The notes beneath the pieces are model-generated. The model saw nothing but the letters and a program-made list of their open reading frames with translations. It searched no databases and had not been told where the DNA came from. This document shows positions 1-31,721 of a stretch of 31,721 nt of DNA, one piece after another. Position 1 is the stretch's first letter. Every line of letters begins with the position of its first letter. Source of the stretch: a virus; IMG/VR virus record IMGVR_UViG_3300034198_016459, positions 1 through 31,721 of that record; one strand, given 5' to 3'. The translations under genes were made by a program, and so were the position numbers.

Positions 1-1629
1 AACAGTCTATTCCCGTGGATCAACACCGACGAACAGTGTCGTAAGTTCGTAGACGTGGCAGAACACGCTTATCGCAACAAGTACTTGCACCAGCAGAAGA
101 TGTATGCGTGCAACCGTGTTAAAGAAACGGTTGGTTGGGATTCAGTAGCTCTACAGTGGAAGCAGCACTTCTATAAGAAGCTCGGTCTGTATCTGCCGGT
201 CGAAGAGTATCGCCGAGTAAGAGACATCAACGAACGCATTCATAGAGTGTTCGGCCGCCGCTTCTCCAATCCCGAGGAGTGGACTGTTCGTAAGCGACCG
301 GAACAGAAGATCGTAGTAATCACTCCGTTCTACAACGCTAAAGACTATATCATCAAGTGTATCGAATCAGTCATGTCTCAAGACTATGACAACTGGAAGA
401 TGTATGTAATTAACGACGCGTCGACTGATGGACTTTATGACGTAGAATACGAGTCAAATATTGATTTCGATGATCGCGTCATCTTCATGGAAAACTCTCA
501 AAATGTCGGCGCAGTAAGGAATCAAGTCGCGACTATCAGAAGCTTAAACCATGACGACATAGTAATCCTCCTTGACGGCGACGACGCTCTTGTCAATGAT
601 CCGCACATCTTTGACAAGTACAACAACATGTTCCATGACGGGGTGCAGTTCGCGTACGGATCCTGCTGGTCGATGGCAGACAACATCCCGTTGATCGCGC
701 AAGAGTATCCGCCGGAAGTAAAAGCAAACAAGTGCTATCGTCAGTACAAGTTCAATTGGGGGATGCCATATCCTCATCTCAGAGTATTTCGACAGCATCT
801 TATCAGGCAGATTCCGGACAGCAATTTCAAGGACGCTGATGGTAACTGGTACAAAGCCGGCGGCGACAACTCTGTTTTCTACGGTCTGATAGAGCAGGCA
901 GAACCGAGCAAGATCAAAGCTGTATCAGACATCGTCTATATTTATAATGACAAGAACCCGCTAAACGACTACAAGGTGAATGCTGAGGAGCAGAACAAGA
1001 ACATGGAATTCATTGTGCACGGTGGCGGCCGCATGACCATTAGTGAGCCGACCAAGAAGATCTTGATCGCTATCCCGACTGCTCGGTATATCGAGCCCGA
1101 GACGTTTAAGGCCATCTATGATCTGGAAGTTCCGGACGGATACGAGACCGACTTTCAGTTCTTCTACGGTTACAACATCGACCAGATTCGCAACCTGATC
1201 GCTCACTGGGCCACGCGCTATGACTACCTGTTTTCGGTGGATTCGGACATCGCCATGCCGAGTGATACTCTGAAGAAGCTGCTGGCTCATGATAAAGACA
1301 TCGTCACGGGCATGTATATCCAGAGAATTCCGGGAACACATGAGCTAGAGATCTACGGCTACGGCGGCCGTATGTCCTATGACCAGCTGAAGGATCGCGG
1401 ACTCGTCGAGATCGACGGGTGTGGATTCGGCTGCGTGCTAGTAAAGAGCGAAGTATTCAATGCGGTCGGATATCCGCAGTTTGTCTATCACTCTGCCATC
1501 GATCACAAGGATACCATCTCAGAAGACACAGACTTCTGCAAGAAAGCCAAGGATAAGGGATTCAGGGTGTTCGTAGATACTAGCATCAAGTGTGGCCACA
1601 AGGGTCACGCGTGGTACAACGTGGACTAG
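1..1629 (+). CDS. multidomain glycosyltransferase, 5' end outside the window
   Basis: The reading frame is open to base 1; the GTG at 55 is only the first possible start inside the window, so the gene very probably begins upstream. Two GT-A-like modules are visible. The first starts near base 307 with VVITPFYNAKDYI, followed by SVMSQDYDNW and an acidic LLDGDDAL metal-binding motif near base 568, typical of family 2 glycosyltransferases. The second starts near base 1054 (KKILIAIPTARYIEP), has a DSD motif near 1240 and ends with EDTDFCKKAKDKGF and a CGHKGH segment. The first 85 or so visible residues look like the tail of a further domain. The protein probably transfers sugars from nucleotide-sugar donors, but the acceptor (virion protein, modified DNA base or host glycan) is unknown. 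Its stop codon overlaps that of the convergent gene in a shared CTAG. Confidence 0.85.
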   Translation, partial: NSLFPWINTDEQCRKFVDVAEHAYRNKYLHQQKMYACNRVKETVGWDSVALQWKQHFYKKLGLYLPVEEYRRVRDINERIHRVFGRRFSNPEEWTVRKRPEQKIVVITPFYNAKDYIIKCIESVMSQDYDNWKMYVINDASTDGLYDVEYESNIDFDDRVIFMENSQNVGAVRNQVATIRSLNHDDIVILLDGDDALVNDPHIFDKYNNMFHDGVQFAYGSCWSMADNIPLIAQEYPPEVKANKCYRQYKFNWGMPYPHLRVFRQHLIRQIPDSNFKDADGNWYKAGGDNSVFYGLIEQAEPSKIKAVSDIVYIYNDKNPLNDYKVNAEEQNKNMEFIVHGGGRMTISEPTKKILIAIPTARYIEPETFKAIYDLEVPDGYETDFQFFYGYNIDQIRNLIAHWATRYDYLFSVDSDIAMPSDTLKKLLAHDKDIVTGMYIQRIPGTHELEIYGYGGRMSYDQLKDRGLVEIDGCGFGCVLVKSEVFNAVGYPQFVYHSAIDHKDTISEDTDFCKKAKDKGFRVFVDTSIKCGHKGHAWYNVD

Positions 1630-1865
1630 AAAGTACCGTCGTCGATACGTCTGACTATGTACGTGGCAGTGTTGGCGTTATAGACCAGCACGCCTCCGTC
1701 GACGGCATCTGAAGCATCGACGTCTGCCAGCGAGGCCATGTTGTTGATCTTCAGGGCCGCCGGATTGTTCTTTAGATCAAGAGCCGGCTGCGTAGCGGGG
1801 GAATTTACTCCCCCGACGTTTACCTTGATTCTTGATGTCTGTCTAATAGTGGCTTTGATTGCCAT
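1626..1865 (-). CDS. small virion-associated protein, function unknown
   Basis: This is a 79-residue protein with no enzyme motif. It starts MAIKATIRQTSRIKVNVGG and its second half contains ASLADVDASDAVDGGVLVYN. The 'LADVD...DG.VLVYN' pattern recurs in short structural proteins near tail-fibre genes of marine T4-like phages, as I recall. It is the last gene of the long minus-strand virion block and its ATG overlaps the stop of the gene before it (TAATG), so it is probably translationally coupled. A role as a fibre-associated or fibre-tip protein is inference from position only. It ends in the CTAG shared with the glycosyltransferase stop. Confidence 0.7.
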   Translation of the reverse strand: MAIKATIRQTSRIKVNVGGVNSPATQPALDLKNNPAALKINNMASLADVDASDAVDGGVLVYNANTATYIVRRIDDGTF

Positions 1866-2203
1866 TAGCGTGTGACTCTAGGAGTTACAGTGACGATGCC
1901 CTCTACGATACGTGTTATCGTATTGGAAGCATCTGCTACCTTCACGTCATAGACGTAGCGACCAAACTCTAGGTTGGCAGTCTGATTTGCAGTAAGAGAC
2001 AGCGTAATTATACCGGCCGCCGTATTGGTTCCGGTGTTTGCTACGAACACTGCCGCGGCATTAGACGAGCTATACCACCTACGAATCTGCGCCGTCGCGG
2101 TATAGGCGGCCAGATCGATGGGATCGTCGTTCTCGTCAGTAAGATCGATCGTAGTAGAGAACGTAGTTCCCTGGTCTATAGTGATGTTAGCTTTTGTAGC
2201 CAT
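1865..2203 (-). CDS. small structural protein, beta-sandwich type, BppU-N-like
   Basis: This 112-residue protein starts MATKANITIDQGTTFSTT and contains PIDLAAYTATAQIRRWYSS, LSLTANQTANLEFGRYVYDV and a VEGIVTVTP ending. The order (IDQG start, 'DLT.YTA.AQIR', 'G.YVYDV', 'GIVTVTP' end) is that of a small beta-sandwich found in tail-fibre and baseplate appendage proteins of many phages, resembling the N-terminal domain of BppU-type receptor-binding proteins. It lies between the repeat fibre and the last gene of the block, with a TAATG overlap at its 3' end. It may cap or attach a fibre. The fold assignment is moderate and the function is inferred. Confidence 0.72.
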   Translation of the reverse strand: MATKANITIDQGTTFSTTIDLTDENDDPIDLAAYTATAQIRRWYSSSNAAAVFVANTGTNTAAGIITLSLTANQTANLEFGRYVYDVKVADASNTITRIVEGIVTVTPRVTR

Positions 2204-2204
2204 G

Positions 2205-3716
2205 TTAGACCGTGATCATCGTCCTGTGAATCTTGGCGCCGATACTAGTGTTCGAAGTAGGAACACACTGCAGGCTCAAGAGAGTTGAGTTTGCTATAGC
2301 CGAAAATGTTCCCAGCGATACGCCGCTGGTGATGATGCCATATTCGGTCACATACGCGCTAGAGCCGTCATGCACTACTAGGAGCTTGCTGACCTGATAC
2401 TGCGTGGCATTGGCTAGCTGCACGAGATATTCTGCCGACCTATAGGCTGCTGCCGAGAAGGCGTCTACCGTCTGCAACGAGGTGTTGGCGAACGTATAGG
2501 TGTTTACGGCCGTAGTGCTGACCGAACCCATGTTGAACGTCTTCGACACGGACAGGTTAGACGAGAACGTGACGAAGCCAGACGTCGAGTTACCAAGGCT
2601 ATAGAGGTTGTCAGTTACGGGAATAGTATTTCCCGTAGCGAAACTCGTGCCGACAAACGTAGTAGTTCCGTTTACGAACAGGTTGCCTACTACTCTTAGA
2701 TCACCCGCCACGTTAGCTGAAGTGTTGACGGTAGTGAAGCCATTGAATACTACGTTACCAGTGACCAGAAGCGTATTTGAAAAAGCTACGTTTCCAGTTA
2801 CTGTCAATGTATTGGCGAGCTGGACGTTACCGGTAATTGCCACTGCGTTGGATAGCGTGACATTACCCGTGACAGCCACAGTATTCTGGAACGTAGCGTT
2901 GCCAGCTACAGAAATGGTATTCTGTAGAGTGGTGTTGCCGGTAACCAGAAGAGTATTCGAGAGCGTAGCGTTACCAGTCACTAGAAGAGTATTCGAAAGA
3001 GCTACGTTGCCCGTGACAGCTACTGTGTTCTGAAAAGTGGCATTACCCACATATAATGTAGAATTCGAGAACGTCGCGTTACTGGTGACTGCCAGCGTAT
3101 TAGAGAGTGTGACGTTGCCGGTAACGGCGACTGTATTCTGAAATATAGCATTGCCTACATGCAATGTAGAATTTGAGAACGTAGCGTTGCCAGTCACGGC
3201 TACTGTATTTTGGAACGTAGAGTTACCGGTCACTAAGATAGTATTAGACAGGACCACGTTGCCGGTTACAGCCACTGTGTTCTGAAACGTGGCGTTGCCT
3301 ACGTGTATAGAGCTATTCGATAGTGTGGCATTACCCGTTACTAACAGCGTATTAGAGAGTACGACGTTGCCAGTTACGGCTACAGTGTTCTGGAACGTGG
3401 CCGAGTTTACCGTCAGCAGAGAACTATTGACGGTCACGTTGGCGTTGTGCAGAGAATTGGCAGAGAACGTAGTGTTAGACGAGATGGTCAGCGTGTTGGC
3501 AGTAGAGATGTTGCCGCCGCGCAGGTTACCGGTGACCACCATCGTATTAGAAGAGAAGCTGCCGTTTACTGCGGCGTTACCGGTGGTCAGAGATCCGTTC
3601 GAAGAAGCATCTGCAGTCAACGCGTTGGACGAGATGATGTCGACCATCTGGTTGGTTCTCTCCAACCATACGCCGAAGCTCTGACTATTAGCTACTCTAC
3701 TGATAGATATCGACAT
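2205..3716 (-). CDS. tail fibre-like structural protein built of 12-residue repeats
   Basis: This 503-residue protein has three parts. Residues 1-80 form an N-terminal region that probably attaches to the virion. Residues 81-320 are about 20 tandem units of exactly 12 residues with the pattern N-x-[TV]-[FL]-[QS]-N-[TS]-x-x-V-T-G, best conserved from 105 to 320. Residues about 375-503 form a C-terminal domain with AAYRSAEYLVQLANATQ and KLLVVHDGSSAYVTEYG, a module I recall from the ends of structural proteins in marine T4-like phages. Such regular short repeats suggest a trimeric beta-helical shaft. The ATG overlaps the preceding stop (TAATG at 3716). Host recognition is likely but inferred; it could also be a whisker or collar fibre. 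Confidence 0.8.
   Translation of the reverse strand: MSISISRVANSQSFGVWLERTNQMVDIISSNALTADASSNGSLTTGNAAVNGSFSSNTMVVTGNLRGGNISTANTLTISSNTTFSANSLHNANVTVNSSLLTVNSATFQNTVAVTGNVVLSNTLLVTGNATLSNSSIHVGNATFQNTVAVTGNVVLSNTILVTGNSTFQNTVAVTGNATFSNSTLHVGNAIFQNTVAVTGNVTLSNTLAVTSNATFSNSTLYVGNATFQNTVAVTGNVALSNTLLVTGNATLSNTLLVTGNTTLQNTISVAGNATFQNTVAVTGNVTLSNAVAITGNVQLANTLTVTGNVAFSNTLLVTGNVVFNGFTTVNTSANVAGDLRVVGNLFVNGTTTFVGTSFATGNTIPVTDNLYSLGNSTSGFVTFSSNLSVSKTFNMGSVSTTAVNTYTFANTSLQTVDAFSAAAYRSAEYLVQLANATQYQVSKLLVVHDGSSAYVTEYGIITSGVSLGTFSAIANSTLLSLQCVPTSNTSIGAKIHRTMITV
2757..3476 (-). repeat. 20 tandem 36-bp coding units (12-residue protein repeat)
   Basis: The middle of the fibre gene consists of 36-bp units in register with the reading frame. 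The units from 2757 to 3404 (18 copies) fit NATFQNTVAVTG-like and NVTLSNTLLVTG-like consensus sequences, and two degenerate units lie at 3405-3476. The two versions often alternate. Third codon positions differ widely between units that encode the same residues. Confidence 0.9.
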
Positions 3717-3940
3717 TAGTTCTTATTCCTTAGCAGGCTCAGGATCTCACCGAGTTGCTGTTTGATTTCGGTTACTTCTTGTTCCAGACGCCGATTGTCT
3801 TCGACTATAGTAGCCATGCGCGCCAGCTTTTCTCTCTCCTCACGGTATTTATCTAGACCACTCTTATCTATACTGAGCACTGCTTTGGATTCCTTGCTCT
3901 TTATTAAGTCTTTATGGTCTTTGATCTTGTAAAACTCCAT
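3716..3940 (-). CDS. small coiled-coil protein, function unknown
   Basis: This is a 74-residue charged protein. Its N-terminal half begins MEFYKIKDHKDLIKSKESKA. From about residue 30 to the end it is predicted by eye to be one long amphipathic helix (KYREEREKLARMATIVEDN, then LEQEVTEIKQQLGEILSLL), with hydrophobic residues at heptad spacing, so a coiled coil is very likely. It sits between the 739-residue structural protein (1-nt gap) and the repeat fibre (TAATG overlap), so it could be a fibre-assembly chaperone or a trimerisation piece. That role is inference; I do not recognise a named family. Confidence 0.7.
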   Translation of the reverse strand: MEFYKIKDHKDLIKSKESKAVLSIDKSGLDKYREEREKLARMATIVEDNRRLEQEVTEIKQQLGEILSLLRNKN

Positions 3941-3941
3941 G

Positions 3942-6161
3942 TTATACCTGCAGGGCCAGGGCTCTCATGTTCTTCATGATCGGAACCAGGATCGAGTTGT
4001 TTGATACCGGCACGATCTTGACTGCAAAGTTCTTATACGAGTCGTATACGACGTCGGTGTTAGTGACGTAGCGCACGATGCTATTGTTGTTGGCGTACAG
4101 GAACGCGCCAGACTGAGACTTCAGATCCGGAATGGTTCCGACTGTCACGTTGCTGGAACTGAACGACGGCACAGAAGACAGGGTCAGCGTGTTATTGGAC
4201 GCCGCCACTACCTTTCTTACATTGAAGGTGCCCGTGCTTCCCGGCGTCACGTCCTTGAGATACACATATGTATTAGATGTATAATACGCGCTGTTTAGGA
4301 CGGTGACGTTGGCGATAGAAGTATTAGTTACCGCCCCGTTCGGATCGATCATGGTGCTAGATGGCAGACCAAACTGAGCCTCGATGACGTCGTCACGATT
4401 TACGGGCGAGCTGAATAAAGCAGTGGTGGCATCCAGCTCCGGCATGTATGACCAGTCCTTGGAGCTAAACGAGTCAGTGTCAGACCCGTTGAGGAACTTG
4501 CCGTACACCAGGAACTGCGTTCCTACCGGGCGATAGATCGTCAGGTAGGTGATCAAGTCTTCGGCGTCCTGCTTGTCTGCGAGGATGACGTTCTTCGAGA
4601 TGTATCGCGAAGCGCCGTAGTACCCGTTCTCTAGAGTCTCGTCGAAGTACGTGGAGACGGTGACGTTGGCCGTGGCGCCAGAAGTTCCGCCCGTGATCGT
4701 AGTATTAGAGAACGATCCGTTCGGAGAGTTGACTCTGATGTACGTATTGTTGGCTCCGTCCACCACTGCGGTATTAGAACCCTGTGTGATCGTCTCGCCG
4801 ACCAGGAACTTGCCAGAAATGCCGGTTAGGTTTAGGTGGTAGCCGAGCAGCTGAGTCTGCGCCGTCGGCGAGTTATACGTAAGCACTACCGAGGTGCCAA
4901 GACGATCGATGTATGGCGCAGTCAGGTTGTTGGACGTACTCAGGTCAGCACGAATTAGCAGGGTACTATTAGATCCCGGCGCGCCGGCCAGCGCATTGCT
5001 TCGCGAGTATACCTTGCGTTCAGTATCGATGAACTCATTTGGAATATTGACCTGTGTCGTCATGTATGACGAGTCTACTACACCGGAATTTGAGTAACCG
5101 GAGTAAGAGAAGTCGATGGCCGTCTGTGCCGGCGCGATATAGTTGATCTGTGGCGTAAGGCTGTCGTATTGCTTATTTGCCACCGAAGAGATATTAGCAG
5201 AAGCGTTCGAGCTGAGGCCGAATATATACTGGTTTGCCGACGTAGCAAAGTTTAGTGTGCTATTAGAAGTCGGGTTGGTCAGGACCAGCTCTACTTCTTC
5301 TTGATCAGAGAACTGCAGCTTTGACTTGATAGTGGCAAATAGCTGACCGTCTCCGCGGATTCTACCGAACGTACACGTAGTATTCGTGAAGCTGGCGTTA
5401 GAGCTGATCGTTATGGCCGTGCTGTTGACGGCGCTGGCCACTCTGCGGAAATTGATGCTGGTCCTGTCAGAGGTCGTCAGGTAGATCCAGTTATTCACAG
5501 TAAGATCTGCGATGCTGGAATTTGGCACCATGACTGTCGTAGAATTTGCGACAGTCTGGGCATACGTATAGGTGCTATTAGACACCCATACCGTCTCTTG
5601 ATTCAAGAACGTACCGACGGCGTTATTAATCTTGAGGAATTCCGTGTTGATCGGTCTAAAATAGACGTTGGCAGAAGTAGCAGTAAAACTGGCAGCATAC
5701 ATGTCATACTTCATACTCTCGTCGATGACCGGCGTAAACACTAGGTCATTAGAAGAGATGAATAGACTGCCCAGCTGGTTATTGGTGTAGATATCGGTCT
5801 GTGTCGCTACGTCTTTCTGACCTAGCTTAGACGTCCATACCAAGTACTCGTCATTGCCGCCGTCTGGAATCAGTACGAAGGCATACTGCGTATTGGTCTG
5901 AAGAAACGGTAGAGAATCGAATACAAAAGAAGTCGCAGTTGTAGCGGTATCGCTAGATGTTACGTCAGCCGAAGACAGACGTGATCTTCCACCCGCAATC
6001 ACATTAGGAGTAGGAAATCCATTGTCTACGGTGCGTATCTCCATGGTGATACCATATGTAGAAGATACGGCTTTGAAGTAGACATCGATCTTGCTGAGAA
6101 AGACGCCATCAATACTAGTGTCTGGCTGCGATACTAGAAATGATTGTGCTATTGGCTTCAT
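3942..6161 (-). CDS. large virion structural protein, probably baseplate or fibre attachment
   Basis: This 739-residue protein opens with KPIAQSFLVSQPD, SIDGVFLSKIDVYFKA and ITMEIRTVDNGFPTPNVI. This 'PxAQSF...GVFxxxxDVYF...PTP' module is familiar from large structural proteins of marine T4-like phages, where I recall it fused behind a DUF4815 region. It ends with YKNFAVKIVPVSN and NMRALALQV, also typical of that family. Two insert-like segments rich in Asn, Ser and Thr (about 5360-5560 and 4130-4330 in DNA) resemble segments in the neighbouring baseplate genes. No enzyme motif is seen. The gene lies 18 nt downstream of the DUF4815 gene, with a purine-rich AAGAGAGAAA stretch before its ATG. 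A role as a baseplate-periphery or fibre-connector protein is inferred. Confidence 0.78.
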   Translation of the reverse strand: MKPIAQSFLVSQPDTSIDGVFLSKIDVYFKAVSSTYGITMEIRTVDNGFPTPNVIAGGRSRLSSADVTSSDTATTATSFVFDSLPFLQTNTQYAFVLIPDGGNDEYLVWTSKLGQKDVATQTDIYTNNQLGSLFISSNDLVFTPVIDESMKYDMYAASFTATSANVYFRPINTEFLKINNAVGTFLNQETVWVSNSTYTYAQTVANSTTVMVPNSSIADLTVNNWIYLTTSDRTSINFRRVASAVNSTAITISSNASFTNTTCTFGRIRGDGQLFATIKSKLQFSDQEEVELVLTNPTSNSTLNFATSANQYIFGLSSNASANISSVANKQYDSLTPQINYIAPAQTAIDFSYSGYSNSGVVDSSYMTTQVNIPNEFIDTERKVYSRSNALAGAPGSNSTLLIRADLSTSNNLTAPYIDRLGTSVVLTYNSPTAQTQLLGYHLNLTGISGKFLVGETITQGSNTAVVDGANNTYIRVNSPNGSFSNTTITGGTSGATANVTVSTYFDETLENGYYGASRYISKNVILADKQDAEDLITYLTIYRPVGTQFLVYGKFLNGSDTDSFSSKDWSYMPELDATTALFSSPVNRDDVIEAQFGLPSSTMIDPNGAVTNTSIANVTVLNSAYYTSNTYVYLKDVTPGSTGTFNVRKVVAASNNTLTLSSVPSFSSSNVTVGTIPDLKSQSGAFLYANNNSIVRYVTNTDVVYDSYKNFAVKIVPVSNNSILVPIMKNMRALALQV

Positions 6162-6179
6162 TAATTCATTTCTCTCTTA

Positions 6180-9100
6180 TTAAAATCCGCCATCGCCCCA
6201 CTGGAACGTATCCATATAGCTAACAGGATAGTATTCTACTACTGGAGCTGGAGGCGGAGGTGGTGTATAGACTTGAATCGGTGGTCCAGCTACGACGCCG
6301 TTCTGCTGAATGATCTGAGTGTCTGTTACCTGCGTCTGTGTCAGCTGCGCCTGACGAGTATTTAGTATTGACGAGCCATATGACGTAGATAGACCACTTG
6401 ACATGTATGTAGTAGTAGCTTTAGTACTTATAGCACTTTCACCCTGCGACAGATCGGAGATATCTACTATCTTGAATTCCACGTCGCCTATCTTAAACGT
6501 AGAAGCAGGAATTGAGAATATACCTCTGACGGTACCATCGGTCTGCACGGTAAATGTATTTCCCCATGTCCCGCCATTTGCTGTATAATACGATGTAGTA
6601 TTTGCTTGTATGCCCGCTGAAGAAAGAACATACAGCGATTGACCGTTGCTGGTTTTAGGCAGAGTTGCTATAGCAGTATTTACAGTTCCGGTATAGACAT
6701 ACATCGGCTTACAGTAGTCTGATACTCTTGTATTATTGAAGTATGGATATACTGTGGCGCCGGGCTTAAGACCACGAGCAGAGAAGAATACTTCTCGCGC
6801 CTGGACGTATGGCTTGATGCTGATGTCAGTGACGAACGTGCCAAGGTTAAGTGCATTGTTTGATGTAGTCAGACCCAGCTGAGATCCCGTACGTACCTGC
6901 TGCGTGGTAGTAGTGGTATTGATATTGGTGTAGTACGCGGTATTGATAGAGCCGTCTGCGTTATACGTAGAGCTCGCTGCTCCATTCTGATACGCAGCGC
7001 CATATGAAGTGCTCGAACTTGTAGTAACCCAGTTACCCCACGTAGTTCCCCACGCCCGCTGAGCATTCAGGTTAATCCAGTTCGAAGCCAAGTCGAGGTT
7101 ATTCACTACGTCGGGTGAAGTAGTTCTGTCTGGCTGAAGATCGCCAGACGGCGACATGATGATAGAGCCTACCCAGTTATAGATATTACTGTCGATGGCG
7201 TTTCTATACTTAGAGGCGTATGGCTGCTGCTGCAGCAGAGTCTGAGTGAACTCGGGAACGATCTTATGACCAGTCTGACGAACATTGGTGCTAAGCGTGG
7301 TATCTACCACCAGTTCTTCGCTCCATGTCCTGAAGAACGGTCGCGCTTCCTGACGTGATGCGTCTACTGCGATCGAGTACTGTGGGTGCAGAGTATTGCC
7401 GATGTCGTGACCCTTGAACGGATCTACCAGGATACCGTTCTTGAATCGATTCTGACCAGTGGTACCAGAACGAACCAGGAGGCTAGCAGCTGACTGCTCA
7501 AGAAGAGACAGCGAAGTGTAGTACTCTAGGTTGGTGATACGATTAGCCAGCGTACCGATGTCGGACATCGTGTAGCGCTTGATCTGTGACAGCGTAATGA
7601 CAGGAGCGTAGTCATAGCGATCGTAGGTCTTGGCGTCGATAGCTGACAGAGTAGGATACGGCGGGACGTCGATGACGCCCAGCGACATGGTGCCTGGCTG
7701 CTCGATCGGCGCTCTCGGATTTGTCTCCGAGATGCCTTCCGTGACCAGTAGCTGGCCGCCGGTAGTAACAGATACACGATCTCTACGAGGTAGATAATGA
7801 GCCAGATTTGCTGTATACAGCTGGTTCGGAGAGATGATATAGGCACCCAGAGTTCCAGAGATGCTCGAGTCGGTGGCACCCGAGAATGATATTGAAGTGT
7901 TAGGATTGACCGTAGCAGAAGCCAGAGTAGAGGTATGAACGGCAGTATTTGCGACGTAAGGTCTAAAGTCTACGCAGTCGCGCAGGTCGAATACCGAACC
8001 CTTCGTCGGCGAGGTGAAGCGCGGAATCTCAGCTGTAGTGATGGCGTCTGTGTTAGCGGCGCCGTTTACATCATCGATGGGATACGAACCGGCACTGAAG
8101 AATCCCTTACCAGCAGTATCTTCATGAGCAAAGTGATCCACACTGACCAGGATGAGGCTCCCGGCCGGCATCGCTGTGATGTTAGACTTCAGATAAGCTA
8201 GGTCGTAGTAAGCGTCGCGCTGGCCGTTGTCCAACGTAAACGAAGATACCGAGTCTACCACTGAGCTTGAATACGAGCCGGTGCTTACCCAGACGTGATT
8301 GATCTTTAGGGCGTCAGTTACGCCCAAGCACCACGGGCCGGTAGTGCCACCAGTATTATTTGCTGTATTGATCTTTACTAGAGTGTTACGCTTGATAGTC
8401 TTGTTGATAGGAACGGTAGACTGTCTCAGGATGTCATGATATACTGATACCGCGAAGCTGGTATTTGGCGTGGTGCCCAGTGTGACGTTAGCAGAAGTCG
8501 AGCTCACGATGGTAATCGATCGGCCGGTGCGATTCAACATAGAGATCGGCTGACCGGCCGGGAACATCAGTTGGTGATTAGCCGAAGCAGAATACGCCGG
8601 CGTGATCGCAGTATTGATCTGAAGAGATGTCGCATTGACGATAGACGTAATGACGGCGGTGTTATTAGTCGTAGAGTTAGATACTCTTAGAACATCGCCG
8701 ACACGGTAGGTAGTAGTAAAGGTCGTGCTATTACCGGTAATCACATTACCAGAAGTAGTAACCGTTCCAGAGTTATTCGTGCTAAACCCGTTCTGATACG
8801 GGATGAGGATGAAAGTCTCCATCTGAGTCTGACTTAGAGTACCAACACCGTATGTGAAGATCTCAGAGCCTGTACCAGAAGCAGCGACGATTGGAATGTT
8901 TAGATTGCCGGTGGTGTCAAAAGTAGAGTTGGCTCGATTGCGATACGTGAACGCAGAGTTGGTGATCGAGTTAGATTGAACTGCCTTCTGACCGAACGGG
9001 AATACCATCGTACTGATGGCGTTCTCTTCCAGCTTAGCAATGCTGGTATTGCTGGCGTAGTCGTATGTCAGGACGATATCCGTCATCGCCTTGACAGTTG

Positions 9101-10502
9101 AAGACGGGTAGTATACGACGCTCTTCGCCTGGCTAAAGTTATAACCGGCATTCATCTTGATGTTGAAGAGGTATACGATATACTGTGCATCTACTCCTGG
9201 AGTGCCAGTGAAATATTCGATGCCACGAATATAGGCGGTACCAATCTTCTTGCTCTGATAAGCAGTGTTAAGGAACGTGCCGTTAGTGATGGCGCTATAC
9301 GCCACGGAGTGTAGTTCTACCTGAGCGATCGAATCTGTATTGAAGTCGCCTACAAACTGAGATCCGTATATGTAGTAGCCGAAGTTGGCCGACACGCGGG
9401 CGTCGAAACGCTCGGTATCCAGACCCTTTCTCAGATCTACCGCATTGCGATTCAGAAACTCTACTCTGTAACCCTTGGCATAAGCCAGACCGGGCGAAGA
9501 GATCAGGTTTAGATGTGTGGTATTTGCAGAAGTATTGGCCGTATCATTATTGGCTTTCTTAGTCTCTGTGGTCAGAAGAAACGGGTTGACCACGAAGTCG
9601 CCGTTGGTCTCGAATGTTCTCTTGGCCAGCTGAGTTCCTAGCGCCGAGTACTGCGGATCGTTCTTGATAGTGACCGGCTTACCGCCGCTGAAGTCGCAGA
9701 GCGAGAAGAACGGAGAAGTATTAGAGGTGTCATCAAAGGCGCGAATGATCAAGTCCGGCGTCAGCTTCAGACGATGAGCGCCCGGAGCTCCGTAGTTTGG
9801 AGCGCCCTGAGCGTTGTCGTATAGCTGCGTGTTAGAAGCCGGAGTCTCGATGTCTTCGATGACGCCGAATCCGACTGACACGTTGTTCGGCTGATTGCTA
9901 TACGGTTCTACGATCGTCGTCTGCGTGGGAACACGAATGAAGTATCCTTTCTTGAATACCACACCCTCCGTGACCGTCATGGCATAGCCGTAACCGGCGC
10001 TATTAGCCACGGTGGCTACAGTCACATTACCCACTGCCACGTTTGCAGACGTGGTCAGGACGAGGTTATCGGCATTCGCGTATACAGACTGGCCGTTAGA
10101 ACCCGAATTTAGATACTTGACATAAAGAGTGTTTAGATCTGGAGCCTGCGACTCGTATCCCTGCGTGGCATTTACTACCACTGCTTTCAGGTTATTTGAG
10201 TTGGTGACCGTCTTGCCTACCAGATCGGCGATGGTAAATGCAGATCCGTTAGAGTAGGTATCCTTGATCTTTACGTAGGCGTACTTGTTGTCGAACGAGA
10301 ACGCGCAGCCCTCGATAACAGAGCCTTCCTTGTAGATGCTGCGACCGAACTTGTCGATCTGATCCTGAAGGATGCTCTGGACCTGATTCATCTCACGCGC
10401 CTGGACGGGTACTCCAGGACGATACAGGACGGCGTACTGATTGGCGTTAGCCGAGAAGTCGTCGAAGTAAGGTGATAGCGACAGGTCGGTATCTAGGGCC
10501 AT
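6180..10502 (-). CDS. DUF4815-type virion structural protein, 1440 residues
   Basis: The N-terminus (LSPYFDDF, then VLYRPGVPVQAREMNQVQSI and LQDQIDKFG) matches the DUF4815 family pattern of very large structural proteins in T4-like phages. The body is a series of beta-rich, Asn/Thr/Ser-rich segments. Near residues 550-640 there is a segment with FTTTYRVGDVLRV, a motif that recurs in other proteins of this block. The C-terminus is Gln-rich, then carries PPPPPAPVV and a short aromatic tail ending in QWGDGGF. A GAGGA ribosome site lies 4 nt before the ATG. By position downstream of gp8 it probably replaces the T4 gp9-gp12 peripheral baseplate proteins. That equivalence is inference; no catalytic motif is visible. 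Confidence 0.85.
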   Translation of the reverse strand: MALDTDLSLSPYFDDFSANANQYAVLYRPGVPVQAREMNQVQSILQDQIDKFGRSIYKEGSVIEGCAFSFDNKYAYVKIKDTYSNGSAFTIADLVGKTVTNSNNLKAVVVNATQGYESQAPDLNTLYVKYLNSGSNGQSVYANADNLVLTTSANVAVGNVTVATVANSAGYGYAMTVTEGVVFKKGYFIRVPTQTTIVEPYSNQPNNVSVGFGVIEDIETPASNTQLYDNAQGAPNYGAPGAHRLKLTPDLIIRAFDDTSNTSPFFSLCDFSGGKPVTIKNDPQYSALGTQLAKRTFETNGDFVVNPFLLTTETKKANNDTANTSANTTHLNLISSPGLAYAKGYRVEFLNRNAVDLRKGLDTERFDARVSANFGYYIYGSQFVGDFNTDSIAQVELHSVAYSAITNGTFLNTAYQSKKIGTAYIRGIEYFTGTPGVDAQYIVYLFNIKMNAGYNFSQAKSVVYYPSSTVKAMTDIVLTYDYASNTSIAKLEENAISTMVFPFGQKAVQSNSITNSAFTYRNRANSTFDTTGNLNIPIVAASGTGSEIFTYGVGTLSQTQMETFILIPYQNGFSTNNSGTVTTSGNVITGNSTTFTTTYRVGDVLRVSNSTTNNTAVITSIVNATSLQINTAITPAYSASANHQLMFPAGQPISMLNRTGRSITIVSSTSANVTLGTTPNTSFAVSVYHDILRQSTVPINKTIKRNTLVKINTANNTGGTTGPWCLGVTDALKINHVWVSTGSYSSSVVDSVSSFTLDNGQRDAYYDLAYLKSNITAMPAGSLILVSVDHFAHEDTAGKGFFSAGSYPIDDVNGAANTDAITTAEIPRFTSPTKGSVFDLRDCVDFRPYVANTAVHTSTLASATVNPNTSISFSGATDSSISGTLGAYIISPNQLYTANLAHYLPRRDRVSVTTGGQLLVTEGISETNPRAPIEQPGTMSLGVIDVPPYPTLSAIDAKTYDRYDYAPVITLSQIKRYTMSDIGTLANRITNLEYYTSLSLLEQSAASLLVRSGTTGQNRFKNGILVDPFKGHDIGNTLHPQYSIAVDASRQEARPFFRTWSEELVVDTTLSTNVRQTGHKIVPEFTQTLLQQQPYASKYRNAIDSNIYNWVGSIIMSPSGDLQPDRTTSPDVVNNLDLASNWINLNAQRAWGTTWGNWVTTSSSTSYGAAYQNGAASSTYNADGSINTAYYTNINTTTTTQQVRTGSQLGLTTSNNALNLGTFVTDISIKPYVQAREVFFSARGLKPGATVYPYFNNTRVSDYCKPMYVYTGTVNTAIATLPKTSNGQSLYVLSSAGIQANTTSYYTANGGTWGNTFTVQTDGTVRGIFSIPASTFKIGDVEFKIVDISDLSQGESAISTKATTTYMSSGLSTSYGSSILNTRQAQLTQTQVTDTQIIQQNGVVAGPPIQVYTPPPPPAPVVEYYPVSYMDTFQWGDGGF

Positions 10503-10510
10503 TAGTTCCT

Positions 10511-13500
10511 CTAAAACTTAATGATGATATTTACTTTCTCACTAGAGGTATTTGACCTCTCGAAAGGCATAATATTCTCGATATATGTGGTCTGGCCGCT
10601 GTCTCTGACCAGCTCCGGATAGGTAATAGCACCCTCTAGGGTAGTCAGGCCGTTGGCTCCGGAGTTTGCGCCGACGATCTGATAAGACGTACTAGTCTCA
10701 AAGATATTATAGACATTATATAGGACCAGGGCAGAGTATACGCTGGTGACATTACCGATCGCTGTATTGGATCCATTATACAGGACGTCGCCCACTCCGA
10801 TAGTACCATTTGCAGCAGTGCACTTGATATAGATGCCGTTGGAAGACAGCGCGATGGCCGTGCCACCCGTCGTGCTATGTAGATAGTCACCGGTATTTAC
10901 ATCGATAGCATTGGAAGACAACAGGATATCTCTGTCATTATTCCAAGTCATGACGGTACCGGTACCGTTCGAAGTCTGCTGTGTGACTACCTCGAACTGC
11001 TGAAATGTTCCGTTGTTGGATGTCAGGGGTATACGGCAGGTCTGTGTAAACTTATGACCAAAGTCTGTAGTTGCATCTACAGAGTCATTGGCGATACGAA
11101 TCGTCACTACGTTGGCATAAGCATTCGTAGTAGCGTCTGACAAAATATCATTGGCATTGAAGTGACCCTTGATATTGCCTACTCTGATGCTATTGTTTGA
11201 TACGATCTGAGTTATTGTGGCAGTGGCTCCCGATGTAACTTCAGATACGGCCTCGACGTTTGATAGCAGTCTAAAATAAGAGACGCTAGAATTCGTCATG
11301 CCTCCTACCTGCGTGGTCATGACGTTGGCCCTTGCGCCAGATCTTAAACCTATGATAGAAGTATTGGAGTTATTCACCGTGTTGGTAATGAACGGAAGCC
11401 CCAGCGCAGTATTTGAGAACGTGCTATTGCCGATTACATTCTTCAGCTCGATGAAGCCGGACGTGTTGTTCACGGTATTGGCATACACTACTATGCCCGC
11501 CACGCTGGTAGTATTCTGAAGTACTACTTCGCCCGGAATGAATGTACCAGTGCTGTTGCCGAGGTAGAGCTTTACTCTATCATAGCTATTCAGCGTAAGA
11601 GTAGCGTCTTCGAACGTAGGATCCTCGAGGATACCGACTCTTCTATACTTACCGGATACTGGATACTTGAAGCTCTCATTATCGCCGTTGGCGAATGTCA
11701 CAGAGATTCCGACATACTTAGCGCCGAGTTCCATGTATGTATTGGCGCCATGACCGAGGACCGGGCTGATGGCGGCAGTAGCTGCTGCGCCAGATCCGTA
11801 CTGATTATTTGATGTGATCGCGACATTGGCCGTGGTGTAACCGGTGCCATGATTGATCATGATGATGTCAGAGATCTCACGATCCGGATTATTTGTGCTG
11901 ATGTCCACGTACGCATAAGCAAGTGCGCCGTTACCGTCGCCGCTGATGGTCACCTTCGGCGAGATGATGTATTCAGTCAGCATATTAGGTGTGACTGTCG
12001 TGCTTAGCACTGTGGCGTTACCTACGACCGTGCCCAGCGTGTTATTGATGTATAGCGGCAGGCCGACTTCGAACGTGCCGTACGGATCGCTTACGGTGAT
12101 GTTCGGAAAATCCATCACGCTTGAGATGTAGGCAGAAGTATTTGAAGACTGGCCGGTGACGTAGTATCCCGCCTGAAACGTACCCGGTCCTTCGACAGAG
12201 GTCAACTCTAAAGCCGAGGCGTTAGAGAACGCCACGATCGCTTCGGCATCCTGATACGTACCGCCGATAGTATCATACATCTTCACCAGCTCGCCGGCTG
12301 AGAAACTGGCGCCGGCCGGAGTGGTGTTGGAGATAGAGATGTTTATGCCGTCAAGGTTGACATACGAGATCGTACCGTATCTGTTGACCGCGCCGACCGA
12401 AGTAGGAGTCGTCGCAGACGGCAGAGAATGATGCACAGTAGAAGTGATGGTATTGCCGATATATGTGGCCGAAGTGGAATCGGTCGTGTTGGCGTCCAGG
12501 ATAATGATCGTGCTATTAACAGCGGTGATTCTTCTGAGAGGATTTGTCGTATTAATAGAAGTATTCGGACCCACGCTGATATAGTCGCCGACAGCATAGT
12601 CCGTGGTAAATGCGGTGCCAGTATTGGCGATGACGAAGTTATTGCCGGCGATGATGGTAACGTTGCCAGACTTGGTCACGAAACTCTGTGTGGTATTATA
12701 GACCGGTATGTTGGCGCTAAAAGCAGCCGAGGCATTGTTCTTAGAGATCGTGAAGTTAGAAGAGTTGGCAAACTTGATTATGCCCGTGGCACCGGTGCCC
12801 GGCTGGAACAGAGTGTCATTTAAGTTGAAGTAGCCCTTGTCATAGTAGTGGGCCATGCTCGTGGCGTTCTGTGAAGCTGTGTCTCCGACTTCGATAGTGC
12901 CCTGAGGATTGTCCAGATTCAGGTTGACATAGACGTCGAACGGCCGATCGACTCTTAGCGCGCGATCCAGTCCTCTATACTCTGCCACAGAACGGATCTG
13001 ACCGGCTCCGCCACCAGATTTAAGATAGATCGAAGTACCAGTGTAGTAGTTATCTACCTGAGAAGAGTTGTTCGGCAGGAATACGACGTAGCCGTTATTG
13101 GCTACGCTCAGAAGAAAGTCTTCCTCGTAGATGTCGTAATTTGTGCCGGTATTAGATATCGTGATGTAGTCGATGGTGCCCGGAACGGCAAATGATTCTA
13201 CGTCGTTGTTTACTGTGACGGGAATATAAGAGCTGGTAGTGAATTTAGTGTTGGCGGCAGTTTCCACTGTGTACATGTACTTCCATACGTAGCCGTCAGA
13301 AGTCTTAAAGGTTCCGGTAGTCGTGGTCAGTGACGGCTTGATGGTGGACTGCGCATTGGCATTATTATAGATGCACTTATATACCTGCCCGACGTCGTTC
13401 ATCACATAGAAGTCTTTATCTATCAGATCCGCATCGTTCTGTGAGTACTGAGCGTAGACCGTGTTGCTGGTCCATTCGATCTTACGCAGCATGTAAGATA

Positions 13501-13714
13501 CGTCGTTGTTGGTAATCAGCTTACCGTATATCATATCTCTATATAGAGATAGTTCTGTCTGCTCTACAGACGCGTTGGCAGTCGGCGGATCGTTGTCGTC
13601 TGTCCACGGATTTGGACGACCGACGAAGATGTAGTACGACTTACTCAGATCCTTGATGTTCTGAATAAAGCTGTCGATGTTGTCGATAGTCTGATTTACT
13701 GTTAGGACTGCCAT
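10511..13714 (-). CDS. gp8: baseplate wedge protein gp8, enlarged
   Basis: T4 gp8 is a dimeric wedge protein of about 334 residues. Here the protein has 1067. The first 170 or so residues carry the gp8 pattern: YYIFVGRPNPWTDDNDPP, a DMIYGKLITNNDVSYMLRK segment, FYVMNDVGQVYKCIYNN and SDGYVWKYMYTVE. The end (TYIENIMPFERSN, then VNIIIKF) also fits the gp8 C-terminus. Between them lie some 700 residues of beta-rich Asn/Thr/Ser-rich inserts with repeated G-x-F-x-x-G-like motifs. A late-promoter-like GATAAATA lies 21-28 nt upstream of the start, suggesting that it can be transcribed separately from gp6 and gp7. The identification is from recalled homology and position downstream of gp6. Confidence 0.82.
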   Translation of the reverse strand: MAVLTVNQTIDNIDSFIQNIKDLSKSYYIFVGRPNPWTDDNDPPTANASVEQTELSLYRDMIYGKLITNNDVSYMLRKIEWTSNTVYAQYSQNDADLIDKDFYVMNDVGQVYKCIYNNANAQSTIKPSLTTTTGTFKTSDGYVWKYMYTVETAANTKFTTSSYIPVTVNNDVESFAVPGTIDYITISNTGTNYDIYEEDFLLSVANNGYVVFLPNNSSQVDNYYTGTSIYLKSGGGAGQIRSVAEYRGLDRALRVDRPFDVYVNLNLDNPQGTIEVGDTASQNATSMAHYYDKGYFNLNDTLFQPGTGATGIIKFANSSNFTISKNNASAAFSANIPVYNTTQSFVTKSGNVTIIAGNNFVIANTGTAFTTDYAVGDYISVGPNTSINTTNPLRRITAVNSTIIILDANTTDSTSATYIGNTITSTVHHSLPSATTPTSVGAVNRYGTISYVNLDGINISISNTTPAGASFSAGELVKMYDTIGGTYQDAEAIVAFSNASALELTSVEGPGTFQAGYYVTGQSSNTSAYISSVMDFPNITVSDPYGTFEVGLPLYINNTLGTVVGNATVLSTTVTPNMLTEYIISPKVTISGDGNGALAYAYVDISTNNPDREISDIIMINHGTGYTTANVAITSNNQYGSGAAATAAISPVLGHGANTYMELGAKYVGISVTFANGDNESFKYPVSGKYRRVGILEDPTFEDATLTLNSYDRVKLYLGNSTGTFIPGEVVLQNTTSVAGIVVYANTVNNTSGFIELKNVIGNSTFSNTALGLPFITNTVNNSNTSIIGLRSGARANVMTTQVGGMTNSSVSYFRLLSNVEAVSEVTSGATATITQIVSNNSIRVGNIKGHFNANDILSDATTNAYANVVTIRIANDSVDATTDFGHKFTQTCRIPLTSNNGTFQQFEVVTQQTSNGTGTVMTWNNDRDILLSSNAIDVNTGDYLHSTTGGTAIALSSNGIYIKCTAANGTIGVGDVLYNGSNTAIGNVTSVYSALVLYNVYNIFETSTSYQIVGANSGANGLTTLEGAITYPELVRDSGQTTYIENIMPFERSNTSSEKVNIIIKF

Positions 13715-13742
13715 TTCTCAACTCTGTTTTGAGATATTTATC
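13715..13742 (-). promoter_or_regulatory. late-promoter box GATAAATA and adjoining hairpin before gp8
   Basis: Reading the minus strand, GATAAATA occupies 13742-13735, differing at one position from the T4 late consensus TATAAATA. It is followed directly by TCTCAA, a 7-nt loop and TTGAGA (13734-13716), an inverted repeat of 6 bp ending one base before the gp8 ATG. There is no strong Shine-Dalgarno other than the GAG inside the second arm. If the start point lies about 6 nt after the box, part of the first arm would not be transcribed. Confidence 0.55.
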
Positions 13743-13743
13743 A

Positions 13744-16206
13744 CTAAGTTATGGAGAAGCTGACAGCATTTGCAGCCGCAGTTTCGACTTCTGACTTGAA
13801 CCAGTACGTGCCAAAAAGCGCAATACCGGATGGATGTACGAGGTCTCTGACAAATGTCTCGTAAGTGTTGATCATACGTGGCGCGATGATGTCATATGAC
13901 TGCATCTGCCAGTACTTACTGTCTATGACATGCTGCGTATCACTCAGGAATCCGCTGCGGCTGGTAAACTCGCCGGCGCCTATGCCCTGAGAGTCTACCA
14001 CGAGTCGACCACTGACTACAGTCTGGTTTTCTGTATTTGCAGAGACCAGATTGGCGGCATTCTTTGGCGAGTAGCCGAAGCCCGCATCGTAGACGTCTAC
14101 AGCAGTCACCACGCCCTCGGCCTGACCGGCTTTAGCCAGTACGATGGCATTGAATCCCTTGTAGCCGTTACGATCGGGGATCTTAAGATCGTAGATATCC
14201 TGCTGCATGATACTGACCGTAGGATCGCTGGCATAGCCAGAACCGGGATTAATAGAAGTAAGATACGTTATGGTGCCGACTTCCAAGTCGTATACATCCA
14301 GAGCATTACTTATGGTCTGGTCTAGATTCTTTTTGGTCAGTGTCGGGGTACCGAATCCGGTCCAGTCGGTATTTCTGGTTACGGCTGTAACTGTAGCTAT
14401 CGTGCCGTTTACTGTGTAGATATTAGTTCCTGGAATGAAGTAGCCAAAGTTATTTCCGGTGACTTGAATGCAGGTAGTATTGGCGGCAGCGATGGTGCCG
14501 TTTCCGTATGAATTCTGTACCGGCAACACGTTGATGACTGACACCACGCTGCTCGTGGTATTACTTATGAGTCTTACGCCACTGGTCAGATTTGCGTTTT
14601 GAACGCTGCTGCCATAGACGTATAGCATGCTGCCGTTTACGCGATAGGCTTTGAGGCTAGTGATACCTAGAGACGAATTAGACAGATTCTCGCCGTTGGC
14701 TAGGTTATTGTTAGTGATATAAGAGACGTCTATGGGTCTGAATACGTTTCCAGTAGTATTACTGCGTACTATGCCGCCGGTCTGCAGACTGAAAGCCGGT
14801 CCAGAAATGCCGGTATAATACACATTGCAGCCGACCGTCATATCATCTATCTGAACGCCAGTAAAACCAGTAATCTTATCTCTGTTCAGCGTAAAGATCT
14901 CGCGATCGGTCAGCCCGCCTACCTTAAATGTAGCACCAGTACCCCCACCCTTTACTCTGACGATGGTGTTTCCGTTAACATTGGTGTCGTAGTCTGTGAA
15001 TAGAGAGTATGGATCTTGTAAGCTAATATTGGCCACAGATACCGTAGAATTGGTAGTCGTGGTGCCGATAGACATGATCGTCATGTACTGCGTACCGAGA
15101 GTGGAGTTGCCTACTCTCAGAGTATCTCCGACGGCCAGGTTAGCCAGGAGACCGTTGACGAACGTGTTCGTTATTGAATTGGCAGCAGTACCGTTAGAAG
15201 ATGAGATGACGGTAGTATTCGAACCCACCGTGAACTTCATGTTGGTAGAAGTCCACACGCTGCTGCTCAAGTCGATATTCGAAGTAGCTCCGCCACCCGC
15301 TACATGAATAGTCGGATTTAATGAGAAGCCCGAACCGCCGTCTACAAGAGAGAAAGTCACCTTACCGTTCTCGTCTCGTACTGCGGCCACGCGGGCTTTT
15401 CCAGAAGCTCCGTCGGCGTCGACGTCTAGGATATCACCGACATTGAATCCAGAACCGCCGTTAGTGATTGCGATAGAAGACAGCGAGCCCAGAATGAACG
15501 GCGCATCCGCTATGGTTATAGCTAGAGAATAATTTGCTTTCTGTGTCGTAGATAGATTATCATACTCGTAGCGACCTATCGTATTTCCTGACGAGTCGAC
15601 GTAGAGATCCGCGCACATGACGCGATCGCCGTAGTTAAATGTCCCGTACACTTCTGTCAGGACGAGTATGTTTAGAATCTCGTTATTGACGATCTTGGTG
15701 TAGTAGTTGTCGACTACGGCAGTACCACGACCGGAGCTGCTGGTGACTATGCGGCCGATTAGATCCGTCAGATAGACGCTATCTGATACCTCGATGTAGT
15801 TCGGCTTTACGAACTTGTTGCTGGAAAGCTTGAATAGGTCTTGGCCGGGAATGTATACCTGAATGTCTTCATTGAAGAGGATCCTGAATAGCAGCTCGTA
15901 TGCTCTCTTCGTACCCTTCGACTTATACAGATCTAGTATGTGCTTGATAAGAAGGCGCTGATCTGCCATCGTGCTCTGCGGGATCGAGAGCATGTACTTG
16001 TTCTTAAAATACTTGACGAAGCTAGACAGCGTGGTATCGATATCGCCGTATTCATACAAGCTTCTGGCCTGATTGATCGGGTTGCCGGCTGATTCCATCC
16101 ACTCGTAATACGCGCGGACGAACGCCATGAAGTTGGGTCCGTACTCTCTATAGAACTCCGGGAAGTGAGTCTGTACGAACGGCGATATGTATTTTTCGAT
16201 GGTCAT
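13744..16206 (-). CDS. baseplate structural protein in the gp7 position
   Basis: This 820-residue protein begins EKYISPFVQTHFPEFYREYG, then FVKYFKNKYMLSIPQ, LIKHILDLYKSKGTKRAYEL and LLFRILFNEDIQVYIPG. This helical N-terminal module of about 140 residues is common to structural proteins encoded right after gp6 in marine T4-like phages. The rest is beta-rich with glycine-rich repeats such as ITNGGSGFNVGDILDVDADG and SLVDGGSGFSLNPTI. The start overlaps the gp6 stop in TAATG, so it is coupled to gp6. In T4 this place holds gp7, the 1032-residue wedge organiser; equivalence is likely by position but I see no direct gp7 motif. It could also be a wedge-to-fibre adaptor. Confidence 0.75.
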   Translation of the reverse strand: MTIEKYISPFVQTHFPEFYREYGPNFMAFVRAYYEWMESAGNPINQARSLYEYGDIDTTLSSFVKYFKNKYMLSIPQSTMADQRLLIKHILDLYKSKGTKRAYELLFRILFNEDIQVYIPGQDLFKLSSNKFVKPNYIEVSDSVYLTDLIGRIVTSSSGRGTAVVDNYYTKIVNNEILNILVLTEVYGTFNYGDRVMCADLYVDSSGNTIGRYEYDNLSTTQKANYSLAITIADAPFILGSLSSIAITNGGSGFNVGDILDVDADGASGKARVAAVRDENGKVTFSLVDGGSGFSLNPTIHVAGGGATSNIDLSSSVWTSTNMKFTVGSNTTVISSSNGTAANSITNTFVNGLLANLAVGDTLRVGNSTLGTQYMTIMSIGTTTTNSTVSVANISLQDPYSLFTDYDTNVNGNTIVRVKGGGTGATFKVGGLTDREIFTLNRDKITGFTGVQIDDMTVGCNVYYTGISGPAFSLQTGGIVRSNTTGNVFRPIDVSYITNNNLANGENLSNSSLGITSLKAYRVNGSMLYVYGSSVQNANLTSGVRLISNTTSSVVSVINVLPVQNSYGNGTIAAANTTCIQVTGNNFGYFIPGTNIYTVNGTIATVTAVTRNTDWTGFGTPTLTKKNLDQTISNALDVYDLEVGTITYLTSINPGSGYASDPTVSIMQQDIYDLKIPDRNGYKGFNAIVLAKAGQAEGVVTAVDVYDAGFGYSPKNAANLVSANTENQTVVSGRLVVDSQGIGAGEFTSRSGFLSDTQHVIDSKYWQMQSYDIIAPRMINTYETFVRDLVHPSGIALFGTYWFKSEVETAAANAVSFSIT

Positions 16207-18005
16207 TATTCGCTTACGATGCTGATCGACAGGCCGGCGCCAGTATCAATCTCCAAGATATTGTTTCTAGAGCTATAGATGTCCTGATTGACCGGCGAAG
16301 CAAATATCTTCAGACCATTTGCAGGAGTAGAGTCATATGGCATCGCCCTGATAGAAACATATCCGGTGTTATAGTTTACGCTGCCGACTACAGAATAACT
16401 TACTGTTGAAGTATTTAGAGTCTGCTCTACGCGATAGATGTTTCCACTGGTATTAGTCACTCCACTGATATAGTCAGTAAAGATATATGACTTACTATTT
16501 GATGAAAACTTATTACTTAGAATAGAGCCCTGCTTAATGGCGTTGCCATGGAAGTCTGCTATCAACGGCGAGTTTGTATATGACTCCAGATCAGCAAACT
16601 TCCTGTACATATATGGAGTAGTTTCATTACTTATGATGCTGGTGTCAGCCAGGTTGATGCTGCTCATTAGATTCGACAGACGGAAATTGTATCCCAGTCT
16701 CATCAGGTAGTCTGTATTATACGTAGATATAGCATTGACCACGACAGTATTCATCTGCGCCGCAGTCAGCCCGGTCTGATTGAAATCTACGTGTACCTTC
16801 GAAGCTAGCGTCAGGTAGATATATTCAGGATCGATCAGGGTAGGCGTGATGCCGAGAATGGCTCTGGGCTGAAGGAACGCCAGAAGATCTGCTTTACGAA
16901 TATCTGTCAGCGGATTACCGGAATACGTGCTGCACGAGATATAGACCTTTCCGTATTCTACGTCTCCGAACTGTGAGACCGTCTCGCCGCCGTAGGCGTT
17001 TATGCTCTCGATATCTGGGAAGTTGGCAGTAATAAGGTCGATGTAGTCTTGTGTGGTGACCGCTCGTTCCTGTGTCTGAAAATGACGAGGCGCGTTGTAT
17101 CTAATGGATTCTATCGACTCTAGCGCCGCACCGTCTGCAGATGAAGAGACGGTAGTTACACTTAGCCCGGCAGTGACCTCGGTATTATTAATGGCTCCCA
17201 GATCATTTTCCGGAGCAAAAGTATCTACAGCATTGGCCAGCTCGCCGGAGCAAGAACGATACTCGGCCGTAATTACAGAGCCATTCAGCGGCTTACGACC
17301 ACACACGTCGTCGCCAAAGGTGATCTGATATCTTCCGTCGATGTCGGTCTGTAAGAAGTAGACCGAAGAGTTGCCGGTCAGACCGAATAGACTATCTGCT
17401 CTTAGATACTCAGAAGTATTGGCGCCGTTGTTCTCTGAAACTACCACCATCAAACTATCGGTGTCGATGTTTGGATTTAATAGAGTAAACTTCTGCGTGA
17501 CGTCGGAATAATCGATGACAAAGGCGTCTTGAGAATATGAACCCTCATAGATGTTTACATTAGCCGCCAGGAAAGTATTGTTTCCCGAAGTCAACGTGAT
17601 GGTCTTATCCGTAGTAAACGTATAGTTGCCGTTGATATTTTTGCCGGTGAACGAAGTACCTTTGGGTACGGTAAGCACTACTGCATTGGTAGTAGGGATC
17701 GTTATATCTATCGTGGCGCGAGCCGAACGTCTTGATCTCGGGATATAGTTCAGCTCTTTGGCATGAGACACCACCGAAGAACGAAGCTGTGCAGAATCCA
17801 GGAACATCTCAGAAGCAGTCATGTTTAGATAGAATGCATTCTGGAAAGTATTATAAGCCAGCACGTCTAGGAGGACATTCATGTTCGAGCCCTCGTAGTC
17901 GTAGTCCTTGAAGGCCGACTGAGTGCTGAGAAATGCTTTTAGACTATTCTTTAAAGTATCGAAGTCCAGCGAGGCCAGACTTAAAGAAGCGTTTGCTGTT
18001 GCCAT
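16206..18005 (-). CDS. gp6: baseplate wedge protein gp6
   Basis: Two gp6 dimers surround each wedge and form the inner ring that couples sheath contraction to baseplate change. This protein has 599 residues (T4 gp6: 660). The N-terminal region matches gp6 of marine T4-like phages: FKDYDYEGSNMNVLLDVLAY, FYLNMTASEMFLDSAQLRSS and VVSHAKELNYIPRS. The middle has the baseplate-J-like part with APRHFQTQERAVTTQDYIDL and FPDIESINAYGGE. It lies directly after gp25 (1-nt gap) and overlaps the next gene at TAATG, the same gp25-gp6 order as in other T4-like phages. Length, motif order and context make the call firm. Confidence 0.92.
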   Translation of the reverse strand: MATANASLSLASLDFDTLKNSLKAFLSTQSAFKDYDYEGSNMNVLLDVLAYNTFQNAFYLNMTASEMFLDSAQLRSSVVSHAKELNYIPRSRRSARATIDITIPTTNAVVLTVPKGTSFTGKNINGNYTFTTDKTITLTSGNNTFLAANVNIYEGSYSQDAFVIDYSDVTQKFTLLNPNIDTDSLMVVVSENNGANTSEYLRADSLFGLTGNSSVYFLQTDIDGRYQITFGDDVCGRKPLNGSVITAEYRSCSGELANAVDTFAPENDLGAINNTEVTAGLSVTTVSSSADGAALESIESIRYNAPRHFQTQERAVTTQDYIDLITANFPDIESINAYGGETVSQFGDVEYGKVYISCSTYSGNPLTDIRKADLLAFLQPRAILGITPTLIDPEYIYLTLASKVHVDFNQTGLTAAQMNTVVVNAISTYNTDYLMRLGYNFRLSNLMSSINLADTSIISNETTPYMYRKFADLESYTNSPLIADFHGNAIKQGSILSNKFSSNSKSYIFTDYISGVTNTSGNIYRVEQTLNTSTVSYSVVGSVNYNTGYVSIRAMPYDSTPANGLKIFASPVNQDIYSSRNNILEIDTGAGLSISIVSE

Positions 18006-18006
18006 C

Positions 18007-18432
18007 TTATCTTACTCGCTGAAGGATTAGACTCACCGAAGTCGGTTCAGACTGATTTATGATATAGAAGAATATGTTCACTGTAAATTCATTTTGATCC
18101 GCATTGGGAATGACCTGTACCGTCAGATCGCTTGCCGATATACGAGGCTCATTCTGTTTTAGAGTATTTAGTATGTCTTTTTTCAGGTCATCTGCAGTGA
18201 AATTGGTAAACGGCTCGAATAGCATATGACTAACGTTGCCGCCTACGTCGGGCTGGAATGGTCTCTCGCCAAGGTTTGTCAGAACCAGATTACGCACAGA
18301 CTGCTTTACGCTATTTTCGTTTCGTAGGCGGGCCAAGTCATTAGACAGCGGGCTCTTGTCAAACGAGGACAAGAAGTCGCTGAAGTATTCCTGTTGGAAG
18401 TCTAGTTGTGTTAAGTAGTCTATTCTTGCCAT
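18007..18432 (-). CDS. gp25: baseplate wedge protein gp25 (GPW/gp25 family)
   Basis: This 141-residue protein belongs to the gp25 family, the sheath-initiating wedge component shared by T4, P2 and type VI secretion systems. Diagnostic segments are NENSVKQSVRNLVLTNLGER with PFQPDVGG following, and the conserved NEPRI motif near residue 100, ahead of a beta-strand region ending in SLILQRVR. T4 gp25 has 132 residues, so the length fits. The ATG at 18432 lies 11 nt after the needle-gene stop. A CATAAATA sequence overlaps that stop but is very close to the start codon. Confidence 0.95.
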   Translation of the reverse strand: MARIDYLTQLDFQQEYFSDFLSSFDKSPLSNDLARLRNENSVKQSVRNLVLTNLGERPFQPDVGGNVSHMLFEPFTNFTADDLKKDILNTLKQNEPRISASDLTVQVIPNADQNEFTVNIFFYIINQSEPTSVSLILQRVR

Positions 18433-18440
18433 GGTTCCAG

Positions 18441-18448
18441 TATTTATG
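18441..18448 (-). promoter_or_regulatory. weak late-promoter-like box before gp25
   Basis: CATAAATA on the minus strand differs from TATAAATA at the first base and overlaps the stop codon of the needle gene. Only 8 nt separate it from the gp25 ATG, so a transcript from it would have almost no leader. It is listed as a candidate only. Confidence 0.25.
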
Positions 18449-19247
18449 GGAGCTTCGGAATGATACTGCTAATCGTATTAGCCTGCGAGGTGATCGTATT
18501 AGCCTGAGTGATGATCGTATTCGCGGCGTTGGTGATGATGATATTACCATTGGTGCTGATAGCACCAGACGCATCCAGAGTAATAGACGAAGCCACTACC
18601 TTGTACTCGCCCGAGACCTGAAAATTACGATTGCCCAGAGTGAGTTCGGTCGAGTCTCCCTGGACAACGGCCGTGAGATTCCTGCCGACTACCACTGCCA
18701 TGTCCTGACCGGCAGAAGCATATATGTTTTGATCTGCAGTGGCAGTGATGTTTTGTCCGGCCGTAACTGTGGCGCTCTGACCAACGTGTAATTCTGCGTT
18801 CTTATTGACACCGGCCGTCATACTTCCGCCCACAGAAGCAGTCACGTCGCCATTGATTTCCAGGTGCGCATCTCCTCCTATCACCAGCCGAAATAAGCCG
18901 CCGATCTTGATGTCACCGTTCTTGTCGACCGTGATGGTCAAGCCGCCCTTATTATACTTGTAGTCGTTGCCAGAGACAAGTTCTACTTTGCGGCCGTCTT
19001 CTGCTATCTCGAAATAAGTACCGGCTCGATGGCCCATACGAATGCGCTCGCGGCCTGGCGTGTCGTCCCAGTGCATCTCATGACCGGAGCGTGTGACCAT
19101 CGCGCTGTTATACGGATATTCTGGTGCCGCTGTTGACGGCGGCAGGCGCGTATTTGCCTGCGAAGACTTAGTTAGTGTCTCGGTATCTGAGCCAACGGCG
19201 CCTACTGAATTACCAGAAAGACTATACGTAGGAAACTCAATAGACAA
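18444..19247 (-). CDS. gp5C: gp5 C-terminal needle (beta-helix spike) as a separate protein
   Basis: The protein corresponds to the C-terminal part of T4 gp5, the membrane-piercing needle. It contains PYNSAMVTRSGHEMHWDDTP, GRERIRMGHRAGTYFEI and ELVSGNDYKY, the VgrG/gp5 motif that leads into the triple-stranded beta-helix. About 12 short repeats follow (SVGGSMTAGVNKNAELHVG, SATVTAGQNITATADQNIYA), and it ends in SSIIPKLP. No ATG is available near the 5' end. The TTG at 19247 is preferred: GGGAG lies 6 nt before it and it follows the hub stop after 1 nt. A TTG at 19265 would overlap the hub gene by 17 nt but lacks a ribosome site. The start is uncertain; the family is clear. Confidence 0.85.
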   Translation of the reverse strand: MSIEFPTYSLSGNSVGAVGSDTETLTKSSQANTRLPPSTAAPEYPYNSAMVTRSGHEMHWDDTPGRERIRMGHRAGTYFEIAEDGRKVELVSGNDYKYNKGGLTITVDKNGDIKIGGLFRLVIGGDAHLEINGDVTASVGGSMTAGVNKNAELHVGQSATVTAGQNITATADQNIYASAGQDMAVVVGRNLTAVVQGDSTELTLGNRNFQVSGEYKVVASSITLDASGAISTNGNIIITNAANTIITQANTITSQANTISSIIPKLP

Positions 19248-19248
19248 A

Positions 19249-20538
19249 TTAAGCTCCCATTCCAAACTGTAAAGCAGTCTGTATTGACTGCTGTTGCTGT
19301 TGATCCTGTGCCTCGCGCTGCTCTAACTGATTTAGAATAGCTAGATTTTCTTCGGCTGTATTTACGGGCACATTAGCTTCTATAAACTGTTCTTGGGCAG
19401 CAGTAATAGTCTGTGGAGCTGCATTTGTATCTAGATCGGAAGCAGACATGACAGGAGGAGGCAACTTAATTTCGGCCACATCTTGATACGGGTCTGTAAG
19501 ATCTTTGTTCTTAGATGGTGTAGTTGCGGCTTTAGAAGACGTAGAAGTAGGCGGATCTGGAACGGGCGGCGGTTCCGGCGATGCTGCCTTTAGAGCATAA
19601 TCACGCAGTTTATTCGTTACAGCAAAATTTGCCGCGACTTGATTTACGATAGAAGAAAATCCGCCGCCGACTACTCCCGCAAGACCTAGCGCCTGATTCA
19701 TTATCCCGCCGACTGCGGTACCACTTAAAAGACCGACTGGATCTACGCCGGTCACACTGCTTGCCATAGAAATTAGCTGACCTATTCCGGCCGGTGTTTT
19801 TGCTAGTTCCTGAATGGTAGCTGGCAGTGCAGCCAGAGCTTGCGCCTCGGCGACTCCCTGAGATATTAATGTCTGAGCCGTACCCAGAGCACCCAGTAGC
19901 CCCGTCAAACCACCAGCAAAAGAAGACGCCGCGTCAGTCAAGGTATTTAACATGTAACTACTAGAGAATCCTTCAATCGCCTGAGCCATAGTCCCCGACA
20001 TATTCAGGGGATCGATCTCTGACATCAGGTTCAACAGATTACCAGTGTGTGTCGTGAGCGCACCAAGACCGGCAGATACTACAGGAAATATTGCGCCGAC
20101 CTGTGAAAGTGCCGGAAGATTTCTTAGACCTAGAGCTGCGTTAAGATCCTGACCTCTTGCTGAATTTGCTATATCATTGTAGTCAGAATCGATCGCGTAT
20201 GATCCGTCTACAGTCTGGCCCTTCTTCGTTCGACCGGCAGATACTAGAGTTCCAGTAGCGACGAATGTAGTACGATCACTATCTGCAAAGTATCCGTCGA
20301 CGACTGTTCCGGGAATAACACCGACTGGTGAAGAAGATACGCCACGAACAGAAGCTCCTGCTCCCATCGGAATACGAACCAGCGCCCAAGGCAGATCTTT
20401 ATCGGGAACTAGTTCCGTGTTATCGTGCATACCCACGACACGAACCTGAATACGACCCTGCTTCTTGGGATCCATGACATTTACCACGGTCCCGCGCCAG
20501 CGCTTGCCGCTATAGTCCAGTGTCCTGTCTACGTTCAC
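19249..20538 (-). CDS. gp5: gp5 N-terminal baseplate hub protein (OB-fold), no lysozyme domain
   Basis: The first 100 residues have the gp5 OB-fold pattern: WRGTVVNVMDPKKQGRIQVR, VVGMHDNTELVPDKDLPWAL and GTVVDGYFADSDR. In T4, gp5 follows this with a lysozyme domain and then the needle. Here no lysozyme motif is visible. Residues about 150-310 are Ala/Gly/Leu-rich helical segments (LTGLLGALGTAQTLISQGVA), then come a Pro-rich linker and a Gln-rich C-terminus (REAQDQQQQQSIQTAL). The needle is a separate gene just downstream in the +1 frame. The GTG start overlaps the preceding stop in GTGA. The protein probably sits under the gp27-like ring at the tail tip. Confidence 0.82.
   Translation of the reverse strand: MNVDRTLDYSGKRWRGTVVNVMDPKKQGRIQVRVVGMHDNTELVPDKDLPWALVRIPMGAGASVRGVSSSPVGVIPGTVVDGYFADSDRTTFVATGTLVSAGRTKKGQTVDGSYAIDSDYNDIANSARGQDLNAALGLRNLPALSQVGAIFPVVSAGLGALTTHTGNLLNLMSEIDPLNMSGTMAQAIEGFSSSYMLNTLTDAASSFAGGLTGLLGALGTAQTLISQGVAEAQALAALPATIQELAKTPAGIGQLISMASSVTGVDPVGLLSGTAVGGIMNQALGLAGVVGGGFSSIVNQVAANFAVTNKLRDYALKAASPEPPPVPDPPTSTSSKAATTPSKNKDLTDPYQDVAEIKLPPPVMSASDLDTNAAPQTITAAQEQFIEANVPVNTAEENLAILNQLEQREAQDQQQQQSIQTALQFGMGA
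19254..19258 (-). promoter_or_regulatory. Shine-Dalgarno GGGAG deciding the TTG start at 19247
   Basis: GGGAG on the minus strand sits inside the last codons of the hub gene, 6 nt ahead of TTG at 19247. No ATG or GTG start is present near this point in the needle frame, so this site is the main support for a TTG start. Confidence 0.5.
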
Positions 20539-21755
20539 TTAGGCGCTCCCTTCAGACACTCCATAACGCAGCTATATCTAGGACGCTCTCCCTCGGGATT
20601 GATCATGTGTCGGAGAGATGCTACGATCATCTTACCAGATACGTCAGTATCTTGTTTGCTATTTGAAGTAAGCGAGTTCTGCTGTTTGATCTTAGCTTCG
20701 ATAAGGTCGCCGGCTTTTAGCTTAGCGTCTCCAAATACGCGTAGCTTGATAAGACTCTGCATTAGATTGCCTGAATAGGCAAGCTGATTAGGCGTAGACT
20801 CTGGAATGTTAGTGATAGGTCGACGATTATCATATGGCATCGTGGAGTTACGGCCGGGATACTTACCGAACTTAGCCGCAAATGAAGACTTATTCCACGA
20901 ACCGGATCCACCAGTCTTATCGGAAGTACCAGGAAAATCTACTGATTGCGAAAGATACTCATTTGTCTCGAAATTGAATGTACTAATTCTCGATTTAAGA
21001 GTACCGGTGTCAATACGATCGACTGCATTAATAAGATGCGGAAGCTCGTATCCAAATATGTTGTTTTCGGTCATCTTCATGATATCTGTGCCGACCGTAC
21101 TATCTTGTACAAAAGACTTTACTGGATTACCTTTGAACATACTCTCGATGGTAATGAAGTTGAAGCCCTTCTGGTTCTCAAAAAACACGTAGCTGGAAGA
21201 CTGGTTCTTCGAAGACACGGCCATTCTTTTCATTCTATCTATGAAGTCCCAAGCTTTTTCATTGCCCGCGATTATATCCTGTATGCCGCGAGTATCTTCG
21301 ACATTAATTTGCTTGCTAGTCTTGAGATAGCTTTTTAAGACATCCTGCACATTGGCTGATATCAGCTTCTTAGGGTAGCTCTTGTGTATGTATCCATGGA
21401 AGTCCAAACCACCCGCAGCATAGAAAGCTTCTTCAGAAGCGCAGATCAAAGTAAACGTACGTGACTTATACTGAGAGCTGGGAGCTAGATTTTGCGCTTT
21501 ATTAATCAGAAATTTGTATGCGGCCTGCTGACCGCCGGGAGCCTGAAATGTTATGGTGAACGGCTCGCCACCAGAAAGATTTAGGCCGGCAAATAGAGCG
21601 TCGTCTGTATCTCTGACATTGAATTCAGCCACGACGCAGGGCGTAAAGATGCTCTCGTAGATCGAGCCAGATATGAAGCCTGACTTAATAGTACGACCAG
21701 CGATCGTCATACTATTGATGATCAGGTCGCCGGGCTGATACGAGTTTAATGCCAT
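20535..21755 (-). CDS. gp27: baseplate hub protein, gp27-like
   Basis: This 406-residue protein has the look of a gp27/VgrG-N/gpD-type hub ring subunit. Near the N-terminus it has INSMTIAGRTIKSGFISGSI, FTPCVVAEFNVRDT and GGEPFTITFQAPGG, and in the middle NVQDVLKSYLKTSK followed by NEKAWDFIDRMKRMAVSS and SSYVFFENQKGFNFITIESM. The C-terminus has AGDLIEAKIKQ and KMIVASLRHMINPEG. T4 gp27 has 391 residues. Its stop overlaps the GTG of the gp5 OB protein, its expected direct partner. Similarity to T4 gp27 itself is too weak to see by eye, so the name rests on pattern, size and position. Confidence 0.7.
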   Translation of the reverse strand: MALNSYQPGDLIINSMTIAGRTIKSGFISGSIYESIFTPCVVAEFNVRDTDDALFAGLNLSGGEPFTITFQAPGGQQAAYKFLINKAQNLAPSSQYKSRTFTLICASEEAFYAAGGLDFHGYIHKSYPKKLISANVQDVLKSYLKTSKQINVEDTRGIQDIIAGNEKAWDFIDRMKRMAVSSKNQSSSYVFFENQKGFNFITIESMFKGNPVKSFVQDSTVGTDIMKMTENNIFGYELPHLINAVDRIDTGTLKSRISTFNFETNEYLSQSVDFPGTSDKTGGSGSWNKSSFAAKFGKYPGRNSTMPYDNRRPITNIPESTPNQLAYSGNLMQSLIKLRVFGDAKLKAGDLIEAKIKQQNSLTSNSKQDTDVSGKMIVASLRHMINPEGERPRYSCVMECLKGAPK

Positions 21756-21756
21756 A

Positions 21757-22716
21757 CTAGAGTAGTCCTGCCAGCGTATCAGCGGCCGTCTGTGCTACTT
21801 CACCAGCCCGCGCCGGATCCAAGATTCTGATGGTGCGATTCTTGGCGTTACGCTCAAATTCGTCCTCGTATATGGTAACGGGCGACCAGTAGATAGCTTC
21901 TTCTGCTACGATGTTATTTGCCAGAGAAGTGTATGAAGTGACGGCACAATTCGCTTCGCTCTCTGTGCCGTAGATATAACTGCTAGTCGTGCTAAAGATG
22001 TATCCGGTCTGGACAGTGTCCACGTATCCGGTCGTGTGCTGCACCGTAACAGTGGAAGAGTTTGAAGATAGGATCTGCGCGTTTCCGGATACCGTAGATA
22101 CGAACGTATTGGTCGACGTATTGGCGTATCCGAGCTGTATGTTCACGATCTCGTTGTTGGTAAAGGCAGAGTTGCCCGTAACGGCGTATCGTACTATCTT
22201 ATTGGTATGAATGACGTCGTCGATTTTCTTTCTCTTATACGCCGTAATATTAGTACCGGTAAGTACCAGCTCGTAGTATCTCTTAGCAGTATCGAAGTAC
22301 AAGTTGCCGCTGGCATCATACTTTGGAATATCGGGCAAGCTATCAAATTCACCTACTGTAATGACGTTCGAATCATTATACCAGTTATTTCTGTAGTATG
22401 CAGTCTTGGCAGTGATCTTGTCTACGTTGCCGTATTTCTTCATTAGATAGGCATTGAATACTTCATCAGTCATGACCCAGTCATAGTACGGATCAGTGAT
22501 ACCGTTAGACAGGTATATGATCCAACTCATATACTCATCATTCAAGATTCTATCGGCTAATTGATCTGGCCTCTCGTAGTTCTGTATGTCATATGGATAA
22601 TACAAAAATGCGTTATTGGCTGGAAAATCACGTACGACTACTCTCTCAGTTATGTTAACTGCGAGTTGGTTGTTATAGGTAATGAGAGGAAACTTATTGA
22701 AGTATTTTTCAGACAT
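21757..22716 (-). CDS. gp53: baseplate wedge protein gp53
   Basis: This 319-residue protein matches the gp53 family: YFNKFPLITYNNQLAVNITE, then YYPYDIQNYERPDQLADRIL and NDEYMSWIIYLSNGITDPYY. gp53 clamps neighbouring wedges together around the hub in T4, where it has 196 residues. The first 150 or so residues here carry the family pattern, and the C-terminal half has an added beta-rich segment (GNAQILSSNSSTVTVQHTTG). The gene follows gp48 after 7 nt. There is no strong ribosome site, only TTGAGAC immediately before the ATG, so coupling to gp48 is likely. Confidence 0.92.
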   Translation of the reverse strand: MSEKYFNKFPLITYNNQLAVNITERVVVRDFPANNAFLYYPYDIQNYERPDQLADRILNDEYMSWIIYLSNGITDPYYDWVMTDEVFNAYLMKKYGNVDKITAKTAYYRNNWYNDSNVITVGEFDSLPDIPKYDASGNLYFDTAKRYYELVLTGTNITAYKRKKIDDVIHTNKIVRYAVTGNSAFTNNEIVNIQLGYANTSTNTFVSTVSGNAQILSSNSSTVTVQHTTGYVDTVQTGYIFSTTSSYIYGTESEANCAVTSYTSLANNIVAEEAIYWSPVTIYEDEFERNAKNRTIRILDPARAGEVAQTAADTLAGLL

Positions 22717-22723
22717 GTCTCAA

Positions 22724-23731
22724 CTACGGATTATTTGGGCTGTATCCTCCGGTGACCGGAAGATCGTTTGGACCGGTTGGTTCTTTGGCTGGATCGAAGT
22801 CAACCTTCGTCCAGTACTCGATTTCTTTTAGATTCATTGACACGTCGATTTCAGTAGGAACGTTCTGTGAACCCTTGAAGAAAGACGGCGTCTGGGCCGG
22901 TGCATAGTTTGCCGTGAAGCTAGTGATTACGCACGGCTTGAATCTATAGAGATAGTTATCTCCACCGAAGAATCCTACCTGTATCATGTGCGGATAATTC
23001 ATAAGTGTGCCGCTAGTCTCGGTGGCGATATCTGGCAGCAGCGCCCACTTAAAAATTGTTATGATCTTATTGATTATTCTGGCTTCTTCTGGATCGCGTG
23101 GAATAAACTTCCAAGAAAAATTATGCTCTTTGAAACTTGGCTGCTTGAACAACACAGTTAGAAATGGATTTTCTGCTAATCCTAGAGGCTGAATTATATC
23201 AGAAAGAGAGAGATTAGTTTCTAGAGACTTGCCAAGATCTGCAGCTGTCCTTCTTGTTTCTTCGATTCCTAGACCCTGTACAAATCCTTGAGCAGCTGAA
23301 CCGACGCCGGCCGCGGCTGTCTTGATGTTATCTAACATATTACCATTGAAATTGCCAGTGGATAAGATCTGTTCCACTGTGGCTCCGACGATCGGAGACT
23401 GACTGTGATCGGTCCAATTCATTGAAAACTTGTCTGCAATATTCTTTGCTACAGGAAGACGAATCGTTCCTTTTGGCTTTATGTATGGCTGATTAAATAT
23501 TGAGCGTCTCTTATATTGCATAATGTCAAAGCTCATACTCAGCGGATAGTTTGGAAGGTCTCTAGGAAACACTAGCTTCTGAGGAATAAGCTGATTGGGT
23601 TCGAATGGTCTTCTGTTGACAACTGCAAGAGCTGTAGTCGCAGCCCCTACTCCTAAGCCGGCTGCCCTTACGACATCACTATTTCTTACTGAGTTTATAC
23701 CGGCGAACACCGCGTCGAAACGAAAACCCAT
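22724..23731 (-). CDS. gp48: tail-tube cap / baseplate protein gp48
   Basis: gp48 and gp54 sit on the hub and start polymerisation of the gp19 tail tube. This 335-residue protein (T4 gp48: 364) has the family core in its second half: FKEHNFSWKFIPRDPEEARI, INKIITIFKWALLPD, YPHMIQVGFF and FKPCVITSFTANYAP, with IDVSMNLKEIEYWTK near the end. The first part has YPLSMSFDIMQYKRR, also gp48-like. It is the first gene of the minus-strand block, immediately downstream of a GATAAATA box, with AGGA about 13 nt upstream of the ATG. gp54 is the alternative name within the same fold family. Confidence 0.8.
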   Translation of the reverse strand: MGFRFDAVFAGINSVRNSDVVRAAGLGVGAATTALAVVNRRPFEPNQLIPQKLVFPRDLPNYPLSMSFDIMQYKRRSIFNQPYIKPKGTIRLPVAKNIADKFSMNWTDHSQSPIVGATVEQILSTGNFNGNMLDNIKTAAAGVGSAAQGFVQGLGIEETRRTAADLGKSLETNLSLSDIIQPLGLAENPFLTVLFKQPSFKEHNFSWKFIPRDPEEARIINKIITIFKWALLPDIATETSGTLMNYPHMIQVGFFGGDNYLYRFKPCVITSFTANYAPAQTPSFFKGSQNVPTEIDVSMNLKEIEYWTKVDFDPAKEPTGPNDLPVTGGYSPNNP

Positions 23732-23760
23732 ACTTTTTCATCTTTCCTATTGATTTGTTT

Positions 23761-23781
23761 CTATTTATCACTAATAAATAG
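23761..23781. promoter_or_regulatory. palindromic divergent late-promoter pair
   Basis: CTATTTAT (23761-23768) and ATAAATAG (23774-23781) form a perfect 8-bp inverted repeat around CACTA. On the minus strand it reads GATAAATAG with a 30-nt leader to gp48. On the plus strand it reads AATAAATAG, ending 5 nt before the gp4 ATG. Each differs from T4 late TATAAATA at one base and fits the relaxed NATAAATA reported for cyanophage late promoters. The two boxes face outward and separate the two virion operons. Confidence 0.7.
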
Positions 23782-23785
23782 CGTC

Positions 23786-24220
23786 ATGAAAGGTTTCTTC
23801 AAGCCCCAGAATCCCGTCAAATACAAGGGTGACCCCACCGGCATCGTCTACAGATCCAGCTGGGAGCTCAAATTCATGAGTTATTTGGACAAACACGACG
23901 ACGTAATCGTATGGCAGTCAGAAGAACTATTCATACCGTACCGGTCGCCAGTGGACAATAAGATCCATCGTTACTTCCCAGACTTCGTAGTCAAGAAGCG
24001 CGATAAAGATGGCACAGTTAAGACTGTCATGATCGAGGTCAAGCCGGAAGCACAGACCAAGCCGCCCAAAAAGCCGTCCAAAGTCTCAAAGAGGTATATC
24101 AACGAGGTGTATACCTGGGGCGTAAATGAGGCCAAGTGGAAGGCAGCCAATGAATTCTGCATGGATCGGGGTTGGTCATTTCACGTATTTACTGAGAAGC
24201 AATTAGGAATCAAATGGTAA
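23786..24220 (+). CDS. gp4: head completion protein gp4 (nuclease-like fold)
   Basis: T4 gp4 completes the filled head before tail joining and resembles a TnsA/PD-(D/E)XK-like nuclease. This product (144 residues; T4 gp4 150) contains VKYKGDPTGIVYRSSWELKF, IPYRSPVDNKIHRYFPDFVV, MIEVKPEAQTKPPKKPSK and RYINEVYTWGVNEAKWKAA, and all of these blocks align in order with T4 gp4. The FPDFVV...IEVKP arrangement supplies the D...ExK active-site-like residues. The ATG at 23786 is chosen because homology begins there; a TTG at 23750 lies across the promoter palindrome. No Shine-Dalgarno is present, and the late box ends only 5 nt upstream, so the mRNA may be leaderless. The next ATG overlaps the stop. 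Confidence 0.93.
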   Translation: MKGFFKPQNPVKYKGDPTGIVYRSSWELKFMSYLDKHDDVIVWQSEELFIPYRSPVDNKIHRYFPDFVVKKRDKDGTVKTVMIEVKPEAQTKPPKKPSKVSKRYINEVYTWGVNEAKWKAANEFCMDRGWSFHVFTEKQLGIKW

Positions 24221-24804
24221 CCACCGTATTTCAGAATATAGCAGCAGCGGCTTCGGATGCCAGCATAGTAGATGCTCGTAAGTGGTATCGTAATCAGGCA
24301 TCACTAGTAAAGAAAGTAAATGCCAGAGAGATCATCGATCCTAAGAACGTGCGTTCCAACATAGGAATGCAGAACCTCGGTCAGATGTTCATGTTCTTCT
24401 ACAACCCTAAGCTGAAGCAGTCTTTGCCCTATTATGACATGTTTCCGCTGGTATTTCCTGTAGAATTATACAGCGACGGCTTCCTGGGAATCAATTTGCA
24501 TTATTTGCCACGAAATTATAGAGCCAAACTCATGGATGCTCTATATACTACAATAAATAATAAGAAGAGTGATAAGAGTACTAGACTAAGATTGACCTAT
24601 GACGTACTCAGGTCGGCGACTAGTATGAGATACTTCAAGCCGTGCCTGAAGAGATATTTAGCCGGTCACATTATGCAGAAATTCATATACATAGATCCTG
24701 AAAATTGGGACAAAGCTTTAATGTTGCCGACAGAAAGATTCATGAAGAAGCCCGTCTTCTCCGTACATAGAGAGAGCGTAGAGTCTCTAAGAGCTGGACC
24801 ATAA
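24214..24804 (+). CDS. conserved T4-like phage protein, virion-associated, function unknown
   Basis: This 196-residue protein has a well-conserved-looking centre: GQMFMFFYNPKLKQSLPYYD, MFPLVFPVELYSDGFLGINL and HYLPRNYRAKLMDALYTTIN, then RYFKPCLKRYLAGHIMQKF. I recall closely similar proteins next to gp4 and tail genes in many marine T4-like phages, but no experimentally assigned role. It overlaps gp4 at its start (ATGGTAA) and the tube-fold gene at its end (TAATG), so it is made with both. That suggests a part in head completion, neck or tail-tube assembly; I would not choose among these. No signal peptide, membrane segment or catalytic motif is visible. Confidence 0.75.
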   Translation: MVTTVFQNIAAAASDASIVDARKWYRNQASLVKKVNAREIIDPKNVRSNIGMQNLGQMFMFFYNPKLKQSLPYYDMFPLVFPVELYSDGFLGINLHYLPRNYRAKLMDALYTTINNKKSDKSTRLRLTYDVLRSATSMRYFKPCLKRYLAGHIMQKFIYIDPENWDKALMLPTERFMKKPVFSVHRESVESLRAGP

Positions 24805-25505
24805 TGGGATTCGACGTACAAATCTTTAAGTCTCATCTGGAAAAGACTGGCACTCTACCCACTAACAAGTTCGAGGTAGAGATTCCGGTTCCACGCGTTC
24901 TGTACAATACTGAGGTCGTAGTAGGTAACTCTCGTAGGCCTCAGCCGACGTTTACCGAAACGCTAAGCTTCAGAGCCGAATCTGTTCGTGTTCCGGGCGT
25001 GTCTATGCAGGTCACGCCGGTCAACAGATACGGCTACGGTCCTCTGCAGAAGTTTCCATATAACGCAAACTTCACAGATACCTCGATGACGTTCATCGCG
25101 GACAAAGACAGCCTCGTATGGATATTCTTCTATAACTGGCTCAATAACGTATTTGCTTATAGTTCAGCAGACGCTCCAAACACAGAGTCGTATCTAAACT
25201 ATCGCTCAAACTATATGACAGACTATGCCGTAGATCCTAAGATCCATGTATACGATAGTGACGGCAAGCTTTCTACTTCGGTAGAAATGTTCGACTTCTA
25301 TCCCATAAGCATGAATGATATCTCTCTGGGATGGGGCGACAATAATCAGCTAAAAAGAATCACGGTGACATTTACATTTCGTCACTGGAGATTTACTAAC
25401 GTTACCACGACCGACGGTTCGACTAAAGCTCCTGAACCGCAAAAACTGGTCATACCTCCGCGCGGTCAGGTAATCAATACGGCTGTGAAAAAACTCTTCA
25501 ATTAA
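24804..25505 (+). CDS. gp54: tail-tube-fold protein, gp54-like baseplate tube initiator
   Basis: This 233-residue protein has the motif order of the gp19/gp48/gp54 tube fold: LSFRAESVRVPGVSM, YGYGPLQKFPYNANF, DTSMTFIADKDSLVWIFFYN, IHVYDSDGKLSTSVEMFDFY, PISMNDISLGWGDNNQLKR and ITVTFTFRHWRF at the end of the core. The main tube protein gp19 (about 160-200 residues) is normally encoded near the major head genes, so here a tube initiator of the gp54 kind is more likely; T4 gp54 has 320 residues. gp48, its expected partner, is the first gene of the divergent operon. The gene follows its neighbour with a TAATG overlap. Assignment to gp54 rather than a second tube protein is inference. Confidence 0.68.
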   Translation: MGFDVQIFKSHLEKTGTLPTNKFEVEIPVPRVLYNTEVVVGNSRRPQPTFTETLSFRAESVRVPGVSMQVTPVNRYGYGPLQKFPYNANFTDTSMTFIADKDSLVWIFFYNWLNNVFAYSSADAPNTESYLNYRSNYMTDYAVDPKIHVYDSDGKLSTSVEMFDFYPISMNDISLGWGDNNQLKRITVTFTFRHWRFTNVTTTDGSTKAPEPQKLVIPPRGQVINTAVKKLFN

Positions 25506-25527
25506 TCTACATCAATAGGACTTCGTA

Positions 25528-26238
25528 ATGACTCTGCCAAAGATCAGTCATCCCACATTTAAAGTAACTGTTCCGTCTACCAAGAAGCAGCTATTGTTTC
25601 GTCCATTCCTGGTCAAAGAAGAAAAGATCCTTCTGATGGCCAAGACTTCAAATGATAACAACGACATCCTCTCCGCTATAAAGCAAGTGGTAAACAACTG
25701 CTGCGAAGAAAAAGGATTCGACGTCAATAAGCTAGCGATCTTCGACCTAGAATACTTGTTCCTGAAAATCAGATCCAACTCAGTGGGTAACATCGTTCCC
25801 CTGTCTTTCAAAGACCTCGAGGACGAAAAGGAATATAAGTTTGAAGTCGATCTAAACCAGATCGAGGTCGAGTATCCAAAGGACGCAGACAACAGGATTA
25901 AGATCAACGACAAGGCGGGCATGATCATGCGCTACCCGAGCGCTGCCCTGTATGATGACAAGAGCTTCTTGTCTCTCGGACAAGACGCCATGTTCGAGCT
26001 GATTATTCGATGCGTGGATAAGATCTATAGCGGCGAGGACATGTACGATCCTAGCAGCTATACGAGAGAAGAGCTGACGAACTTCGTAGACAACCTAGAC
26101 GTAAAGACGTTCGAGAGTATTCAGGGATTCCTGTCAAATGCTCCGACGATGAAACACGTATTGTCTTATAACAATTCTCTAGGAAACCAACGTAAGATCG
26201 AGCTAACGACTCTAAACGATTTTTTTACGTTGCGCTGA
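25528..26238 (+). CDS. gp26: baseplate hub assembly protein gp26 (0-frame product)
   Basis: This is the 236-residue product of normal termination. The N-terminus (TLPKISHPTFKVTVPSTKKQ, then FRPFLVKEEKILLMA) and the body (FDLEYLFLKIRSNSVGN, VEYPKDADNRIKINDKAGMI, MRYPSAALYDD) match the T4 gp26 baseplate family. T4 gp26 (208 residues) is needed for assembly of the central hub; it acts as an assembly factor more than as a main structural part. AGGA lies 7 nt before the ATG. The last codons cross a run of seven T (26220-26226), a -1 slippery heptamer in the correct register, and the TGA stop lies within a downstream stem. A fraction of ribosomes may therefore extend the protein in the -1 frame. 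Confidence 0.9.
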   Translation: MTLPKISHPTFKVTVPSTKKQLLFRPFLVKEEKILLMAKTSNDNNDILSAIKQVVNNCCEEKGFDVNKLAIFDLEYLFLKIRSNSVGNIVPLSFKDLEDEKEYKFEVDLNQIEVEYPKDADNRIKINDKAGMIMRYPSAALYDDKSFLSLGQDAMFELIIRCVDKIYSGEDMYDPSSYTREELTNFVDNLDVKTFESIQGFLSNAPTMKHVLSYNNSLGNQRKIELTTLNDFFTLR

Positions 26239-26289
26239 GTCATACTTCTCTCGAAAACTATTACAAGACAGTTTTCGCCCTGGCTCAGC
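26220..26289 (+). promoter_or_regulatory. predicted programmed -1 ribosomal frameshift signal
   Basis: The heptamer T TTT TTT (26220-26226) is in the X XXY YYZ register of gp26. After a 7-nt spacer a stem forms between 26234-26242 (GCTGAGTCA) and 26281-26289 (TGGCTCAGC), 9 pairs with one G-U. Inside it a second stem pairs CGAAAACT (26252-26259) with AGTTTTCG (26270-26277) around a 10-nt loop. The 0-frame stop TGA (26236-26238) is inside the first stem. Spacer length and stem position match known -1 frameshift sites. Confidence 0.82.
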
Positions 26290-26411
26290 ATCATAAATAC
26301 TCCATTGCAGATATCGAGAATCTGATTCCGTTCGAGCTCGACATCTATGTAACTATGCTGAAAGAATATATCAGTGAGCAAGAAGAGAAGCAACGAAACA
26401 GCGGCGCCTAA
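26226..26411 (+). CDS. gp26-fs: -1-frame extension of gp26 (frameshift product, 294 residues with gp26)
   Basis: From 26226 the -1 frame is open for 61 codons and ends in TAA overlapping the next ATG. It reads YVALSHTSLENYYKTVFALA, then QHHKYSIADIENLIPFELDI and YVTMLKEYISEQEEK. This looks like a genuine helical domain; I recall similar 'HH.YS..EIE.MIP.E..IY' sequences after gp26 in other T4-like phages, sometimes labelled gp51. Between the in-frame stop at 26193 and an ATG about 20 codons before the end there is no ATG, GTG or TTG. Independent initiation is therefore unlikely unless a CTG is used. Fusion to the first 233 codons of gp26 would give 294 residues. Its place just before the long tail gene resembles lambda G-GT and P2 E-E' chaperones. 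Confidence 0.8.
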   Translation, partial: YVALSHTSLENYYKTVFALAQHHKYSIADIENLIPFELDIYVTMLKEYISEQEEKQRNSGA

Positions 26412-29047
26412 TGAAAAAGAAGACTCGCGGCCAGAAGAAAGAAACCGATAAAGAACCGGCGGCCGTAGCTCCCGGAACGGCCGATCTGAGTAAGTTCATA
26501 GATGACATGGTCGCGGAAGACGCCGTTGGTTCAGAAAAACTTGATACCAAAGAAAGCGTCAACAGTTTCGTAGACTCGATGGTGTCTCTTTCTACAGACA
26601 CCGCCAAAGAAAAGAAAGACGGCATAAAGCAGAAGGCTCGTGAAAAGAGCAAGGGAGCCACCGGTGGCATGTCTAAGTCTCTAGACTATGCCATCAAAAA
26701 TCTGACTAATATCGAGAAGCAGAATAAAGAAGGTATCGCAGAGAATAAGCGAGACATAGAAGAAAATCACCAGGCCATCCAGCGCCAGGCTACTTCTATA
26801 ACGATGCTGCAACATCAGATGCAGGATTTATCTCGCAAGACTGCTCGTGCGCTGGGCATGCTCAGCGAAATGAATAAGAAGCTTGATGCTCTCAAAGACT
26901 ATATCGATGAAAAAGTTCAAAAGCTGCCGGAAGAAGAAGACAAGAAGTCTTGGGGAGATATCCTCGACGCTAAAGTCGGCGCCGGCCTTAAGAAAGTTGG
27001 TAGAGCCGCCGCCCGTGGATTAAAAGCCGCACCGGGATTCTTGAGAGCTGCCGCCGGACCCGCCGCACTAGGCGCTACGGCTGCCGCTCTATATAACATG
27101 AGACAAGAGACTCTCGAATCAGACCTAGGCACGGCATACGAAAAGGGCGACCTGAATAAGATCAAGAATCAGGCAATCCGTCAGGGTCAAACTGGAATGC
27201 GTGCTACAGACGCAGAGCTAAAGAGCGTCATCGACGGTGGACCGGAATTAGCTAAAGATATCCTAGAGAGGGGCGGCCGAGACGTAGAACTATACGGCGG
27301 CAGACAGAACCTTGAGAAGCTGGCGGCCGGCGAAAAGCTTTCAGTAGAAGAACTGAAAAAGGGTACTGAAGACGTCGGCGTAAAAGCAGTTCAGAAGAAA
27401 ATAAAAGAAGCTAAAGAATTAGGGCCTGCCAAAGGACCTCAGGAATCTACTGCAGTAAAAGCTGCGAGAGCAGAGACCGGCGCGGGCTCCGCGGGAGGAG
27501 CGCCGGCCGGCGGCGGGGCTGCTTCTGGTAAAAACGCTACGCCTACTGGAGCGCCAGGCGCGGGAGGTCTAGGAAATACTTCCATGGATACTTCAAACGC
27601 CACTGGAGTAGGAGAGACTGCGACGGCCACAAAAGCTATGCAACTGCTATCGGCCAAGGGATGGAATCAAGAACAGGCTGCAGGCATCGTCGGCAACCTG
27701 CAGGCAGAGTCTGGACCGGATATGAAGACCAATGCTGTCGGCGATGGCGGCAAGGCATACGGTATCGCTCAGTGGCATCCGGATAGACAAGACAGATTCA
27801 AGAAGCAATACAAAAAAGATATTAGAGAAGCTGGCTTCGAAGAACAGCTTGACTTCCTAGACTGGGAAATCAAGAACGTAGAGCTTCAAGCATATAGAGC
27901 GTTAAAAGAAGCAAAGAATGCTCGTGAAGCAGCCATAGCTTTTGATCAGTACTACGAGAGATCTAGCGGCGCTCACAGAGCTCAAAGAATAGCCAACGCC
28001 GAAGCTATCATGAAGACCGCAAAAGGCAGTACCGATCAAACTTCAAATCCTACGCCGACATCAGCGCCAGAGGGCTCGATGCCGGATGCCGTTCCATCCA
28101 CGCAAGAAAAGGGAGTAGCCGCACCTGGCGCTGCGCCGCTCAAGAATCCTGGCGCCGGAGAAGCTAAAGATCAGAGCCAGGGATATAAGCCGTCAGCCGG
28201 GGAAGGATCCATGCCGCCGAACGTTCGCCTCGGGTCTGGCGTAAACATATCTGCCGTAGACAAAGACTTGCTGTCTAAGTTCTTCAGCGCGGCAGCAGAG
28301 TACGGAAAGCCGGTGACCATCGAGTCTGCTGCTCGAGACGATAAGAAGCAGGCCGAGTTGTGGGTTCGTGGCCGTATCCTTAAGGAACCGGGTATATACA
28401 TGCCGGCAGCTCCTAGGACCCCGCAGAGAATCACTTATAACGGAAAAGAATACGACGTTCCGGGTGGTGGCAGCGGCAGCTCACACGCAGACGGGCAGGC
28501 TCTGGACGTTCCTCAGGCGCCGCAGATGGCGGGTCTTCTACAGAAATACGGTCTGACGATCCCGTTCGGCGGATCAGATCCCGTACATATTCAGAAGATA
28601 GGATACACGCCCACCGGTGGCGGTAGTCCCGGAGCGATGGGCGGTGGTCAGTCTGCCCCTAGAGGACGAATGGGCGGTGAAGGATCTAGCATGCCACAGA
28701 CTGCTTCGCGTGGAATCGATTCTATACTAAGTGCTAGCACTGGCCGCGGTTCTAGCATGCCGTCTGGCATGGGCGCCGCCGCCATGACTCCGGGAATGGG
28801 ACCGCTGGCTGGTATCCTGAGTACTCTCGCAGTAGGAGGAGCTAGGTCCATGGTTCCTCAGAACCCGATGGGTATCATGGGTCTAGTCGGAAGTCTGCTG
28901 AATACACTGAGTCCGCAGAATCGCGGAAACAATCCACAGTTCAACTCAGATAGTTTTAAAGATAATACAGTACCGGCCGCGATGCCTTCAGCCAGTATAC
29001 TCAAAGAAGTATTTGGCATGGAAATCGAGAAAGCGTATAGGCCATAA
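26411..29047 (+). CDS. 878-residue tail lysin with lysozyme and M15 peptidase domains, tape-measure-like N-terminus
   Basis: From the N-terminus there is a Lys/Glu-rich start, a coiled coil at about 90-180 (NKRDIEENHQAIQRQATSI), an Ala/Gly-rich hydrophobic stretch near 195-225 (AAPGFLRAAAGPAALGATAA) and a flexible Gly/Ala linker near 355-390. A phage-tail-lysozyme-like domain at about 405-540 follows (GWNQEQAAGIVGNLQAESG with likely catalytic E433, then GIAQW and LDFLDWEI). Next is an M15 peptidase-like domain at about 610-735, with H692 and D699 in SSHADGQALDV and H726 in SDPVHIQ as expected zinc ligands, and then a Met/Gly/Pro-rich tail. It probably cuts peptidoglycan glycan and peptide during injection. 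The coiled coil, hydrophobic segment and position after gp26 suggest a tape-measure or hub-linked role. Its ATG overlaps the frameshift-frame stop. Confidence 0.82.
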   Translation: MKKKTRGQKKETDKEPAAVAPGTADLSKFIDDMVAEDAVGSEKLDTKESVNSFVDSMVSLSTDTAKEKKDGIKQKAREKSKGATGGMSKSLDYAIKNLTNIEKQNKEGIAENKRDIEENHQAIQRQATSITMLQHQMQDLSRKTARALGMLSEMNKKLDALKDYIDEKVQKLPEEEDKKSWGDILDAKVGAGLKKVGRAAARGLKAAPGFLRAAAGPAALGATAAALYNMRQETLESDLGTAYEKGDLNKIKNQAIRQGQTGMRATDAELKSVIDGGPELAKDILERGGRDVELYGGRQNLEKLAAGEKLSVEELKKGTEDVGVKAVQKKIKEAKELGPAKGPQESTAVKAARAETGAGSAGGAPAGGGAASGKNATPTGAPGAGGLGNTSMDTSNATGVGETATATKAMQLLSAKGWNQEQAAGIVGNLQAESGPDMKTNAVGDGGKAYGIAQWHPDRQDRFKKQYKKDIREAGFEEQLDFLDWEIKNVELQAYRALKEAKNAREAAIAFDQYYERSSGAHRAQRIANAEAIMKTAKGSTDQTSNPTPTSAPEGSMPDAVPSTQEKGVAAPGAAPLKNPGAGEAKDQSQGYKPSAGEGSMPPNVRLGSGVNISAVDKDLLSKFFSAAAEYGKPVTIESAARDDKKQAELWVRGRILKEPGIYMPAAPRTPQRITYNGKEYDVPGGGSGSSHADGQALDVPQAPQMAGLLQKYGLTIPFGGSDPVHIQKIGYTPTGGGSPGAMGGGQSAPRGRMGGEGSSMPQTASRGIDSILSASTGRGSSMPSGMGAAAMTPGMGPLAGILSTLAVGGARSMVPQNPMGIMGLVGSLLNTLSPQNRGNNPQFNSDSFKDNTVPAAMPSASILKEVFGMEIEKAYRP

Positions 29048-29048
29048 A

Positions 29049-29072
29049 AAAGGGACCCTTTCGGGTCCCTTT
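29049..29072. terminator. bidirectional rho-independent terminator
   Basis: AAAGGGACCC, loop TTTC, GGGTCCCTTT forms a 10-bp perfect stem starting 2 nt after the lysin stop. On the minus strand it is followed by a run of T, giving a strong intrinsic terminator for the gp32 transcript. On the plus strand it is followed by TTTCTC, a weaker but plausible tail. It separates two convergent transcription units. Confidence 0.92.
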
Positions 29073-29077
29073 CTCAC

Positions 29078-29974
29078 TTATGCTTCGCCGTTGGCCAGCT
29101 TCTTGAAGAAGGCGAGATCCTCGTCTTCCTCGCCGCCCTCTTCCATCGCCGGGGCGGGAGCGGGGCGAGCCTTGAGGATCGGCGGGGCCGACTCCTCCTG
29201 CTCCATCACGTTGCGAGTCATGCCGTCCATCGGAGCGGCCAGCACTCGATCCAGCTTCTGCTTGAGCTCTTCGTAGCTCTTGAAGTTGCTGGGCGACAGG
29301 AACTCCTGCAGGGAGTGCTCCTGCTTGTAGATCTCCTCGAGCTTGGCGTCGTTCTTCGACAGGGGACCCGGCGACATGAACACCGACTTGTCGTAGTTAC
29401 GGTAGCCCTCGACCTGACGGATCTTAAGGGCGAAGTTAGCGCCCTCCCAGAAGTCGAACGGGTTCATCGGCTTCTCGTCCGGGAACTGCGGGCTCATCAC
29501 CTCGCCCAGCTTCTCGAAGATCTTCTTGCCGTACTTGAACAGGAAGACCTTGCCGTTGTTCTCGGGGTTGCCGTGATCCTCGACCACGAAGATGTTGGAG
29601 ATGAAGCTCTGACGACGCTTCTGATCGCGAGCCTTCTGCTTGTCAGCCTCGATGCCGGAGTTCCACAGCTGCGAGTTCAACTCGCCGACGGGATCCTTCT
29701 TGCCGATGGTGGTCAGCGAGTTCTCGATGTACCACGAACCCGACGGACCCTTGAAGCCGTGATCGAACATGCGAACGAACGGCACGTCCTCGCCCTGCGG
29801 CGGAGGCAGGAAGCGAATCACAGCGTAGCCGTTACCAGCCTTGTCCACCGTCGGTGTCCAGAAGCGGTCGTCGTTCTTACGTTCGGTCTTGGTGTTGAGT
29901 TTGTTGAGCTCTTCAGTGAGAGCGGCCAGGGACTTGGTCCCACGCATTTCCTTAAGCTTGGCGAAATCGACCAT
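29078..29974 (-). CDS. gp32: single-stranded DNA-binding protein gp32
   Basis: gp32 coats single-stranded DNA at the phage replication fork and in recombination. This 298-residue protein (T4: 301) starts with the basic, helical cooperativity region (MVDFAKLKEMRGTKSLAALT), followed by the OB core with WTPTVDKAGNGYAVIRFLPP, SWYIENSLTTIGKKDPVGEL and NPENNGKVFLFKYGKKIFEK. It ends in an acidic tail (EEGGEEDEDLAFFKKL) of the kind that recruits partner proteins. T4 gp32 has a zinc site of His plus three Cys; this protein contains no cysteine, so the zinc site is lost, as I recall also for cyanophage gp32. GGAG lies 6 nt before the ATG. Codon use is more GC-rich than in neighbouring genes, fitting high expression. 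Confidence 0.95.
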   Translation of the reverse strand: MVDFAKLKEMRGTKSLAALTEELNKLNTKTERKNDDRFWTPTVDKAGNGYAVIRFLPPPQGEDVPFVRMFDHGFKGPSGSWYIENSLTTIGKKDPVGELNSQLWNSGIEADKQKARDQKRRQSFISNIFVVEDHGNPENNGKVFLFKYGKKIFEKLGEVMSPQFPDEKPMNPFDFWEGANFALKIRQVEGYRNYDKSVFMSPGPLSKNDAKLEEIYKQEHSLQEFLSPSNFKSYEELKQKLDRVLAAPMDGMTRNVMEQEESAPPILKARPAPAPAMEEGGEEDEDLAFFKKLANGEA

Positions 29975-30046
29975 TGTATTCTCCGTATTGATAGTGTTGC
30001 GTTGTATTGATCGTATTTTTTAGGTCAGCGACCTGAATTATTTATA
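29975..30046 (-). promoter_or_regulatory. gp32 late promoter and likely autogenous translational operator
   Basis: TATAAATA, an exact T4 late consensus, lies at 30046-30039, just past the gp59 stop. After 4 nt there is a hairpin AGGTC-GCT-GACCT (30034-30022). It is followed by about 38 nt with few G residues and no visible structure, containing two copies of ATCAATAC (30011-30004 and 29992-29985), and then GGAG and the ATG. In T4 a 5' pseudoknot plus an unstructured stretch up to the ribosome site lets gp32 repress its own mRNA. The same layout is seen here; function is inferred. Confidence 0.7.
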
Positions 30047-30048
30047 CG

Positions 30049-30630
30049 TCAATCTTGGTTCCCGAAGGATTCGAGAATAATTTTTTTGTACTTACTCGCG
30101 TCGATATTCAAGAAGGGCGTATACTTCTTGATCTTACGCGAGGTCTCCTCCCATACTGGATCGTCGGACATAGCTTTGTCCCAGTACTTGATGCAGCCGG
30201 TTACCGTGGCGATGATGCACACGGTCTCCAGCGACACATGCCCGCCGAGGTAGTCGGCGATCAGCGGGGGATGGCCGTTGGCCACCACACGCAGATTCTT
30301 GTCGAAGTCGGCGTCTAGCTTCTTCAGTTCTTCCTTGAACGAGTAAGCCAGAGACTGCTTGCGCTTGAGCCAAGTAGAGTACTTAGACTCTGACTCCGGG
30401 CTGTAAGCGATGTTGCGGATCCACGCCTTGGGATCGTCTAGGATGTTGATCATTAAGAAGTTCAGCGGGTCAGAGTGCTTCGCTACCTTGGCGAAGAACA
30501 CTTTGTCCGGCCTCTTCTCGAAAGACTCCGGCTTCAGTCTCAGGTTACCGTTATACTGAAAGTAGTTGTATTCGGAAGAGAAGTGAAGCTTCAGAGCCGA
30601 GTAGGTCTTAAAACACTCGAAGGGAGTCAT
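30049..30630 (-). CDS. gp59: replicative helicase loader gp59
   Basis: gp59 loads the gp41 helicase onto gp32-coated forked DNA. This product (193 residues; T4 gp59 217) has the recognisable gp59 N-terminal pattern: TPFECFKTYSALKLHFSSEY, NYFQYNGNLRLKPESF with KRPDKVFFAKVAK after it, then LDDPKAWIRNIAYSP. The second half is helical (KYSTWLKRKQSLAYSFKEEL). The ATG at 30630 overlaps the preceding stop as ATGA, which makes it preferable to a GTG 6 nt upstream. Adjacency to gp32 matches T4, where genes 33, 59 and 32 are neighbours. The late box for gp32 begins 2 nt past its stop. Confidence 0.85.
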   Translation of the reverse strand: MTPFECFKTYSALKLHFSSEYNYFQYNGNLRLKPESFEKRPDKVFFAKVAKHSDPLNFLMINILDDPKAWIRNIAYSPESESKYSTWLKRKQSLAYSFKEELKKLDADFDKNLRVVANGHPPLIADYLGGHVSLETVCIIATVTGCIKYWDKAMSDDPVWEETSRKIKKYTPFLNIDASKYKKIILESFGNQD

Positions 30631-30908
30631 AGACACTTGTCGAGTACTTTTAGAAACATCTCGCGGAGCTGCATATCAAACTCACGATCAGAGGCCGAGA
30701 TCTTTGCGATATAGAGATCAGTAATCAACTGCTTCACATATGCGATATCACGATCTTCTGCTTCGAGCTCGTTGAGTTGTTCTTCCAATCGCTCCGCAGC
30801 TCTCTCGTTATAAAGAACGTCGTCTTCCAGATCATCCACACGTTGCTCAAGATCTTCAATCTCGTCAATCAGGTCTTCGACCGTATAGTCTTTGAACCTG
30901 GCGTTCAT
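30627..30908 (-). CDS. small acidic coiled-coil protein, function unknown
   Basis: This is a 93-residue protein. Residues 8-50 are strongly acidic with heptad leucines (DLIDEIEDLEQRVDDLEDDV, then AAERLEEQLNELEAEDRD), so a coiled coil is almost certain. The C-terminal part (YVKQLITDLYIAKISASDRE) is more mixed. It is linked on both sides by ATGA overlaps, to the metallopeptidase upstream and gp59 downstream. In T4 gene 33 adjoins gene 59, but the protein here does not resemble gp33; the next gene but one does. A partner role in replication or transcription is possible from context only. Confidence 0.75.
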   Translation of the reverse strand: MNARFKDYTVEDLIDEIEDLEQRVDDLEDDVLYNERAAERLEEQLNELEAEDRDIAYVKQLITDLYIAKISASDREFDMQLREMFLKVLDKCL

Positions 30909-31372
30909 AGTTTACCCTTCTCCACCATGTAGTTTATGAAACGAATGTACAGACCGAGCTCTCTTCCGGAAGCCTCGATCTCCCACGGATGATCCCAGTA
31001 GTCGACCTCGTTTAGGTCGTAGTGCTCGCCGTGGAACTTCACTAGGTGCATCATAGACTCGCGCTTGTATGACACGTACCTGCCCGAAGCGTACTGGGCA
31101 GCGTGGACCATCTCATGGGCGAGAGTAGTGAGGATGCGCCTCTCGCCCATGTCTTTGTTTATGTAGATGTCGTAGTTGTAGTTACACTTCTTCGGATCTT
31201 TATAGCCGCACTCGCCGAGTAGGTCGAGATCCATCTTCCGGAAGTATATGTTGATCTTGATCTTGCGATTGAGCTTCTTATCGAAGATCTTCCGGCCATA
31301 CCACCTGGCCGCAGTTTCCACGAGTTTCCTGGGAACCTTTTTTGTAGTTCGGCCTCTGATGGTCAGCTTCAT
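30905..31372 (-). CDS. zinc metallopeptidase-like protein (HExxH, SprT-like)
   Basis: This 155-residue protein has a zincin motif, TLAHEMVHAAQYASG, giving HEMVH with two His ligands and the catalytic Glu. A likely third ligand lies in YWDHPWEIEASGRELGLY downstream, where the second Glu of WEIEA is the best candidate. The N-terminal part is basic (RGRTTKKVPRKLVETAARWY) and could bind nucleic acid or a protein. Similar small putative metallopeptidases occur in cyanophage genomes, as I recall, without a known substrate. It could process a phage or host protein during replication; SprT-like proteins act on DNA-protein crosslinks. The ATG has GGAGG 4 nt upstream, lying in a hairpin, and an exact late box precedes it. 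Confidence 0.82.
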   Translation of the reverse strand: MKLTIRGRTTKKVPRKLVETAARWYGRKIFDKKLNRKIKINIYFRKMDLDLLGECGYKDPKKCNYNYDIYINKDMGERRILTTLAHEMVHAAQYASGRYVSYKRESMMHLVKFHGEHYDLNEVDYWDHPWEIEASGRELGLYIRFINYMVEKGKL

Positions 31373-31377
31373 CCGTC

Positions 31378-31403
31378 CTCCGAGCTATTTCGGAGTATTT
31401 ATA
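31378..31403 (-). promoter_or_regulatory. late promoter TATAAATA and hairpin covering the ribosome site
   Basis: TATAAATA at 31403-31396 overlaps the gp33 stop codon. It is followed at once by CTCCGA (31395-31390), loop AATAGC and TCGGAG (31383-31378). The second arm contains most of GGAGG (31381-31377), the Shine-Dalgarno of the metallopeptidase gene. On transcripts that read through from gp33 the hairpin could hide the ribosome site. A transcript starting about 6 nt after the box would lack most of the first arm and leave it open. Confidence 0.65.
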
Positions 31404-31623
31404 CGGGGAGCTGGGACCCCTTCTTTCGCTTGATGTAGTTGAGGTCCTCTGCCTCGGCCTTGATCTTGGCCTTCATGACTCGGTTCTTCTTGACGATGTG
31501 AGAGACTGCTTCCACGTCGATGGCTCGAGCCTCACACCAGTAGACCACGGCTTCCATGTAGGTGAGCTGCAGGTCTCGATGTAGAGTCTCGATGTCAGAG
31601 ATGAACTCGTTCGTATTGATCAC
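31399..31623 (-). CDS. gp33: late transcription co-activator gp33
   Basis: In T4, gp33 bridges host RNA polymerase and the sliding clamp to activate late promoters with gp55. This product (74 residues; T4 112) has NTNEFISDIETLHRDLQ, LTYMEAVVYWCEARAIDVEA and KAKIKAEAEDLNYIKRK. The 'TYMEAV.YW.E...I' segment lines up with MSYLEATTAFLEENSI of T4 gp33 and matches cyanophage proteins annotated as the late accessory factor. The GTG at 31623 overlaps the preceding stop as GTGA and gives MINTNEF; a GTG at 31638 would add five residues. Position two genes from gp59 agrees with the T4 33-59-32 cluster. The presence of exact TATAAATA boxes nearby is consistent with its job. Confidence 0.75.
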   Translation of the reverse strand: MINTNEFISDIETLHRDLQLTYMEAVVYWCEARAIDVEAVSHIVKKNRVMKAKIKAEAEDLNYIKRKKGSQLPV

Positions 31624-31721
31624 GAGATCTGCCGCCACTGACCGCCGGGCTTTCTGATATACAGCTCGCCCTCGTGCATGACGATACTACCATGATGCTT
31701 AATATCACTGTAACACTGCGC
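31620..31721 (-). CDS. C-terminal end of an unknown protein, continues past the right edge
   Basis: The frame is open from the window edge for 33 codons to a TGA that overlaps the GTG of gp33. It reads CYSDIKHHGSIVMHEGELYI followed by RKPGGQWRQIS. The alternation of charged and hydrophobic residues and the tight GTGA junction suggest a real gene end. The rest lies outside the window, so no family is proposed. In T4 the gene next to 33 is dsbA, but nothing here supports that name. Confidence 0.6.
   Translation of the reverse strand, partial: AQCYSDIKHHGSIVMHEGELYIRKPGGQWRQIS

Follow-up and report, generated by a model that had tools for sequence, protein, structure and literature searches.

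Frameshifting is the usual way in which tailed phages make the short and the long form of a tail assembly chaperone. In lambda, the G/G-T frameshift was reportedly described by Levin et al. in 1993. For T4-like phages, the tail assembly chaperone genes were identified by Vladimirov, Gautam and Davidson (2022, Virology 566:9-15), a work considered here as it is cited in two later papers (PMC10885494, PMC12846349). In the PRFect paper (PMC10885494) it is cited for T4-like phages that, in place of frameshifting, encode the fused long form in a gene separate from the short one, and in the Adele paper (PMC12846349, 2025) for T4-like phages whose TAC-N genes carry poly-T slippery sequences. The mechanism discussed below is therefore rated, on the strength of these citing statements, as already reported in the family, and the locus as a new member of it; the remark of an earlier note on this DNA, that it knew of no report of frameshifting in gp26, is overtaken by the citation in PMC12846349.

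The stretch analysed here, called the window, is a viral DNA of 31,721 nt (IMG/VR record IMGVR_UViG_3300034198_016459). The features of the locus are:

24804..25505, + strand: upstream gene, tail tube family protein (phrog_45 tail tube, E=1.7e-35)
25528..26238, + strand: gp26, 0-frame product of 236 aa, putative short tail assembly chaperone (TAC-N, G-like; PF12322 T4_baseplate)
26193..26195, + strand: TAA stop codon closing the -1 frame upstream of the slip site (direct reading)
26220..26226, + strand: slippery heptamer T TTT TTT in the X XXY YYZ register of gp26 (conserved in 49/49 of the clade)
26220..26411, + strand: -1 extension, gp51-like C-terminal domain, 61 codons after the heptamer plus TAA, probably frameshift-fused to gp26 (TAC-NC, GT-like, ~294 aa; phrog_634)
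26227..26233, + strand: spacer of 7 nt from heptamer to stem (direct reading)
26234..26242, + strand: outer stem, 5' arm, holding the 0-frame stop (covariation with 26281-26289)
26236..26238, + strand: TGA, 0-frame stop codon of gp26 (direct reading)
26252..26277, + strand: inner stem, 26252-26259 with 26270-26277, predicted in the window and unconserved (fold only)
26281..26289, + strand: outer stem, 3' arm (covariation with 26234-26242)
26411..29047, + strand: 878-aa tail protein, probable tape measure with a tail-lysozyme domain (phrog_9570 tail length tape measure, E=5.8e-35; PF18013 Phage_lysozyme2, E=3.3e-30)

Read directly, gp26 ends in GAT TTT TTT ACG TTG CGC TGA, and the run of T lies in the 0 frame in the X XXY YYZ arrangement of a canonical -1 programmed ribosomal frameshift. 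The heptamer in this register, the 7-nt spacer and the 0-frame stop inside the 5' arm of the outer stem had all been proposed by the earlier note, and their coordinates were verified. The identity of gp26 is clear from its score against PF12322 (190.8 bits, curated cut-off 24.5), which in the 294-aa fusion matches the span of gp26 residues 9-233 (E=3.4e-56). The window uses TTC for Phe 251 times and TTT 120 times, and with this codon usage D-F-F would be spelled with T TTT TTT about 4.6% of the time. Taken together with the comparisons below, a programmed -1 frameshift at the gp26 heptamer is very likely, with a probability of roughly 0.94; the slippage itself, its efficiency and the chaperone role of the products are what we infer from these data.

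According to the proposed mechanism, most ribosomes would pass U UUU UUU and terminate at the UGA at 26236, giving the short gp26 of 236 aa, while a minority would be paused by the hairpin that begins 7 nt downstream. Both Phe-tRNAs of the paused ribosomes would slip back by one base, and the slipped ribosomes would translate 61 codons in the -1 frame up to the UAA at 26409, giving a gp26-gp51 fusion of ~294 aa. The gp26 protein would then coat the tape-measure protein, whose gene follows directly, and tail assembly would require the gp51-like tail of the minor form.

Two features of the locus are those of G/GT-type genes: the cassette lies between the tail tube family gene and the tape-measure-like gene, whose start ATG overlaps the TAA of the extension, and it encodes, by sequence, a short and a long form with a common N-terminus (gp26 and gp26-gp51). 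The 878-aa protein is, by its profile matches, the probable tape measure, and the position of gp26 and its extension just upstream of its gene agrees with what had been noted earlier by comparison with lambda G-GT and P2 E-E', which precede H and T respectively. For the AlphaFold model of gp26 (pLDDT 87.5), the PDB entry matched with the highest probability is 2ob9, the HK97 tail assembly chaperone, but this match is weak and partial (probability 0.63, E = 1.2), and a sequence search of the PDB with the gp26 profile found no match. Given the E value of the fold match, the chaperone role is supported by gene order, by the short/long pair and by the literature, and from these gp26 and gp26-51 are likely to form a tail assembly chaperone pair of the G/GT (E/E+E') kind. 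It could be argued that the frameshift is real and that its products help to assemble the baseplate hub, the older view of them in T4, rather than acting as chaperones of the tape measure, since the annotations of T4 gp26 and gp51 name a baseplate hub protein and a hub-assembly protein. However, this is unlikely: the cassette stands directly before a tape-measure-like gene in a G/GT layout, the fold match, weak as it is, is to the HK97 chaperone, and T4-like tail assembly chaperones have been identified in published work, as cited in PMC10885494.

An alignment of relatives, suggested by the earlier note as the check on the heptamer, the stem and the missing start codon, was carried out, and its outcome was favourable on each of these. 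A near-identity DNA search with the junction found no match among annotated phages and protein searches were therefore used: tblastn with gp26 gave matches in 581 annotated phage records, 80 uncultivated relatives were also retrieved, and extra scans with phiAS5, Moby and T4 gp26 added few loci. With near-copies dropped (members share <90% identity over 100 nt), the non-redundant sets hold 49 members of the window's clade and 33 Kyanoviridae. All 49 clade members have T TTT TTT, directly preceded in each case by GAT, and all 33 Kyanoviridae have T TTT TTC at the same position. The remaining Phe codons of the clade gp26 genes are TTT in 66% of cases, and the clade heptamer would arise by chance with P ~1e-9 at each Phe position, a figure that takes the rows as independent and overstates significance for related sequences; a chance origin of the heptamer is nonetheless excluded, mainly by its conservation. 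Counting near-copies, the heptamer is present at 178 of the 199 loci scanned (82 TTTTTTT, 95 TTTTTTC and 1 TTTTTTG), while 18 of the 21 loci that lack it belong to one Ackermannviridae clade. It is also found in Mosig, phiM12, Cr30, KVP40, phiAS5, phiM9, S-WAM1, S-CAM1 and others, with the form T TTT TTG, identical to that of P2 E, in AF3 and phiM9. One Moby-like Stenotrophomonas phage record (L203, ~1945-1960) has five T, not six, in the slippery run; both frames would be broken by this, and it is either a sequencing error or a rare variant.

The -1 frame has the properties of a protein-coding sequence. Its product matches phrog_634, 'baseplate hub assembly catalyst' (gp51), with E = 4.6e-25, 562 phage records carry a match to it, and its consensus reads FF-x3-LSHN-x-LENYY...QHHKYS-x2-EIEN-x2-PFERD-x-YV. 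At every non-truncated heptamer locus the frame is open for 55-74 codons. The pN/pS ratio of the clade is 0.21 over 453 moderately diverged pairs, against 1.13 for the 0-frame reading of the same bases, and that of the Kyanoviridae is 0.18 (moderately diverged pairs), against 1.26 in the 0-frame control. By these comparative measures the -1 frame is coding and under strong purifying selection, and the earlier impression that it looks like protein is borne out. The claim that it lacks a start until its last third is likewise correct for the window, where it is closed by the stop at 26193, then open up to the TAA at 26409-26411, and offers as its first ATG, GTG or TTG the ATG at 26355, from which only the last 18 codons would remain. 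Among the non-redundant clade members, 29/49 have a -1 stop immediately before the heptamer and 27/49 have no ATG, GTG or TTG until 60 nt past it; as a consequence, an independent start of the extension is excluded for many of them and unlikely in the window.

GenBank records list the -1 frame as a gene of its own, 'gp51, baseplate hub assembly catalyst'. The extension is absent from the deposited annotations of ACP17 (L093), S-WAM1 (L204), S-CAM1 (L205) and Vi01 (L095), and in P-HM2 (L006) the annotated gp51 begins at an internal ATG and omits the conserved N-terminal half; missing or shortened annotations of this kind are expected if a frameshift goes unrecognised. The GenBank reading, in which gp51 is a small protein of its own made by translational coupling or re-initiation after the gp26 stop, can point to the CDS annotated in many records and to an ATG no more than 10 nt from the stop in S-PM2, phiM12 and Cr30. 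Nevertheless, it is very improbable for four reasons: a start codon is absent there in the window and in most of the clade; the annotation it relies on halves the conserved protein in P-HM2 and misses it in ACP17, S-WAM1 and S-CAM1; the T4-type phages hold the gp26 and gp51 domains in one fused ORF; and the heptamer and the hairpin would be left unexplained.

A downstream structure at a spacing of 5-9 nt is the second element of a canonical -1 frameshift, and here a covarying 9-bp stem lies 7 nt downstream of the heptamer. From the heptamer on, the window folds with an MFE of -19.4 kcal/mol (z = -3.44), which 1 of 200 shuffles equalled. The earlier note had described a hairpin of two stems, and both fold at the coordinates listed above, but only the outer one is conserved. 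Across 48 clade sequences 89.4% of its cells are paired, falling to 19-37% when the stem is slid by 1-3 columns; it has 16 double-changed cells against 6.1 in shuffles, and none of 500 shuffles matched its pairing or its covariation score, although the tool warns that related sequences can beat shuffles without structure. Since kinship can inflate covariation relative to shuffles in this way, the slid control matters as well, as does the comparison with synonymous-codon shuffles that keep the -1 protein, below which the folding energy of the clade lies with a mean z of -2.35 (p <= 0.05 in 33/49). The spacing of 7 nt is reproduced in the MFE folds of 28/49 clade members. The inner 8-bp stem was rejected as a component of the signal, being 65.6% paired and showing no excess covariation. 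RNAalifold found no consensus structure over the alignment, probably because of the 38-nt loop and the variable inner part, and the named stem was counted directly for this reason; Rfam gave no match.

In the Kyanoviridae the slip site is kept and its surroundings differ. The codon before the heptamer is TCT, AGT, GAT, AAT or GCT and always ends in T, though it encodes Ser, Asp, Asn or Ala, which points to selection on the nucleotide and not on the protein. The outer stem of the window was sought in these cyanophages and is not present (4.9 of 9 pairs), yet their folding energy is also below that of synonymous-codon shuffles (mean z -2.30; p <= 0.05 in 21/33), and their hairpins, built from different arms, begin at a similar distance from the heptamer, mostly 4-10 nt. 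Structure is thus kept as a feature while its sequence is replaced. Upstream of the heptamer, 20/33 have an SD-like 5-mer, against 9.5 expected from synonymous shuffles and essentially none (1/49) in the window's clade. The commonest is GGAGG, 10 nt upstream of T TTT TTC (e.g. L001, L100-L179), a distance close to that of the stimulator in E. coli dnaX, and the element is possibly an upstream frameshift stimulator. Some Kyanoviridae have a -1-frame ATG just after the stop (20/33 within 60 nt of the heptamer), and in those an independent initiation of the extension is possible.

These observations bear on whether the ribosome or the RNA polymerase slips. Slippage of the polymerase on the run of seven T present in the window's clade could yield some mRNAs with an extra or a missing U that encode the fusion. 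This scenario is less probable still than a separate gp51, given that in the Kyanoviridae, KVP40, AF3 and phiM9 the run is only six T long, with C or G after it, and lies in an unchanged ribosomal register. Slippage of the ribosome also accords with the covarying RNA stem at a 7-nt spacer and with the SD-like elements that many Kyanoviridae have 10 nt upstream. An assembly or homopolymer error hiding one continuous frame, as the homopolymer at the break might suggest, is refuted, because the identical break recurs in 178 loci, always at this codon and with six or seven T, and reference phage genomes from many laboratories are among them.

The Ackermannviridae differ from the groups above. Vi01 and its relatives, together with Vibrio phage BX-1, keep a -1 gp51-like extension and have no T TTT TTY heptamer (L184-L201, near locus position 2000; L094 and L095, near 3185 and 3233). 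Vi01 has one gp26-family gene only and is the single-copy exception without the heptamer. In its clade a conserved ATTTTC precedes the stop, where the sequence is TAAT or TAATG, and the junction of BX-1 has GTTTTTCGC and TAATG.

T4 has a different arrangement. Its genes 26 and 51 are on opposite strands, and its gp51 (249 aa) carries PF12322 over 1-201 and phrog_634 over 147-246 in a single ORF; having both the gp26-family domain and the gp51 C-terminal domain, T4 gp51 is the fused long form. The window-type extension aligns to its residues 200-243 (hhalign, probability 61%, E 8e-5). Each of the six phages of this type sampled (T4, Cronus, Bp7, DP45, Aes508 and Shinkou) has two PF12322 genes, no slippery site was found near the gp26 end in any of them, and FF is encoded by TTC TTT in T4, Cronus, Bp7 and Shinkou. 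Conversely, 13/13 phage records outside the Ackermannviridae with a single PF12322 gene have the heptamer. These gene contents show the heptamer and the separate long gene to be mutually exclusive among the phages sampled. The window does not have the T4-type pair of a separate full-length long gene with the slippery site absent; it has the heptamer and one PF12322-family gene in its 31.7 kb, which are a fragment, and the gene is also single-copy in relatives on contigs of 99-223 kb. Thus, the earlier description of gp26 and its extension as the T4-type counterpart of G-GT is right as to the G/GT layout and the heptamer in relatives, but not as to T4 itself, with its separate gp26 and fused gp51. 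The T4-type paralogues cluster together (96/84) in a midpoint-rooted tree with long branches, a grouping that fits, tentatively, a gene duplication within the T4-type lineage.

This raises a wider reading, which we consider somewhat better supported than its negation: that T4-like phages outside the T4-type lineage mainly, and probably ancestrally, express these products through a frameshift cassette at the gp26-gp51 junction. The slip site would be fixed and the stimulators lineage-specific, with a long covarying stem here, in cyanophages other hairpins together with an SD-like element lying 10 nt upstream, and in Ackermannviridae a non-canonical site, and the gp26/gp51 pair of T4 would be a duplication replacing the cassette. 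If so, the 'gp51, baseplate hub assembly catalyst' would not exist as a free protein outside the T4-type lineage. Independently of this wider reading, the frameshift at gp26 corrects the gene model of a core tail gene in hundreds of deposited T4-like phages, in which the extension is annotated as separate, truncated or missing. Furthermore, a fixed slip site, changing hairpins and an alternative two-gene solution in T4-type phages make up a strong comparative data set for the question of how a frameshift ratio is maintained and how gene duplication can replace a frameshift.

Two other loci of the window have adjoining or overlapping frames. At 3942-10502 (- strand), adjacent ORFs of 1440 and 739 aa each match a different half of a single 2056-aa family (phrog_358), which is split in several relatives too and is a 2170-aa open frame in one contig; this looks like gene fission or fusion in the family. 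At 18444-20538 (- strand), overlapping ORFs of 429 and 273 aa cover a gp5-like hub/tail-lysozyme family (phrog_430), the second part of which is its own open frame in most relatives as well.

Compared with known systems, the predicted frameshift at gp26 is closest in protein family to the T4-like gp26/gp51 chaperones of the 2022 work, which, as cited, share both the family and the short/long pair with the window; the T4-type phages sampled, T4 included, differ in making the long form from a second, fused gene, with the heptamer absent, where the window would use a frameshift. The poly-T -1 frameshift of Pseudomonas phage Adele and the Vandenendeviridae (PMC12846349) also stands ahead of the tape measure and has an extension mis-annotated as a separate gene, but its motif is GTTTTT and the virus family is another. 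Lambda G/G-T resembles the window in having a short and a -1 frameshifted long chaperone ahead of the tape measure H, and differs in its heptamer, G GGA AAG, and its sequence family. Phage P2 E/E+E' shares with the window a contractile tail, a -1 shift, a heptamer of the T TTT TTY/G type and a place directly before the tape-measure gene (T); P2 E is annotated with a -1 frameshift at T TTT TTG and has 91 aa against the 236 aa of the window gp26, with sequence similarity between the two not expected.
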